Source of the DNA: Echinicola strongylocentroti
GTDB lineage: Bacteria; Bacteroidota; Bacteroidia; Cytophagales; Cyclobacteriaceae
Assembly (NCBI RefSeq): GCF_003260975.1
Contig: NZ_CP030041.1
Location: 4,901,501 to 4,965,500 of the forward strand
Length of the DNA stretch: 64,000 nucleotides
Direction of reading: 5' to 3'
In this document: one piece after another, positions 1 to 64,000 of the stretch
Layout: each line of letters begins with the position of its first letter
Numbering within the stretch: position 1 is the stretch's first letter
Program-made: the position numbers and the translations under genes
Notes under the pieces: generated by a model
Database searches by the model: none
What the model saw: only the letters and a program-made list of their open reading frames with translations
Told to the model about the DNA's origin: nothing

Positions 1-362
1 GCTTAAATTGGCGATTAACGCATAAATTGCAAGATATTTTGCAAAGTTTTAGCGAATTATTCCAAGTATTGTCATCACTTGCTTTTGAATTTAAATTTTT
101 TAGGAAATATTGACAAAGACCTTTTGTGTTGAAATCAGTTTTTAGGCCAAAAGGTGATTTTAATTAGTGAATTGTTCTTTACTCTATAATGGAGAAGTTA
201 AACTATTGGCATTCAACGAAAAGCTGATTTCTCCCAGTACGCATTGATTTCAATCCAGATTATGCATTAGGAATCGCTATAGATAAGCTAATGCATATTC
301 CGGGTTCAACAGATAAAAAGGGAAAATGAACGGGAAAATATCCCTTTCTCTCAAAACTATTT
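1..362. other. Non-coding leader upstream of the giant adhesin gene
   Basis: I see no supported gene in this AT-rich stretch. It contains an 8-bp inverted repeat (ACCTTTTG at 119-126, CAAAAGGT at 148-155) separated by 21 nt that could form a hairpin in the leader RNA. It presumably carries the promoter and 5' leader for the 18.7-kb gene that begins at 363, but I cannot point to a convincing -33/-7 pair. Confidence 0.5.
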
Positions 363-3300
363 ATGCTTATGGTTGTGGTTCGCAATACGCTATTACTTTT
401 CATGATACTTTTTGGCTTGGTAAGGATGCCATCTGCTAATGCACAATTCATTACTACGGACATGCAGGTCAGCATGGTGGTCGATAATGCCTCTCCTAAT
501 GTCGGTGACAATGTCGTATTTACGTTGACGGTCCAAAATGCGGGAGATTCACCTGCGTCTGGGGTGATTGTTACGAACACCTTGCCCAATGGGCTCAGCT
601 ATGTCAGTGATAATGGTGGTGGTGATTATGACCCATCCACAGGAAATTGGGGTCTTGGGATCATGGGAGCCGGTGCCACAGCATCCTTGCAGATCGTCGC
701 CGAGGTCAATCCTAAAGGTAATTATACAGCATCCGCATCAGTAAGTGCCAATCAGAACGACAATTTCCCTGGCAATAATACTTCCAATGTCACATTATCC
801 CCGATTCCTGTAGCGGCTACTTCTATCACACAGACTGTATCCACCACTAGCCCTCAGATAGGTGAGGAGGTTACTTTCACGATAACAGTGGATAATGCAG
901 GCCCCTCTACGGCTACAGGGCTTCTGATGGCGGGCAGCTTGGGAGATGGGTTGGAGTATGTGTCCAGTAATTCCAGTTCCGGAAGCTTTGATCCTGATGC
1001 AGCGACTTGGCAAATCAATGATCTGAGCGCTGGAAACCAAGCCACCCTTAATATAGTGGCGTTGGTATTGCAACCCATTTCGCAGAATACTTCCTATCAG
1101 CTAGAAGCAGCCATCACCAACCAAAATGAACTGGATCCTGATACGGATGACAATACCTCATCTGTCACCTTATCGCCTCTAGCCAGCCCTTCATGGGAGA
1201 TTGATAAATCAGCTAGCGATGACAATTATGCGGTTCCGGGTGACCAAGTGGGATTTGAGATTCGCTTGGAGAATACAGGCAATGTGAATATCAGCAATGT
1301 ACAGCTCTCCGATGAGCTCGTAGACGCTGCTCCCGTGCTGAGCAGTGGGGACAGTAATGGTGACGGCGTTTTAAATCCCAGTGAGACATGGATATATACG
1401 GCCACCTATACGGTTACCCAAGAGGATATTGATAATGGAAATATTACCAATGCCGTATCTGCCCAAGGGACGCCATTGGATGGAGACCTTACCGCTGCAA
1501 CTGATGAAGCCACCGTAGCAGCCCAACAAAATCCCAATTGGGTGCTGACCAAAACCAGCGCCACTTCACCCAATGAATATGCCGATCCAGGTGATGTGGT
1601 GACTTTTGATTTTACATTGGAAAATACGGGGAATGTTTCCATCTCGGAGGTGGATCTCACCGATGCCCAAGTCAGCGAGGGGCCTTCCTACCTTGGTGGA
1701 GACCTGGATTCGGACCAAGTACTGGATGTGGGAGAAACGTGGACTTTTGCCGCCAGCTACACCGTGACACAAGAAGATATTGACAATGGCAGCTTCACCA
1801 ATTCCGCCACGGCTTCAGGAACTCCCGCTGGAGGCGACCTTGATCCTGCCAGTGATAACGAAACCATCGATGCGGTACAAAACCCTTCTTGGACGTTGAC
1901 GAAGTCAAGTACTTCTTCCCCTAACGAATTTACCAATCCTGGAGAGGAGTTGTCTTATCAGATCATCCTTGAAAACACAGGGAATGTTACTATCAGCAAC
2001 GTGGATGTAAGTGATCCTTCTGCCAGTAATGGGCCGGATTTGATAGGGGGAGATGACAATGGTAACGGAGTACTCGATGTGGGAGAGACCTGGACATTGG
2101 AGGCTACGTACACCGTTACACAAGCAGACATCGATGCTGGTGAGTATACCAATACTGCGACTGCATCAGGGACACCCGCAGGAGGTGACCTGACGGATGT
2201 AAGTGATGATGAAACGGTCCCAGCAGTACAAAATCCCTCTTGGGCCATCGAAAAAAACGCCACCACTACCGGTGGGTATACCAATCCCGGGGATGTGGTC
2301 GATTATGAAATTACGGTAACCAATACGGGGAATGTGTCCATCGAAGAGGTAGCTGTACTTGATGGAAAAGCCTCCAATGGGCCTGTTTACGTCTCAGGAG
2401 ATGGTGACAATGATCAGGCCTTGGATGTGGGTGAGGAATGGGTATTTAGTGCCAGCTATACGGTCACACAGGAAGATATCGACAACGGTAGCTTCACCAA
2501 TACCGCTACAGCGACAGGGGATCCTGCAGGAGGGGATTTGGAAGATGTGTCAGATGACGAAACGGTCCCTGCTATCCAAGAGCCTGCTTGGACGATAGAA
2601 AAAAGCACTGAGGAGATCAATTATACCCAAGTAGGTCAAGTATTGAGTTATACCATCGAAGTGACCAATACGGGCAATGTTTCTATTTCGGGCATTAATG
2701 TGACAGATCCCCAGGCCACCAACGGCCCTACTTATATCTCGGGAGATAGTGGAGGGGATCAGGTCATGGCTCCAGGGGAAACCTGGCAGTTTTCGGCTAC
2801 CCATGAGGTGACCCAAGATGACCTGAACAATGGCTCATTTACCAATACCGTGACGGCAGATGGAAATCCTGCTGGGGGAGAGCTGGACGATGTAAGTGAT
2901 GAGGTGACTGTTCCTGCGGTAAAAGACCCCGCCATCCGTGTCCTTAAAGTCTCTGATAAAAGTGGCTATAGCCAAGTGGGAGAAGAAATCACCTATACGG
3001 TTTATGTTCAGAACAGTGGAAACGTATCGCTTTCTGATGTCACTGTTACTGATCCATTGACGGATTTTACCGATAATATTGATATCATCAATTCCGGGGA
3101 AATCATCGAGTTTACGACTACGTACACCGTTACCCAAGAAGATATTGACAATGGAAGCATAACGAACACCGCTTCTATCTCAGCCACCGACCCCGATGGC
3201 AATGAACTGCCCAGCGAGGACAGTGAAATCATCAATGCATCCCAAACTCCCAAAATTTCACTAAGCAAAAACACCGACCAAACAAGCTATGATGCGGTAG

Positions 3301-6300
3301 GAGAGGTAATTACCTATGAAATCGTAGTGGCCAACACGGGAAATATCACCATCGAAAACCCGGTAGTCGACGATCCACAAGCCACTACCGGACCCACGTA
3401 CACCTCCGGGGATGATGATGGGGATGGAACGCTGGATGTAGGAGAATCATGGGTGTACACCGCCACCCATGAAGTGACCCAGGAAGATATCGATGCGGGA
3501 AGCTTTACCAATAACGTTACGGCCAATGGTGATCCAGCTGCAGGCACCCTAAAAGAAGAAACGGCCAATGAAACAGTGGATGCTGATCAACTGCCGGAAT
3601 GGGGCATTACCAAGACCAACACCAACCCATCCAATTCCTACGCCCAGGTCGGTGATGAACTTACCTATGATATTGTAATCGAAAATACCGGAAATGTCTC
3701 TATCAATAATGTGAGTGTTTTTGACCCCAAAGCTACTTCCGGCCCCACTTATGTGTCAGGTGATGACACCAATCCGGAGGTCTTGGATGTGGGAGAATCG
3801 TGGACATATCAGGTCACTTATACTGTTACCCAAAATGATATTGACAATGGCGGCTACACCAATACAGCTTCTGCCAGTGGCAATAGCATAGGAGGTACAT
3901 TGCCTGAGGTCTCTGATGATGAAACTGTTCCTGCTGAGGTTTTACCTAGCTGGGCGATCACCAAAACCGCCGCTCAGCCTACTTACCAGACGGTAGGCGA
4001 AAATGTAACCTTCACCATAGAGGTGGACAATACCGGGAACACTTCCATTCTTAATCCAGTAATAGACGATCCATTGGCCACTTCTGGGCCGACTTACCAA
4101 TCTGGAGATACGGATGGTGACGGACAGATTGACCCGGATGAGACATGGACCTATCAAGTGACTTACCAGATCACCCAAGAAGATATCAATAATGGCAGCT
4201 TTACCAATACGGCCACTGCTTCAGGAGACCCTAGCAATGGCACCTTGGATGATGTCACAGACGAGGAGACCATCGATGCGGTGCAGATATCCGAATTGAG
4301 CATTGATAAATCGGTCGATCCATCCACTTATGACACTGCCGGTGAGCAAATCCAATTCACGATCGTGGTGACCAATACCGGTAATATGCCGCTCAATAAT
4401 GTGGTGGCTACTGATCCTATGCTGGGCGTAAATGAGTCCATCGGCACCCTCCAACCAGGCGAAAGCAGGACCTTCACGGTGCCTTATATCGTGACGCAAG
4501 AGGATGTGGACAACGGTAGCATCACCAATACCGCCTCGACCAATGGACAGGACCTGGACGGAAACCCACTAGAGGACACAGACGATGCTACCGCCAATGC
4601 TGACCAAAATCCATCCGTTTCTATTGAAAAGTCACTTGGTGACCAAGGGTATACGGGTGTAGGGGATGAACTGAACTATACCCTCACGGTCACCAATACC
4701 GGAAATGTCACCTTGACCAATGTGGTGGTAACGGACCCTCTTACTGGCTTAAATCAGACCATCCCTGAGTTGGCTCCAGGGGAGACGGTGGAAATACCCG
4801 TGACCTATATTGTGACACAAGCGGATGTGAACAATGGCTCTGTGACCAACACCGCTGAGGTGACGGCTGATGACCCTACAGGACAGCAGGTCGATGACGA
4901 TGAAGTGACCATTAATGGCGGAAAGACTGGCCAGGTAAATCTTATCAAAACTGTCGATGAAAGTGCCTTCTATCAGGCTGGTGATACTTTACATTATAAT
5001 ATTGCTCTGGTCAATACTGGTAATGTGGACATTACCGATGCCACGGTGACAGACCCCTTGACTGGATTTACTGAAGATATTCCGCTATTGGAGGCGGGAG
5101 ATACACTTTTGTTTACGACAGAGCACATCGTCACCCAAGAAGAGGTAGATGCTGGTACAGTGGTCAATACAGTGGAATTTGATGGGCTGGATCCCGATGG
5201 CAATGAGGTAGTCGATACAGATGAGACCACTACCAATGGTGCCAAAAATCCAGAACTGACCGTGAATAAGTCCTCTGTACAGGATGAGTATACTGATGGA
5301 GAGGTGATTACTTATAACATCACGGTGACCAATACGGGCAATGTGACCTTGACCAATGTGGTCGTTACCGATCCGCTGACAGGTATGAATGAAACCATAC
5401 CGACCTTGGCACCGGGGGAGACAGTAACCTTCACCGAACAATATACCGTCACAACAGCGGATGTGACAAATGGATCCATTACCAATACTGCCACTGCTGA
5501 AGGCCAAGATCCAGACGGTGATGATGTGACCGATGGTGATGACAATACCATACACCCATCTGGTGAAGATAGACCAGAGCTTAGGGTCATTAAAGAATTG
5601 GAGGAATTCGGGTATAGTGATGATGGTCAAGAGCTCCATTACACCGTGACTGTTATCAACTCGGGGAATGTCACCTTAACGGACATCACCGTTACCGATC
5701 CGCTCACAGGATTGAATACCACCATTGCCTCCTTGGATCCTGGTGAAAGTGAGGTGTATGAATTGACCTATACTGTTTCGCAAGAGGACGTAGACGATGC
5801 GGTGATTTCCAACACCGCCACAGCCGAAACCTCCACTCCAGAGGTGTTGGCAGATAGTGATACCAAGATCATTTATGGGACGCAGACTCCGGATATTGAA
5901 CTCAGAAAAGGCGTCCGTGAAAAAGGATATAAATCGGTAGGAGATGTTTTGAACTATGCCATCCTTGTAAGGAATGAAGGTAACGTGACGCTCAGCAATG
6001 TAGAAGTGACGGATCCGACCATGGGGATTGACCAAACTTTTGCCACGCTGGCTCCCGACGAATTGCAGAGGATTGACTTCACTTATACGGTTGTTCAGGA
6101 AGATTTGGACAGGGGGTACGTAGAAAATATTGCCGATGTTACTTCTACGGCTCCTATGGGAGAAGTACTGATGGACCAGGATACCGTCAGGATCTCTGCT
6201 GCCCAAAATCCGCAGTTAAGCTTTGAGAAATCCGCAGCTGAAGCTTCCTATGCAGCTGTTGGTGATGAGATCAATTATACCATTACTGTTAGCAACACCG

Positions 6301-9300
6301 GCAATATTTCTTTCTTTGACTTAGTGGTTACGGATCCGTTGACAGGCTTGGATACCAATATTGGCACCCTTTCCCCTGGGGATGTGGAGCAGGTAACAGC
6401 CACCTATACGGTTACCCAGGAGGATTTGGATAATGGCAATGTGACCAATTCAGCCGCAGTGGATGGGGTCGATTATGATGATAATCCGGTCAATGAGACC
6501 AGTACCGTAGTGGTGCCTGCTGTACAAAACCCTCAATTTACCGTTACCAAAACACCAGATATCAGCGAATTTGATCAACCCGGACAATTGATCAATTATG
6601 AAATTACCGTCACCAATTCCGGCAATATAACCATCAGCAATGTAAATGCATCCGACCCTCAGGCGGCCAATGGTCCAGATTACCAGTCGGGTGATACCAA
6701 TGATGATGGCATCATGGAAGTGGGCGAAACCTGGACTTATTCGGCAGATTATACGACCACACAAGAAGACGTGGACAATGGTGGCTTTACCAATACCGTT
6801 ACCGCTTCCGGGACTCCTGCAGGAGGTAATCTCTCCAATGGAACGGCCTCTGCGACCGTTTCAGCTGTGCAGAATCCATCTTGGACAATTGTGAAAACCA
6901 GTACTACTTCACCTAATACCTACAGTAACCCCGGTGATCAGCTGACTTACGAAATTGCCGTGCAAAATACCGGTAATGTTTCTATCAGAAACATTACGAT
7001 TTCTGATCCTGGAGCGGATAGTAGTCCCGTTTTGGAAGGAGGGGATACTGATGGAGACATGGAATTGGATGTGGATGAAACTTGGGTCTATGAAGTAGCC
7101 CATGCTGCGACACAGGCGGACTTGGACGCAGGAAGTTATAACAATACAGCCACTGCCTCAGGAAATCCCGCGGGTGGATCCTTGGCCGATATCAGTGATG
7201 ATGAGACCGTTCCGGCCGCGTTAAACCCTGCTTGGACACTTACAAAAGTCAGTACGACACAGCCCAATTCCTTTAACAGTCAGGATGATTTGCTGATTTT
7301 TGAATTGCAGTTGGAAAATACCGGTAATGTCACCATTAGCGAAGTCCAGTTATTGGATGGACAGGTCAGCGAAGGGCCTACCTACAGAGGCGGAGATGTG
7401 GATCAGGACAATCAATTGGACGTTGGTGAGACGTGGAATTATTCTGCCAATTACAGAACGGTGCAGGCAGATGTGGACAATGGGGAGTTTGTCAATACCG
7501 CTACAGCCTCGGGAACAGTAGCCGCCGGAAGCTTAGAAGATGCCACAGGAGAAGCGATCGTCCCAGCCATCACCAATCCTCAACTGACCATTACAAAATC
7601 CGTAGAGGAAACAGGATTTACCGCTCCTGGCGAAGTACTTAATTATACCATTACGGTGACCAATACGGGTAACCAGACCATTGCCGAAGTAGAAGTCCTC
7701 GACCCATTGACAGGCTTGACAGAGACCATTCCTTCCTTGGCGCCAGGAGAGGTGTATACTTATAATGAGACCTATACCGTTACCCAAAATGACCTGGATG
7801 TCGGGTCTATAGAAAATACGGCCTCTGCCACGGGACTGGATCCTGACGGCAATACGGTTACCAGTGAGGATATCGAAGTGATCAATGGCTCCCAATCACC
7901 TGCACTAGACCTGATCAAAGGTGTTTCAGAAAATGGATACATTAACGCAGGAGAGGTGGTCCATTATACCTTGGTCACCCAAAACACCGGCAACGTCACC
8001 TTGTTCGATCTCACCATCGTAGATACCTTGATCAACCAAACCATTGAAATTGACCAATTGGATCCTGGGGAAAGGCAGCGCTTTGACGAACCATATACGA
8101 TCACACAGGAAGATGTGGATAGAGGGGAGATCGCCAATACGGCCACGATAACCGGTACCGATATCAATGGCAATGAATTGACGGATTCAGATTCAGAACT
8201 GCTTATAGGGACGCAATTGCCAAGCATGTCAGCTTCCAAGGCCAGCTCCACCAATAACTATGACGCAGTGGGTGACACCATTCGCTATACGTTTACGCTG
8301 ACCAATACCGGCAATGTCACCCTCTCGGATGTGTTGGTCGATGACCCTAATGCAGAAATTACCAGTACCAATCCCGTAGCCTCCATTGCACCAGATGAAA
8401 ATGTGGTACTCAATGGCATTCACATAGTGACACAAGAGGATCTCGATGCAGGGAAATACACCAACCAAGCTACGGCAATAGGTGACGATACAAATGGAAA
8501 TCCCATCAGTGCAACGACGAACAGGGTGACCGTACCGGCCATCCAAAACCCACAATTGACGGTTACCAAATCAACCACAACGGGCGAGTACGATGAGGTA
8601 GGAGACGTGATCGACTATGCCATCACGGTGGAGAACACAGGAAATGTGACCATCTCCAATATCAATGTGACTGATCCCAAGGCTGACTTCCTCGGCAGCA
8701 CTAATATCGCCCAATTGGCACCAGGGGAATCCATCACACTGGATGCCCAACACGTAGTGGTACAGGCGGATTTGGATGCTGGGGAATACGTCAATATCAG
8801 TAAGGCGACCGGTAAGGATCCAAACAACAAAAATGTCACCGACAACTCCAATGAGGTAGTCGTTCCCGCTATCCAGAATCCCGCAATGGAAGTGGTCAAG
8901 TCTTCCTCCAAGACTACCTATAGCACAGTAGGGGAATCGATACCGTATACCATTGTGGTGACGAATACCGGTAATGTGACCATGCATGATATAGAAGTGA
9001 CGGATCCAAAAGCCGAAATTATTTCTGGTAGTCCAATAGCAAGCTTGGCCCCAGGTGCATCGGCAGAGATCAGTGCCGAACACGTGGTGGTGCAGGCAGA
9101 TATAGACCAAGGTAGCTATACCAATCAGGCCACGGCTACCGGCAAAGACCCCTTGGACAATTCCCAATCAGTAGTCTCGAATGAGGTGACCTTGACAGCT
9201 ATTCAGACTGCTTCCTTCGAAATTACAAAAGCTACTACCACACCGGTTTATGAAGCCGTTGGCGATGTGGTTCTTTATGAACTGGAAGTGGTAAACACCG

Positions 9301-12300
9301 GAAATGTCACCTTGCACAATATTGTGGTGACAGATCCAAAAGCCGAAATTACCAACGGTAGCCCTATCACCACACTCTCTCCTGGAAAAACAGCCCGTGT
9401 CACTGCCGAACATAGCATTACCCAAGCAGACCTGGATGCAGGTAGCTATACCAACCAAGCGACCGCTTCGGGATTGGATGTCAATGACCAGCGGATCACC
9501 AATACGTCCAATGAGGTGACCGTTACGGCCATCCAGTCTCCAGAAATAACGGTCACCAAAACGGCCTCACCACTAAATTATGAAGCAGTTGGAGAAGAAA
9601 TCGCCTATACGATAGTGGTGACCAATACCGGTAATGTGACACTTTCAGCGGTCACTGTAGAGGATCCCTTGACGGGGCTGGATGAGTCGATCACTACTTT
9701 GGCACCAGGAGAGCGCGAGACTTATGAGTTTACGATTACCATAGACCAAGCGGACTTGGATCAGGGAGAAATCACCAATACGGCATCTACCACTGCCTCG
9801 GATCCAAACGGTCAGGAAGTAAGTGACAGTGACGACGCAATTGTCTCTGCCATCCAAAACCCAGCGATTGAGCTCACCAAGGAAGGGGATAGGTCCTCCG
9901 TGTTTGAGGTGGGCGAGCGCATCAACTACACCTTCACGGTAACCAATAGCGGTAACCTGACACTCTCTGATGTGGTGGTGAATGATCCGCTGACGGGCTT
10001 GAGTGAGACAATCGAGGTATTAGATCCAGGAGAAACGCTGACGTTTAACGACAGCCATGTGGTCACCCAAACGGACATGGATAATGGCCGAATCCCCAAT
10101 ACCGCTACAGCTAGCGGTACCGCTGCCAACGGAACGCTGGTCAATGATTCGGATGACTTTTTGGTGACGGCCGATCAGATCAAAGCAATCGAGGTGACCA
10201 AAGAAGGAGACCGCTTCACCTATGATGAGGTCGGTCAGGTGATCCAATATGAGTTGGCTGTCACCAATACCGGAAACGTGACACTGAGCAATGTCACCTT
10301 TACCGATCTACAACTTGATTTTGAACAAAACCTGGGTGAATTAGCACCGGGGCAGACCAAGACTTACACGGCCTTGGAATATGAGCTTACCCAAGCTGAC
10401 CTGGACAATGGCAGCTTCCTAAACACCACCACGGCCACTGGCGAGGCCCCAGATGGAGAAACGCTCAGTGATGAGGATTCCTTTGAGGCGGATGCGTTGC
10501 AAGCTGGTGCCATTGGAATAGAAAAATTCGGCACACCGAGGTACTTTACCAAGGCCGGTGATCAAATCACCTATACCGTTAATGTGATCAACCAAGGTAA
10601 CGTCACCTTGACCAATGTAACGGTCATCGATCCTATAACAGGACTTAATGAAACGATTCCGAGTTTGGCACCTGGGGAGTATGAAACCTTCAATACTTTA
10701 TATGTGGTTTCCCAAGCGGATGTTGATAACACCACCTTACTGAATAGAGCTACAGCGACAGGTCAAATGCCCGATGGAGAAGAGGTAAGTGACTTTGATG
10801 AATTCCGCGTTTATTCCTACAGTGTCCCCGCCATAGAAATTACCAAAGAGCCAAACGTAAACACTTTTGCAGAAGCAGGCGATGTCATCGAATATACCTT
10901 GAGTGTAGAGAATGTAGGTAACCAAACACTAACTGATGTAGTGGTGTCCGATCCATTGACGGGCTTCAGCCAGACCATAGCGACTATGGCTCCTGGCCAA
11001 GTTGAAACGTTCAGCACCACTTACACCACCACCCAAGAAGACGTGGACAGACGTGAGCTGGCCAATACGGCGACGGCGACAGGAACTGCTCCTGATGGGG
11101 ACATGGTGACTGATGAAGACCGTGCGGTCGTTGTTCCTTTATGGTCTGCCAGCTTGGATCTTCAGAAAACTGCGGATCCGCTATTGATCAGTCAAGCTGG
11201 GGAGGAAATCACCTACACATTTGTCCTTACCAATACCGGCAATATTACCCTCACGGAAGTCAGGATCTCGGATTCCTTGATCGGGGCGGAGCAATTGGTA
11301 GGCACCATGGAGCCAGGCGCTTCACAGACTTACACGGTTACCTATCAAGCCACCCAAGCCCAAATCGATTATGGTAGAATAACCAACGTGGCCACTGCCA
11401 CAGCGGTGGCTCCAAACGGCCAAAGTGGAACGGTAGAGGACCGGGCTATAGTCTTGGTAAGGCGATCGGGTGAAATCCAAGTCACGAAGACTGCTGATAT
11501 AGGTACTGTCAATGCGGCTGGGGAAGAGATCAATTATGAAATTGTGGTGACCAATATCGGAAATGTAACCCTCACAGATGTGGTCGTAACAGACCCGCTT
11601 ACGGGGCTTACTGAAACGATTCCAAGCATGGATCCTGCACAAAGTGAACAGTTCTCCACCACCTATACGGTCACCCAAGAGGACATGGATGCAGGCGAAA
11701 TAGCCAATACGGCCATTGCCAACGGAACTACACCTGCCAATCAAAATGTAAGTGATGCGGATGAGGAAAACGTACTCGCAAAACGATCAGGAGAGATTAC
11801 TGTAGAGAAACTCCCTCAGCTTCCATCCTTTGCTTCGGTAGGGACTACCATTCCGTATGAAATAACCGTAAGCAATAACGGGAATGTTACCCTTACCGAT
11901 GTCATTGTAACGGATCCCCTTACGGGGCTGAACCAGTCGGTGGGCACGATGGAACCTGGCGCTAGCCTGACCTACAATACAGCATACCTAAGTACCCAAG
12001 CGGACTTGGACAATGGTGTGGTGACCAATGTGGCCACTGCCGAGGGGAGAACACCCAATAGTTATCTTTTGATCGATAGGGATACCGCAAATGTCCCTGC
12101 AGAGCAAACTCCAAGTCTTGAGCTTGTGAAAACAGCCGATGTGGATGAATATTCCTCAGTGGGTGAAGTGATAAACTACACCCTGACGGTGACCAATACA
12201 GGAAATGTTTCCTTGACCAATGGAAGTTTGACAGACCCATTGACGGGCATCAACCTCAATGGAGGGGAGTTGGCTCCAGGGGAGACCAAGGTCTTTACTG

Positions 12301-15300
12301 CTTCTTACACAGTCACCCAAGAAGACCTTAACAGAGGTAGTATCACCAATATTGCCACTGTCAGGGGCAATACTCCGTCAGGAGACCGTGTGGAAGATGA
12401 GGATACATTGGTGATCAATGGCATACAAAACGCAGCCATTGACCTGACCAAAGGAAGCAGTATCGGTAATTTTGATCAGGCAGGTGATGTCATCAGGTAT
12501 TTCCTTACAGCGGTCAATACTGGTAATGTGACGCTCAATGAGGTGACGGTAACCGATCCTTTGACAGGCTTGGACGAGGTGATAGGGTCACTGGAACCGG
12601 AAGAGCGAAAAACCCTCGTCACACGATATACTGTGACACAGGCTGATATGGATGCAGGGCAAGTGGTGAACGATGCAGTGGTCATCGGGACTGCGCCCAA
12701 TGACCAAACAGTTACGGATAGTGCATCGGTAGTCGTCACTGGCATTCAGACAGCTGATATTTCACTTATAAAAACCAGTGATGTAAACGAATATGACCAA
12801 GTAAATGATGTAATCAATTATTCCCTTGAGGTACACAATACCGGGAACGTTACATTGGCCCCTGTCCAAGTTACGGATCCGTTGAGCGGTACAGACCAAG
12901 AGATCGGAGAGCTATCACCAGGGGAAACGGTCACGGTAGATGCATCTTATACTATTGTACAGGGAGATTTGGATGCCGGATCGGTGATCAATAATGCAGC
13001 TGTAAGTGGACTTTCTCCCGCAGGAGATGAAGTGTCAGACGAAGATAGCGTTGAGGTGCTTGCCGTCCGCAACCCCGCAATTCAGTTGGATAAAACCGCC
13101 AATGTCACAAGCTTTGGTGAAGTAGGACAGATCATCACCTACACATTGGTGGCGACCAATATAGGTAATGTGACGTTGGAAGAAGTCGTCATTAGCGATC
13201 CCCATAACAGCTTTACAGATACCGTGGGTATCTTGGCTCCTGGCCAGCAAGTGGAGGTCACCAGTACCTACATGGCCACACAAGTAGATATGGATCATGG
13301 TAATATTACCAACCATGCAGTTGTGACCGGAGTGGGTCCTTCAGCTACACAAGTAAGTGATGAAGCCACCGTGGTAATTCCTGCAGATCAGTTAATAGAG
13401 CTTTCCCTGAATAAAACAGCAAATCCGAAGACTTATGCTGCGGAAGGGCAAGAAATCACTTATACCTTGTCCGTTACCAATGAAGGAAATGTCACTCTCC
13501 ATAATGTCCTAACGGATGATCCACTAAGTGGCTTTAGTCAAGTTACGCCACAATTGGCACCGGACTCTACAGTTACCTTCACAGTGCCCTACACGATCAC
13601 CCAAAATGATCTTGATGTAGGTACTGTGGTCAACGAAGCCACCGCCCAAGGCAATGCTCCTGATGGCACGCAAGCAGCTGACACAGACATGGCCACGATC
13701 ATTGCGAAGCAGGCTCCTGGTATCGAGGTAGTAAAAACGGCCTCCCCAAAAACCTATAGTAGCCCAGGGGAAGTAATTACCTATACCATCGGAGTGACCA
13801 ATATCGGAAATGTCACCTTACAGGAGGTCAATGTCGATGATCCGCTCACAGGTTTGGATAGTTTTGTGGTTACATTGGCACCTGGTGAAAGTCGCACGTA
13901 TACTACCAGCTATACGGTGTCACAGGCAGATATAGATGGAGGAATTGTAGAAAATACGGCCATGGCAGATGGGAAATCACCTAGTGGCGAAAGGGTGTTT
14001 GACGAAGATACTGAAGAGGTGGATGCCTTGAGGGCCGGAGCCATTACTATTGATAAGACGGCTGATCCCAAGATTTTTGATGCCGCAGGAGATGTGGTGA
14101 CCTACACCATCACCGTAAGCAATGCCGGAAACCTTACCTTGACCGATGTGGACATAGTAGATGATAAGGTAGGGTTTAACGAGAGCATCCCCGGTCTTTC
14201 CCCTGGCCAATCCGAAAGCTACACACTCGATTATACCCTTACCCAAACAGATATTGATGGGGTGATTGTGGTCAATACCGCTACAGCATCAGGACTGACA
14301 CTGGATGGGCAGGAAGTGGAAGACGTGGATAAGGCCACCATCGTGGCCCGCGGGGAAGGAGCCATAGAGCTGAACAAGTCCGCCTCCGTAAAAATTTACT
14401 ACGCTCCAGGAGAAGTGATTACCTACACCTTGACAGTGGAGAATATCGGGACCGTCACTCTTACTGACGTGACGGTCAATGATCCGCTAACTGGTTTTGA
14501 CCAGACTATTGGTGGGTTAGCTCCCGGTGAGGTGCAGACTTTCACGGCCGATTATACCGTTACCCAACAGGATATTGACAATGGAAGAATCATAAATGTC
14601 GCTACTGCGGAAGGATATACACCGACCGATCAATTGGTGCAAAGCGACGACCGGGCCTTGACCGAATCGGTGAGAACCGTGGATTCTGGAAAAATAAGTG
14701 TAAGTAAAACCGCAGCTACCCAAACCTTTGATGAAGCAGGTGATGTGATCAATTACCAAGTGGTGGTGACCAATGCAGGCATCGTGACCCTTACCGATAT
14801 TCATGTGACGGATCCATTGACGGGCATGGACGAAACAGTACCGACCATGGCTCCAGGAGATACCATCACCTATACCACTAGCTATTCCATTTTACAAGAA
14901 GACCTGGACAGCGGTGAAGTGACCAACTTGGTCTACGCCGAGGGCACCACACCAATAGGAAGAGTGGTAGAAGACACCGATGATGCACGCGTGAGGGGAT
15001 TACAAGCCTCAGCCATTCTCTTGGAAAAAACAGCTGATCCTATGGTGTATTATGAGGTGGGGGATGAAATCACCTATACGTTGGTTGCCTATAATATTGG
15101 AAATACCACCCTTTCGGATGCTGAGGTGAGTGATCCGTTGACGGGCTTTGTGAGTACTGGTGAGGTCATTGCTCCGGGGGACTCGGTGCTTTATACGACC
15201 ACTTATGCCATCACCCAAGAAGATATCGATGGAGGAAGGGTGATCAATACGGCTACTGTGACGGCCGTTGATCCTGGACAGGTGGAGATTACCAGCGAGG

Positions 15301-18300
15301 ATGAAGCTAGGGTAACTGCGCTGCGATTGGGAAGGATGAGTATAGAAAAAACCAGCACGACCACCAGCTATGATGAAGTAGGGGATGTGATTGACTATAC
15401 AGTGACAGTGACCAATATTGGAAATGCTACGCTTAGTAATGTGACCATCAAAGATCCTCTTACTGGAATGGATGAGCAGGTACCTCAGTTGATCCCGGGG
15501 CAAGAAGTAATATTTACTACTGAATATACGGTCAGCCAAGCTGATCTTGACCATGGAGAGGTCCACAACACAGCCACGGCCAAAGGATATACGCCGATAG
15601 GTAGGCAAATAGAAATCAGGGACGACGTTTTGGTTCCAGCACTGGAAAATCCCGCTATAGCGCTCACCAAGACTCCTGATGTAGTAGAATATAGCGCCGT
15701 GGGAGACCTGATAAACTACACCTTGGAGGTGGTCAATACCGGAAATGTGACCTTGTCAAGTGTTGCGGTGACCGATCCGTTGACTGGGCTAGACCATAAT
15801 GTGGGGACATTGAGTCCTGGTCAACGCGCTGCTGTCCAAAGTACCTACAGGATTTTGCAGGCGGATATGGACAAAGGCTCTGTGTTCAATACCGGCCATA
15901 CCAGTGGGGTATCGCCAAGTGGAAATACCATAAGAGAGACGGCAAATGCTGAGGTATTTGCGGTACAAGAACCGGCTATAAGCTTAGTGAAAGAAGCCAA
16001 TAAAGATACTGTGAGCCAAGTGGGCGAACGGGTGGTTTATTCCCTTACCGTGACCAATACCGGTAATGTATCCTTGTATGACCTAGCGCTGATAGACTCT
16101 ATGACCCGCTTTAGGGAAACAGGTGCGGTAATGGCGCCGGGAGTGACGGTGACGCTACAGGCCTCCTATGAAGTTACCCAGGCTGACCTTGATGCTGGAA
16201 GTATTCAGAATGTAGCCTTTGTGGAAGGGCTTGATCCAAACCAAACGCCTGTGACCGATCAGGATACGGCTATGGTAAATGTGTTCCAGATCCCTTCTAT
16301 TTCGCTCGAAAAGTCTGCCGATAGGGATACCGTCTATGAAGCAGGCGAAAATATCCTTTACTCCCTTACTGTAATCAATACCGGTAACGTGACCTTGGAA
16401 GAAGTGTCCATAACCGACCCTCTGACAGGAATGGATGATGTGATCGGTGTTCTCCAGCCAGGAGAAAGCACTACCCTGGAAAGTAACTATGCCAGTACAC
16501 AGGCAGATATGGATGCCGGACAGATCAATAATACGGCTGTAACCCAAGGGACATCCCCTGGTCAAGTGATAGTAGAAGATGAAGATTCCTTCCAGATAGT
16601 AGCCGCACAAACAGCCAATCTATCACTTACTAAAACAGCCAGTCCGACCACGTATAGTGAGGTGGGAGAAGTAATAACCTATCAGCTGATTACTACCAAT
16701 AAAGGAGCGGTAAGCCTTGCTCAAGTAACGGTGCAGGATCCCCATACAGGCCTAATGGAAGAAATTGGTGGTTTGGCTCCGGGAGATACAAGCTCCCTGA
16801 CGACGACCTATACCATAACCCAAGAGGACCTGAATAATGGCAGTGTGACCAATATCGCCACTGCAAGTGGTCTGCCTCCAAGTGGTGTAGCTATCGAAGT
16901 GCAGGATTCGGCCAAAGTCAGTGCCCTACAACATCCACAGATTAACATAGAGAAATCCGCTGACAAACCAATCGTGTACGAAGATGGCGAAGTGATCACC
17001 TATACTTTAGTCGTGAGCAATACGGGAAATGTGGATTTAACAGAGGTGTCCGTGGAGGATCCGTTGACGGGATTGGACGAAACCATTCCGGGGCTTGCGC
17101 CAGGAGATACCATTAGCTTTACGGAAGCATATACGGTGACTGTTGTTGACCTGGCCCGTGCCCTTCCGATAATTAACACTGCCACGGCAACAGGGCAGGG
17201 GATCAATGGTGAAGAGGTGGAAGATACAGACCAGGCGACAGTTCAGGTCGGTTGTGAAGATAATACGCTCCTAACTGGTCGTGTCTTTGACCAGGGCAGT
17301 GATTTGCCGTTGAGCAATGTCCCAGTGATTTTGGTACCTGAAAACAATGAACTTGGAGAAGGATTGATGGTGCTGACAGACGATGATGGCCAATACGTTT
17401 TTGAAGGAGTGGGAGTAGGTCGGTATACGTTGCAGGTCTTCGATAGGAATTTGAACAAAACCCAAGAACTCTACCCGGTGAATGGCAACTCCAAGGTCAT
17501 CACTGTTCAGAACTGCGGCTATCTGACGTTTGATTTCCCTTATGCACCTTCAGGAATCCCTGTGATCAATGGCTACGTTTGGTATGACCTGAACAGTGAT
17601 GAGGTCCAAAACGAATGGTTTGACGCTAATGGGGATGGACAAGTTACCCAAAACTCATTGACACCGAGAGCAATCGTCGATATCAGCTCTTGGGAGTGGT
17701 TCGACTTCAATGGTGACGGAAGCTATGAAGGTCCTGAAAACGAAGGTGAACTTAATAAGGCCGGCTTTGGTAATCCTCAAGGAGCCAATATCGAAATAGA
17801 AGGACCGAATGGTTATTTCCGTAAGGCGACCATAAATGCCTACGGTTTCTGGCAGCATGCTCTTGAGAACGCTGATCCTTACGGCGAATACACCATTACA
17901 TTGGTTCCTGACAGTACTTTTGCTCGAAACGGCATAGGGCTGGCCGCCACAGGACTGGTGTCAATGCTGCCAAATAGCGGGGCGAGGCTTTCTGCGATTC
18001 AGGAAAACTTGATCTGTGAGTTTACTACTGAGCAAGTACTGGCCAAGATGGTCACACCTGGAGACGTTCCGGATTTTGACTATGGTTTGAGCTGTAGATT
18101 GGAGGAAGAGGAGATCATTGCCAATGATGATGATTTCGGAGAATTCGTCCTTAGCTATGATGCGGTCATGGGCAATGTACTGGACAATGACTTATTCAAT
18201 GGTGAGTCTGCTAGGCCGGAAGATGTCACGATAGTGGTCACTGATAATGATGGGCTTTTGGGGCTCAATGTGGCAGATAACGGAAACCTCACTGTGGTGC

Positions 18301-19052
18301 CGGGAGTCAATGAACCAAGGAACTATGAATTGGCCTACGATCTATTGGAAACTGGTGATGAGGAGAATTTCGATGCTGCCATTATTACTATCACGTTGGT
18401 GAATGATGAAGTGGACCTGGCCATCACCAAAACGTCTTTTGATGCAGCCATATATGAAGGTGATGAGTTTGAATATGAACTAGTGGTGACCAATAACCAT
18501 GATACGGACGCTACCAATGTCATCATCAGTGATGTGCTGCCGGATGAGTTGACCTATTTGGGGTCTGATATAAGCACCAGCAGTGATGATATCGTAGTCA
18601 ATACCAATGTAAATGGCCAGCAGATGGCCTGGGCAATGCCGTCACTTCCTGTGGGTGGTGTGGTGACCATTACCATACAAGTGGAAGCGGGCAGTCCAGC
18701 GATGATCACCAATACGGCTGAAGTAGAGGCGTTTGAAGACGATGTTAACCCGGATGATAATACCGCCACGGACATCAATGAGATCAATCCATTCAGGATA
18801 CCAAATGTGATCACACCAAACAATGACGGTGACAATGACACCTTTGAGGTACTGGGACTGGGCAAGTTTGACACCAATAGGATCACGATTTTCAATAGGT
18901 ACGGTGACCATGTGCTGGAGCAGGAAGATTACCAAAATGATTGGGATGCTCCGGGACAAGCGGCGGGTACTTATTATTACATTCTCTTGTGCTATGATGA
19001 GGATGGTACCGAACATGAGTTTAAAGGTTGGATACAGGTAATTAAAGACTAG
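363..19052 (+). CDS. Giant SprB-like surface adhesin with about 49 DUF7507-like repeats and a type B T9SS sorting domain
   Basis: A 6229-residue secreted protein. It has an N-terminal signal peptide (about residues 1-28, ending SANAQ) and two DUF11-like domains (about 33-270). About 49 tandem domains of roughly 109 residues follow (275-5630), each with the pattern ITKT...[16 protein letters not shown], then TVTQ.D.DNG, then N.ATA. The C-terminal part holds a carboxypeptidase-regulatory-like domain (about 5633-5720), a cadherin/Ig-like segment, a last DUF11 domain (about 6017-6140) and a gliding-motility-type CTD starting [16 protein letters not shown] (about 6144-6229), which marks export by the type IX secretion system. 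Eleven repeats are longer and carry an EF-hand-like loop (for example [14 protein letters not shown]). The PorP/SprF gene starts 3 nt downstream. Size, CTD and partner recall SprB of Flavobacterium gliding motility, a mobile cell-surface adhesin. An adhesive or gliding role here is inference. Confidence 0.9.
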
Positions 19053-19055
19053 ACG

Positions 19056-20030
19056 ATGAAAAAGCTGTTACAAATAATCACGTTTGCTTTTGGACTGGGA
19101 ATGATGACAATCATTTCAGGTTATGCCCAACAATTACCACAATTCAGCCAGTACATGTTCAATGGCCTACATATCAACCCAGGATATGCAGGCTATAAAG
19201 GTGAATCTTATATCCAGTCCACCTACAGGAGTCAGTGGGTCAACTTCCCAGGGGCTCCCAAAACCTTTACCGTTACGGGTGATTTCAGTGCCAATGAAGG
19301 TACGATGGGGTTTGGCTTTTCGGTGTTGAGTGATCGACTAGGCCCCGTCACGACCAATGGGGTTTTACTGACCTATGCTTATCGGATACAGACGGGCATG
19401 CGGTCATTTTTGGGCTTGGGAGTAAGTGCCGGGGTATCAGAATACGCCATTGATGGCTCCATGCTGGATCCCAATGATCACCCAGATACTGAGCTACCAG
19501 TGGGAAGGGTGAACTTATTTACACCTAATATGAACGCTGGGATTTTCTTTAACACCCCTCGGTTTTATGCTGGACTGAGCATGTATAATTTAGTGGGTAA
19601 AAAGTCCCTCGAGAGGGAGGATATTGCCTTGGCCTACCATGACTTTCACTACTATCTGACGGCAGGAGCGATCCTTCCGATCTCCGAAAATGTCCAGATA
19701 AAACCCTCGTTTTTGATCAAAGAAGTAAAAGGTGCCCCCACGAGTTATGACCTGAATGCCATGTTCTTGTTTTTTGAAAGGGTATGGCTGGGCGGCTCCT
19801 ACCGCTCCAATATGAAATTGGGCAAAGATAATTTGCCTGAAAACCTAAGCAACAGGAATTCCCTCGCCATGATCATTGAGTTTTTTGCGACCAATAATTT
19901 ACGCATTGGCTATGCTTATGATCATAATCTTAATGTGCTGGACAGCTATCGCAATAACTCACACGAAATTTCGATAGGGTATTATATTTCTCCTAAAACC
20001 ACCAGAATGCGCAACCAGCGTTGGTTTTAA
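19056..20030 (+). CDS. PorP/SprF family type IX secretion membrane protein
   Basis: A 324-residue outer-membrane protein with a signal peptide (about 1-24, ending GYAQ), the family's opening motif QLPQFSQYMFNGLHINPGYAG, a series of predicted beta strands, and a typical end (HEISIGYYISPK...RWF). In Flavobacterium, SprF is needed to deliver the partner adhesin SprB to the surface and is encoded beside it. Here the gene begins only 3 nt after the giant type B CTD protein, so the two are almost certainly co-transcribed and this is most likely its dedicated partner. The length is normal for the family. Confidence 0.92.
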   Translation: MKKLLQIITFAFGLGMMTIISGYAQQLPQFSQYMFNGLHINPGYAGYKGESYIQSTYRSQWVNFPGAPKTFTVTGDFSANEGTMGFGFSVLSDRLGPVTTNGVLLTYAYRIQTGMRSFLGLGVSAGVSEYAIDGSMLDPNDHPDTELPVGRVNLFTPNMNAGIFFNTPRFYAGLSMYNLVGKKSLEREDIALAYHDFHYYLTAGAILPISENVQIKPSFLIKEVKGAPTSYDLNAMFLFFERVWLGGSYRSNMKLGKDNLPENLSNRNSLAMIIEFFATNNLRIGYAYDHNLNVLDSYRNNSHEISIGYYISPKTTRMRNQRWF

Positions 20031-20279
20031 CCCAGCTTCTAAGACACCGAAACAGAGTAACATAAAACAGCTAACTTATCAGACAACCCCATTAGGCACA
20101 TAGGAGGGCACGATAGTGGAAAATCCATAATCAATTTACCCAGTACTTTTAGATGGGATCGTTACACAAGCTGATGGAATTTTGCCAGAGCCTTATAAAC
20201 GAGTTTTATTTTAAATAAAATGGATTTAGTAATTCCTTATTTATTTTGGTAAATAATTGATGGTTAATGGATTATTTTG

Positions 20280-20310
20280 TTTGATCTCTGGTGATTATTG
20301 ATTAAATTTT
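20280..20310 (+). promoter_or_regulatory. Candidate Bacteroidota promoter for the muramidase operon
   Basis: TTTG at 20280-20283, a 19-nt spacer and TAAATTTT at 20303-20310 fit the Bacteroidota sigma consensus TTTG-N19-21-TAnnTTTG with one mismatch in the -7 box. It lies 66 nt before the ATG at 20376. The rest of the 345-bp gap (20031-20375) shows only a 16-bp AT palindrome (TTTTATTTAAATAAAA with a TA centre) and no gene. Confidence 0.5.
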
Positions 20311-20375
20311 ACTAGAACACGGTCTAGGGACTTTTCCAACTATTTTTCCAATGCATCTTTCAATGAACGGTTACT

Positions 20376-21176
20376 ATGAAACGATTTGTGGGACTTTTGG
20401 TCGTTGCCATGGTGTTGGTGTTGGTTCTGGTATTTATTACCAATCCTGAATTGATATCAACTATCTGGCTTTACCTGGTAGGCTTTATCGGGTACATTGT
20501 GGCATTGGGCGAAAAGGGCTTTCGATCGGTCAAAAAGGCCTTTATAAAGGACGAACCACCAAAGAAACCAAGTAGCGCAGTCTTGCCGCAGCTGAAAAAG
20601 ACGCCAGACTCAGCCGAAGTGGACAAGTTGGAGCAAAAGATTCACCAATTGGAAGGGCAGCTGGGGGCCGCACAGCAGGAAGGGAAGCCATTGGCCGCTG
20701 GGACGGTGACGGTTTTGCGTTATATGGATGATGGTGAGACGACGTTGGGATTGCTGTTTCTTCGCAATAAATTTTTTGCCTACACCTTGGAGGATACTTT
20801 CAGGGTGGAAAAAGTGAAGCATGAGACACGGATACCGGCAGGTAAATACCAGTTGGATTTTAATAGGCAGGTTACGCCCATGACGGAGAGGTACCGCCAT
20901 CGTATGCCATGGTTTGATTTCCATTTGGAGATCAAGGACGTTCCTGATTTCAGTCAGATTTGTATCCACATAGGCAATACCCATTCCGACACCAGCGGAT
21001 GTGTTCTGATTGCCGATGGGGTCAGTGCAGGTCTTCCCAGGTCGATAGTCCAATCGACCTTGACCTATGAGAAATTTTATAAAATTATCCACGGCTTATT
21101 GCAGACCAATGAGCAGGTAACCATCCAGGTTCACGACGAAGACTGGATCAAGAAAAGTAAAATTGCCACCATATGA
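20376..21176 (+). CDS. DUF5675 domain protein with N-terminal membrane anchor
   Basis: 266 residues. The N-terminus has one or two hydrophobic segments (about 4-23 and 26-45), then a lysine/proline-rich stretch, a short predicted coiled coil (about 80-105), and a DUF5675-type domain (about 108-255) recognisable from the RYMDDGETTLGLLFLRNKFF and TLEDTFR...ETRIPAGKYQL motifs and the later SGCVLIADG. The biochemical role of DUF5675 is not established to my knowledge; members are often found near phage or cell-wall genes. Its stop codon overlaps the start of the muramidase gene by ATGA, so translation is probably coupled. A cell-envelope role is inferred from the neighbour. Confidence 0.75.
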   Translation: MKRFVGLLVVAMVLVLVLVFITNPELISTIWLYLVGFIGYIVALGEKGFRSVKKAFIKDEPPKKPSSAVLPQLKKTPDSAEVDKLEQKIHQLEGQLGAAQQEGKPLAAGTVTVLRYMDDGETTLGLLFLRNKFFAYTLEDTFRVEKVKHETRIPAGKYQLDFNRQVTPMTERYRHRMPWFDFHLEIKDVPDFSQICIHIGNTHSDTSGCVLIADGVSAGLPRSIVQSTLTYEKFYKIIHGLLQTNEQVTIQVHDEDWIKKSKIATI

Positions 21177-22879
21177 TACAGTTTATTTCCAAACATCGCC
21201 TTCCCATCATTCAGGTCATCACCATCATCGTGATGATCCTGCTCTTGGGGATATTTGTAGCGCCTATTTTTAAGGGCTATATGTTTTTAGCTGTAGGGAT
21301 CATCATCGTCATTGGTATGGGGATGATCTATGGCGTCATTGCACGGTATTTTAGGACCCCCGATGAAAAACGAAAGATCTATCGGAATAAGTACCATGAT
21401 GTGTTTTTTAAAGGAACGGTGATTTTTGCCATTTTGCTGGCCGTGTTGGGGATTATGTATGGCTTTATTTCCTATGTAGAAGGGGGAAACCCCTATCGGA
21501 TTGTAGGATTGCTGATGACAGTGATATGGGTAGCGGTATTTATGATCTATTTTGTTTGGTCGGTTTATTTTTACAATATCAATTATGGCTTAACAGACGA
21601 GGAGTGGGAAAAGATAGCCAAGGCCAAAGAGATGAGTGTTTATGGAGTGGAGCAAGTGGATTCGGAAATTGCAGAACCGTTATACAATCCCTACAGAAGC
21701 CAGACCTTTGGACTTCCTCCCGGCACGGTGAGGGGAATGATTGCATTTACGTTGTTGATTGGTGGGATGTCCCTGCTGATCAGTAGCTATGGTATGGACT
21801 ATATCACCAATGCAGAAATGGCGCTAAGGGCAAAACAATTTGAATTTTTTGAGACGGCCTTCTTGATGATGATCGCTTTTTATTTTGGGGACAGGTCATT
21901 AAAATACTTACGGGATCGCTGGGCCATTTCCTCAGACAAAAGCAAAGAACCGCCTTCAGCTCCGACGGACAGTAGCCCGAGCACTTCCCCGCAAACTTCT
22001 TCCACTGCCCATTTTGATTTTCCTGTTTCTGATCCGGTAGGGATGGATGATCAGGCATTTCGAGAGGAGGATTTGATATTCAAAGAAATCAACCAGCCAG
22101 AAAGTGCTTCCAAGCCATTGACAGGCCTGAAGAAAGCCTTGCTCAAGGGACCCGAAATGATGGAGTCCATGGGGTCGGCCTATGTCCAGATCAGGGACAA
22201 TACCACACAGAAAGTCTTGGCTGACGAAGAAATCAAGGAGGCTTTGGAAAAGCTATGGAATGAAAAGGAGATCAAATTGTCCTTTCCGGTGATCAAGGCA
22301 GTAGTGGCGGTAGAGTCCTCGGGCAGGGGACACCTACCGGATGGAAAGGCCAAAATACTCTTTGAAGGCCATAAGTTCTGGTATTGGCTCAGCAAAGTGG
22401 GCAAGACCCAAGCCGAGCTAGAGGAGCTCCAAAAGCAGTATCCCGATATCGTATACCCATCATGGTCCAGGGAGCATTATCTCTTGGGAGCCGAGGAGTA
22501 TAAACGCTTGGAGAAAGCCAAGGAAATATGCAAGGGGATCAATGATAAAGCTGCGGTATATTCAGCTAGTTGGGGGTTGTTCCAGATCTTGGGCGAAAAC
22601 CTGGACCATTATATCAAAGGAAGGAATTACAAGGATTGGAAGGATTTTGAGCAGAAGCAACATGAAGCTGAAAGTTATCATTTTTTGGACTTTTTGGCAT
22701 TTATACAGACCAAAAAACTCAATGGGAAGCCATTGGTAAGCTTTATTTCAGAGGAGAATAACGGGAATTATGATTGGGCTTCCTTTGCCTATGGCTATAA
22801 CGGCCGTGGTTATAAAATGAACAACTATGACAAAAAGCTGGCTGCTGCCTACCACCGATTTAAGTCACAAGGAATATGA
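21173..22879 (+). CDS. Multi-span membrane protein with C-terminal N-acetylmuramidase (DUF3380-like) domain
   Basis: 568 residues. Five strongly hydrophobic segments (about 11-32, 36-56, 81-101, 109-133, 186-206) and perhaps a sixth (226-240) precede a serine/proline-rich linker (255-285). The C-terminal region (about 345-568) matches the N-acetylmuramidase family once called DUF3380: VIKAVVAVESSGRGH with candidate catalytic Glu381, then AKILFEGHKFWYWL, SASWGLFQILG, and FAYNGRGY-like YGYNGRGYKMNNYDKKL at the end. That family usually occurs as a soluble phage endolysin. Here it is fused to a membrane anchor and sits in an operon without phage genes. It would cut glycan strands of peptidoglycan; whether the domain faces the periplasm depends on topology I cannot verify. 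Confidence 0.8.
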   Translation: MIQFISKHRLPIIQVITIIVMILLLGIFVAPIFKGYMFLAVGIIIVIGMGMIYGVIARYFRTPDEKRKIYRNKYHDVFFKGTVIFAILLAVLGIMYGFISYVEGGNPYRIVGLLMTVIWVAVFMIYFVWSVYFYNINYGLTDEEWEKIAKAKEMSVYGVEQVDSEIAEPLYNPYRSQTFGLPPGTVRGMIAFTLLIGGMSLLISSYGMDYITNAEMALRAKQFEFFETAFLMMIAFYFGDRSLKYLRDRWAISSDKSKEPPSAPTDSSPSTSPQTSSTAHFDFPVSDPVGMDDQAFREEDLIFKEINQPESASKPLTGLKKALLKGPEMMESMGSAYVQIRDNTTQKVLADEEIKEALEKLWNEKEIKLSFPVIKAVVAVESSGRGHLPDGKAKILFEGHKFWYWLSKVGKTQAELEELQKQYPDIVYPSWSREHYLLGAEEYKRLEKAKEICKGINDKAAVYSASWGLFQILGENLDHYIKGRNYKDWKDFEQKQHEAESYHFLDFLAFIQTKKLNGKPLVSFISEENNGNYDWASFAYGYNGRGYKMNNYDKKLAAAYHRFKSQGI

Positions 22880-23496
22880 AATGCTGTGCCACATATTGGT
22901 CTTGGCTGTTAGTGATGGTGTTTTTGTCCGGCTGCAAGAAAGACGATCGAGCCATGGTGGTGGGCAAGATCCAGCAGGCGAGTGACCTGGCCACCACGGA
23001 GTTTTTGATCGATAAGGTAGTCTTCGGTACCAAGACGAAAAAGCTCCTGTTTTTGGATATTAGCCAAGCCCGTTTTTTGGCCTATTCCAAAGCCAGCGTA
23101 AAGACTGGGGTGGACCTCAGCAGTCTCAGTGCTGAAGATGTCACGATCAAAGGAGAGATGATTTCGCTTAAGCTCCCTCCGATAGAAGTGGTTAATTTTT
23201 CCTATCCACCTGCTTCGTTTCGGGAGGACAGTCTTATCTCTGACACCAAGGCTTTCCTGAATACCATAAGGGTAAGAGATCAGGAGGAGTTTTTTAGGCT
23301 TGCAGAGCTGGATATACGCTCCAATTTGCAATACATGGGGATCGTCAAAACCTCTCAGCAGCACACCCGAAAAATGTTTGAAACCTTGCTGAAATCCCTG
23401 GGGTACCGAGAGATCTACATTGCTTTTAAAAGTGATGACCTACTGATCCCTCAAGTGAACCTGTTGGAAGAGCCTGACCAATTAGTCAACCCATGA
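22876..23496 (+). CDS. DUF4230 lipoprotein
   Basis: 206 residues. It has a lipoprotein signal peptide with the lipobox LSGC near residue 20, then a region like DUF4230: an opening helix (VGKIQQASDLATTEFLIDKVV), a KTGVDLSSLSAEDV segment, the strand ISLKLPPIEVVNFSYPP, and a C-terminal helix (TRKMFETLLKSLGYREIYIAF). The function of DUF4230 is not known. ATGA overlaps join it to the muramidase gene upstream and to the larger DUF4230 gene downstream, so the four proteins are probably made together. In sequence it resembles the central domain of the next protein, and the two may interact. Confidence 0.7.
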   Translation: MKCCATYWSWLLVMVFLSGCKKDDRAMVVGKIQQASDLATTEFLIDKVVFGTKTKKLLFLDISQARFLAYSKASVKTGVDLSSLSAEDVTIKGEMISLKLPPIEVVNFSYPPASFREDSLISDTKAFLNTIRVRDQEEFFRLAELDIRSNLQYMGIVKTSQQHTRKMFETLLKSLGYREIYIAFKSDDLLIPQVNLLEEPDQLVNP

Positions 23497-25652
23497 TAAG
23501 CTTATTGGTCAAATATTGGCGATTAATTATTGATATCCTGCTGGTATTCGCCTTGGTGATCCTGTTGTTTTGGTGGAATCCCATGGGGATTTTTGGAGGA
23601 GGACTACGGCTCGAAGATACCTCTAATCTGGTCACCGAGGTCAATGAAATCCAAGAACTGGTCACTGCCGAGTACTATGGAGAGGTCATCTCCTCTATAG
23701 AAGAAGCCCGTCTCAATCCCCTGGAAGAAGAGGAAATCAAAAACCAAGTAGCGCTGCTTTATGGAGACCTCTTAGTGGCCCTCCAAAATCTAAGGGATTT
23801 TCAGGATATTCCTGTGGACCAAAGAGTAGACGAGTACAGGGAAGGGGAGAAGACCAGCAGTTGGAGGAGGAAAGTAAAACATGATGTGGACAGCCGAAAT
23901 ATCCTGGACAAATTGGAGTATCTCGAAAGCTTGGAGGAATTGACCATTGATCCTTATTATTCCAGTCTGGTGGGGTTTTTATGGCGTCATTTGGACGGTA
24001 AAAATTTGGATGATCTTCCTAGTGACCGGGATATTGGTGCTACGTTATTGGTGCTCTACCGTAACCCTGCCTTGCACTCCGTGCTGGAGAAAAACTGGGG
24101 TAAGTTTATGGAAGATTTTTATTACCAATTTCAGGAATCCTTGAGCAGGAGGGAATCCCGTAAAAAACTGACGATGATCGGTAGGGGTTGGGTGAAGGCT
24201 GGTTTTGATTTCAGTGAGCTGGGGCCCGAATCCATCGTCTATTATAAGGAAAGCGGTATTGTTCATCTGATCGGTATAGCGCCAAAAATACTGAATGCGG
24301 ATATCAATCCATGGTTTGTTCCAGAAAAGGGCATTCCGGGCTTTCAGATTTTGGACGATCGTGGTCCTGTAGATTTTCATGATGCCAAAAGGGTAAAACA
24401 ATATTGTATCGAAAAACTGACCGTTCAGGCCTATCAGGCACGTATTTTGGAGAATGCCCACCAGCAAGGCCAAGAAACGTTAAAGGCTTTTTTCAGCTTA
24501 GTGACTGGAAATAAAATCGAGCAGGTCATATTTCACAGTAGCCCATTTACCTCTTTTGCGAGGGAAGTGGGGCGGGATGAACTGATTACCTATGCGGAGG
24601 CGTTTATGTTGGATTCTTTATTGGAGCTAGAGGTCCGTAAAATCGACTCGTTGAGCAGCACTGTCCACAATCGGTCTGTCAATGGGGGCTTTGCGGACGA
24701 GAATAGGAAGGTGGTAAAGCAGCTGTTAAAGGACTTGGGGAGATATCCATATCAAGAGGGTAGTTATCCATTTGGTTTTTTCTCCAAGCTGACAACAGAC
24801 ATTGCGGCAGATAGCCTGCTTGATCGGCAGGAGGTGGAGCTTTTGAAACAGTTGAGGTATTCGCTTGATTTTGGTGATGTATTGGATGAGATTTCATTAA
24901 AGGATTCGAGTAGTAGGGTGGATTATTGGGTGGAGAGCGCATTTGATTATTGCCGCCAATACAATGAGATGATCACCCAACTCAAAGAAGGAGGAGTTTT
25001 GCCAGAGCCTTTCGATACGGTCAGGGTTGTATTCAGGGAATTCCACCCAGAAAATTACCTGGACAGTGTCCGTTTGGTAAGTTACGGGCATATTGATACT
25101 GATTCAATTGAACTGATCTATAGTGATCGGTTGGCCTATAGTCGGTTTTATCAAGGGTTGTTTTATCCATTTGAGCCAAAGTTTATTGATTTGGAGCATT
25201 TCATTGGAGCAAAGGGGGAGGGATACGATTCAGTGATCTATCCCAAAAGCAGAAGGCTTCCGGCCTTGGATTCCGGGGTTTGGATTTATGACCAGAAAGT
25301 AAACGATAAGTATGCCTATAAGTTGACGGTAAAGCCAGAGAGTATGCTTGCTAAAGCCCTTTATCGTGAATTAACAGATGAACGGCTGCTTTATACTTCG
25401 GACACGGCATATTTTGGAATTGGTAGGCAGCAATCGTTGCCCGTTGATAGTTTGGACAGCCAAGGTGTTGTTTTGAGCCAATTTCAAACTGCGGAGCTCC
25501 AAGCTTTTGTGAGGACACTATTAAGAACAAGGCAACAAGAGCAAAACAAGGGGTTTGTGCAGAAGACCACCGACTGGTTAAAATCAAGGGCATCTTCTTC
25601 AGACCCAAAAAACCTGTATGTTGGTAAAAAAGGCATATGGTTTCAGGAGTGA
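23493..25652 (+). CDS. Large membrane-anchored protein with DUF4230-like domain
   Basis: 719 residues. A single hydrophobic N-terminal anchor (about 8-30) is followed by an acidic helical region, a DUF4230-like region (about 225-345) with [39 protein letters not shown] and a long helix with [18 protein letters not shown], and then about 370 residues I do not recognise. It is the last gene of the ATGA-linked operon starting at 20376. The long C-terminal extension is unusual against the ~200-residue upstream paralogue. The likely location is the periplasmic face of the inner membrane. Function unknown; a supporting or regulatory role for the tethered muramidase is inference. Confidence 0.65.
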
Positions 25653-25698
25653 TTATCCTGTATCTTTCTTAGCGGAAACCAATTCAAGACTTTTGACG

Positions 25699-26115
25699 AT
25701 GATAACTATCCCTGAATGTTTTTACAGAATTAGCGTAAAGGCACTTATCCTAGACGAGGAAGGTCGTTTTTTATTGATAAGAGAAGATAATGGAATGTGG
25801 GATTTGCCCGGTGGAGGTTTGGATCATGGTGAATTGCCACACCAAGGATTAAATCGGGAAATGCAGGAGGAGATGGGGATTGTTCCGGAGGTTATAGCTG
25901 ATGATCCAGCGTTCTTTTTCACTTTCACCAATCCCAAGGGATTGCCTGCTGCCAATGTCATCTACCGAGCCAAGATTTCTCAATTGGACTTTATCCCTTC
26001 TGCGGAGTGTGTAGCTCTTCGGTTTATTGGATTGGAGGAAGTCGAGAACCTAACAGTTTATCCAAATATCCCGATTTTAGTACGTTTACTACGTGAGGTG
26101 GAGAGCAGAAAGTAA
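25699..26115 (+). CDS. Nudix hydrolase
   Basis: 138 residues from the ATG at 25699, which gives a standard Nudix N-terminus ([30 protein letters not shown]). The longer in-frame start at 25618 would overlap the upstream gene and add unrelated residues. A complete Nudix box is visible: G-x5-E-x7-REMQEEMGI around residues 41-63, which binds Mg2+ and hydrolyses a nucleoside diphosphate linked to another group. The substrate cannot be told from sequence; 8-oxo-dGTP, ADP-ribose and NADH are typical. It is 46 nt downstream of the muramidase operon and may be read through from it. A bidirectional terminator follows. Confidence 0.88.
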
Positions 26116-26123
26116 AGGGTGTA

Positions 26124-26156
26124 ACTCCTGCCTTGGTTATTTGCCATGGCAGGAGT
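26124..26156. terminator. Bidirectional intrinsic terminator between convergent genes
   Basis: A 13-bp stem with one mismatch (arms 26124-26136 and 26144-26156, core ACTCCTGCC/GGCAGGAGT) and a 7-nt loop lies exactly between the Nudix gene (+) and the surface-repeat gene (-). T residues follow on the plus side. It can serve both directions. Confidence 0.7.
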
Positions 26157-26160
26157 GGGC

Positions 26161-27201
26161 TTATTTTGATAATTTAATCCTTAGTGCGGCATTGAGTCCT
26201 ATAATCAGTTCGTCGTTTTCATCAAACCGCTCCCTGTAAAAAGAAAAGGCAGGATCTATGACATCATAATCATCGGCATACCAGATCCACGAGGCACTTG
26301 GTCCGGCCACAAACTGGACACGAGGGCTGAGGTTGGCTCCAATATTAAAACTTGCCCGGGTAATGTTGTTTTCGGCGTGGACCTGATATTGGTAATATGC
26401 CTCTGGATTTATGAAAAATACTGGACCAACAGAGATAATGCTTCCCAAACCAGCACCGACGGCAAATTCATCCTCAAAATCAGGGTTGAAGGATCCGTTA
26501 AAAGTGGTGTAGAAGGCCGGGATGCCAATTTTTACAGACAGGTTATAGGGGAACAATTCGTTATAACTAACCTCAATGGCCTGATAGCCTCCTTTTCTTA
26601 CGATGGACAGAAAACCGATAGGTAGCCCACCTTTTTTGAGGGAATCGGCATAGTTTACGAATCCCAACTGCAAGGTACTGAGTTTTCCAGTAGTATTGAC
26701 AAAACCAATTTGGGCTCCTGTCACTTCTTTTGGATTGAGGTTGACAAAGCCCAGCTGAGCACCGTTTAGTTTTCCGGTGGAGGTATTGATAAAACCTGCC
26801 TGAAGACCGGTAGACTCATGCACTTGCGTATTGATAAAACCTAGTTGGGTGCCGTTGACTGAATCAGTACTGGTATTGATAAAGCCTGCTTGCATGCCGT
26901 TTACAGGGCCATTGGTGGTGTTTACAAAGCCGACTTGTAGGCCATTTTGATACGCTCCGATGGTATTGACAAAACCAACCTGTGCGCCAGTGAAAGCTCC
27001 GCTATTGGTGTTGATAAAGCCAATTTGGGCACCTTTATGGCTTCCTATGGCATTGTTGACAAAACCGATCAATGGGTAATTAAAGCCCTCTGGAGCTTGG
27101 TTGTACATGACAGTATAAATGGGAATAGAGTCGTTTTGCCCATATGACCACTGGCTGATCAGTACCGATACAGCTACTAATAAGGTTCGAATAGTTTTCA
27201 T
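26161..27201 (-). CDS. Surface-repeat protein of the LA_2272 type
   Basis: 346 residues with a signal peptide (about 1-22, ending SYGQ). Residues 45-195 are about ten short repeats of the form GAQIGFVNT/GLQVGFINT, period 14-16 residues, followed by a region of beta strands ending in LRIKLSK, as expected for an outer-membrane barrel or beta-solenoid. I recognise the pattern from LA_2272-type surface repeat proteins; no function is assigned there. A protein with the same kind of repeat but an STN domain is encoded 540 bp upstream on the same strand, so the two may be relatives that belong to one surface system. Confidence 0.7.
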   Translation of the reverse strand: MKTIRTLLVAVSVLISQWSYGQNDSIPIYTVMYNQAPEGFNYPLIGFVNNAIGSHKGAQIGFINTNSGAFTGAQVGFVNTIGAYQNGLQVGFVNTTNGPVNGMQAGFINTSTDSVNGTQLGFINTQVHESTGLQAGFINTSTGKLNGAQLGFVNLNPKEVTGAQIGFVNTTGKLSTLQLGFVNYADSLKKGGLPIGFLSIVRKGGYQAIEVSYNELFPYNLSVKIGIPAFYTTFNGSFNPDFEDEFAVGAGLGSIISVGPVFFINPEAYYQYQVHAENNITRASFNIGANLSPRVQFVAGPSASWIWYADDYDVIDPAFSFYRERFDENDELIIGLNAALRIKLSK

Positions 27202-27740
27202 GAATATTGATTATTATTGCTTTGTATCTAAGACACGCCAGGACGACATTACCCTGACAGGTTTTGAAAAAAAGTATCAAGAAGAAAAAAAGCAGCCTTC
27301 TTGGCGTAGAGGTTATTTTGATGGCTTGATGGCTTATTTTATTGCCACGAAGACACGAAGTCACCAAGAGGTGAGTTGGGAAGTGTCATGCAGTGGGTGC
27401 CCTTATTGCAAAAAAACCTTAGTGCCTTGGCACCTTTGTGGCTTAGTTTATTGCCACGAAGGCACGAAGTCACCAAGGGGGTGAGTTGGGAAGTGTCATG
27501 CAGTCGGTGCCCTTATTGCAAAAAAAACCTTAGTGCCTTGGAGCCTTTGTGGCCTACCCTTAATAGCAGACTAAAACAGTGAAGATACCACTAAGCTAAC
27601 CCGGTGAATGACCCCTATTGTGCCCTATGTGTCTATGAGGTGAATCTAAAATCGTAAAAGCAGTGGTATTGCGTTAAAGACCCAATGTTCGTGGTTCAGC
27701 AGCACAGCTGTCGGGACAACTGGCGCCAAGTGATTGGCAG
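27202..27740. other. Intergenic stretch with tandem palindromic repeats
   Basis: 539 bp between two surface-repeat genes. No coding region is convincing; short open frames here simply run through the repeat. The main content is the tandem repeat at 27341-27553. Confidence 0.6.
27341..27553. repeat. Two tandem 109-bp units with inverted ends (REP/BIME-like)
   Basis: Unit 1 begins at 27341 and unit 2 at 27450, each opening with attgccacgaaggcacgaag or a close variant and closing with a near reverse complement around gcctttgtggc. The units are nearly identical apart from a handful of substitutions. Each unit can fold as a long imperfect hairpin because its two ends are inverted copies. This resembles dispersed extragenic palindromes in Cytophagia genomes. 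Confidence 0.8.
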
Positions 27741-29423
27741 CTAGATAATGACGAATTGCAACCCGACACTCAAGCCCATATACCAAGCCTGAACGGCTGT
27801 GGCATTGGAATTGTCTTCGATGACCCAGCCGGGGATGTGGTTTTCTTCAGGATTTTGTCTCATCAAGAAATTCAGCGAAGGACCACAAAACAGTTTGATG
27901 TTTTTATGTGGAGAGAAAGCAGGTAGCAATTTCATGGATGCTAGGCTAAGGGTAGTTTCTGGAGGGCCAAATGAAGTTCTCGATACCAATTCCCCATCCA
28001 GGTCAAACCACTTCGTATTGACCAAATGGAGGCCAAGGCCGGCATCTATTGCCCAGTTATAGGTGCGATCTTCTGTGGCATGGGCAAGGCCGACAATTCC
28101 ATAACTGTAAGTACCACCAGTCCGAACGGTAAACATAGAATATTTCAACTCATCATAACCTAGCGTAAAGCTTTTTTCGCCAGTTTTGATGATATTGATA
28201 AGACCAATGGGATAAGCGCTTGAGTCGGCTATGTTCAGGAGAGAGGTGAGTTGGAAGCCGGTGACGTTTTTGCCGATATTGATCAGTCCCGATATTTGGT
28301 TGTCGGTGTTTCCTTCACTGATGTTCATCAAACCGGCCATTTGGAGGCCTGTGGAGGAGGCTGCTTCATTGTAGAGTCCGGCCAATTGAAAGCCGGTAAA
28401 AGGCCCTGTGTGATTATAAAGGCCTGCTGCCTGAAAACCAGAGGCTTTTCCCAATGCCCTATTGGATAATCCGGCCAGCTGGACACCCGAAACATTTCCT
28501 CCCACAAGATTAAAAACACCTGCCACTTGTAGGTAGTTGGCGTCTTTACGGTTTATATTGAAAATTCCGCCCAATTCCACACCGTTGGTGCCAGCAGTAT
28601 ATCCACCGATAATATTAAAAGAAGCATGGTTGATGGTCTGGCTGTTCATCATCCCATGAGTGCTCAGCCGAGGAACCAAGGACACTTGGGCGGGCATTTC
28701 AGCGAAGAAATTACCGATATTCAAGCCTTGCATTTGCTGTCTAAAGCCGATCATCATCCGACCAAAAAAGGTGCTTTGGAGGTTTTGCTCGTCACCGTTT
28801 GGGTAGTAGTGCAGTTTGGCCTTTTTTCGGGAAGCTTCTATGTCAAAAGGAGGAAGAAGCATAAAGGTGGTGTCACGATAATCTTCCTTGCTGACCGTGA
28901 GAAGTACCGATTCGTTGGGATCCTTTAGCTTTAGCTCAAAATAGCCGTTCTTGTCGGTCATGGAAGACGTAAGCATCGTTTGCTCATAGACACTTGCATA
29001 GGCGATCAGTTCATTGCTATTAAGGTCCTTGATTCTGCCTTTTACTATCCAGTTATTGCCTATTTGCTCATCATCGCCCTCCTCCAAGTATAGTCGGTTG
29101 GGGGCATAGCGGATGACGATGTACCCAGGGGTTTCGATAAACTCATAGCGGTCACCGAGCATTTTTACCAATAGATTTCTGATGTTTCCATCATAACCGG
29201 CTACATTTACCATACTGTCTTCAGGCACAATATCGCTGTTGTAGGAAAAGAAAAAATCTTGGTTTTTGCCGGCCTCCTGTAATGCCTGGCCTATCGTCAG
29301 GTTTTGTTTGTTGTCTAAAGCAACTGGTTTATCCAAATTCCCTTGGGCCAATATGGTGAAACTACACCCCAAAAGTAACGTAAACAGCACGAAAATGCGT
29401 TTTATGAGCCTTATTAAAGCCAT
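27741..29423 (-). CDS. STN-domain, carboxypeptidase-regulatory and surface-repeat outer-membrane protein
   Basis: 560 residues. Signal peptide (about 1-26, ending ILAQG), an STN domain (about 33-108, LTIGQALQEAGKNQDFFFSYNSDIV), a carboxypeptidase-regulatory-like domain (about 125-200, KGRIKDLNSNELIAYASVYEQTM), then repeats of the form GVQLAGLSNRA/GFQLAGLYNEA (about 265-430) and a C-terminal barrel-like region. STN domains normally sit on SusC/FecA-type TonB receptors and talk to a FecR protein. Here the receptor plug and 22-strand barrel are replaced by a surface-repeat barrel. FecR and an ECF sigma gene lie immediately upstream in the same operon, so it is a plausible signal-receiving partner in a non-canonical trans-envelope circuit. 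Confidence 0.75.
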   Translation of the reverse strand: MALIRLIKRIFVLFTLLLGCSFTILAQGNLDKPVALDNKQNLTIGQALQEAGKNQDFFFSYNSDIVPEDSMVNVAGYDGNIRNLLVKMLGDRYEFIETPGYIVIRYAPNRLYLEEGDDEQIGNNWIVKGRIKDLNSNELIAYASVYEQTMLTSSMTDKNGYFELKLKDPNESVLLTVSKEDYRDTTFMLLPPFDIEASRKKAKLHYYPNGDEQNLQSTFFGRMMIGFRQQMQGLNIGNFFAEMPAQVSLVPRLSTHGMMNSQTINHASFNIIGGYTAGTNGVELGGIFNINRKDANYLQVAGVFNLVGGNVSGVQLAGLSNRALGKASGFQAAGLYNHTGPFTGFQLAGLYNEAASSTGLQMAGLMNISEGNTDNQISGLINIGKNVTGFQLTSLLNIADSSAYPIGLINIIKTGEKSFTLGYDELKYSMFTVRTGGTYSYGIVGLAHATEDRTYNWAIDAGLGLHLVNTKWFDLDGELVSRTSFGPPETTLSLASMKLLPAFSPHKNIKLFCGPSLNFLMRQNPEENHIPGWVIEDNSNATAVQAWYMGLSVGLQFVII

Positions 29424-29438
29424 GTTTCTGAATGTCGG

Positions 29439-30404
29439 TTATTTGATGATAATTCGGTGAGGCTTTCGGATCACTGTCAAACCAAAAGTGGCTTTAAGTA
29501 CTTCCAGGTTGTTTTCCAACGAATCGTTTTTGAAGGTAGTAGTTAGCGGTAAATTACGCAAGCGTTCGTTTAAAAGGATGATATTGGCACCGTAGGCTTC
29601 GTTCAATACCTCTATCACACGCCAAAGTGGAGTGTCATTGGCTTCGAAATAATCACCGACATAATAGCTGTACAGTTCATCTTCAGCCGTGGAGCTGGTC
29701 AAGAGGCCCTTGACTTGGTTGATCAGAAGCTTATCGCCGGGTTTGAGAACCCGTTCCTTGTCTTCATAGTTTACCCTTACAGCACCTGACTGAAGGATCA
29801 CTTCTACTTGTTCACCATGTTTTTTTACGTTAAACTTCGTCCCAAGTACAGTGATTTTCACTTCTCCCGCCTGTACTTGGAAGGGGCGGTTTTCATTTTT
29901 TTCCACCTGGAAAAAAGCCTCTCCGTTAACTAGCTTGGCCTTTCTTTCTTTGTTGAAGATCGATTGGTTAAAAGCCAATTGGCTGGACTTGTTCAGCGTA
30001 ATGACGCTGCCATCAAAGAGGGTGTCAGAAACGGTTTTTTGTTCGGAAGCCAAATGGATATTGGAAAGCAGGGCATTATCAGGTTCCAAAAAGCGCACAT
30101 ACACGAAGGCAGTTGCTATCAAAAAAACAACCGCAGCAGCAGCCACTTGGTACCAAGGGTAGAGGCTGACGTGTTTTGTTGTTTGGGGTGAGCGATGATC
30201 TCTTCTTTTAAGGAAATCCTGCCAGGCTTGCTCCGTACTTATTACTTTGGAAGGACGTACGAACTGGCTTTTTTCCCAGACGTATTGGACCCTTTCATAT
30301 TTTTTTTTGTGATTGGGGTGTGCCGCTATCCATTGTTTGATTTCCTGATTCTCCGCTTGATCAGTCTCCTCAAGGATGTATTTTATCAATTTGCTTTCGT
30401 CCAT
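29439..30404 (-). CDS. FecR family anti-sigma factor
   Basis: 321 residues. A cytoplasmic N-terminal helical region (about 1-85), one membrane span (about 87-108, VAAAAVVFLIATAFVYV), a FecR domain (about 115-220, with DTLFDGSVITLNKSSQLAFN and GEAFFQVEKNENRPFQVQAGEVKITVLGTKFNV) and a DUF4974-type C-terminus (about 250-321). The family holds or activates an ECF sigma factor in response to a signal passed from an STN-bearing outer-membrane protein. It lies 4 nt after the sigma gene and 15 nt before the STN-domain gene, so the three form an operon. Both possible partners are therefore adjacent. Confidence 0.9.
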   Translation of the reverse strand: MDESKLIKYILEETDQAENQEIKQWIAAHPNHKKKYERVQYVWEKSQFVRPSKVISTEQAWQDFLKRRDHRSPQTTKHVSLYPWYQVAAAAVVFLIATAFVYVRFLEPDNALLSNIHLASEQKTVSDTLFDGSVITLNKSSQLAFNQSIFNKERKAKLVNGEAFFQVEKNENRPFQVQAGEVKITVLGTKFNVKKHGEQVEVILQSGAVRVNYEDKERVLKPGDKLLINQVKGLLTSSTAEDELYSYYVGDYFEANDTPLWRVIEVLNEAYGANIILLNERLRNLPLTTTFKNDSLENNLEVLKATFGLTVIRKPHRIIIK

Positions 30405-30408
30405 AAGA

Positions 30409-30972
30409 TCAACTATTGGTAAACAGGATAATTAGTAAGGGAAGGAAATCCGCCAATTCTACCCTAAGGTGTTTTAGCGCTTTGCCCATGTGCGTTTCTA
30501 CTGTTTTTACGGATATGCCCAGTCGATCAGCGATTTCCTGATATTTTAGGGTTTCATACCTGCTCAATAAAAACACCTTTCGACACTTTTCAGGCAAGCC
30601 TTGCAGTGCTTTTTTCAGGGCATCCATAAGCTCGTGGTCCTGGCCTTCATCCATTTGGAGACCATTGTCGTTTATTTGGTGTAGGGTGATATCTTGGTGC
30701 TTTTGTTTCACTTTCTGGTGCCTGATATGGTTCATGCTATCCCGGTAAACCATCTGGTACAGATAGGCTTTTAATGAGGAAGTTATGGCGATGCTTTCGC
30801 GCTTTTCCCAGATTTTCAAAAAGACGGTCTGTACGATTTCCTCTGCTTCGTCCTCGTCTTTGACCAGCATACAGGCATAGGCATACAGGGCTTGAAAGTG
30901 ACTGTTGAAAGACGTTTCAAACAAGACTTCGTCTATTGGTACACTGATCGCATTTTCGGAAGAATACGCCAC
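30409..30972 (-). CDS. ECF RNA polymerase sigma factor
   Basis: 187 residues. Sigma region 2 is visible at about 18-55 (FQALYAYACMLVKDEDEAEEIVQTVFLKIWEKR) and region 4 at about 115-170 (LQGLPEKCRKVFLLSRYETLKYQEIADRLGISVKTVETHMGKALKHLR). It is of the Bacteroidota ECF type that pairs with FecR. It is the first gene of a minus-strand operon with FecR and the STN surface-repeat protein. The likely regulon includes its own operon, but no promoter is identifiable. Confidence 0.93.
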   Translation of the reverse strand: MAYSSENAISVPIDEVLFETSFNSHFQALYAYACMLVKDEDEAEEIVQTVFLKIWEKRESIAITSSLKAYLYQMVYRDSMNHIRHQKVKQKHQDITLHQINDNGLQMDEGQDHELMDALKKALQGLPEKCRKVFLLSRYETLKYQEIADRLGISVKTVETHMGKALKHLRVELADFLPLLIILFTNS

Positions 30973-31100
30973 CTGGTAGGGATTAAATGTTCAGTTAAAT
31001 TTACTTGTTTTTATTCCTTATATAAATAAGACACCCAAATAATAGTGTACCCTGAGTGGGGAATGAAAAAAATATAAGTCCCCGGTTATCTTGGAAGTGA

Positions 31101-32150
31101 TCAGTCGTGATTTTCCCACCAGTTGTTAGGTGTACCCAAGTCGTCCAGCGTCCATATAGCACCTAGGGATGGTGTGAAAATAGCCTGACCGTGTTCTTTG
31201 GCGGCTTGGACAAAACGTTGGATAGGATCTTTCCAGTGGTGCGGAGCCAGGGCAAAACCTCCCCAGTGAATGGGTACAAGCACCTTGGCCTTGGCGTCGA
31301 GGCCTGCTTGGATGCTTTGTTCCGGAAATAGGTGGATCTGTGGCCAGTGTTTATAATATTGGCCACACTCTACAAACATCAGGTCAAATGGCCCGTATTT
31401 ATCACCAATTTCTTTAAAATGATCGTCATAACCACCATCACCGCTGTGGTAAATGGTGTGGTCGGCTGTCTGGAATACAAACCCTCCCCATAGCGACTGC
31501 GCCCGGTCAAAGGCTCCCCTGCCAGCAAAATGCCTGCTTGGGGTATAGGTCATTTGGATGCCATTAAAATCAACTTGGTCCCACCAGTCCAGCTCCGTAA
31601 TGTGCGATTCGTTCAGTCCCCATTTGGACAAGTGACGCGCCACTCCAAGGGCCACAAACCATTGGTCGACTAGGGGAATGAGCTTTTTGATGCTGTTGAG
31701 GTCCAAGTGATCATAATGGTCGTGAGTAATCAGGATGGCATCGATCTGTGGGAGTGTATCGATGATGTCCATGGTGCTGTCACTGAAACGCTTGGTTTTG
31801 ATCGGTGCTATGGGGGAGGCATCATCGCCAAACATGGGGTCTATCAAGATGTTTTTGCCTGCTAGCTGAAGCAGCAATACCGAATGACCGTACCATACGA
31901 ATTTGGGTTTTCGGTCGTCATTATGAAATTGATCCGGTGCAAATGGCTTGATGGGCAATGCTTTTTTAGGCATTCTGATTTGTCTAATGGAAAAATTGTC
32001 CTTGAGCATTTCTGGGAGATTTCCAAGGCTAAACCCCATAAGGGTGGGCGAAAGGTTATGGAATTTATTGTTCTTCCATGTCAGCGACGCCTTGAATTTT
32101 TCTACGTCTTTTTTACGTAATGATGCCCCAAATTGTGCTTTTAATGACAT
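31101..32150 (-). CDS. MBL-fold metallohydrolase (UlaG/NAPE-PLD-like)
   Basis: 349 residues with a metallo-beta-lactamase fold: strands WYGHSVLLLQLAGKNILIDPMFG (about 86-108), the metal-binding THDHYDHLD at 142-150, a later YHSGDGGYDD and the C-terminal PIHWGGF. The layout, with an extended N-terminus before the first strand, resembles UlaG-like and N-acyl-phosphatidylethanolamine phospholipase D-like hydrolases. No signal peptide is evident, so it is probably cytoplasmic. Substrate unknown. It stands alone, 128 nt beyond the start of the sigma gene. Confidence 0.85.
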   Translation of the reverse strand: MSLKAQFGASLRKKDVEKFKASLTWKNNKFHNLSPTLMGFSLGNLPEMLKDNFSIRQIRMPKKALPIKPFAPDQFHNDDRKPKFVWYGHSVLLLQLAGKNILIDPMFGDDASPIAPIKTKRFSDSTMDIIDTLPQIDAILITHDHYDHLDLNSIKKLIPLVDQWFVALGVARHLSKWGLNESHITELDWWDQVDFNGIQMTYTPSRHFAGRGAFDRAQSLWGGFVFQTADHTIYHSGDGGYDDHFKEIGDKYGPFDLMFVECGQYYKHWPQIHLFPEQSIQAGLDAKAKVLVPIHWGGFALAPHHWKDPIQRFVQAAKEHGQAIFTPSLGAIWTLDDLGTPNNWWENHD

Positions 32151-32288
32151 ATATATGTTTATTTTAGGAAAAGTAATGAAATTGGTATAAGTTCACGAAA
32201 AGCAAACTAGAACCACAAATAGTAGTTTCTTTTTTGATTAACCACTAAAAGCTAAATGTAGTTTACATATACGCCAACAGTTTTTATT

Positions 32289-32663
32289 ATGTTGTATAAA
32301 GCGCTGATAAAAAAAGGATATCGTCCTTTGACCGACAATATACGGGAATTACTGTCTATGATGGGTTTTGATGTCATTGCGCCTAGTTCAGAAAAGAATT
32401 CAGCGTCTGATACACAGGAAAAGCCAGACTTGGTGGTGGATATGGTAGATGAAGAACTTCCTTATGAGGAATTTATGGAAATCTATGGTGGTTATCATTC
32501 TACAGGTATACCGACGATCTTGATTACCGATACCGAGTTTAACAGTAACTTGGTCAATAACCTACCTGATGGCAGTGACATTTCGATTTTATCACGGCCC
32601 TTTACTTACGAAAAGCTCAAAAAAGCAGCGATCCCCAAAGTGAAAAAGAACGATCCCAAATAA
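32289..32663 (+). CDS. Small receiver-like protein
   Basis: 124 residues, no signal peptide. The order PDLVVDMVDEELPYEEFMEIYGGYH, then IPTILITDTEF, then DISILSRPFTYEKLKKAAI resembles the second half of a CheY-type receiver: a D-containing strand, a strand followed by the T/S position, and an SRPF loop where receivers usually have a KP pair. The N-terminus (ALIKKGYRPLTDNIRELLSMMGFDVI) would be the first helix and strand. The usual acidic pocket is not clear and lysine is replaced by arginine, so a degenerate or pseudo-receiver is possible. No output domain and no kinase nearby. This is a tentative reading. Confidence 0.5.
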   Translation: MLYKALIKKGYRPLTDNIRELLSMMGFDVIAPSSEKNSASDTQEKPDLVVDMVDEELPYEEFMEIYGGYHSTGIPTILITDTEFNSNLVNNLPDGSDISILSRPFTYEKLKKAAIPKVKKNDPK

Positions 32664-32766
32664 ATACCAGTGGGGCCAAACGCCATGAACACAGCAATGG
32701 TTTTGTCATGCGGAAGGAGTAAGTTGCTGCAGTTTTTTTGACTGTTTTACTAATCCAAATTTATTG

Positions 32767-32841
32767 TGGGAAATACTGGGCTCGAACCAGTGACCCCTAC
32801 CTTGTCGAGGTAGTGCTCTAAACCAACTGAGCTAATTTCCC
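32767..32841 (-). tRNA. tRNA-Val (anticodon GAC)
   Basis: A 75-nt cloverleaf on the minus strand: acceptor GGGAAAT/ATTTCCC with discriminator A, D arm GCTC/GAGC, anticodon stem CTACC/GGTAG, a 7-nt loop TCGACAA with GAC at positions 34-36, and T arm ACTGG-TTCGAGC-CCAGT. No CCA is encoded. Position 33 is C in place of the near-universal U, which is odd and worth checking against the reads. Confidence 0.9.
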
Positions 32842-32853
32842 AAGAAAATAAAA

Positions 32854-32871
32854 ACCCCGGCTTCCCGGGGT
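32854..32871. terminator. Short GC-rich hairpin in the tRNA cluster
   Basis: Arms ACCCCGG (32854-32860) and CCGGGGT (32865-32871) with a CTTC loop, flanked by A residues on the left and T residues on the right. It lies between tRNA-Val and the tRNA fragment and can terminate in either direction. Confidence 0.65.
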
Positions 32872-32873
32872 TT

Positions 32874-32903
32874 GTGGGCCCACCTGGGCTCGAACCAGGG
32901 ACC
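32874..32903 (-). other. 3' fragment of a second tRNA (candidate attachment-site copy)
   Basis: On the minus strand this reads as the end of a variable loop, a complete T arm (CCTGG-TTCGAGC-CCAGG) and the 3' acceptor strand TGGGCCC plus A. No matching 5' half (GGGCCCA, D arm, proper anticodon stem) follows to the right, so the gene is incomplete. The leftmost 18 bases, gtgggcccacctgggctc, recur exactly at 51184-51201 beside a tyrosine integrase. This is what integration into the 3' end of a tRNA gene leaves behind. Confidence 0.7.
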
Positions 32904-32915
32904 CTACATCGCGAG

Positions 32916-34256
32916 TAAAGGTAATAATATTATTTTTTAAAGCCAAATATGCTTATGTGTCTAATCATCAGTGGTTTGTAAAATTTGGTTTGTTGTCTTT
33001 TTGCCTGTTTTTATATTTTAGGGCTATTCTTTTTACCAATTTATTATTTTCTATATGTCAGATAATAAGAGTGTTAAGGTAGAAAAGTGAGTTGTTTTGT
33101 CTTTGGATCTTTATATAAGAAGAACAAAGTCCAATTGGCTATTCCCTTTGAAGATTATTATCTACTCTGTACATACTAAGAAAAACATGTATTATGGGAC
33201 AGGCCATGATATGGGAGTGGTATCTAATAGCCTGTCCCAAATACCTGGCAAAAACTGCCTTCAGGTATTATTCGTTAATGAGATTTTGTTAGTGATAGGG
33301 TGAAATGCAGACGAACGTATTCTCCGAGAGGTTGTGATTGCGGAGGTCTTTACACATAGATATTAACAACGATAAATGAGGAGTCTACTGCCTTCGGAAT
33401 GGTTATGAATTTAGACGGAAAGCATAAATCATATTGTGTGGTGGGTGTTGTTTATTAGAGGTAAATATATCAATACCTTGTGATGAAGAATACATTCAAA
33501 AATAGGAAAACCTTATGAAAGTAAATTCATCATCCCTTATCAAAGAGTTAAAAACCAATCTGTTAAAAATGAAAGATTCTCTTTCAAAGAAACAAAAGTG
33601 AACATTCCCTACCAACTATTAAATGTTATAAATTCCTATACACCCCATTTTAATAGATTTTTATTTTGCTATCTAATAAGAACATCCGTCAGGTTAAGTA
33701 GATATTACTTCCATAACAATGCATTACGTTTTGGCAAAAGCAAGATGTAGTTTTGTATACAAAACCCTCTTTTCAGCCTCTCAAGTCGGTGGGAAAGGTG
33801 CTCGGGACTCGCAGCCTTTGGATGGGGGTGATGGTTGATAGTACCTCAGTCAGGATGGTCGGAATATTGGGGAAACATGATTACTGTTCCAAGGTTATTT
33901 TTTCCAGGGGACTTCAAAATTGCCGATAGGTGCTGCCTCAATCCATTTTCCCTCAATAGATAATAACGCGTTTTTGGAAATAGGACGGTGAGGGGGTAGG
34001 TCTAAATATTATATGGTATAAATAATGAAATGCTATTGATTTTATCTTCATAAATGAGCAATTCAAATAATAAATTTACTTTTATTTGAATTTGGCTTAC
34101 TATAAAATTATATTTTCATTATGTTTAAGTAACGCTATTAGAACAACACCTTGAACCAAGGAGCCCCTTAGGTTCCCAAGCCTTATTCCCAAAGTGGCCT
34201 GCTTAGTATTTTAAGCACATCATTGCTTTTAGCCCCAACCCTTTATTGTACAAGCT
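32916..34256. other. Gene-poor tract of about 1.3 kb
   Basis: AT-rich sequence with no convincing gene. A 68-codon open frame (33097-33303, +) has no domain, no clear ribosome-binding site and ordinary intergenic composition, so I leave it out. The tract contains a perfect 16-bp palindrome, GTTTTGTATACAAAAC, at 33750-33765. It starts right after the tRNA fragment and ends at a sigma factor gene, so it could be decayed mobile-element DNA. Confidence 0.5.
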
Positions 34257-34820
34257 ATGCATGAATATTCTAATGAAGAAATGCAGGAATTTTGGGATCG
34301 CTTTGTGAAAAATGGAAAGCAATCCGATTTTAAAACCATATACGACCATTATTGGATGAGGATGTATAAGGTGTCTTTGAGTATTTTAAAAGATAAAAGC
34401 CTCGCAGAAGATGTGGTGCAGGATATTTTTACCATGCTCTGGAACAAAAGAGATGGTGATGCGCAATCCATTTATCAAATAGGGCATTATCTAATGCGGT
34501 CTACCAAGCTTAAGGTATTCCAGTACCTTAGAAATAGTAAGACGCGAAATGAACACCTGAAAAGAATGGATAAGCTTCTTTTGGTGAATACTGTAGAAGA
34601 AACAGTCGCCTTTAATGAGACGAGTCTCATCCTAGAACAGTGCATTGGGCGATTGCCAGCCAAATGCCGTAGGGTATTTACGTTAAGCAGAATTGAAAAT
34701 AAATCAAATCAGGAAATTGCAGAGATTATGGAGATTTCGAATAAGACCGTTGAAGGACATATAACAACGGCTCTTAAGGCCCTGCGAAATGAGTTTACGG
34801 CTTATGTAAAGACGAGTTGA
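34257..34820 (+). CDS. ECF RNA polymerase sigma factor
   Basis: 187 residues with region 2 at about 25-62 (YDHYWMRMYKVSLSILKDKSLAEDVVQDIFTMLWNKR) and region 4 at about 118-175 (LPAKCRRVFTLSRIENKSNQEIAEIMEISNKTVEGHITTALKALR). It heads a gene set of FecR, STN-bearing SusC, SusD, a lipoprotein and a propeller protein, all on the plus strand. The expected role is to switch on the transport genes when the SusC receptor senses substrate through FecR. It is clearly different in sequence from the sigma factor at 30409. Confidence 0.93.
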   Translation: MHEYSNEEMQEFWDRFVKNGKQSDFKTIYDHYWMRMYKVSLSILKDKSLAEDVVQDIFTMLWNKRDGDAQSIYQIGHYLMRSTKLKVFQYLRNSKTRNEHLKRMDKLLLVNTVEETVAFNETSLILEQCIGRLPAKCRRVFTLSRIENKSNQEIAEIMEISNKTVEGHITTALKALRNEFTAYVKTS

Positions 34821-34920
34821 ATTATTTACAGTAACGTATAGAATGGGGCATTAGAAAATTTTTTTAGATTTTTTTCAAGGGGTAGAGCTAGCGAATGGAA
34901 CCTACTTATAAATAGCTGAA

Positions 34921-35853
34921 GTGAAAGAAGAAGATTTCAATAAATTATTGGAAAGGTACGTAGAAGGGAGCCTTTCTCCAGAAGAGTCCAAGCTTTTAGA
35001 CGAATTCTTTGATTCCTATTTAGAGCAGGAAGATGAGGGGATGGGATCAGGTACAGCGCTAGAGAGGACCAAGGAGACGATGTTTCAGAAAATCACATCA
35101 AAAGGTAATAAGGAGGAAGTAGTTCGTAAGGAGCGAATACCTACTTACATGTTATTGGGTCTATTGGCCATTATCCTTTTGTTGTGGACTGGAAGCACGC
35201 AGCTATGGAACCAAGATACAAAATGGATAGTAGAGACAGCTCCATTCGGAGAGAATAGGTCGATTGTATTGGACGATGGCACAGAGGTGTTCTTAAATGC
35301 AGGAAGTACACTTACATATCCAGAACGGTTTCAATCCAATAAGAGGGAGGTAAGGTTGGAAGGCGAGGGGTTTTTTAAAGTGACTCCTGATAAATTAAGG
35401 CCATTTGAGGTGATTTCCGGACAATTAAAGACTACTGTACTGGGCACAAGCTTTAATATAAAGGCTTTTCAAGAATTCCCAATAACCGTATCGGTACTTA
35501 CCGGAAAAGTGAAGTTGAGCGAAAACGGTCAATCTGTTGATGTAGAAAGTGGGTGGCAATCGGTATTCAAAGGCGTGGACCAAAAGTTTAGCCTGTCCCA
35601 AACTGATGTGGAGAAGTCCATTCTATGGAGAGAAGGAGTGATCTCTTTTCAGGATACAGAATTAATAGAAGCATTAGAGGTCATAAAACGCTATTATAAC
35701 GTACATTTCCAGGTAAACTCTCCTTTGCCAACAGACAAATACATCACTGCTGAATTCGATCAAGAACCTCTACCAAATGTGCTACAGACCTTTAAATATG
35801 TAATGGATATTGACTATAGCTATATCAATGATTCCACCATTTTGATAAAATAA
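34921..35853 (+). CDS. FecR family anti-sigma factor
   Basis: 310 residues starting at a GTG codon at 34921; I see no upstream in-frame start that would be better. It has an N-terminal helical region, one membrane span (about 76-95, YMLLGLLAIILLLW), a FecR domain (about 105-210, with ENRSIVLDDGTEVFLNAGSTLTYP and KTTVLGTSFNIKAF) and a DUF4974 C-terminus (about 240-310). It should relay the state of the STN domain of the SusC-like receptor downstream to the sigma factor upstream. Confidence 0.9.
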   Translation: MKEEDFNKLLERYVEGSLSPEESKLLDEFFDSYLEQEDEGMGSGTALERTKETMFQKITSKGNKEEVVRKERIPTYMLLGLLAIILLLWTGSTQLWNQDTKWIVETAPFGENRSIVLDDGTEVFLNAGSTLTYPERFQSNKREVRLEGEGFFKVTPDKLRPFEVISGQLKTTVLGTSFNIKAFQEFPITVSVLTGKVKLSENGQSVDVESGWQSVFKGVDQKFSLSQTDVEKSILWREGVISFQDTELIEALEVIKRYYNVHFQVNSPLPTDKYITAEFDQEPLPNVLQTFKYVMDIDYSYINDSTILIK

Positions 35854-35874
35854 CTAGCCTATGAAACATAAAAA

Positions 35875-35915
35875 ATGAGGTAGTCAAACTTTGCCAAGTC
35901 TTCGGACTACCTCAT
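35875..35915 (+). terminator. Hairpin between fecR and susC (possible attenuator)
   Basis: Perfect 11-bp arms ATGAGGTAGTC (35875-35885) and GACTACCTCAT (35905-35915) with a 19-nt loop. There is no strong T-run after it, so it may partly terminate, or protect the end of the regulatory transcript, so that regulators and transport genes are expressed at different levels. Confidence 0.55.
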
Positions 35916-35950
35916 CACTTATTTAAGTTTAATTAAACTCGAACAAAACT

Positions 35951-38900
35951 ATGCAAATTTATTTACCTAACCAATTAAAAATTGGATTGGCCGGGGGGAT
36001 TGCGTCCTGTTTACTTGTCCTGCTTATTATTCCCCTTCAGGCAACTACTTACTTGGATAAGTGGGGATATCCCCGCCAAACCGTATCCATAGATGTAAGT
36101 GAGAAGTCCTTATTGGAGATTTTTGATACTATTGAATCAAAATCCGATTACGTTTTTGCCTTCGACAATAAAAACCATGATTTCAGAGCGGTTCGCTTAA
36201 CATTGAAATTTGATCAAGCGCTTATCGATGATGTTTTGAGGTCCATTGAACAAAAAACCGCTTTCGAGTTTAACCGGATAAATAAGGTTATCTCGGTCAG
36301 GAAAAAGCGAGTAGATCAGCCATATTTGGAAAGGGATCTGAAAGGGTTGGTGAAAGATGCATTGGGAGAGACTCTTCCGGGAGTCAACGTCATGGTCAAA
36401 GGAACAACCATGGGGACTGTAACTGATATTGATGGAGAATTTTCAATTTCCATCCCAGATGAAGAGGAAATCATATTGGTCTTTACCTTTGTAGGTTTTG
36501 GCAGCCAAGAGATTGCTGTGTCCGACCAATCTTTTTTGGAAGTGGTCATGGAGGATGATGTCCAGGGACTGAACGAAATTGTGGTCACTGCCGCAGGGAT
36601 AGAGAGGAATTCAAATACCTTGGGTTATTCAGTATCCACACTGAATTCCGATGAAGTTTCCCAAAGGAACGAGCCTGATCCTATCCGGTCATTAACGGGG
36701 AAAATTGCCGGGGTCAATATCCAAGGTGGAGGTGGAGTAGCTGGTGGTACCACCAATATCACCATTCGAGGAAATTCTTCCCTTGGAAATAACAACCAAC
36801 CACTTTTTGTCGTCGATGGGGTTCCTTTTGACAATTCGTCTTTTGGTCCAGTTGATGGCGAGAACCAGACGCAGTCAGCACAATCGACTACCAACAGAAG
36901 TTTTGATATTGACCCGAATAATATAGCCAGCATGACTGTACTTAAAGGAGCAGCAGCAGCGGCACTTTATGGTTCTAGAGCGGCAAATGGTGCCATAATT
37001 ATTACTACCAAGACAGGTTCGACAGGTAGAAAAGGATTTGAAATCACCTTTAATTCTTCTTATTCACAAGAGCGTATCTCAGGTTTACCGGAATACCAGC
37101 GGGTATTCGGACAGGGAACCAGTTGGGATTATCGTCCTGGAGTATATGGATCATACGGAAGTCCCTATTCCAGTAGGGAGACCATCCCTCATCCACTTAG
37201 CCCTTCTTATACCTCCGAGGACTTTCCGGAATTTTACCAAGCTGACGGTGTGACCCCTTTGGAAGTGCCGTATCAGTCCTATGCCGGAGAAAGCCAGAAG
37301 GATTTCTTTAGGGTAGGAAACTTATTGGAAAATGCCATTTCCATCAATACCGGGAACGAGAAGGGTGGTTTGATGATCGGGGTCAGTAGGATGGATAATA
37401 AGGGAATAGTTCCCGGTAACGAAGTGAGTAGGACCTCATTTAATGTGGGGGGAAATGCAGACCTTGAGAACGGATTTTACGTAAGGGGAACCATCAGTTA
37501 TGTAAAGACCAACCAACAGTCCCCTCCAATTGGAGGAAGGTCTTCGGTTATGGAGAACTTACTTTACCTCGCCAACAGTTATGATCTCACCAATCTTCCC
37601 TATGAACATCCTTTAACGGGAGACAATGTGTTTTACCGGGCAATCGATAACCCTTATTGGTCAGTAGAGAATAGTTTGTCCACCAGCGAGGTAAACAGGT
37701 ACTACGGCAATATTTCTCTCGGAAATCAAATCACCCCTTGGCTGGATGTCAAAAATACCTTTGGCTTCAACGGTTATACTGATGAGCGCACCAGCGTATT
37801 GGGGCAAGGGTCAAGCAGGTATGCGCCAGGTGCGATCAATACGGACCATATTTTTCGGCAAGAACTGGACAATACGCTTTTGGTAACCGCCGAATTAAAT
37901 CCCACTGAAAATTGGTCGTTCAGGGCGATTCTTGGGAATAACATCAATCAACGGTTGACCAGAAGGACAGCTTTCCAAGGAGACCAGATCATTGTTAGGG
38001 GGATTGACGATATTCGGAATACCACAACAATTACATTAGCGGATATTCCCAATAACCAAGCACTGGTAAAGCAACGTTACTATGCTTTCTTTGCTGATCT
38101 TACCTTTGATTACAAGACTTTCGCATCCATTAATTTTGTGGGAAGAAACGATGTTTCTTCCACGTTGCCAGCAGAAAACAGAAGTTACCTGTATGGTGGC
38201 GTTAATGGTTCTTTTGAGTTTACCGAGGCATTCAACCTAAACGGAAGGACGGTTAATTTTGGTTCATTGAGAATAGGTTATACCAAGGTAGGTAATGAGG
38301 CACGCCCCTATCAGACCATTAATGTATTCAATGCCAATAGAGAATTCGGAGGACTCGGCTCTCCTTTTAGCAATGCCAATAACTCCAATGTGAGTACCCA
38401 GACTATGTCTGACCTGATGACCAATAGTGAGTTACAGCCTGAATTCATCACCGAGTTTGAAGTAGGTTCGGAGATACGGTTATGGCAGAGTCTGGTGACC
38501 TTGGATGTTACTTATTATAACAAGAAAAGTACCTCCCAGATTTTTGTGGTGAATGCAGCCCCGTCATCAGGTTACCTTACCCGGATAATCAACTTGGGAG
38601 AAACATCGAACAAAGGTGTGGAAATAGGGCTATCCGCAAGTCCATTGATGTCTGACAATGGTTTGAACTGGAACATAAATGCCAATTTTACCAGAAACAG
38701 GAACAAGGTTGAGGATATTGGTGATTTTGCCCAATTGACCTATGGTGGGAATGTCCACATCGCAGGAATGCCCTATGGGATGATCTACGGAACGGGCTAT
38801 GCCAGGGACCAAGACGGGGAAATACTGGTCAACCCCCAAACAGCAAAGCCTATTGCTTCTGCGAGCAGCATTCCTATCGGTGATCCCAATCCTGATTTTA

Positions 38901-39457
38901 TGCTAGGGTTTAGCAATTCTCTTTCATGGAGGGGGATCAACTTCAATTTCCTGTTCGACTGGAAGCAAGGGGGAGACATCCTGTCAACGACTATCGGACA
39001 GATGTATGCAAGGGGAATGATCAAGGATTCAGAAGATCGGCCCCATATGATTCATCAAGGAGTGATGGGAGATGTGAATACAAGGACCCCACTGTTGGAT
39101 GAGAATGGAAACACCATTCCCAATAATACTGCTATCAGTTATAACGAGTACTTTTTTAGCTCAGGTTTTGGTCCGGGGGGGCTGGATGCGGCCAATGTTT
39201 TTGATGCCACGGTCATTCGTTTAAGAGAGGTCTCGTTAGGCTATGAATTTCCAAAAAGTCTTTTGGCTAGTACTCCTTTTGGAAGTGTAAATATTTCTTT
39301 GAGCGGCAGGAACCTATGGTATTTGGCACCAAACACGCCCGAAGCGATGAACTATGACCCTGAATTAAGTACCTCTTCCTCAAATAACATGGGATATGAC
39401 CAATTGGGGGTGCCTCCTACAAAAAGGTATGGTGTCAACTTAAGCGTAAGTTTCTAA
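35951..39457 (+). CDS. SusC/RagA family TonB-linked outer-membrane transporter with STN domain
   Basis: 1168 residues. Signal region (about 1-32), STN domain (about 41-118), carboxypeptidase-regulatory-like domain (about 127-205), TonB plug with GKIAGVNIQGGGGVAGGTTNITIRG and the SusC-type end of plug ALYGSRAANGAIIITTKTG (about 215-360), and a long beta barrel ending YGVNLSVSF. It imports a bulky substrate across the outer membrane together with the SusD lipoprotein encoded 14 nt downstream. The STN domain plus adjacent FecR and sigma genes make it a signalling transducer as well as a transporter. The substrate is not evident; no polysaccharide-degrading enzyme lies nearby. Confidence 0.93.
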   Translation: MQIYLPNQLKIGLAGGIASCLLVLLIIPLQATTYLDKWGYPRQTVSIDVSEKSLLEIFDTIESKSDYVFAFDNKNHDFRAVRLTLKFDQALIDDVLRSIEQKTAFEFNRINKVISVRKKRVDQPYLERDLKGLVKDALGETLPGVNVMVKGTTMGTVTDIDGEFSISIPDEEEIILVFTFVGFGSQEIAVSDQSFLEVVMEDDVQGLNEIVVTAAGIERNSNTLGYSVSTLNSDEVSQRNEPDPIRSLTGKIAGVNIQGGGGVAGGTTNITIRGNSSLGNNNQPLFVVDGVPFDNSSFGPVDGENQTQSAQSTTNRSFDIDPNNIASMTVLKGAAAAALYGSRAANGAIIITTKTGSTGRKGFEITFNSSYSQERISGLPEYQRVFGQGTSWDYRPGVYGSYGSPYSSRETIPHPLSPSYTSEDFPEFYQADGVTPLEVPYQSYAGESQKDFFRVGNLLENAISINTGNEKGGLMIGVSRMDNKGIVPGNEVSRTSFNVGGNADLENGFYVRGTISYVKTNQQSPPIGGRSSVMENLLYLANSYDLTNLPYEHPLTGDNVFYRAIDNPYWSVENSLSTSEVNRYYGNISLGNQITPWLDVKNTFGFNGYTDERTSVLGQGSSRYAPGAINTDHIFRQELDNTLLVTAELNPTENWSFRAILGNNINQRLTRRTAFQGDQIIVRGIDDIRNTTTITLADIPNNQALVKQRYYAFFADLTFDYKTFASINFVGRNDVSSTLPAENRSYLYGGVNGSFEFTEAFNLNGRTVNFGSLRIGYTKVGNEARPYQTINVFNANREFGGLGSPFSNANNSNVSTQTMSDLMTNSELQPEFITEFEVGSEIRLWQSLVTLDVTYYNKKSTSQIFVVNAAPSSGYLTRIINLGETSNKGVEIGLSASPLMSDNGLNWNINANFTRNRNKVEDIGDFAQLTYGGNVHIAGMPYGMIYGTGYARDQDGEILVNPQTAKPIASASSIPIGDPNPDFMLGFSNSLSWRGINFNFLFDWKQGGDILSTTIGQMYARGMIKDSEDRPHMIHQGVMGDVNTRTPLLDENGNTIPNNTAISYNEYFFSSGFGPGGLDAANVFDATVIRLREVSLGYEFPKSLLASTPFGSVNISLSGRNLWYLAPNTPEAMNYDPELSTSSSNNMGYDQLGVPPTKRYGVNLSVSF

Positions 39458-39470
39458 TCATAAAAATAAG

Positions 39471-41063
39471 ATGATGAACTACTTTAAATTTATTAAAACA
39501 ACCATAAGCATTGGAACTTTCATTTTGGGATTGTCCTCATGTGAAGAGTTTATTGATATCAATGCTGATCCCAGCAATCCGACCGTTCCGGAAACGAATC
39601 TGCTCCTGCCGGCAACACAACTGGCTATAGTTGGGAATTTTGACGGGGTGAACCGGGGCGCATCAGCGGTGGCCCAGCATCGGGCATCGGGAAGCTTGAA
39701 TCGATACAACCAAACCGGTGCCACCTTCGAGAGCTCTTGGATTGGTTTTTACACTGAGGCCATTCCAGACCTTGAAACGATCATCCTTCAGGGCAGCGTA
39801 GAAGAAAATTGGGGGTATGTGGCCATTGCGAAACTCCAAAAAGCCTTTTTGTTTAGTGTAATCGTGGACTTATGGGGAAATGCACCCTATTTCCAAGTGG
39901 CAACGGAACCTGACCCGGTCTTTGATGATGGTGCAATTATCTATGAGGACTTAATGACCTTGGTGGATGAAGCCATGGTAGATATGGAAAGGGACTTTAA
40001 TGTGCTGAGTTCTTCGGACCTGTTTTATCAGGGCGATAGGGGGAAATGGGTGAAAATGGCCAATTCCCTAAAACTTAAATTGTTACTTCAGACCAGGAAT
40101 GTCGACCCTGCGGCTTCGCGTGCGGGCATACTTGAACTGCTGGAAAATGGAGAGTTCATTAACGATAATGAAGACGATTTCACCTTTTTGTATGGAAGCA
40201 ATACCGCTCCGAATTCCAGGCATCCATGGTATGCAAATGGATATTCTACTAGCAGGGATGGGTATATGAGCATGGTGGTAGTGGACAGGTTAAAGGAACA
40301 GGACGATCCTCGCCTGCGATATTATATCTTTCGGATTGACGAAAATGCAGGTTTGGCCAATTCACAAGTGGGAGAAGGGTATTATGGTAGATATCCTGGT
40401 GATGGCACCTCCTCACCGGCAGATTTGACCACAAGGGCCATTACCGGTCTTTATCCGGCAGCTGGCCTGTACGATAATGGAGTGATACCCTCCTTGACGG
40501 AGGACAATATCTACCTCAATAATATTGGGGCGGTAGAAGGGGCCTCCTCCAATTCATTTATCAATGCACTGTTTGTAAACGGTGATGGTACCGGAGCAGG
40601 TGTCCAACCCTTTATTACCAACTGTATGGTGAAATTTTATAGGGCTGAGGCAGCACTCACACTTGATACCGGTGAGGATGCCGGTGAGTTGCTTCGTCAA
40701 GCAGTTGAGAGCCATTTTGAGACCATTAACGAAATGTCGACATCGTTTCCTGTTTCCCCAGAGTCTGTACAAGGATTTATTGACAGGTTATTGGAAGAGT
40801 TTGACGCTGCCGATGATCAAGGGAAAATGGAGATTTTAATGATGCAAAAATGGATTGCCATGTATGGTAACGGTGTCGAGTCATATAATGACTATAGAAG
40901 GACGGGACTGCCCGAACTGGAACCGTTAATGGCCCCATTAGATGTTTTTCCAGAGCGGTATTTCTATGCAGAAACAGAAATGACTTCAAACCAGACGGTG
41001 CTTGGTGACAGGGAACAGATCCAACGAAATCAACAGATTACACCGGTGTTTTGGAAGGAATGA
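39471..41063 (+). CDS. SusD/RagB-like outer-membrane lipoprotein
   Basis: 530 residues. Lipobox LSSC near residue 23 followed by CEEFIDINADPSNPTVPETNLLLPATQLA, a typical opening of the SusD-like_2 group, then an all-helical body. It forms the lid that captures substrate for the SusC barrel. It is 14 nt downstream of susC and is followed 34 nt later by another lipoprotein gene, consistent with one transcript. Confidence 0.9.
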   Translation: MMNYFKFIKTTISIGTFILGLSSCEEFIDINADPSNPTVPETNLLLPATQLAIVGNFDGVNRGASAVAQHRASGSLNRYNQTGATFESSWIGFYTEAIPDLETIILQGSVEENWGYVAIAKLQKAFLFSVIVDLWGNAPYFQVATEPDPVFDDGAIIYEDLMTLVDEAMVDMERDFNVLSSSDLFYQGDRGKWVKMANSLKLKLLLQTRNVDPAASRAGILELLENGEFINDNEDDFTFLYGSNTAPNSRHPWYANGYSTSRDGYMSMVVVDRLKEQDDPRLRYYIFRIDENAGLANSQVGEGYYGRYPGDGTSSPADLTTRAITGLYPAAGLYDNGVIPSLTEDNIYLNNIGAVEGASSNSFINALFVNGDGTGAGVQPFITNCMVKFYRAEAALTLDTGEDAGELLRQAVESHFETINEMSTSFPVSPESVQGFIDRLLEEFDAADDQGKMEILMMQKWIAMYGNGVESYNDYRRTGLPELEPLMAPLDVFPERYFYAETEMTSNQTVLGDREQIQRNQQITPVFWKE

Positions 41064-41096
41064 TGAATTGATGTTTGTACAACTAATTTAAAGAAA

Positions 41097-41732
41097 ATGA
41101 ACTATTTAAAACATATAAAGGCGTTGCCATTACTGTTATGTTTATCGGCATGTACTTCTGTGGACTATGACTGGGAAAAGTTTAAATTGGCTGGAACCCC
41201 TAGGGTCACCCTAGACACGGAGGCTTCGGCATTGCCTACCTTCCAAACCGCCAAGGTGTCGTTTTTCGATATGTCCCAGCCCAATTATGCGTCCGATCAA
41301 CAATTTGAATGGAGTTTGGACTACTATGATCAAGAAGGCAGGGTAGAGGTCACGGAAATCCAAGTTTATTTAGGGTTTTACAAAGCCGAATCCACGGTTC
41401 CAGCTTATCCGATTGTCCTTTCACATGCCGAGGTGAACCCTACCGAAAGCCAATTTCCCCTGCCGAGTATAATAGAAGAAGGAGATATGCTTTTTGACCA
41501 GGTGACCGAATTTCCAAAATCCTACAGCTTTACGGCCTCAGAACTTGCCGATCTGGTAGGTATGGACCTGTCGGAGATCGGTGAAAATGATTATTTCCTC
41601 TTCAAGTTTACACTGACCATGAGCGATGGGACTACTATTGTTACTTATAATTATAAGGATTGTGACGAAGCAAGAGGAGAGCGGTGTGACTGTAGGGTGG
41701 GGGCAAGGTTTAAGAATGCTCCTGAACAGTAA
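41097..41732 (+). CDS. Lipoprotein of unknown function in the SusCD operon
   Basis: 211 residues. Lipobox LSAC at about residue 19, then a beta-rich region with no domain I recognise, and a C-terminal cysteine cluster (ERCDCRVGARF). Placed after susD, where surface glycan- or peptide-binding lipoproteins (SusE/F-like) often lie. A ligand-binding role is inference from position. Confidence 0.6.
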   Translation: MNYLKHIKALPLLLCLSACTSVDYDWEKFKLAGTPRVTLDTEASALPTFQTAKVSFFDMSQPNYASDQQFEWSLDYYDQEGRVEVTEIQVYLGFYKAESTVPAYPIVLSHAEVNPTESQFPLPSIIEEGDMLFDQVTEFPKSYSFTASELADLVGMDLSEIGENDYFLFKFTLTMSDGTTIVTYNYKDCDEARGERCDCRVGARFKNAPEQ

Positions 41733-41783
41733 TAAGTGCCTATTAGCCAAAAAAACATTGAAATACACTACAACCATAAAGCT

Positions 41784-44700
41784 ATGAAAAAAACAATGAT
41801 ATTAGCGATTTTCCTTCTTTCTTGGAGTTTAGCCAAGCCGGCCATGGCCGATATTACGAAGGAAAAGGCCATAAAGACAGATACCGCCTACTTTAGTACG
41901 CTGAAATTTAGAAATGTCGGTCCCACAAGAGGAGGAAGAGTGACTACTGTCGCTGGAGTGGAAGAAAAGCCGGGTACCTTTTATATGGGTAGTACCGGTG
42001 GTGGGGTATGGAAGACTGATGATTATGGGGTCACTTACCATAATCTTAGCGATGGATATTTTTCCTCACCTTCTATAGGAGCTATTGCCATCTACCAAAA
42101 AAATCCCAAAATTATCTATGTGGGAACAGGATCTGATGGTCTGAGATCCAATGTGATCGCTGGGAAAGGAGTTTATAAAAGTAATGATGGTGGAAAAAGT
42201 TGGGAGCATATTGGCTTGCCCAATGCAGGGTTGATAGGGGCTGTTGAAGTGCACCCAGATAATCCCGAAATTGCCTTTGTGGCCGCTATTGGCCAACCAT
42301 TCCAGCCCAACGAAGACAGAGGTGTTTATAAAACCGTAGATGGGGGAAAAAATTGGGACAAGGTTCTATTCCACTCCGATACAGTCGGGGCTGTCGATCT
42401 GGAGTTTGCACCTGATAATTCTGATATTGTCTATACGGCATTATGGAGGGCCGAACGAAAACCGTGGACTGTAATCAGTGGAGCAGACGGTGTTGGCGGT
42501 GTATACAAATCAACGGACGGTGGAAAAACTTGGGAGAAAAAGACCTCGGGATTACCTACTGGGTTAATTGGTAAAATTGACCTGGCAGTATCGAAGGCAG
42601 ACCCCAACAGACTTTATGCCCTAGTGGAAGCACCTGGTGAAGAGGGGGGACTATATCGCTCCAATGATCGGGGCGAGAGTTTCGAGTTTGTCAGCAATAA
42701 GGATGGTCTTCTCGACCGCCCATTCTATTACACCAATATCGAATCCAATCCAAAGAATGCCGACGTAGTGTTTTCCATGTCCACCCGGTTTTATAAATCA
42801 GCTGATGGAGGGAAGAACTGGAAAATGATGAGAACGCCCCATGGGGACAACCATGACATCTGGATACATCCACAGGACACTTCTTTGTTTATCCAGGCAA
42901 ATGATGGAGGAGTAAATGTGACCACAAATGGTGGCAAAACCTGGTCTTCCCAGCACAATCAGTCCACTGCAGAGCTATATCAAGTGGAAGTGGATGACCA
43001 ATACCCGTATTGGCTTTACGCAGGCCAACAGGATAATACCACCATAGCTGTACCAAGTGTCCCCCCTTACAGCGCACCCGCCGGGCCACAAGGGTATTGG
43101 TTGAGTGTAGGTGGATGTGAAACAGGGCCAGCCGTTCCCAAGCCAGGAGATCCAAATATTGTGTTTTCCAATTGCAAGGGTAGGTTTGGCGTATACGATA
43201 AACGGACCGGTCAAGAGCAACAGTTCTATGTTGGCGCTACCAATATTTATGGACATAGCCCGGATGACCTTACCTATCGTTTCCAACGGGTCTCTCCGGT
43301 ACATGTCTCTCCCCATGATCCCAATACTGTTTACCATACTTCCCAGTATGTCCACCGTACCAAGGACAACGGGATCACATGGGAACAGATCAGCCCGGAT
43401 TTGACTGCAAATGAACCGGACAAACAGGTTATTTCTGGAAGCCCAATAACCAGGGATGTTACTGGTGAAGAATACTATAGTACGATTTATGAAATCAATG
43501 AATCGCCCCTAGAAAAAGGTGTGATTTGGGTGGGAGCCAATGATGGACCGATACATGTAACACGAAATGATGGGAAAGACTGGAAAAACGTTACGCCAGA
43601 AGGACTTCCGGAAGGAGGAAGGGTGGACTGCATTGACCCAAGTCCTCATCAGCCCGGAAAGGCATATGCGTCCATTTTAAGGTACCAACTTGGGGATTGG
43701 CATCCCTATATATTCAAAACAGAGGACTATGGTGAAAGCTGGGCCCTGATTACCAATGGCGAGAACGGTATTCCCCAAGATTTCCCCACAAGAACCGTTA
43801 GGGAAGATCCTGATCAAGAAGGTGTCCTGTATGCAGGTACGGAATATGGATTGTTCCTGTCACTAAATGATGGTAAGGACTGGCAGCCGTTTCAACAAAA
43901 CCTTCCGATCACCCCAATAACTGATATAAAGGTGTTTAGGAAAGACTTAATTCTCTCCACTATGGGAAGGGGATTTTGGATCATGGATAATATTTCCCCT
44001 GTCCATCAAATTGCCGAAGCCAAAAATACCGATGGCCCTTTTCTTTACCAACCCAAGGATAGCTATCGGTTTCATTACCGAGCCAATGGAGAAGAAAGTA
44101 CCCCTCATTATCCGGACGCTGGCCTAGCATTGGACTATTTTCTTCCAGAAGGAATTAATGGAAAAGTAGGGATAGAAATTGTCGATGGATCAGGTGAGGT
44201 AGTAAGGAGTTTTACCAGCAAAGAGGAGGGCACCGAAAAGGAAGAATCCGATATGTCCACTAACTTTTACTTTAGGGATGTTCGTTCTGAAGTAGGTGCT
44301 GAACCGGGCCTTCACAGGTTTCAATGGGATTTGAAGTACCCCGGGCCATGGGATGAAGATTCAAGTAGGGCCTTCCAAAGAGGACCAATGGTCGCTCCAG
44401 GGAAGTATCAGGCCCGGTTGACCGTTAATGGGAAAACCATTAGCCAATCTTTTGAAGTGATGGCTGACCCCAGGCTAGAAGATGTTTCGCAAATGGACAT
44501 GGAAGCCCAAGTGGCTTTGGTGAAACGGATTGTTGAACTCGAATCAGCGGTGAAAAAGGTAGCTGCAAAATTAAAAGAACGAAAAAATACACTTTCAAAC
44601 GATAATAGCAGGAAAGCCGAAAAGGAACTGGAAAAGTTGGATTGGGTAGAGAGCCAGTTGGAGACCGCAGAAGGTACTTACAGGCAGCCGATGTTGATTG

Positions 44701-44867
44701 CCCAACTGGGATACTTAAGATCTATGTTGGAACGCGCTGATCAGCGACCAGGAAAAGATGCCTATGATCGATACGAGGAATTGAGTGGAGAGTGGGAAAA
44801 AATCTCCTCTGATCTTGATGAAGTGAATATCAATGAAGCTGAATTGGGAGGTATGGCCAAGGATTAA
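41784..44867 (+). CDS. BNR/sortilin-like (VPS10) beta-propeller exported protein
   Basis: 1027 residues from the ATG at 41784, chosen because it begins a clear signal peptide (MKKTMILAIFLLSWSLAKPAMA); the in-frame codon at 41736 adds only non-signal residues. Many propeller blades carry the Asp-box form S.DGGKTW (for example KSNDGGKSWEHI, KTVDGGKNWDKV, KSTDGGKTWEKK). The C-terminal part (about 760-1027) has a beta domain and a long charged coiled coil (about 905-985). Such VPS10-type proteins of Bacteroidota are often labelled glycosyl hydrolases without proof. It ends the SusCD gene set, so it probably acts on, or binds, the same substrate at the cell surface or periplasm. Confidence 0.8.
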   Translation: MKKTMILAIFLLSWSLAKPAMADITKEKAIKTDTAYFSTLKFRNVGPTRGGRVTTVAGVEEKPGTFYMGSTGGGVWKTDDYGVTYHNLSDGYFSSPSIGAIAIYQKNPKIIYVGTGSDGLRSNVIAGKGVYKSNDGGKSWEHIGLPNAGLIGAVEVHPDNPEIAFVAAIGQPFQPNEDRGVYKTVDGGKNWDKVLFHSDTVGAVDLEFAPDNSDIVYTALWRAERKPWTVISGADGVGGVYKSTDGGKTWEKKTSGLPTGLIGKIDLAVSKADPNRLYALVEAPGEEGGLYRSNDRGESFEFVSNKDGLLDRPFYYTNIESNPKNADVVFSMSTRFYKSADGGKNWKMMRTPHGDNHDIWIHPQDTSLFIQANDGGVNVTTNGGKTWSSQHNQSTAELYQVEVDDQYPYWLYAGQQDNTTIAVPSVPPYSAPAGPQGYWLSVGGCETGPAVPKPGDPNIVFSNCKGRFGVYDKRTGQEQQFYVGATNIYGHSPDDLTYRFQRVSPVHVSPHDPNTVYHTSQYVHRTKDNGITWEQISPDLTANEPDKQVISGSPITRDVTGEEYYSTIYEINESPLEKGVIWVGANDGPIHVTRNDGKDWKNVTPEGLPEGGRVDCIDPSPHQPGKAYASILRYQLGDWHPYIFKTEDYGESWALITNGENGIPQDFPTRTVREDPDQEGVLYAGTEYGLFLSLNDGKDWQPFQQNLPITPITDIKVFRKDLILSTMGRGFWIMDNISPVHQIAEAKNTDGPFLYQPKDSYRFHYRANGEESTPHYPDAGLALDYFLPEGINGKVGIEIVDGSGEVVRSFTSKEEGTEKEESDMSTNFYFRDVRSEVGAEPGLHRFQWDLKYPGPWDEDSSRAFQRGPMVAPGKYQARLTVNGKTISQSFEVMADPRLEDVSQMDMEAQVALVKRIVELESAVKKVAAKLKERKNTLSNDNSRKAEKELEKLDWVESQLETAEGTYRQPMLIAQLGYLRSMLERADQRPGKDAYDRYEELSGEWEKISSDLDEVNINEAELGGMAKD

Positions 44868-44907
44868 CCGTTAATTCAACCTTTTATTTTAACCTTTATA
44901 TGTTTTG

Positions 44908-44942
44908 AGGTTCCCCAATTTCGGTTGTGGGAACCTTTTTTA
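44908..44942 (+). terminator. Intrinsic terminator after the SusCD operon
   Basis: Arms AGGTTCCC (44908-44915) and GGGAACCT (44929-44936), extended inward by CAA/TTG with one bulge, followed by a run of T residues to 44942. A strong rho-independent terminator ending the plus-strand gene set. Confidence 0.85.
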
Positions 44943-44970
44943 ATCCATCGATGAACATAGAAATAATGTT

Positions 44971-45528
44971 ATGCTGTATCTGTTAAAATCGGGAAAGATC
45001 GTAAATACCTTAAGAAACTACAGGAAATACCACAGGTGGATAGGGGTGTTTTTATCCATGTTCATTTTGATCAGTTCACTGACAGGGATATTACTCTCTT
45101 GGAAAAAACAAAGCGACCTGATACAGCCACCTACACAATTGGTGAAGCAAGAAACCAATGAACCTTGGCTTGCTATTGAGGAAATGGAAATGATAGCAAG
45201 TCGAGCCCTGAAAAAGCACCAACCTGAAATCCAAAACAAGATAGATAGGATAGATATCCGTCCGGGTAAAGGGGTCGCAAAGGTACTCTTTGAGCAAGGA
45301 TATTGGGAGGTTCAACTCGACGGTTATAATGGAGGGGTGCTATCGGTAGAGAGGCGGTATTCGGACCTTATAGAACAGTTGCATGATGGATCTTTTTTTG
45401 GTGAGAATTTTAAGCTTTTGGCCATGAATGTCCTGGGGACAGGACTGGTGGTTATGGTAATAACAGGCCTGGTATTATGGTATTGTCCAAAAATAGTCCG
45501 TAAACGGAAGAAACATCCTTTTCGGTAA
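44971..45528 (+). CDS. PepSY-associated membrane protein
   Basis: 185 residues. It has an N-terminal YRKYHRWIGVFLSMFILISSLTGILLSWKK span (about 20-48), a periplasmic PepSY-like domain (about 65-140) and a second span (about 150-170, GTGLVVMVITGLVLWYCPK). This is the short two-span form of the PepSY_TM family, which is commonly encoded beside TonB-dependent receptors for iron or other metals, some members acting as reductases. A TonB-dependent receptor gene lies convergently 14 nt away, which supports such a pairing. Substrate unknown. Confidence 0.85.
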   Translation: MLYLLKSGKIVNTLRNYRKYHRWIGVFLSMFILISSLTGILLSWKKQSDLIQPPTQLVKQETNEPWLAIEEMEMIASRALKKHQPEIQNKIDRIDIRPGKGVAKVLFEQGYWEVQLDGYNGGVLSVERRYSDLIEQLHDGSFFGENFKLLAMNVLGTGLVVMVITGLVLWYCPKIVRKRKKHPFR

Positions 45529-45542
45529 TAATCGGCCACTTG

Positions 45543-47951
45543 TTAAAGATGGAAATTTAAAGCTACAAGGAAATTTCGGCCCGGTCCTGATATTCCTGCG
45601 CTATAAGGACGGTAACGCTGATCGGTTATGTTTTCAAGGCCTATGGTAAGGAGTAGATTTTTGCTCACGGCGTAGGTTCCTTTTAGGTTTATCGTATACC
45701 AAGATGGGCTATAGTTGTTCCCATTTTCATCCTTGGCATAAATTTCATCTTTTGTCTGCTCCCCAATGGCAAGGTCCTCAAAGTTCCGTTGTCCTTGGTA
45801 TATCGCCATCAATTCTATGTTGACTTTGTTATGGCCGTAACTAATTGCCGACCTTCCAAAGAAGGGAGGCGCATGTCGGGATGGGCTGACATTTCCTTCG
45901 TCGAGTTCTTCTGTCCCCCGTTGATGATTCAGTCGAGTGGAGACGTTTAAGTGAAGGGGAAGTTCCACGTCCATAGAAAGTTGAAAACCATATACCTTGG
46001 CAAAGGCAGCGTTTTGAATGGCCTGCACCTTGCTCATTGTGCCATCATAAAGGATACTATCTTGCCCATCCAGTTGGTAATCCCTTCTGACCATAGCGTT
46101 TTCCAAAAGCGTATAATAAACCGCTGCATCGAACTTTATGGCTTCGCCTATCTGGGTGGTTGTTCCAATCTCGAGGTTATAGGCATATTCGGACCTAAGC
46201 GATGGGTTTGGCACCACTACTGCACCAGGTTCCGAGTCGAAAACCTTTCCCATATCATCCACGTTCGGTGACCGGAAAGCTGTTGCTAAATTGGTCCTGA
46301 AACTGGTGTGTTTACCAGAAGCATAGACCAGGCCTATGTTACCGGTGAGTGCTCCATGGTCTATTGTGGCAGACTTGAAGGGGAAATTATAAAAGGTAGT
46401 ATCAAATGCGGCGGTAAGCAGGTAACGATTATAACGTATGCCGCCCTGCATGGTAATGGCTTGTCCTATAGGGTGTTCGGTGCTGACAAAGGCAGCAATG
46501 GAATGCCAGTCCGATTTTGGATAACGTGAAGCCCCAAGAATCGAGCTACCTGTTTCTATATCCTGGTCGAACCCTTGGGAATTTACATGGTCATATACAT
46601 GTTCCACTCCATAATAAAGTGCCCCGTTGTTATTGAGGTATTTAGAAAAATCGAGGTTAAGTGAATAGGCGTCTACGCGCTCCCTCCTTATTTCACGTGT
46701 AATATTGTTCAATGACCTGCTAATTCGACTTTCCCCAAACCGTTGATGGGCAAGTCGGATGCTTATCTTATCATAGAGTTTTTTCGGGCTAATGTGATTT
46801 GCTTCCAAATGGTTCATGATCCATTTTTGGGGACCATAGTTCCATTCACCATATCTGGGAAGTCCATCTCGCATTCTGTTATGGCGGTCGTATCTACCAT
46901 ACTGGGAGGTGTTGGAGTAGTGAAAACCATACTGTAAATCCCAATTATTGCCAGGGCTATATCGTACTTTCTGCATGATATTTATTTGAGAGTACCCTGA
47001 TGGTAGTTGCATTAAGGGATCATCCTGCTGAACGACGCTGTCCTTTCCATTGATCCGTGCCACATAAAAAGGTTTTAAATAATCTTCTGGCCCCTTACTG
47101 CCTTGTTTGAGATCATCATAATCAGACACAGTCAAGCTGGTTGCTGTTGCCCATTTTTGGCCTGAAAAGGTTATATCTATATGTCCTGTCCGTTCATTGT
47201 TAGCTGATGAATGCCTGAGGGTGGAGTTTACATGCCAAGCGTTTTTTTTATCATCGTGATAGGTGGGCGTCAGTGTGGTGAAGTTCATGACACCACCTAT
47301 AGCATCACTTCCATAGATGATTGACCGGGGACCGAAGAGTACTTCTGTACTTTCAATTGCGAACGCATCCAAGGAAATGACGTTCTGTAAATTGCCGCTC
47401 CTGAAAATTGCATTGTTCATGCGCACACCGTCAATTGAGTATAATAGCCTGTTGGTAGAGAATCCCCGGATCATCGGACTTCCTCCGCCCAACTGGCTTT
47501 TTTGGATAAAGACTTCTCCAGTTGTGGCCAAGTGGTCAGCAGCAGTTTGGGGTTGATGAAAAAGCATATCTTCCTGGGACAGGGAAGTCACCTTAAATGG
47601 AATATTGTCGCTTAACTGTGTCCATTTTGACCCTGAAACCACGACTTCAACCAATTCCACATCCGATGGTTCCAACCGGACAATAAAGTTAATGGATCGA
47701 AGTTGGTCGATGCTCAGTTTTTGCGGGCTGAACCCGGTAGCCCTGACAATGATGTATTGGGATTTGGACGAAAAGGGCAATTGGGCCCTGCCAAAGGTAT
47801 TGGTTAAACCCTCCTTGAAAGTTGCTGAAGATATTATCAAGGCATTCTCAATGGGGTTGCCTGTTGATACGTTCAAGACTTCCAACGTTTGACAAAATCC
47901 GAAACGCACGGCAACTATAAGAAGGGCTAAAATGAATATTCTTTTTGACAT
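45543..47951 (-). CDS. TonB-dependent receptor (haem/siderophore or metal type)
   Basis: 802 residues from the ATG at 47951, which begins a clear signal peptide (MSKRIFILALLIVAVRFGFCQ); a start 16 codons upstream is less likely. Carboxypeptidase-like domain (about 22-105), plug with SPMIRGFSTNRLLYSIDGVRMN and VLFGPRSIIYGSDAIGGVMN (about 120-240), and a barrel ending in the family-typical aromatic terminus (NFLVALNFHL). The plug most resembles receptors for haem, siderophores or metals. It is not of SusC type and has no SusD. Together with the convergent PepSY gene it suggests metal uptake. Confidence 0.9.
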   Translation of the reverse strand: MSKRIFILALLIVAVRFGFCQTLEVLNVSTGNPIENALIISSATFKEGLTNTFGRAQLPFSSKSQYIIVRATGFSPQKLSIDQLRSINFIVRLEPSDVELVEVVVSGSKWTQLSDNIPFKVTSLSQEDMLFHQPQTAADHLATTGEVFIQKSQLGGGSPMIRGFSTNRLLYSIDGVRMNNAIFRSGNLQNVISLDAFAIESTEVLFGPRSIIYGSDAIGGVMNFTTLTPTYHDDKKNAWHVNSTLRHSSANNERTGHIDITFSGQKWATATSLTVSDYDDLKQGSKGPEDYLKPFYVARINGKDSVVQQDDPLMQLPSGYSQINIMQKVRYSPGNNWDLQYGFHYSNTSQYGRYDRHNRMRDGLPRYGEWNYGPQKWIMNHLEANHISPKKLYDKISIRLAHQRFGESRISRSLNNITREIRRERVDAYSLNLDFSKYLNNNGALYYGVEHVYDHVNSQGFDQDIETGSSILGASRYPKSDWHSIAAFVSTEHPIGQAITMQGGIRYNRYLLTAAFDTTFYNFPFKSATIDHGALTGNIGLVYASGKHTSFRTNLATAFRSPNVDDMGKVFDSEPGAVVVPNPSLRSEYAYNLEIGTTTQIGEAIKFDAAVYYTLLENAMVRRDYQLDGQDSILYDGTMSKVQAIQNAAFAKVYGFQLSMDVELPLHLNVSTRLNHQRGTEELDEGNVSPSRHAPPFFGRSAISYGHNKVNIELMAIYQGQRNFEDLAIGEQTKDEIYAKDENGNNYSPSWYTINLKGTYAVSKNLLLTIGLENITDQRYRPYSAGISGPGRNFLVALNFHL

Positions 47952-48859
47952 GAGGTGTTTTTTAATAGGATGAATAAATACCTCCCATTGCTGGGTCAAA
48001 AAGAAAGAAGTTGGAAAGTTGGTGTTAGGTAGGCTTTCTTACTGGAAGTATGGGTTTACAGGATGTCATAGCGAAGAAATGCAATTAGTCCAAGATATGG
48101 AAAATAAAAATGTAATAAAATAGGTGATCACTTACAGTGGAGGTTTTGTTCTTTCAATGGTTCTTGGCAGGTTTGGATGGAATTATGTTTTGCCTTCCAA
48201 TAAGCACTGTAATGAATAAATTAAAATTCTTGTTAAAAACCGAGGGTAGGAAGTGATTCAGGGAACCTATAGATGAAAGAAAGAATGTTGATTTGGTTTA
48301 AGTAGGTTAAAAAAGAGTGCTCTTAAAGAGATGAAAGGAGGATGTCTTAAGCAAATTCCTTTATCAAGGTTGGGCGCTCTTTTTTATAGTTTCACGCTCA
48401 TTATATATGGCTTTGATAGCCTAAAGACATTCAAAAAAAGTAAATCCGCCAAAAGATTACTCCCCGCATTGGATGATGAGTATAGAGCTAAAATCCTTAA
48501 ATGCTAATAGCGATTTCCGTGGTAAGTTGTATTTTATTAGGGAAGAGATAGAAAATTGGATAACGTCAAAACAGAAATCAAGCAGAATAGAAGGGGTGTT
48601 TTTAATCCTATCCGAAACTATAAGGATCGTGGGTTTAAAAAGAAGTAATCAGATACGCTATAAAGCTGGAAATTGCACACCGTGGCATGCCCTCAATATG
48701 GTCCAAGGTTTTGATTTTAAAAATACTATGAGCTTTGCGTTGCTAAAAATTAGATAACATGAAGCCCATTAACTTTTAAGTCAATTGGTGTCAATCTTTA
48801 TATTTAAACAAATGTAATTCATTAATTTACCATTAAATCAATTACAAAAACGATAAAAC
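47952..48859. other. Intergenic stretch with decayed sequence
   Basis: About 0.9 kb with no supported gene. It holds a degenerate gene end (48542-48646) repeated downstream, and a loose inverted repeat around 48310 and 48375 (AAAAGAGTGC / GCGCTCTTTT) too far apart to call a terminator. Promoters for the genes on both sides must lie here. Confidence 0.5.
48542..48646 (+). pseudogene. Decayed 3' end of an unknown gene, copy 1
   Basis: About 105 bp that is largely identical to 50910-51015. In the same frame both copies read RDRKLD...IEIKQNRRGVFN-IRNYK-R-FKK, with most changes silent or conservative, so they once encoded related proteins. There is no start and copy 1 ends KKK-stop. I do not recognise the family. 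Confidence 0.55.
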
Positions 48860-49621
48860 ATGAAGTTCGCAATTGTTGATGGTAAGAAAATGGAGGCCAA
48901 TAAAGGTTTAAAGGGTATTTGTCCATGTTGTAAATCGGAAGTCTTTGCCAAATGTGGCGAAGTAAAAATTAATCATTGGGCACATAAACGTAATTGTGAC
49001 ATCTGGTGGGAAAATGAAACGGAATGGCATAGACAATGGAAAAATCATTTTCCGGAAGATTGGCAAGAAATTATACAGTTTGACCGAAACGGTGAAAAGC
49101 ACATCGCCGATGTAAAAACAGAAAAAGGTTGGGTACTGGAAATTCAGCATTCATATATCACAGCTGAAGAACGGAATTCAAGAACCCATTTTTATTCTAA
49201 ATTAGTTTGGGTAATTGATGGCTTAAGAAGAAAAACTGATAGAATACAATTCCAGAGAATTTTGGAAGAAAGTTCTAGAGCCCCAGTTGGCAACGTTAAT
49301 ATCCGGAAGATAAACTTTCCAGAAGAATCTCGACTTCTAAAAGAATGGCTTAATTGTAGGGTACCAGTATTCTTTGATTTTGATAAATCGGGATTATGGT
49401 TTTTACTTCCTCTACATATTAAAGATGAAGCCTACTTGATAGATTTTTCTCGGGAAGAATTTATCAAAGTTCATAATAAAGAGGGATTTGACGAATTGAT
49501 GAATGAAATCATTCCAAATATCCGAAATATGATAGTTGAGTATAAGAGGAAAATTTCTAATCGGTCTGTCAATGACCTGCTTAATCCTAGAAGAACAAAT
49601 ACTAAAAGACGTCGATTTTAA
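48860..49621 (+). CDS. CoiA-like nuclease-fold protein
   Basis: 253 residues. An N-terminal zinc-ribbon-like part has CPCC at 21-24, C32, HWAH at 39-42 and C46. It is followed by a restriction-endonuclease-like core with H81, IADV (D84) and LEIQHS (E94, Q96), which fits the D...ExQ active site of the CoiA family. CoiA promotes recombination during competence in Streptococcus; in Bacteroidota stand-alone members are scattered in accessory regions and some may act in defence. No competence gene lies nearby. AT-rich composition and position in a patchy region suggest acquisition. Confidence 0.75.
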   Translation: MKFAIVDGKKMEANKGLKGICPCCKSEVFAKCGEVKINHWAHKRNCDIWWENETEWHRQWKNHFPEDWQEIIQFDRNGEKHIADVKTEKGWVLEIQHSYITAEERNSRTHFYSKLVWVIDGLRRKTDRIQFQRILEESSRAPVGNVNIRKINFPEESRLLKEWLNCRVPVFFDFDKSGLWFLLPLHIKDEAYLIDFSREEFIKVHNKEGFDELMNEIIPNIRNMIVEYKRKISNRSVNDLLNPRRTNTKRRRF

Positions 49622-49899
49622 ATCTCTAATAAAAGCACTGGAAACCAAATAATGGGCTGATCCTGAATGTATAATCGGGTGATGTTGCCATCGATCGGGC
49701 TATCCCGACCACAGCAAAATATCCGCCGAAAATACCTGACTTTTTGACCTCAACCCTTCCAAAATACAAATGAGAAAAATGGCTTTCCCATAATCACCTC
49801 ATCCGCAGCACTTGTTCGTTCAACACTGCATCCATGTTCGGCCGTTCCGGCCACACAAATGCTTAGTTATTGTAGCTAGTTTTTTATTAGACATCTTGA

Positions 49900-50460
49900 C
49901 TATATTTTTTTGTCGTAAATTTTGGTTAACCGAATATACAGGTTTATCAGCTTAGGTTGAAGTTTTGAATTAAGAAAAATGTCAACGTTTTTGTCACTTC
50001 CATGATTTGTGATTATTTGTTTTAGTCGAGCATTAATATTGTGTAGGTCTTCGTCTTTTCTAATTCTTTTTATTTTCAAATTTTCTTGAATATGTTCGTA
50101 ACCATTCTGAAAAATATGGCAAACACCGTGTCTTCTATATTCTATGTAATCTTTTTCCTCTTTTGATAATTCATGTTTAATTTCATTTAGTCCGTCTATA
50201 AGTGAGTTATACCATTCTCGCTTATTTTCATTGTATCCTTTTTCTAGACTTTGCAAAACTTTAACGGCAAAGACTAATCCTTCTGTAAGTACTTCATAAA
50301 GTTTTATGTAAAACATTTCTTGATATATGAAGTCCCAATTTTTTGTAAGTTCATTATTAAGATAAAAAAGAGACTTTAACCACTGCTCAAACTGCGCTTG
50401 CTGGACAAAGGTTTTGATTTTGAAATCTCTTAGAAATTCATCTTTAGGAAATCTATCCAT
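49900..50460 (-). CDS. Helical protein of unknown function, possible HEPN-like
   Basis: 186 residues, predicted almost entirely helical, with no signal peptide. The stretch EYRRHGVCH contains R110-x4-H115, the spacing of the HEPN ribonuclease motif Rx4-6H, within a helix pair. That is the only support and the assignment is tentative. Composition is AT-rich and it is flanked by short inverted hexamers (TTGTAG 49870-49875, CTACAA 50485-50490). It stands alone, divergent from nothing obvious, in a region of decayed sequence near the prophage. Confidence 0.5.
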   Translation of the reverse strand: MDRFPKDEFLRDFKIKTFVQQAQFEQWLKSLFYLNNELTKNWDFIYQEMFYIKLYEVLTEGLVFAVKVLQSLEKGYNENKREWYNSLIDGLNEIKHELSKEEKDYIEYRRHGVCHIFQNGYEHIQENLKIKRIRKDEDLHNINARLKQIITNHGSDKNVDIFLNSKLQPKLINLYIRLTKIYDKKI

Positions 50461-50484
50461 TTTGGTTTAGATTGGTGAAATTGC

Positions 50485-50709
50485 CTACAACGCTTGTATA
50501 AACGTAACTCCATTAATTTTTATACCCACATACAAGCGGATAATTTTTAAAATTAAGCCTTCCCCACTTTCCAAAATATCCCCAAACAAGGTGTTTTCAG
50601 TAAAGGGATGCTGCGAAATCAATGGTTTATTTATCCCCCAACGGGTTGTCTGGGCAAATAAAGACTTTGGAAACGCCGCGGCCATGGCTAGGTGAGTGTG
50701 TGGTTGCAT
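50485..50709 (-). CDS. Doubtful short open frame
   Basis: 74 codons with no recognisable domain. It immediately precedes the helical protein gene on the same strand. Composition looks like intergenic repeat DNA. I list it only so that the stretch is covered; it may well not be a gene. Confidence 0.15.
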   Translation of the reverse strand: MQPHTHLAMAAAFPKSLFAQTTRWGINKPLISQHPFTENTLFGDILESGEGLILKIIRLYVGIKINGVTFIQAL

Positions 50710-50909
50710 ATTGAGTAGTAGTGTTATTTGTCAAAAAGCGGCTATCGCCAAATCAAATATAGAAATTTTTAACATTTTCAAAAATACAAGAAGGCTTTGA
50801 GTACTAATTACCCCTAAGAATTACTACAAAATTTGAGATCTATTAAATTTAATTAGGATCAATTCTTTACTACAAAAAACTAGGGAAACCGAATTTTACC
50901 AGAGACAGA

Positions 50910-51015
50910 GAAGAGACAGAAAATTGGATAAATTCAAAATAGAAATCAAGCAGAATAGAAGAGGTGTTTTTAATCTTATCCGAAACTATAAAAACCGCGA
51001 TTTTAAAAAAGAAGT
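50910..51015 (+). pseudogene. Decayed 3' end of an unknown gene, copy 2
   Basis: Direct repeat partner of 48542-48646 in the same orientation. The frame continues past the repeat (KEVAKSYIIIPP-stop at about 51046). No start codon or full gene is present upstream. The two copies bracket the CoiA-like and helical-protein genes. Confidence 0.55.
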
Positions 51016-51144
51016 AGCGAAATCTTATATTATTATACCGCCCTAACTATCAATCGATTACTACATTGTTTTACTTATCAAATCCTTGACTTTCAGCTAT
51101 CCGAAATCAGGTGCAGTTTTTTGCAAATATTTTGCAAATAAAAA

Positions 51145-51175
51145 AGCCACTTACAATTTTTAATCGTAAGTGGCT
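51145..51175. terminator. Hairpin terminator before the attachment-site repeat
   Basis: Perfect 10-bp arms AGCCACTTAC (51145-51154) and GTAAGTGGCT (51166-51175) around an 11-nt AT loop, with A residues before and a T-rich run after. It sits 9 nt left of the tRNA-end repeat, an arrangement like the hairpin next to the tRNA fragment at 32854-32874. Confidence 0.7.
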
Positions 51176-51183
51176 GATTTTCA

Positions 51184-51201
51184 GTGGGCCCACCTGGGCT
51201 C
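51184..51201. repeat. 18-bp tRNA-end repeat, candidate attL core
   Basis: gtgggcccacctgggctc, identical to 32874-32891, where it forms part of the T arm and acceptor of a tRNA fragment. Here only these 18 bases are shared; the flanks differ. It lies 120 nt upstream of the integrase start, the usual place for an att site. Confidence 0.65.
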
Positions 51202-51321
51202 ATATTATGAATACTTTTAAAGGTTTTTAAACTGTTTTTTGGATAATTGTTTTAGTTTGGTTTAAATTTGGTTTCAAAGTATTTAAAACTATTCGTTTTT
51301 TTAGTCGCTTAAATATTCGCT

Positions 51322-52530
51322 ATGAAACCAGTAAGTGTAGGTTTTAACCTCGATAAAGCAAGTAACATTCAAAGTGGTCTTCGTGCCAGATTCTCCTATA
51401 AAGGTAAGCAATTCCTTTACAGCACCGGTATAATTGTACTGTCCGAAAATTGGGAGAAGTCTAAGCAAAGGATGAACCCTAAAAAGGAATTTGGCTGGGA
51501 GGTCAATGACCAGTTGGATGAAATTTCGAAGGTCATTAAAAAGGTAGTGATAAGTCTATATATCCATAAATCGGACGTTATTACCAGTAAGCAAATGAAA
51601 TTTCTTATCGATGCTGCACGACAGGCAAAACAGGAAGAAGCCAAACCTGTCAGCAGCACCAATAGTGTCAAGGAGTTTTTTGAAGATTGGATAACAAAAA
51701 AATCTAAAGGGAAGGACGGATACTTTAAGCGCAGGTGGAAAACCACCGTAAATAATGCTTTAGAAATCTATCCATTGTTACGGTTTACTGATATTAACGA
51801 GGCTTTCTTTTCTGATTACGTGGAGAATCTGGCGGATGTAGAGCAGAATGTTAACAACACGATTAACGGAAAGGTCAAGCGAATGCAGCAACTATGCAGG
51901 GAGGCAATGAAATACGGATATACCGTAAATCCACATTTCAATGATTTCCGTTTCCCTGGTGAGAAATTACCACCGGTATACCTAACCTGGAAGGAGGTTG
52001 AAAAGATAGAACAGCAGGATCCGGACTTTTATTCTGATGCATTCCTTTTCCGGTGCTATACTGGTGTTAGATTCTCGGATATGAAAAACCTAAATCAATA
52101 CATGATCCAAAAAAATGGAGGTAAGATGGTCTTAAGGTTTGATATCGTGAAGCAAAGAAAACACCACTTGATATTCCTTCCCAAACAAGCTTACAACCTA
52201 TGGAAGCGGAATGACTTTAATTGGTCCCGTAATAGAAACCAGACCGAGAACGAGCAAATAAAGATCATCGCCAAGCGTGCCAAACTCAGGAGGCTTGTAC
52301 AGATCATGAGGCACCGTAACGATAAACTAGAAGTAAAACAGTCCCCTATCTTCGATATCATAAGCACACACATGGCCAGACGTACATTTGCCAGGGAATG
52401 GTACGAACGGGGCGGGGATCTTAATAAACTTAGGGAGTATCTAGGACACGCTGAACTTGCAACGACACTGAACTATATAGGAGTAGAAAATGATGAGGTA
52501 AATAACGAGGCTAGTAGGTTGTTCGGGTGA
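51322..52530 (+). CDS. int: Tyrosine recombinase / phage integrase
   Basis: 402 residues of the Bacteroidota integrase type: an N-terminal arm-binding-like region, a SAM-like core-binding domain (about 115-215) and a catalytic domain (about 220-400). Catalytic residues are visible: R250 in CYTGVRFSD, H350 and R353 in THMARRTFA, H376 in LGHAELATTLNYI and nucleophile Y385. It is complete. It lies just inside the tRNA-end repeat and should integrate and excise the prophage. Its neighbour on the other side is the convergent repressor gene 2 nt away. Confidence 0.95.
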   Translation: MKPVSVGFNLDKASNIQSGLRARFSYKGKQFLYSTGIIVLSENWEKSKQRMNPKKEFGWEVNDQLDEISKVIKKVVISLYIHKSDVITSKQMKFLIDAARQAKQEEAKPVSSTNSVKEFFEDWITKKSKGKDGYFKRRWKTTVNNALEIYPLLRFTDINEAFFSDYVENLADVEQNVNNTINGKVKRMQQLCREAMKYGYTVNPHFNDFRFPGEKLPPVYLTWKEVEKIEQQDPDFYSDAFLFRCYTGVRFSDMKNLNQYMIQKNGGKMVLRFDIVKQRKHHLIFLPKQAYNLWKRNDFNWSRNRNQTENEQIKIIAKRAKLRRLVQIMRHRNDKLEVKQSPIFDIISTHMARRTFAREWYERGGDLNKLREYLGHAELATTLNYIGVENDEVNNEASRLFG

Positions 52531-52532
52531 TA

Positions 52533-52973
52533 TTACTTGATATTGTTCAGGTCTTCAATAAGCTCAATTATTCTATCTGGAAGGGAGTGGTTGTCACTTT
52601 CTTTTTTGAGTTGTTTGGCAATTCTTAAAAACTGGTCATTCTCAAGGACAAGGTCCCTGTAATGTTCATTGCTATGTGCAGCATCCCGGACAATGTCCTG
52701 TATGTATTTCTTTATATCTGATAATTCATTTTGAAGGTTCTTATATATAGATATATTAGGGTCTGATAATATTCCTGATGATTTTTTTATACCAAACAGA
52801 TCCTTGAGTTGCTTAAAGTTCTCCCCTTTTGGCTCGCTTTTACCCAGCTCCCATTTTGACACACTTTGTGTGGACACTCCTAGGTATTTCGCCAATTCTG
52901 ATTGGCTCCATCCTTTATTCTCCCTTGCGTTTTTTATCTGCTCAGGAAGTGATTTATCATAGGTTTTAGTCAT
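52533..52973 (-). CDS. XRE-family repressor
   Basis: 146 residues. An N-terminal helix-turn-helix (about 10-65: QIKNARENKGWSQSELAKYLGVSTQSVSKWELGKSEP) is followed by a helical C-terminal part that may mediate dimerisation; there is no peptidase domain for RecA-type self-cleavage. It is transcribed away from the early genes, as a phage CI-like repressor would be. The intergenic space it shares with the early operon contains a promoter overlapped by the repeated AGTTGA-type motif, a likely operator. Confidence 0.9.
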   Translation of the reverse strand: MTKTYDKSLPEQIKNARENKGWSQSELAKYLGVSTQSVSKWELGKSEPKGENFKQLKDLFGIKKSSGILSDPNISIYKNLQNELSDIKKYIQDIVRDAAHSNEHYRDLVLENDQFLRIAKQLKKESDNHSLPDRIIELIEDLNNIK

Positions 52974-52993
52974 TATTTACACTTTTGGTTTAA

Positions 52994-53040
52994 AAAAGTT
53001 GAATATTAGTTGTTTTTTAGTTGTAATACCTGTATGTTTG
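52994..53040 (+). promoter_or_regulatory. Early prophage promoter with overlapping operator-like motif
   Basis: TTG at 53010-53012, a 20-nt spacer and TATGTTTG at 53033-53040 give a perfect TAnnTTTG -7 box, pointing to the early genes that start at 53102. The motif AAAAGTTGAATATTAGTTG (52994-53012) overlaps the -33 box. Very similar sequences occur at 55257-55271 and 63703-63719, so this is probably a binding site for a phage regulator such as the adjacent XRE protein. Confidence 0.65.
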
Positions 53041-53101
53041 ATACATGCTATAGACGCCATAGCACTCATAAAGGTTTTAATAATTTAAAATTGATATAAA
53101 A

Positions 53102-53281
53102 ATGGTTGAAAAACAAGATTCTGAAAAGAGAGTTGCGCAGCAGGTAAGAATTTGGCTTTCCCCTGATGAATACGCCAAGCTTAATGAATTGAAATTCAAG
53201 GAAAAAAGGATTCATCAAGAGACAAGAGACTTCGCAAAGGAACTGATATTAGAAGGTATCAGTAAGAGGGATAAAAAATAG
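53102..53281 (+). CDS. Small ribbon-helix-helix-like DNA-binding protein
   Basis: 59 residues. VAQQVRIWLSPDEYAKLNELKFKEKRIHQETRDFAKELILEGI has the strand-helix-helix layout of Arc/MetJ-type regulators. First gene rightward from the early promoter and directly opposite the XRE repressor, the position of a Cro-like or accessory regulator. Start ATG at 53102 follows an AT-rich leader. Confidence 0.65.
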   Translation: MVEKQDSEKRVAQQVRIWLSPDEYAKLNELKFKEKRIHQETRDFAKELILEGISKRDKK

Positions 53282-53302
53282 ACATATTTTTTTGTCCTTA
53301 TC

Positions 53303-53333
53303 ATCAACTAAAATAACCTAAAATCAACCAAAA
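53303..53333. promoter_or_regulatory. Two operator-like half sites
   Basis: ATCAACTAAAA (53303-53313) and ATCAACCAAAA (53323-53333), 20 bp apart in the gap after the ribbon-helix-helix gene. They equal the left half of the inverted repeats at 55248 and 63695. Two helical turns between them would let a dimer or two protomers bind the same face. Confidence 0.5.
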
Positions 53334-53343
53334 ATACATCGTT

Positions 53344-53433
53344 ATGGAAACTTTAACATATCTAGGCTATTTCCTAGCAGCCTGTTTCTCAATCCTATTT
53401 TTTGTGTTCAAACCAAGGAAAAGTAAAGGATGA
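53344..53433 (+). CDS. 29-residue single-span membrane peptide
   Basis: METLTYLGYFLAACFSILFF followed by a short basic tail, so one membrane span with the tail probably in the cytoplasm. ATGA overlap with the next gene argues that it is translated. Function unknown. Confidence 0.5.
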   Translation: METLTYLGYFLAACFSILFFVFKPRKSKG

Positions 53434-53615
53434 GATTTTATTACAGATATCGGTCTGGATTTATGGCCATGGCAGTAAGTATGGCCTTATCCCTTGGTTT
53501 TGTGAGTGTGATATCCTCGTACGTTCCAGGAATTAAACTGGAAACACTAAGGAGAAAAGGAAGCCGTAGGGCCAGAAGGTTGTTTGACTTTGAATGGGAG
53601 GAGGAAGATGAATAG
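53430..53615 (+). CDS. Small membrane protein
   Basis: 61 residues: one membrane span (about 10-30, FMAMAVSMALSLGFVSVISSY) and a basic then acidic tail (RRKGSRRARRLFDFEWEEEDE). It overlaps the genes on both sides, typical of compact phage early operons. No known family. Confidence 0.55.
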   Translation: MRFYYRYRSGFMAMAVSMALSLGFVSVISSYVPGIKLETLRRKGSRRARRLFDFEWEEEDE

Positions 53616-53901
53616 ATTAAGCCTTAGACCCAAATCACAGGAGATCCTTTCTTTACTGGATTACATTGGCCTAAAGGACAATGTGAGGGTTCAGCTTAAT
53701 AAACTCTCTCCTGATGTAATAGGCGAAATAGCTGGATACTTCAAATTGAAGGTATACACGCCTGAGGACCACCCAATGGATTTCTATTTCTGCAAAGGAT
53801 ATTTTGATCCTAGTGGTAGGGTTATTCCCACGAAGCGAAATTCAACTGGTAGTTTCTCCCTTAGCTCTGTAAGCAACCTGCCACAAGAAATATTCCTATG
53901 A
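53608..53901 (+). CDS. Hypothetical phage early protein
   Basis: 97 residues from the ATG at 53608, which has a GAGGAAG ribosome-binding site; an earlier in-frame start at 53584 would lie deep in the upstream gene. Mixed alpha/beta with no domain I recognise. Overlaps both neighbours. Confidence 0.55.
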   Translation: MNRLSLRPKSQEILSLLDYIGLKDNVRVQLNKLSPDVIGEIAGYFKLKVYTPEDHPMDFYFCKGYFDPSGRVIPTKRNSTGSFSLSSVSNLPQEIFL

Positions 53902-54158
53902 AATGGAGTGGTACCGATAAGGTAATTATGAGAGTATACTACCCAATAAAAGGTATCGGATGGATGGTTAAGGTACTTGGTAGGAGTGAAAGCACTATCA
54001 GGAACCGAGCGACTAAAATGGGGCTTCAAAAGACCAACGAGTTTAAGAGAAACATTTACAGAGAGGTTTATGAAAACAGGAAACGTACTGGTAATAGAAT
54101 ACGACCAGCTTCCTTTGCTCGCAAGAGAACTTGCGGGGATGATCAGGAACGAAATTGA
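53898..54158 (+). CDS. Small HTH-like phage protein
   Basis: 86 residues. VMRVYYPIKGIGWMVKVLGRSESTIRNRATKMGLQKTNEF-like order (IKGIGWMVKVLGRSESTIRN) resembles the SANT/HTH-type N-terminal module of small Bacteroidota phage proteins. ATGA overlap with the previous gene. Its last 30 codons overlap the next gene in a different frame, so the true end may be questioned, although the start region looks real. Confidence 0.5.
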   Translation: MKWSGTDKVIMRVYYPIKGIGWMVKVLGRSESTIRNRATKMGLQKTNEFKRNIYREVYENRKRTGNRIRPASFARKRTCGDDQERN

Positions 54159-54336
54159 ACGGGAAGACAATGATATTTATCTAACTGCCCGCCAGCTATC
54201 GGAACGTATACCAGCCATGAGCGAGGACAAGATTAAGCGCCAGATCAGGGCAAAAAAATACGGTAAGAAAATGAGTGACAACGGGGTACTTGTTGCCCGA
54301 CCAAGTGAAGTTTTGAAATATAACAAACTCAATTGA
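54070..54336 (+). CDS. Hypothetical phage protein with possible HTH
   Basis: 88 residues from ATG 54070, preceded by GAGAGG. DIYLTARQLSERIPAMSEDKIKRQIRAKKYGKK suggests an excisionase-like winged helix or HTH that reads a DNA site. Could be a directionality factor or regulator; the assignment is weak. It lies in the early operon downstream of the integrase. Confidence 0.5.
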   Translation: MKTGNVLVIEYDQLPLLARELAGMIRNEIEREDNDIYLTARQLSERIPAMSEDKIKRQIRAKKYGKKMSDNGVLVARPSEVLKYNKLN

Positions 54337-54337
54337 A

Positions 54338-54550
54338 ATGGACGCAATAGACAGAATAAAACATGAGCTTAGCGTGGAGGTGAAACAGGCTTTCCACCAT
54401 ATCAATTATGGCACTGAAAGGCTTGTCGAATTGGACATGATTGCCCAGAAGGCAGGAATGCAAGTGAACTGGCAAGACCAGTGCTTAAAGGAAATCCAGC
54501 CAGAGGACAGTGTTATCCTTAAGGTTGATTTTAACAGGCAGAAAGCATGA
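54338..54550 (+). CDS. Hypothetical phage protein
   Basis: 70 residues, helical N-terminus (AIDRIKHELSVEVKQAFHHI) and a beta C-terminus. No family recognised. 1 nt after the previous gene and ATGA overlap with the next. Confidence 0.5.
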   Translation: MDAIDRIKHELSVEVKQAFHHINYGTERLVELDMIAQKAGMQVNWQDQCLKEIQPEDSVILKVDFNRQKA

Positions 54551-54696
54551 GATCCCAATCAAAGACCCTACGTGATGAATTCCTTATCGTATGGGGTGTT
54601 GTAGGAGGTTTAAGCAGCGTAACCACTGCCATCATTATCAAGTTAGCTACTTCCTATATCAAGGAGATTATTTTAACTATATCCTCAATATTATGA
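54547..54696 (+). CDS. 49-residue single-span membrane protein
   Basis: MRSQSKTLRDEF then a hydrophobic stretch LIVWGVVGGLSSVTTAIIIKL and an amphipathic tail. Overlaps both neighbours by ATGA. Function unknown; small membrane proteins at this place in phages are sometimes superinfection or lysis regulators, but nothing here decides that. Confidence 0.45.
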   Translation: MRSQSKTLRDEFLIVWGVVGGLSSVTTAIIIKLATSYIKEIILTISSIL

Positions 54697-54869
54697 CATC
54701 AGAAACAAGATCGGTCCTTACCGAAAAAGCGGTAAAGGAGATTATTCCTAACAGGTTGAAATGGTATAAGCAGTTAAGTCTAAAACCAGAGATGAAAAGA
54801 AAAATAATCTTGGTTTCAAAGAAATACGGACTTAATCCTGAAACCTTAACCAAAATAGTACATGGCTGA
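54693..54869 (+). CDS. Hypothetical phage protein
   Basis: 58 residues from ATG 54693 (ATGA overlap with the gene before). Basic and helical (KEIIPNRLKWYKQLSLKPEM). The ending KYGLNPETLTKIVHG looks like the second half of an HTH. No family recognised. Confidence 0.5.
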   Translation: MTSETRSVLTEKAVKEIIPNRLKWYKQLSLKPEMKRKIILVSKKYGLNPETLTKIVHG

Positions 54870-55050
54870 AATGACACTTATTACAGTAAAAGACAGGGTA
54901 GCCCAGAGGAACGGATTTAGAGACTGGTCCCATTTCCTTTTCAATAAGCCTACAATTGAAAAAGTTCTAATCTTCAGTGACCAAATAGCAGAGCTATATG
55001 CAATGAATAAGGCCGTGGAGGCAACCAAAAAAAGGGATAATGGCCAATAA
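54862..55050 (+). CDS. Hypothetical phage protein
   Basis: 62 residues, mostly helical, overlapping the genes before and after by 8 and 11 nt. No family recognised. Confidence 0.5.
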   Translation: MAEMTLITVKDRVAQRNGFRDWSHFLFNKPTIEKVLIFSDQIAELYAMNKAVEATKKRDNGQ

Positions 55051-55222
55051 CATTTGGATAGATCACCTACAAAAGGTAGAAGAAGTAAGGGAGCTTCAGC
55101 GTAAGTATTTCGAGACCAAAAGCAAGTTGTACTTAGCAAAGTCAAAGGTTGCTGAGGTGGAACTGGATCAGATGACCAGGAATTTAAAGAAAATAGCAAT
55201 TGAAAAAGGTATGTATAATTAG
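55040..55222 (+). CDS. Small coiled-coil phage protein
   Basis: 60 residues with a continuous charged helix (about 8-55: LQKVEEVRELQRKYFETKSK and on), a likely coiled coil. Last gene before a hairpin and the operator-like site at 55248. Function unknown. Confidence 0.5.
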   Translation: MANNIWIDHLQKVEEVRELQRKYFETKSKLYLAKSKVAEVELDQMTRNLKKIAIEKGMYN

Positions 55223-55243
55223 AGGGTAATATTTTTTTACCCT
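55223..55243 (+). terminator. Hairpin ending the first early gene block
   Basis: Arms AGGGTAA (55223-55229) and TTACCCT (55237-55243) with a T-rich loop, beginning right after the stop codon at 55222. No long T-run follows, so it may be a weak terminator or an RNA-processing site. Confidence 0.5.
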
Positions 55244-55247
55244 ATTT

Positions 55248-55271
55248 ATCAACCAAAAGTTGAATTTAGTT
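55248..55271. promoter_or_regulatory. Repeated prophage operator-like site upstream of ninG
   Basis: ATCAACCAAAAGTTGAA at 55248-55264, with TCAAC/GTTGA inverted arms, followed by TTTAGTTT. The whole 28-bp neighbourhood matches the site at 63692-63719 at nearly all positions. Both stand directly before an HNH-type endonuclease gene. Confidence 0.6.
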
Positions 55272-55272
55272 T

Positions 55273-55704
55273 ATGGAAAGTTTGTATAGACAAAAGTACC
55301 AAGATAAAAAGCTAAGCTGGCTGTTGGAAAAAGCTCAAGAAGCCTTTAACAGGTATATCAGAAAGAGGGATAACAACAACCCTAGAAAGGGATTTTTCAC
55401 ATGTATATCATGCGGAAAGGTAAGGGATGAAAAGTACCTTCAAGCTGGCCACTATATGCCGGCAGGATCCAACGCTCCTGTAAGATTTGACGAAATGAAC
55501 GTACATGGGCAGTGTGTAGAATGTAACACCTATCTGCATGGTAATCAGGAGGCATACAGAAGGGGCCTAGTAAGGAAGTACGGAGAAGAGGCGGTGGAGG
55601 ATCTGGAACTTAAAGCCAAACAGATGTGGAAATGGTCCAGGCCTGAAATAATAGCAATCATTACAGATTACAGGGCAAAGGTGAAGGAGGTGAACTATGA
55701 CTAA
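55273..55704 (+). CDS. ninG: NinG-like recombination endonuclease
   Basis: 143 residues. CISC (C44, C47), AGHYMPAG (H60), CVEC (C81, C84) and H89 in LHGN form the zinc-binding core of lambda NinG (Rap), a Holliday-junction endonuclease with an HNH-like fold that resolves branched intermediates in phage recombination. Normal length apart from a shortened N-terminus. It starts the gene block that continues into the DGR, after an operator-like site. Confidence 0.85.
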   Translation: MESLYRQKYQDKKLSWLLEKAQEAFNRYIRKRDNNNPRKGFFTCISCGKVRDEKYLQAGHYMPAGSNAPVRFDEMNVHGQCVECNTYLHGNQEAYRRGLVRKYGEEAVEDLELKAKQMWKWSRPEIIAIITDYRAKVKEVNYD

Positions 55705-56146
55705 TATGAATAGCAACGAAATTAGAATAGGAAACCTGGTTTACCCGAAAGGATCATCCACCCTATCCCATGTCACCGGAATCTTTGAAAACCTATGTTG
55801 CCTTTCTGGAATAAATAATAAATATTCCAAGCACTACCTGTTTGAACAAATCTCTCCTATTGAATTGTCAGAAAGTATACTGGAAAAATTCAAGTTCAAG
55901 AAAGACGAACATGGGTACTGGTGGATAGAATTTGATAGAAGGTACTTATCACTGATCCCTAGTCAAGATGGATATTGGTACCCTGTTCTGGTCCAATGCC
56001 CTGAAGTATCATCAGAGAGCGAGCAACATGTATCAATCAACAGGATCAAATACGCACACCAAATACAGAACCTGTTTTTCTCCATTTCACACCTAGAGTT
56101 AGTTTTTGAAACCAAAATACAGATAAATGAAAACGCTAAAAATTAA
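55697..56146 (+). CDS. Hypothetical phage protein with RIGN motif
   Basis: 149 residues. Opens NEIRIGNLVY and ends with KYAHQIQNLFFSISHLELVF, the same start and end pattern as the 142-residue protein at 61650 (ELRIGNLF ... YVHQLQNLFYDITELEL). The two are paralogues of a family common in Bacteroidota phages, function unknown. Overlaps NinG by 8 nt and the first DGR target by 20 nt. Confidence 0.7.
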   Translation: MTNMNSNEIRIGNLVYPKGSSTLSHVTGIFENLCCLSGINNKYSKHYLFEQISPIELSESILEKFKFKKDEHGYWWIEFDRRYLSLIPSQDGYWYPVLVQCPEVSSESEQHVSINRIKYAHQIQNLFFSISHLELVFETKIQINENAKN

Positions 56147-56576
56147 GCAAGACAATGTGGTAAATGCTTACCAGTCCGCTGATCAGGAGGGCAAAAAGCT
56201 TTTGGAATCCCTTTTCCCTGGACAATTCTTCTCCATGGAAGCGATCAAGACTTTTGAGGATCTATGCAGGATAGCCGGTGTAGATCCTAAAGACTATGAA
56301 TGTGGTGACCCATTTCTAACTGCCTGTAATAAACTGCAGCTAATTTACCGTGTATTCAACCAAGGATGGGAACCCGACTTTTCAAACTTGTCAGAATGGA
56401 AATACTACCCTTGGTTCAAGTATAATGCGGGTTCCGGCTTCTCGTACTACGACTACGATTTCACGTACTCGGACACGGACGTCGGTGCCCGCCTTTGCAC
56501 GGACACGGCCGAAAAGGCGGAGTACATAGGTAAAACCTTCGCTGACATTTACAACGATTTTCTAACCATCAAATAA
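56127..56576 (+). CDS. DGR target protein 1
   Basis: 149 residues. An N-terminal helical region (about 10-95) has the KTFEDLCRIAGVDP motif shared by Bacteroidota phage proteins of this kind. A C-terminal domain follows: SEWKYYPWFKY, then the variable stretch (residues 101-124, VR1), then GARLCTDTAEKAEYIGKTFADIYNDFL. Sequence variation is confined to codons that are A-containing in the template repeat at 57012. The variable residues (about 108-118) are Tyr, Asp, Phe, Ser and Thr. The C-terminal domain probably has a ligand-binding fold that tolerates substitutions, as C-type-lectin DGR targets do, but I cannot show the fold. What it binds is unknown. It overlaps the preceding gene and lies 8 nt before a paralogue. 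Confidence 0.9.
   Translation: MKTLKIKQDNVVNAYQSADQEGKKLLESLFPGQFFSMEAIKTFEDLCRIAGVDPKDYECGDPFLTACNKLQLIYRVFNQGWEPDFSNLSEWKYYPWFKYNAGSGFSYYDYDFTYSDTDVGARLCTDTAEKAEYIGKTFADIYNDFLTIK
56427..56499 (+). repeat. DGR variable repeat 1 (VR1)
   Basis: 73 bp aligned without gaps to the template repeat 57012-57084. Over the first 72 positions I count 12 differences, all where the template has A, and none at the 50 non-A positions. The match stops sharply on both sides. VR1 ends about 80 bp before the stop codon. Confidence 0.93.
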
Positions 56577-56584
56577 CCCATATC

Positions 56585-56971
56585 ATGGATATCAAAGACC
56601 AAATCAACAGCTATGAGGATGCTTGCAAAATCCTCGATCGAAAGCCTCTTACCTTGGAAGAATTCTCATTCCTTCCAGAATCGGAAAGACAATCTTTTTA
56701 TTCCCTTCACAGGATCCGAACTGGTATTGAGGCTATCAATGAAGGACATGTGTTTGATTGGAATAACTGGGATGAAAGTAAGTATTACCCATGGTGGGAC
56801 CTGGAAACCTATAATGATGATCCTGCGGGTTCCGGCTTCTCGTACGGCGACTGCGCTTCCGCGGGCACGTGCGCGAACGTCGGTGCCCGCCTTTGCACGA
56901 GAACACGGGAACACTGTGGCCACATAGCGAAGGTGTTTTTTGAAGACTACCGCAACTGGATAAAGCAATAA
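56585..56971 (+). CDS. DGR target protein 2
   Basis: 128 residues. N-terminus (NSYEDACKILDRKPLTLEEFSFLP ... EAINEGHVFDWNNWDESKYYPWW) is of the same kind as the first target but shorter and divergent. The variable stretch is residues 81-104 (VR2), followed by GARLCTRTREHCGHIAKVFFEDYRNWI. The conserved frame KYYPW ... SGFSY ... VGARLC is shared with target 1, while the residues between differ strongly: Gly, Cys, Ala and Ser here. Two targets driven by one template are a less common DGR arrangement. The ligand is unknown. Confidence 0.9.
   Translation: MDIKDQINSYEDACKILDRKPLTLEEFSFLPESERQSFYSLHRIRTGIEAINEGHVFDWNNWDESKYYPWWDLETYNDDPAGSGFSYGDCASAGTCANVGARLCTRTREHCGHIAKVFFEDYRNWIKQ
56825..56897 (+). 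repeat. DGR variable repeat 2 (VR2)
   Basis: 73 bp aligned without gaps to the template repeat. Over the first 72 positions there are 17 differences, all at template A, including three codons changed at two adjacent A positions (AAC to GGC twice and AAC to TGC). No non-A position differs. Confidence 0.93.
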
Positions 56972-57011
56972 CAAACCAGGTTGTATACTGTCTGTGCTGT
57001 CCGTTCCGAGT

Positions 57012-57084
57012 GCAGGTTCCAGCTTCTCGTACAACGACTACGATTACACGAACACGAACACGAACGTCAGTGCCCACCTAAGCA
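57012..57084 (+). ncRNA. DGR template repeat (TR)
   Basis: Non-coding template lying between target 2 and the reverse transcriptase, the usual DGR place. It contains 22 adenines in its first 72 positions, many in AAC, TAC and ACG codon-like triplets, which maximises variability after adenine mutagenesis. It is preceded by about 40 nt unrelated to the targets and followed by sequence that differs from the VR flanks. An RNA covering it would be reverse-transcribed with adenine errors and copied into VR1 or VR2. A translated frame does run through it (56981 onward), but I think that is accidental. Confidence 0.9.
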
Positions 57085-57184
57085 ATTCCATGACAGTATA
57101 GACCTTGCCAACAGTGCAAAAAATCACGAGTACAGAAGGGGCTTTGGTATCAACAGAGAACAAGACCCTAAAACAGCAAAGGCA

Positions 57185-57286
57185 ATGAAGAGACTGAATA
57201 ATCTATTTGATAAAGTGGTAAGCATGGAAAACCTTCAGCTAGCAGATCAATTGGCCAGTAAGGGAAGTCAAAGCAATACGGGGTGA
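57185..57286 (+). pseudogene. Out-of-frame N-terminal segment of the DGR reverse transcriptase
   Basis: Reads MKRLNNLFDKVVSMENLQLA then DQLASKGSQSNTG-stop. This matches, from memory of the family, the usual start of Bacteroidota DGR reverse transcriptases (MKR..NL...I...NL..AD..A.KGK...YGV). The rest of the enzyme continues in the frame one nucleotide back (YGVKVHRENQESN), from about 57277. One base appears to be missing around 57275-57279. No classic slippery heptamer is present. Confidence 0.7.
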
Positions 57287-58152
57287 AGGTTCATAGGGAG
57301 AACCAAGAATCAAACCTTATACTTCTTCATCGGATGTTACTGGACGGATCATTTAGGACCTCAGAATACGACACCTTTAAGGTTTACGAGCCAAAGGAAC
57401 GTGAAGTATTCCGTCTTCCCTACTTCCCTGATAGGATTGTCCACCACGCCATTATGAACATCTTAGAACCGGTATTTGTATCCACCTTTGCGGCTGATAG
57501 TTACAGCTGCATCAAAGGGAAGGGAATACATGCAGCTCAAAGGGCCGTGATGAAAGCCCTCAAAGATGTACCAGGTACAAAGTATTGCCTAAAGATGGAC
57601 GTAAAGAAATTCTACCCGTCCATTGACCATGAGATCCTAAAAACCCTGCTCCGGAAAAAGATTAAGGACACTCGGTTACTATCCTTACTGGATGAGATCA
57701 TAGACAGCACCCCTGGCATTCCAATAGGGAATTATCTGAGCCAGTATTTTGCAAACTTCTACCTCACCTATTTTGATCACTGGGTAAAGGAAGTGCTGAG
57801 AGTAAAACACTATTTCAGGTATGCTGATGATATGGTAATCCTTGCTGACAATAAGCCTTATCTACATCGGCTCCTATCGGAAATAAGCACCTATATGAAT
57901 GACCGGTTAAAGCTACAGGTTAAATCCAATTACCAGGTATTTCCAGTGGAGTCCAGGAGCATTGACTTTTTAGGATACAGGTTTTACCACTCCCATACCC
58001 TACTCAGGAAATCAATCAAGAAAAGCTTTGCCAGGAAAATTGCCAAAGGTGCCTCCAAACAGGTTTTAGCTTCCTATATGGGTTGGGCCATTCATTGTAA
58101 CAGTAATCACTTAATTAAAAAATTAACAAATGACCGCGCAAAGATTCAGTGA
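57283..58152 (+). CDS. Diversity-generating retroelement reverse transcriptase
   Basis: 289 residues if translation begins at GTG 57283; the family N-terminus is in another frame just upstream. Polymerase motifs are intact: YCLKMDVKKFYPSID with catalytic D106, IPIGNYLSQYFANFYL (148-160), where IGxxxSQ replaces the QGxxxSP of group II intron enzymes and marks the DGR clade, and RYADDMVILA with the catalytic Asp pair at 182-183. IDFLGYRFYH and the C-terminal KSIKKSFARKI follow. It copies the template RNA into cDNA with errors opposite adenine. Its end overlaps the next gene by 23 nt. If the missing N-terminal 33 or so residues are needed, the element could be inactive. Confidence 0.9.
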   Translation: MKVHRENQESNLILLHRMLLDGSFRTSEYDTFKVYEPKEREVFRLPYFPDRIVHHAIMNILEPVFVSTFAADSYSCIKGKGIHAAQRAVMKALKDVPGTKYCLKMDVKKFYPSIDHEILKTLLRKKIKDTRLLSLLDEIIDSTPGIPIGNYLSQYFANFYLTYFDHWVKEVLRVKHYFRYADDMVILADNKPYLHRLLSEISTYMNDRLKLQVKSNYQVFPVESRSIDFLGYRFYHSHTLLRKSIKKSFARKIAKGASKQVLASYMGWAIHCNSNHLIKKLTNDRAKIQ

Positions 58153-58432
58153 TTTTGGGATAAAGTCCCCATCACAGGTTTTCACTGGGGATAAGGTTAA
58201 AATATTCAGGATCCTAAACAGGGAGATACAAGTATGTGACTATCGTATTGAGCCTTCCAAGTATTCCGAGGGTGGTAAATGTCTCTACCTTCAGATAGAC
58301 GTGGAGGGTGTTAAGTCAGTGGTATTTACCGGGTCCAATCACTTGATACAACAGATTGAAATGGTACCCAAAACAGGCTTCCCATTCAACACAACCATTA
58401 TACAAGAAGATCAGCGCTTTGAATTTACTTGA
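58130..58432 (+). CDS. Small beta-rich protein next to the DGR reverse transcriptase
   Basis: 100 residues, predicted mainly beta (FTGDKVKIFRILNREIQVCDYRI, CLYLQIDVEGVKSVVFTGSNHLIQQIE). The layout suggests an OB-like fold, but no family is certain. It overlaps the reverse transcriptase by 23 nt. No Avd-like four-helix accessory gene is visible, so this protein is a candidate partner of the enzyme. It could equally be an unrelated phage early protein. Confidence 0.6.
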   Translation: MTAQRFSDFGIKSPSQVFTGDKVKIFRILNREIQVCDYRIEPSKYSEGGKCLYLQIDVEGVKSVVFTGSNHLIQQIEMVPKTGFPFNTTIIQEDQRFEFT

Positions 58433-58433
58433 T

Positions 58434-58712
58434 ATGAGACTAACACAAAAACAAGAAAAGGTAATCCAGTTCATAGTAGATGGACGTGGAGAAATTACGA
58501 TATCAGAGGCGGTAACCTTAATAGGTGACCAATACCACAACCAATCAAAGTATGTGGGCGAAACCCTAAGCAGGATGGTTCGTAGGGGTGTCCTTTGCCG
58601 TGTTCGTAGGGGTGTGTATAAGCTGGCCACAAAGGTTAGTGGTAAAAAGGATACGTATGTGGTCAGTCCATCACAAACGAGGTTATTTGAACAAGTGGAG
58701 GCCGCATCATGA
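58434..58712 (+). CDS. Small winged-helix phage protein
   Basis: 92 residues from ATG 58434 (1 nt after the previous stop); a longer frame beginning at 58356 would overlap too far. LTQKQEKVIQFIVDGRGEITISEAV and then YVGETLSRMVRRGVLCRVRRGVYKLA have the helix-helix-wing layout of winged-helix DNA-binding domains. Its stop overlaps the methyltransferase start by ATGA, so it may regulate or accompany it. Confidence 0.6.
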   Translation: MRLTQKQEKVIQFIVDGRGEITISEAVTLIGDQYHNQSKYVGETLSRMVRRGVLCRVRRGVYKLATKVSGKKDTYVVSPSQTRLFEQVEAAS

Positions 58713-60868
58713 CTAGAGAAGCATTGATAAATTTTTCATCCAGCAAGTCACTTTCAAGACTATACGTTGATTCTAGAGGAAAACTTTGCTTTGATGAGGA
58801 ACCAAAATTTTTCTACATCGATCTTTTTTGTGGTGCGGGTGGAGTGAGTTCAGGTATAGTTAGAGGCGGTGGTAAGGTAATATATTGCATTAATCATGAC
58901 CCCCTGGCCATCGCAAGCCACAGAGCTAACTTGCCTGGTGTATTCCATGCTACTGAGGATATAAGAACATTTAATTTGACCCCATTAATTAGGGTAGTTG
59001 AATTTATCCGGAAGAAGAATCCAGGCGCCTTTATCTGCCTGTGGGCTTCTCTGGAATGTACCCATTTTAGCAAAGCAAAAGGTGGTGAACATAGGGAGGC
59101 TGATTCCCGGACTTTGGCTGAACACCTTTATCGGTACATTGATGCACTCGACCCTGATTACATTGATATCGAAAATGTTGTGGAGTTCATGAGCTGGGGA
59201 CCACTTAGAATGAAGTGTGCCAAAATGCATAAACATAAGTGTGATCTCAGCTTTGACAGCCGATTTGCTTACCAGTATGAAAAGAAAAAAAGGGGTAAAA
59301 AGAAAAGAATAGCTTGCGAGGAATATCATCCGGATAGATGCGAGTTGAAAATGAAGCATATCCCTCATTACAAAATGGTACCTAAATCACGGGATAAGGG
59401 TAGGGATTACGTTAGATGGTTCCAGGATATTTGCGAACGGTTTGGTTATGACTATGATTATAGGATCCTGAATAGTGCTGATTATGGTGCAGTGACAGCA
59501 CGTACACGGTATTTCGGACAATTCAAAAAACCTTTTCTTCCATTCACTTGGCCAAAGGCGACTCACGCAAAGAACCCAAAAAATGAAGGTCTTTTTGGTA
59601 GTTTAAAGCCCTGGAAAGCTGTTCGGCCAATGCTAGATCTAGAAGATGTGGGGAGGAGTATTTTTGGCCGGAAAAAAGAACTATCTGAAAACACGCTGAA
59701 AAGGATATATGCCGGTTTGGTGAAGTATGTAGCTGAAGGAAAAGAGCCGGAATTCATTATGAAATACCTTTCCAACGCTCTTAAGACCGGTATTTCAAAC
59801 CCTGTAGATTTGGATAATGTGGCTCCGACCGTTACCACTCAGAACCGATTAGCTTTTGTTAATGCTCAATTTATAGCAAAACACTTCTCTGGAAAGCCGC
59901 ATCAAAAAGTACATCCATTAAGTGAGCCGGCCAGAACAATTACAACGTCAGCAAATCAAAGTCTAGTTTCTACCGAATTTCTATTGAAGTACCATGGGAC
60001 AGGTGATAATGTTCTCCCTATGTCAGGGCCTTCAAGTACAATTACGACTAAAGATAGGATGGCAGTTATTTGGCTTGATAAGCAATTCCGTAGCGAACTA
60101 AATCACCAAGACATAGATCGACCTGCAGGTGCAATTATGACAAATGACAAGCATTGTAAAATGACTGCCGTTTGGGTTGATAAGCATTACAGCGGTAAAC
60201 ACAATCACCAATCAGCTGATATGCCTTTAGGATCTATTTTAACAAAAGACAAATACGCAAACATTCAATGCTTTGTCATGAATCAGTTTTCTGGTGGTGG
60301 TCAACATAGTTCAGTAGATAAACCTTTAGGAGCAATCACAACAGTACCGAAATCTAATGTAATCCAAGCTGAAAGGTTCCTTTTCAACCACAATTACAGT
60401 AACGGTGCAACAGATATCGATAGCCCGGCACCAACCTTATTGGCTAGCAGAAAGCATTACTATTTGCTCAATCCACAATACCAGTCCAAAGGAGGTGACA
60501 TTGACCGTCCATGTTTCACTCTTATTGCCCGTATGGACAAAATGCCTCCATATTTAATGGAAGCTGACAAAGGTGAAGGTGATGCGGCCATAATCATATA
60601 CGAAGATGACTGTGAAACAATGAAGAAAATTAAGCTTTTCATGGCCATTCACGGAATATGTGATATTAAAATGAGGATGCTTAAAGTGCCAGAGCTTTTG
60701 AGGATTCAAGGATTTGGAGATAAATATATTCTGAAAGGTACCCAAACTGACCAAAAACGGTTCATTGGTAATTCCGTGGAAGTAAACTTGGCGAAATCTA
60801 AAGTTGCTGAAAGGATTAGGGTGTTTCAAGAAATGTATAGGCAATACCAAAACCAGCATGTAGCATAA
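58709..60868 (+). CDS. C5-cytosine DNA methyltransferase with an eightfold-repeated recognition region
   Basis: 719 residues. Motif I IDLFCGAGGVSSGI (about 37-50), the catalytic Cys117 in LECTHFSKAKGG where most enzymes have PCQ, ENV (155-157), motif VIII TARTRYFG (263-270), and motifs IX-X at the end (LLRIQGFG 664-670, KRFIGNSVEVNLAK 683-696). Between them, about 348-617, are eight repeats of about 33 residues of the form Y-SG-HxxxxxDxPlGTITTKDK, an unusual target-recognition region. No restriction partner is adjacent, so protection of phage DNA against host nucleases is more likely than a restriction-modification system. The substrate sequence is unknown. Confidence 0.9.
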   Translation: MTREALINFSSSKSLSRLYVDSRGKLCFDEEPKFFYIDLFCGAGGVSSGIVRGGGKVIYCINHDPLAIASHRANLPGVFHATEDIRTFNLTPLIRVVEFIRKKNPGAFICLWASLECTHFSKAKGGEHREADSRTLAEHLYRYIDALDPDYIDIENVVEFMSWGPLRMKCAKMHKHKCDLSFDSRFAYQYEKKKRGKKKRIACEEYHPDRCELKMKHIPHYKMVPKSRDKGRDYVRWFQDICERFGYDYDYRILNSADYGAVTARTRYFGQFKKPFLPFTWPKATHAKNPKNEGLFGSLKPWKAVRPMLDLEDVGRSIFGRKKELSENTLKRIYAGLVKYVAEGKEPEFIMKYLSNALKTGISNPVDLDNVAPTVTTQNRLAFVNAQFIAKHFSGKPHQKVHPLSEPARTITTSANQSLVSTEFLLKYHGTGDNVLPMSGPSSTITTKDRMAVIWLDKQFRSELNHQDIDRPAGAIMTNDKHCKMTAVWVDKHYSGKHNHQSADMPLGSILTKDKYANIQCFVMNQFSGGGQHSSVDKPLGAITTVPKSNVIQAERFLFNHNYSNGATDIDSPAPTLLASRKHYYLLNPQYQSKGGDIDRPCFTLIARMDKMPPYLMEADKGEGDAAIIIYEDDCETMKKIKLFMAIHGICDIKMRMLKVPELLRIQGFGDKYILKGTQTDQKRFIGNSVEVNLAKSKVAERIRVFQEMYRQYQNQHVA

Positions 60869-60893
60869 AAGAAAATAAATCAAAATCAAAAAC

Positions 60894-61178
60894 ATGGACT
60901 ATAGAAAATTAATCCTATCCGGCAATCTAGTATCAGATGCCGAGGTAAAGCAGAGTGAAAAAGGAAATTGGACGGCTTTTAAAATAGCCTGTAATCCAAC
61001 GAAAGAAGAAACGGTGTACTACTCCATAGCCATCAATGGAGATAAGCTTGCAGAGTGGCTAAAAAAGGGTAAAAAGGTAGTAGTAGAAGGTACTCCCCAT
61101 GTGGAGGCAAAACAGAACAAGTACAATGTAACTGAAATTTACCATTCCGTGAAGAATGCACGGGTAACCATGATGTAG
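60894..61178 (+). CDS. ssb: Single-stranded DNA-binding protein (short form)
   Basis: 94 residues forming an OB fold: YRKLILSGNLVSDAEVKQSEKG, AFKIACN, YYSIAINGDKLAEWLKKGKKVVVEGTP. It lacks the acidic C-terminal tail that recruits host replication proteins, which is common in phage SSBs. It lies with the phage replication genes and should coat DNA during phage replication or recombination. Confidence 0.88.
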   Translation: MDYRKLILSGNLVSDAEVKQSEKGNWTAFKIACNPTKEETVYYSIAINGDKLAEWLKKGKKVVVEGTPHVEAKQNKYNVTEIYHSVKNARVTMM

Positions 61179-61179
61179 T

Positions 61180-61374
61180 ATGCAAGTAACAAAAGAACAA
61201 TTTCACGGGAATGACATGTCCCGAGAAGAAGCGGAACGCCTGTACAACGAGAACTCAAAAGAAGCTCAGTCATTAGGTAGAAGATCAATCCGGGAAATGA
61301 GGAAAAAAGAAGGTGCACCCAGTTTTTCTATGAGAATTAAAAAAATGTTTAACGTTAAAAATCAAGTAAAATGA
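61180..61374 (+). CDS. Hypothetical phage protein
   Basis: 64 residues, charged and helical (MSREEAERLYNENSKEAQSL). No family recognised. Starts 1 nt after ssb and overlaps the next gene by ATGA. Confidence 0.55.
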   Translation: MQVTKEQFHGNDMSREEAERLYNENSKEAQSLGRRSIREMRKKEGAPSFSMRIKKMFNVKNQVK

Positions 61375-61643
61375 ACTGGAAAGAAATGAAAGAATTTTGC
61401 GAAAAACTTAATGAAAATCAGTTAAGTAAGAATGTAGTATTATGGAGGGAGGATGAAGCAATCACTGATATTCACCCAATGCAACTAGAAGAAGATCATT
61501 ACAGAGAACATGACTCCATCTATTGTATGCCTGAATCAGAAGCAAGGGAAATCGTAAAAGGTGAGCCGGAGTATCCAAATGGGTTAAGCGACATGAAAAA
61601 GGTTTATGAAAAAGGGCATCCTATTTTATGGGAGAAATTTTAA
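61371..61643 (+). CDS. Hypothetical phage protein
   Basis: 90 residues, acidic (WREDEAITDIHPMQLEEDHY). Resembles small acidic proteins common in Bacteroidota phages; function unknown. Confidence 0.55.
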   Translation: MNWKEMKEFCEKLNENQLSKNVVLWREDEAITDIHPMQLEEDHYREHDSIYCMPESEAREIVKGEPEYPNGLSDMKKVYEKGHPILWEKF

Positions 61644-61649
61644 CTCAAA

Positions 61650-62078
61650 ATGTACAAACAGATGAATCCAAGAGAATTAAGAATAGGAAATCTATTTCGT
61701 GACCGCCAAAGTGGTGATATCATTGAGGTAGTTGAATTGAATGAAAACACTATAACCTTTGATGCAGGTAAGTGCCTTGAATCCGGGTGGCAAGCGGAGC
61801 CAATAGCATTAACAGAAAAGTTGTTACCGAAACTAGGGTTTATATGGTGTACTGGTAGGCATGGCGAATATTACATGCATGAACAACAGGAGTTGTTTAG
61901 GGTTTGGAGACATTCTGAAGGTTCATTCGGAATTGGACGAAAAGACTTGGAATCAAAAGATAGAGAGTTTAATACTCACTGGATGACATTGAATTGTAAG
62001 TATGTTCATCAGTTGCAAAACCTATTTTATGACATTACAGAATTAGAGCTATATGTAAAGGAGGTTAAAAATGGCTAA
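61650..62078 (+). CDS. Hypothetical phage protein with RIGN motif
   Basis: 142 residues. Paralogue of the protein at 55697: both open N-ELRIGNL and end H-Q-LQNLFY-ITELEL. A duplicated phage gene family with no known function; the two copies flank the DGR and methyltransferase block. Overlaps the replication gene by 8 nt. Confidence 0.65.
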   Translation: MYKQMNPRELRIGNLFRDRQSGDIIEVVELNENTITFDAGKCLESGWQAEPIALTEKLLPKLGFIWCTGRHGEYYMHEQQELFRVWRHSEGSFGIGRKDLESKDREFNTHWMTLNCKYVHQLQNLFYDITELELYVKEVKNG

Positions 62079-62946
62079 GTACAGACACGTACATTGCGAG
62101 TTCTGGAATGATGAAAAAGTAGAGCTAGAGATGACACCAGAGGATAAGTACCTCATGTTGTATTTACTCACCAATGACAGGACGAATAGCATAGGGATAT
62201 ACCCTATTACATTCAAGAGAATGGCTTACCAAACAGGATATAGTATGGAGAGTGTTAATAACATTGTGGAAAGACTTGAGAGATTGAACTTAATAAAGTA
62301 TGACCATGACCACAAAGAAATTTGCATTCTAAATTGGGGAAAATGGAACCTGAAAAAGGGAGGAAAACCGGTGGAGGATGCAATCAAAGTCGATCTTCAA
62401 ACGGTTAAAAATAAGTCGTTTATATCAATTTTACTTGATAGTATTGATAATAAAAAACTTGTTCAAAAGGTGATTAGTGAACTTGGTCATCACGATACGT
62501 CCACGATACGTCCACGATACGTGGACAAAACTGAAACTGAAACTGAAACTGAAACTGAAAAGGAAAACAAAACTGAAACTGAAAAGGAAAACCAAAAAGA
62601 AAAAAGGGAGGCGGATAAACCGCCTATCTATGAATCCTTATTAAGTTATAGTTTTAAGTTATTTTCTGAAAGTTCAATAGAGGGTGTTTTCTTTGAAAAA
62701 ATGAAACAGCTACATGAACTGAATGATGAACAGGTTTCTGAAGCTTTTGTTAAATGGAAAGCTAAAAAAGAAGCTGTTGGAGAAGAGTTTAAAACGAAAA
62801 AGCATTTGAAAAATTCTTTCAATAAATTCCTTGATTACAATGCTAAAGAATTTAAATCAAGTGGAGGGGCCTCTAGTGAAAGTTTTGAGGACTTAGTGGC
62901 TGAAATGGAACGCCATGCGGCTAAGACAGAAGGGAGGAGGTTATGA
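62071..62946 (+). CDS. Phage replication initiator-like protein
   Basis: 291 residues. The N-terminus (about 1-115: YRHVHCEFWNDEKVELEMTPEDKYLMLYLLTNDRTN, then GYSMESVNNIVERLERLNLIK) is a winged-helix domain of the phage replisome-organiser type. A charged linker with repeated Glu-Thr (about 153-190) and a C-terminal helical region with KTKKHLKNSFNKFLDYNAKEF follow. Three iterons (62491-62523) lie inside the gene, in the manner of the lambda O gene, so it may bind its own coding sequence as the origin. Overlaps the genes before and after. Confidence 0.75.
   Translation: MAKYRHVHCEFWNDEKVELEMTPEDKYLMLYLLTNDRTNSIGIYPITFKRMAYQTGYSMESVNNIVERLERLNLIKYDHDHKEICILNWGKWNLKKGGKPVEDAIKVDLQTVKNKSFISILLDSIDNKKLVQKVISELGHHDTSTIRPRYVDKTETETETETEKENKTETEKENQKEKREADKPPIYESLLSYSFKLFSESSIEGVFFEKMKQLHELNDEQVSEAFVKWKAKKEAVGEEFKTKKHLKNSFNKFLDYNAKEFKSSGGASSESFEDLVAEMERHAAKTEGRRL
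62491..62523. repeat. Three tandem 11-bp iterons, candidate phage origin
   Basis: CACGATACGTC at 62491-62501 and 62502-62512, and CACGATACGTG at 62513-62523, directly tandem. Each has CACG...CGT(G) dyad symmetry, complete in the third. An AT-rich stretch (about 62405-62465) precedes them, and a ctgaaa hexamer repeat follows (about 62530-62590). Iterons inside an initiator gene beside AT-rich DNA form the classic phage origin layout. Confidence 0.6.
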
Positions 62947-63710
62947 ACAATCAAGAATTGACAGAGGCTAGAAAGCTTCTATTGAACTGGTTGGAGAACA
63001 AACTACACGCCTATTCCGGTCTTAGGCAAAAAGAGAAGATGTCCAAGCAAGAGAAAATGGAATGGCCCATCATAACAGAGGGTGCGTACAAAGACAAGGC
63101 GTGGATGACTATTGGGAGGCTTGATCTAATCCTTTCCCGAGGGTGTAGTGGAGATTACGGTGATTTTACAAGCCTAAATAGGAACACTCTTCGGTCATGG
63201 GTCAATCAATTCTACAGGGACAACCAGAATGACCTGGACAAGGAAATGAGAAAAGAAATAGCTAAAACTAGGTCAGAAAGGGAAAAAGAGGTGGAATACT
63301 GGTACGAACTAGGACTTAGGAAATTCAAGGAAACTTATACTAGACTTAAGGGAGAACTGAAAGGAAAGGAGGATATATCCTATCACTCCATACCTCAAGA
63401 CATAGAGTACGCTGATGTGTGGTGGAAGGTGTTTGAAGAGGCTGGTTTGATTGGCTGTACCCCTGAGATAATGGACGGTATGTTGAAAGCTCAACAAAGG
63501 CAAATGGATGCAGAGGTAAACAACAATAAAGAATTCCACACCACAGTACATCCTATGAGCGTTACCAAGCGAGTGAATAATATTCTCGTGCGTATGGAGG
63601 TAGCCAAGTGGATTATGCAGGATGTTGATATTGATGATTTGTTCAGAGAGTTTAAAGTCGAATCAATTAGGAAAAGAAATTTTTTCTCTGATTTATCAAC
63701 TAAAAGTTGA
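62943..63710 (+). CDS. Hypothetical phage protein, probably replication-linked
   Basis: 255 residues, basic and mostly helical, no signal peptide. Joined to the initiator gene by an ATGA overlap, the place where many phages carry a helicase loader or helicase partner. I see no Walker A motif. Function unknown. Confidence 0.55.
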   Translation: MNNQELTEARKLLLNWLENKLHAYSGLRQKEKMSKQEKMEWPIITEGAYKDKAWMTIGRLDLILSRGCSGDYGDFTSLNRNTLRSWVNQFYRDNQNDLDKEMRKEIAKTRSEREKEVEYWYELGLRKFKETYTRLKGELKGKEDISYHSIPQDIEYADVWWKVFEEAGLIGCTPEIMDGMLKAQQRQMDAEVNNNKEFHTTVHPMSVTKRVNNILVRMEVAKWIMQDVDIDDLFREFKVESIRKRNFFSDLSTKS

Positions 63711-63720
63711 TATTAGTTTA
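63695..63720. promoter_or_regulatory. Repeated prophage operator-like site before the HNH gene
   Basis: Perfect 17-bp inverted repeat ATCAACTAAAAGTTGAT (63695-63711: 7-bp arms, 3-bp centre) followed by ATTAGTTT. It matches the sites at 52994-53012 and 55248-55271. A further AGTTGAT lies at 63726-63732. It probably controls the next transcription unit. Confidence 0.6.
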
Positions 63721-63757
63721 AATAAAGTTGATATTTAACACAACAATCGTAGTAGAT

Positions 63758-64000
63758 ATGCCTACCATAAACACAAAGCAAGTCAAAGTCCCATGGGTGA
63801 CACCCGCTAGAAAGAGTAAGAAGAGCTGGGGTTTTGATACACAATTCTACAGAAGAAAGAAATGGATTAATCTGCGTAGATTCTTCCTATCAAGAAACCC
63901 TTTCTGTGCTGAATGTGAGAAGAATGGGGAGTTAATAAGTGCTACTGTTGTTGATCATAAAATACCAAGAAAGGAGCGAAAAGATCTGGAATATGAGCTT
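63758..64000 (+). CDS. HNH endonuclease (5' part, runs off the window)
   Basis: 81 codons are visible. FYRRKKWINLRRFFLSRNPFCAEC (C50, C53) and VVDHKIPRKE (D66, H67) are the start of an HNH nuclease of the phage packaging type, usually found just before the terminase genes. The rest, including the second cysteine pair, lies beyond 64000. Start ATG at 63758. Confidence 0.85.
   Translation, partial: MPTINTKQVKVPWVTPARKSKKSWGFDTQFYRRKKWINLRRFFLSRNPFCAECEKNGELISATVVDHKIPRKERKDLEYEL

What the first reader, a model, noticed from the sequence alone, without database searches (positions are those of the whole stretch)
56127..58432. A two-target diversity-generating retroelement in a Bacteroidota prophage
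A 73-bp template repeat (57012-57084) aligns without gaps to variable repeats in two adjacent genes (56427-56499 and 56825-56897). Over the first 72 positions there are 12 and 17 substitutions, all at template adenines and none at the 50 other positions. A reverse transcriptase with IGNYLSQ and YADD follows. Adenine-specific change is the signature of DGR mutagenesis. The targets carry the KYYPW...SGFSY...VGARLC frame and not a recognised tail-fibre domain. They lie in the early/replication block, so what the diversified proteins bind is an open question. The DGR mechanism is established; the role of these targets is not.
Basis: partly seen in the sequence, partly recalled or inferred. Interest (0 to 1): 0.95.

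Follow-up and report, generated by a model that had tools for sequence, protein, structure and literature searches.

The report
Phage mutator diversifying early-gene protein pair
A prophage carries a mutation cassette whose template differs from stretches in two neighbouring genes only at adenines, and relatives in dozens of other phages show the same pattern; the two proteins it diversifies likely work inside the infected cell rather than on the virus particle, so phages may be mass-producing variants of something other than their tail tips.

Summary
TR 57012-57083 differs from VR1 (56427) and VR2 (56825) at 12 and 17 positions, all TR adenines. Six of those changes are identical in both VRs and look like fixed template/target differences, so 6 and 11 are diversification proper.

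It is a diversity-generating retroelement (DGR) of a widespread but little-described lineage: two (sometimes three) paralogous targets of PHROG 11581, TR, RT, and a ~100-aa gene (58130-58432). That gene follows the RT in 78 of 85 RT loci with room for it. In 80 of 80 loci fetched by it alone an RT precedes it. Two near-identical loci differ in VR1 at nine positions, all TR adenines, so relatives look active.

In LoVEphage and nine genome contigs a member of the same family is a remote second target of a tail-side DGR 15-55 kb away. Remote second VRs are in print; the dedicated lineage and its linked gene I did not find in my searches.

New caveat: the RT frame here is interrupted near residue 38, unlike its relatives. 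What the targets bind is unknown; counter-defence is the leading guess.

The parts
56127..56576 (+). Target 1, 149 aa (long form), family phrog_11581
   Evidence: E 7e-26
56427..56498 (+). VR1: 12 differences from TR, all at TR A
56585..56971 (+). Target 2, 128 aa (short form), paralogue of target 1
   Evidence: E 5e-17
56825..56896 (+). VR2: 17 differences from TR, all at TR A
57012..57083 (+). TR, 22 adenines in 72 positions
56981..57286 (+). ORF that contains the TR and, at its 3' end, the segment matching the N-terminus of relatives' RTs; ends in TGA overlapping the GTG of the next ORF
   Evidence: (phrog_1423 E 0.01)
57283..58152 (+). DGR reverse transcriptase, main part (289 aa from GTG); frame interrupted relative to relatives
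58130..58432 (+). ~100-aa gene linked to this DGR lineage (phrog_19665), candidate accessory protein
51322..52530 (+). Tyrosine integrase, start of the prophage (IMG/VR contig of the same prophage starts here)
52533..52973 (-). HTH repressor-like regulator
55273..55704 (+). NinG-like recombination protein upstream of the DGR
58709..60868 (+). C-5 cytosine DNA methylase downstream of the DGR
60894..61178 (+). Single-strand DNA-binding protein

Best explanation
This is a two-target diversity-generating retroelement of a phage lineage dedicated to one protein family, in which an adenine-error-prone reverse transcriptase is predicted to copy the TR RNA and overwrite the VRs of two adjacent genes, whose products likely act inside the host cell as variable binding proteins. 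Shown by sequence: TR and two VRs with adenine-only differences, a DGR-type RT, the same cassette in dozens of other phages, VR changes at TR adenines only between two nearly identical relatives, and an RT-linked fourth gene. Inferred: the fourth gene is a DGR accessory factor doing what Avd does elsewhere; the targets are made early and are not virion parts; each consists of a helical N-terminal domain plus a variable segment related to the VR segment of tail proteins. Most likely role (about 0.35): binding variable host proteins, defence proteins above all. In this particular genome the RT frame is interrupted, so the copy may be inactive, may be translated from the overlapping GTG, or may hold a sequencing error.
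For: DGR: A-only differences, unique sites; RT; nearest named phages are crAss-like, 56%. Lineage: 136 loci, 86 with a TR (73 with two targets, 11 with three, 2 with one), 88 with RT, 80 with both; some loci are the same contig twice; 177 target/TR pairs in 85 loci, 2,506 mismatches at TR A against 70 elsewhere, 134 of 177 pairs with none elsewhere (the scan did not penalise A mismatches, so this is biased in favour). Activity: L087 against L101: VR1 9 changes, 9 at TR A; VR2 and TR none; 12 others in 3,020 columns, all in the last 75, where the two phages begin to diverge. Early and non-virion: with one representative of each gene cluster identified: MuB-like (19 loci) and MuA-like (11) genes upstream on the targets' strand; tail_S/neck (21 of 21) and Mu F-like (16 of 16) genes on the opposite strand; in LoVEphage the target is on the strand opposite to the tail/RT block. 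No Pfam or NCBIfam family for the targets.
Against: RT frame interrupted in this genome. No second strain of this very prophage to show movement: 4 of 295 family genomes and 3 of 395 phylum genomes held the target family, the window's own genome counted in both, and none of the others was a near copy. No expression, virion or binding data, so 'early', 'non-virion' and 'counter-defence' rest on gene order and strand. In the window all these genes are on one strand, and in the nine genome contigs with a distal member that member and the TR are also on one strand, so strand separates the target from the virion genes only in the Mu-like loci and LoVEphage. The gene blocks around the nine distal members were not annotated. 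The VR segment is shared with tail proteins, which also fits an adhesion role. No hairpin after the VRs and no Avd, unlike BPP-1.
Confidence: 0.6

Rival explanations
1. The targets are virion or cell-surface adhesion proteins after all: the DGR diversifies receptor binding as in other phages, and only the gene position is unusual.
For: The VR segment is homologous to that of DGR tail proteins; one TR serves both in LoVEphage and nine genome contigs, in the nine on one strand. Published surveys find phage DGR targets to be mostly tail proteins (PMC8144416, section read).
Against: Opposite strand to virion genes in Mu-like loci and in LoVEphage; phages with a tail DGR keep this protein as an additional one; small proteins (118-171 aa beside their own TR, one fused ORF of 286), no Pfam domain.
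Confidence: 0.24
2. In this genome the DGR is a relic: VR differences date from before the RT was broken.
For: RT frame interrupted at about residue 38, the 87 other RT loci open there; decayed DGRs exist in the lineage (L012/L090 and L031/L033 with 6 non-A mismatches).
Against: VR1 and VR2 have no non-A mismatch to the TR, so no decay yet; the overlap of stop and GTG could allow coupled translation; a one-base sequencing error cannot be excluded.
Confidence: 0.4
3. The targets tune lysogeny or replication by sensing variable host or rival-phage molecules, rather than blocking defence.
For: Position between the repressor and the replication genes; MuA/MuB neighbours.
Against: No DNA-binding or signalling domain found; no direct evidence.
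Confidence: 0.12
4. The TR/VR pattern is chance or ordinary gene duplication.
For: Targets 1 and 2 are paralogues (both match phrog_11581).
Against: 0 of 50 non-A positions changed in either VR, p 4e-8 and 2e-12; the pattern recurs in other loci.
Confidence: 0.01

Closest known systems
BPP-1 (Bordetella phage) DGR: mtd, avd, TR, brt
   Same: TR/VR with adenine-specific change, related RT (37% identity; E 6e-45 to the solved bRT), target-TR-RT order
   Different: Two or three small targets instead of the tail protein Mtd; no Avd found but an unrelated RT-linked gene; no hairpin after the VR; VR followed by about 25 codons
[quoted passage not shown]
   Same: The distal target I traced in LoVEphage and nine genome contigs is of the same family as the window's targets; a DNA methylase also follows the window's DGR
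   Different: In the window and its lineage the targets lie beside the RT; in the window no tail VR was found. Whether the four published species carry this family I did not see.
Two-target phage DGRs with tentaclins (PMC10743442, passages) and Bacuni phages (PMC8143477, passages)
   Same: One TR, two targets; in Bacuni one VR is distant
   Different: Their targets are described as receptor-binding or fimbrial-tip-like proteins; here both are short paralogues in the early block
Bacterial DGR-diversified antigen sensors (PMC10907252, passages)
   Same: DGR targets proposed to act in phage-host conflict
   Different: Those are bacterial proteins, many with NTPase or protease partners; here phage-borne, with no such domain found
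Avd, HRDC and MSL accessory proteins (named in PMC10053308, passages)
   Same: RT-linked helper gene
   Different: No sequence similarity to Avd; no Pfam or NCBIfam match

Membership tests
Diversity-generating retroelement (general) | TR and VR near-identical, differences at TR adenines | tested here: met
Diversity-generating retroelement (general) | RT of the DGR type | tested here: met
   BPP-1 bRT first; nearest named phages crAss-like; in cr55_1 a TR/VR-like pair beside the RT; phrog_1423 E 3e-116
Diversity-generating retroelement (general) | Fixed differences between the 3' ends of VR and TR (IMH/IMH*-like) | tested here: inconclusive
   in 153 of 158 pairs the TR has A where the VR has the G of the GSRL/GARL motif (the VR's G is by construction of the anchor, the TR's A is not). 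Initiation of homing was not tested.
Diversity-generating retroelement (general) | Retrohoming activity | tested here: inconclusive
   Indicated by pattern in relatives (L087/L101), not for this genome
Working DGR copy (this genome) | One continuous RT frame | tested here: not met
BPP-1-type phage DGR | Avd accessory protein | tested here: not met
   BPP-1 Avd matched none of 1,780 ORFs of 87 loci at E 1; the ORF set is a greedy one and not complete
BPP-1-type phage DGR | Hairpin/cruciform 4-34 bp after the VR | tested here: not met
   longest perfect stems 4 and 3 bp in the window; mean 4.28 in 171 segments against 3.96 shuffled; feature
BPP-1-type phage DGR | VR domain with C-type-lectin fold | tested here: inconclusive
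   AF2 models pLDDT 84 and 86; fold comparisons did not decide
phrog_11581 | Profile match | tested here: met
   E 7e-26 and 5e-17
Gut DGR with distal second VR | One TR serving a tail gene and a distal gene | tested here: not met
   no further VR in the window or the next 24.5 kb, which hold the tail genes

The most novel reading that the evidence does not exclude
Phages carry a whole DGR lineage, with its own accessory protein, that mass-diversifies cytoplasmic binding proteins aimed at host defence proteins: a viral mirror image of the DGR-diversified antigen sensors of bacteria, and in gut phages one template supplies both the receptor-binding tail and this intracellular weapon.
Probability: 0.25. 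Interest if true: 0.92.

Novelty: new variant of a known kind. Interest (0 to 1): 0.68.

Why it matters
Phage DGRs are mostly understood as machines for changing tail specificity. Here a lineage serves a pair of small early-block proteins, and the same protein family is the distal second target of tail DGRs in phages such as LoVEphage. This gives a named family, dozens of loci and inducible phages in which to ask what a phage gains by diversifying a non-tail protein. The RT-linked gene, sometimes fused to the RT, is a testable candidate for a DGR cofactor that replaces Avd.

Tried and rejected

Hairpin after the VR as in BPP-1: not enriched. A further VR in the prophage's own tail genes: none.

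RT tree: 70 of 78 dedicated RTs form one clade (support 0.73); the gut tail RTs, the crAss-like RT and eight dedicated ones, the window's among them, branch around it with support 0.53 to 0.86, so the direction of evolution is not resolved.

Remote TR search: the genomes of 32 loci without RT were searched (RT hits in 24), 20 stretches around RT hits fetched. L114, on another contig of L115's genome and identical to L115 over 10 kb, matches the same TR. For the nine other loci the fetched RT lay on another contig, and no TR matched. L007 (Dulem virus 41) has a target homologue and no RT match in its 10.4 kb stretch. L109 has two targets, a TR and the linked gene but no RT match in 16.5 kb even at E 10.

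Group II intron-like RTs of the host genome were used as outgroup only.
Full report
OBSERVATION. The template repeat at 57012-57083 has 22 adenines in 72 positions. VR1 (56427) differs from it at 12 positions and VR2 (56825) at 17, every one a TR adenine; none of the 50 other positions differs. In the window and the next 24.5 kb no other 72-base site on either strand has 18 or fewer non-A mismatches, and a 701-base query over the VRs and TR has one match in the whole genome, itself. Six of the substitutions are the same in both VRs and flank the core; between the VRs there are 13 differences over 72 positions, all at TR adenines.

THE CASSETTE. Target 1 (149 aa) and target 2 (128 aa) are paralogues and match phrog_11581 of unknown function (E 7e-26 and 5e-17); neither matches Pfam or NCBIfam (one Pfam line at E 0.25 is noise). 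The RT matches PF00078 and, among solved structures, first the BPP-1 DGR RT; its nearest named phages are crAss-like, 56%. The prophage runs from an integrase and a repressor through NinG, the DGR, a C-5 cytosine methylase, SSB, and then terminase, portal, capsid, tail and lysozyme genes, so the DGR is in the early/replication block.

A BROKEN FRAME. In the 87 other RT loci (L008 of a crAss-like phage among them) the frame stays open at least 33 residues upstream of the matched part; most show an MKR-type N-terminus. Only the window and L009, the same prophage, have 7. Here the N-terminal segment is in ORF 56981-57286 and the remainder in ORF 57283-58152, with a stop/start overlap. Whether this is decay, coupled translation or a sequencing error cannot be told.

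A LINEAGE. A protein search gave 36 proteins, target 1 itself included, and 1,490 with the alignment, a lower bound, 120 listed. With the window and two phage records that is 136 loci: 86 with a TR, 88 with an RT, 80 with both. Seven of the eight RT loci without a scanned TR have one that the scan had masked as a target (two of them decayed), as has L064, which lacks an RT; L067 has none. Several loci are the same contig or sequence twice (for example L012/L090, L015/L018, L059/L060, L075/L078). Loci with a TR hold two targets in 73 cases, three in 11, one in 2. Over 177 target/TR pairs there are 2,506 mismatches at TR adenines and 70 elsewhere; the scan tolerated A mismatches, so this total is biased. 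A test free of that bias is L087 against L101: in 3,020 columns, 9 changes in VR1, all at TR adenines, none in VR2 or TR, and 12 elsewhere, all within the last 75 columns, where the phages begin to diverge. L023 against L084 (92% identical): 32 of 35 VR changes at TR adenines, 325 changes elsewhere. At core TR adenines the VR keeps A in 38.8% and has G 30.4%, T 19.7%, C 11.1% (six duplicate or decayed loci left out). At the conserved Gly of the GSRL/GARL motif the TR has A in 153 of 158 pairs, and at the following Arg codon in 139 of 158, all changed in the VR (five loci and pairs without the motif were left out, and the VR's G and R/L/Q are set by the anchor). At a second Gly, 16 codons upstream and not used as anchor, the TR has A as first base in 90 of 158 pairs, all 90 changed.

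AN RT-LINKED GENE. The gene at 58130-58432 (phrog_19665) starts within -16 to +36 nt of the RT match's end in 73 relatives. It follows the RT in 78 of 85 RT loci with room for it and in 0 of 49 loci without RT by tblastn. Fetching viral contigs with this protein family alone gave 80 loci (best of 158); all 80 have an RT ending -60 to +100 nt before it, and 70 have the targets; the loci of the other 10 hold at most 1,285 nt before the gene. 23 of the 80 contigs were already. Seven of the eight have a TR; L150 was not scanned for one. Among 37 loci taken as controls without RT the profile hits only L109, which has a TR but no RT match. Later passes found more, but the profile then also matched RT parts, so I do not count them. 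The gene is unlike Avd and has no match in 50,697 phage records at E 1e-3 with the L098 member as query, although one search finds a distant form in a Bacteroides phage (L150).

THE SAME FAMILY AS A REMOTE TARGET. LoVEphage (MW660583) has one TR at 49388-49500 beside its RT. It matches the phrog_11581 homologue at 34004-34116 on the other strand with differences only at TR adenines over 113 nt, and a VR in the neighbouring tail collar fibre gene (49670-49787, 118 nt) with one non-A mismatch. Four related phages differ pairwise in that homologue at 17-26 positions, most in codons 138-163. In GTDB genomes, nine of ten contigs that carry both a family member without its own cassette and an RT show the same: TR by the RT, VR in the distant member and a VR in the gene next to the TR, 15.6-54.5 kb apart. 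Non-A mismatches of the distal VR were 0 in six, 1 in two and 5 in one. In all nine the distal member and the TR are on the same strand. Six of the nine local genes were submitted: five match phrog_5302, tail protein, at E below 1e-138 and the sixth (L165, a 500-aa piece) at 3e-12; the phrog_11581 profile hits the VR segment of the five. A distal second VR near counter-defence genes was reported in four gut prophage species (PMC12629997, passages), and the large survey of DGRs states that remote targets were out of its reach (PMC8144416; sections 7-9 read). The searches brought no paper on the dedicated lineage or its linked gene that I recognised; I saw listings and passages, not all texts.

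WHERE THE TARGETS ACT. In the 87 loci (eight loci, mostly duplicates, left out), MuB-like genes (19 loci) and MuA-like transposases (11) lie on the targets' strand, upstream, while tail_S/neck genes (21 of 21) and Mu F-like genes (16 of 16) lie downstream on the opposite strand (one representative of each cluster identified). Five loci carry a gene that I read as a terminase on the same strand (recalled, not tested). Together with the LoVEphage strand arrangement this points to expression apart from the virion genes in those phages; the window and the nine contigs give no strand evidence. It is inference, not measurement.

STRUCTURE. AF2 models of target 1 and of a long-form relative (pLDDT 84 and 86) show a helical N-terminal part, two strands, a low-confidence variable loop and C-terminal helices. 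The fold comparisons did not decide the C-type-lectin question (see Tried and rejected).

VERDICT. A real DGR, a new variant of a known kind: dedicated to paired early-block proteins, with a probable non-Avd accessory gene, possibly broken in this genome. Role of the targets unknown; counter-defence is the leading guess. Checking moved the main confidence from 0.62 to 0.60 and the adhesion rival from 0.22 to 0.24, because the nine contigs turned out to give no strand evidence.

Noticed in passing
57180-57300: RT reading frame interrupted near residue 38 of relatives' RTs; stop and GTG overlap
   Followed up: partly
58130-58432: RT-linked ~100-aa gene; a related domain is fused to the RT in L150, L165 and L168
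   Followed up: yes
55697-56146 and 61650-62078: Two copies of a phrog_10066 protein of unknown function on either side of the DGR and methylase
   Followed up: no
58356-58712: ORF with an AbiEi-antitoxin-like winged-helix match (PF13338 E 2.5e-5, just under the cut-off) between the DGR and the methylase
   Followed up: no
L064 1-1483: Alternating target, TR, target, TR, target: a duplicated cassette with two TR copies
   Followed up: no
L012/L090, L031/L033: Decayed DGRs of the lineage: TRs with few adenines and 6 non-A mismatches
   Followed up: no
L168 (minus strand, near 1200-1319 on the plus ruler): A second family member with its own VR on the same contig as the L135 member and the RT (1 non-A mismatch to the TR), so one TR may serve three genes
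   Followed up: partly
L106 7515-8372: One 286-aa ORF in place of two targets, as if they were fused
   Followed up: no
L109 7977-9300: Two targets, a TR and the linked gene, but no RT match in 16.5 kb
   Followed up: partly
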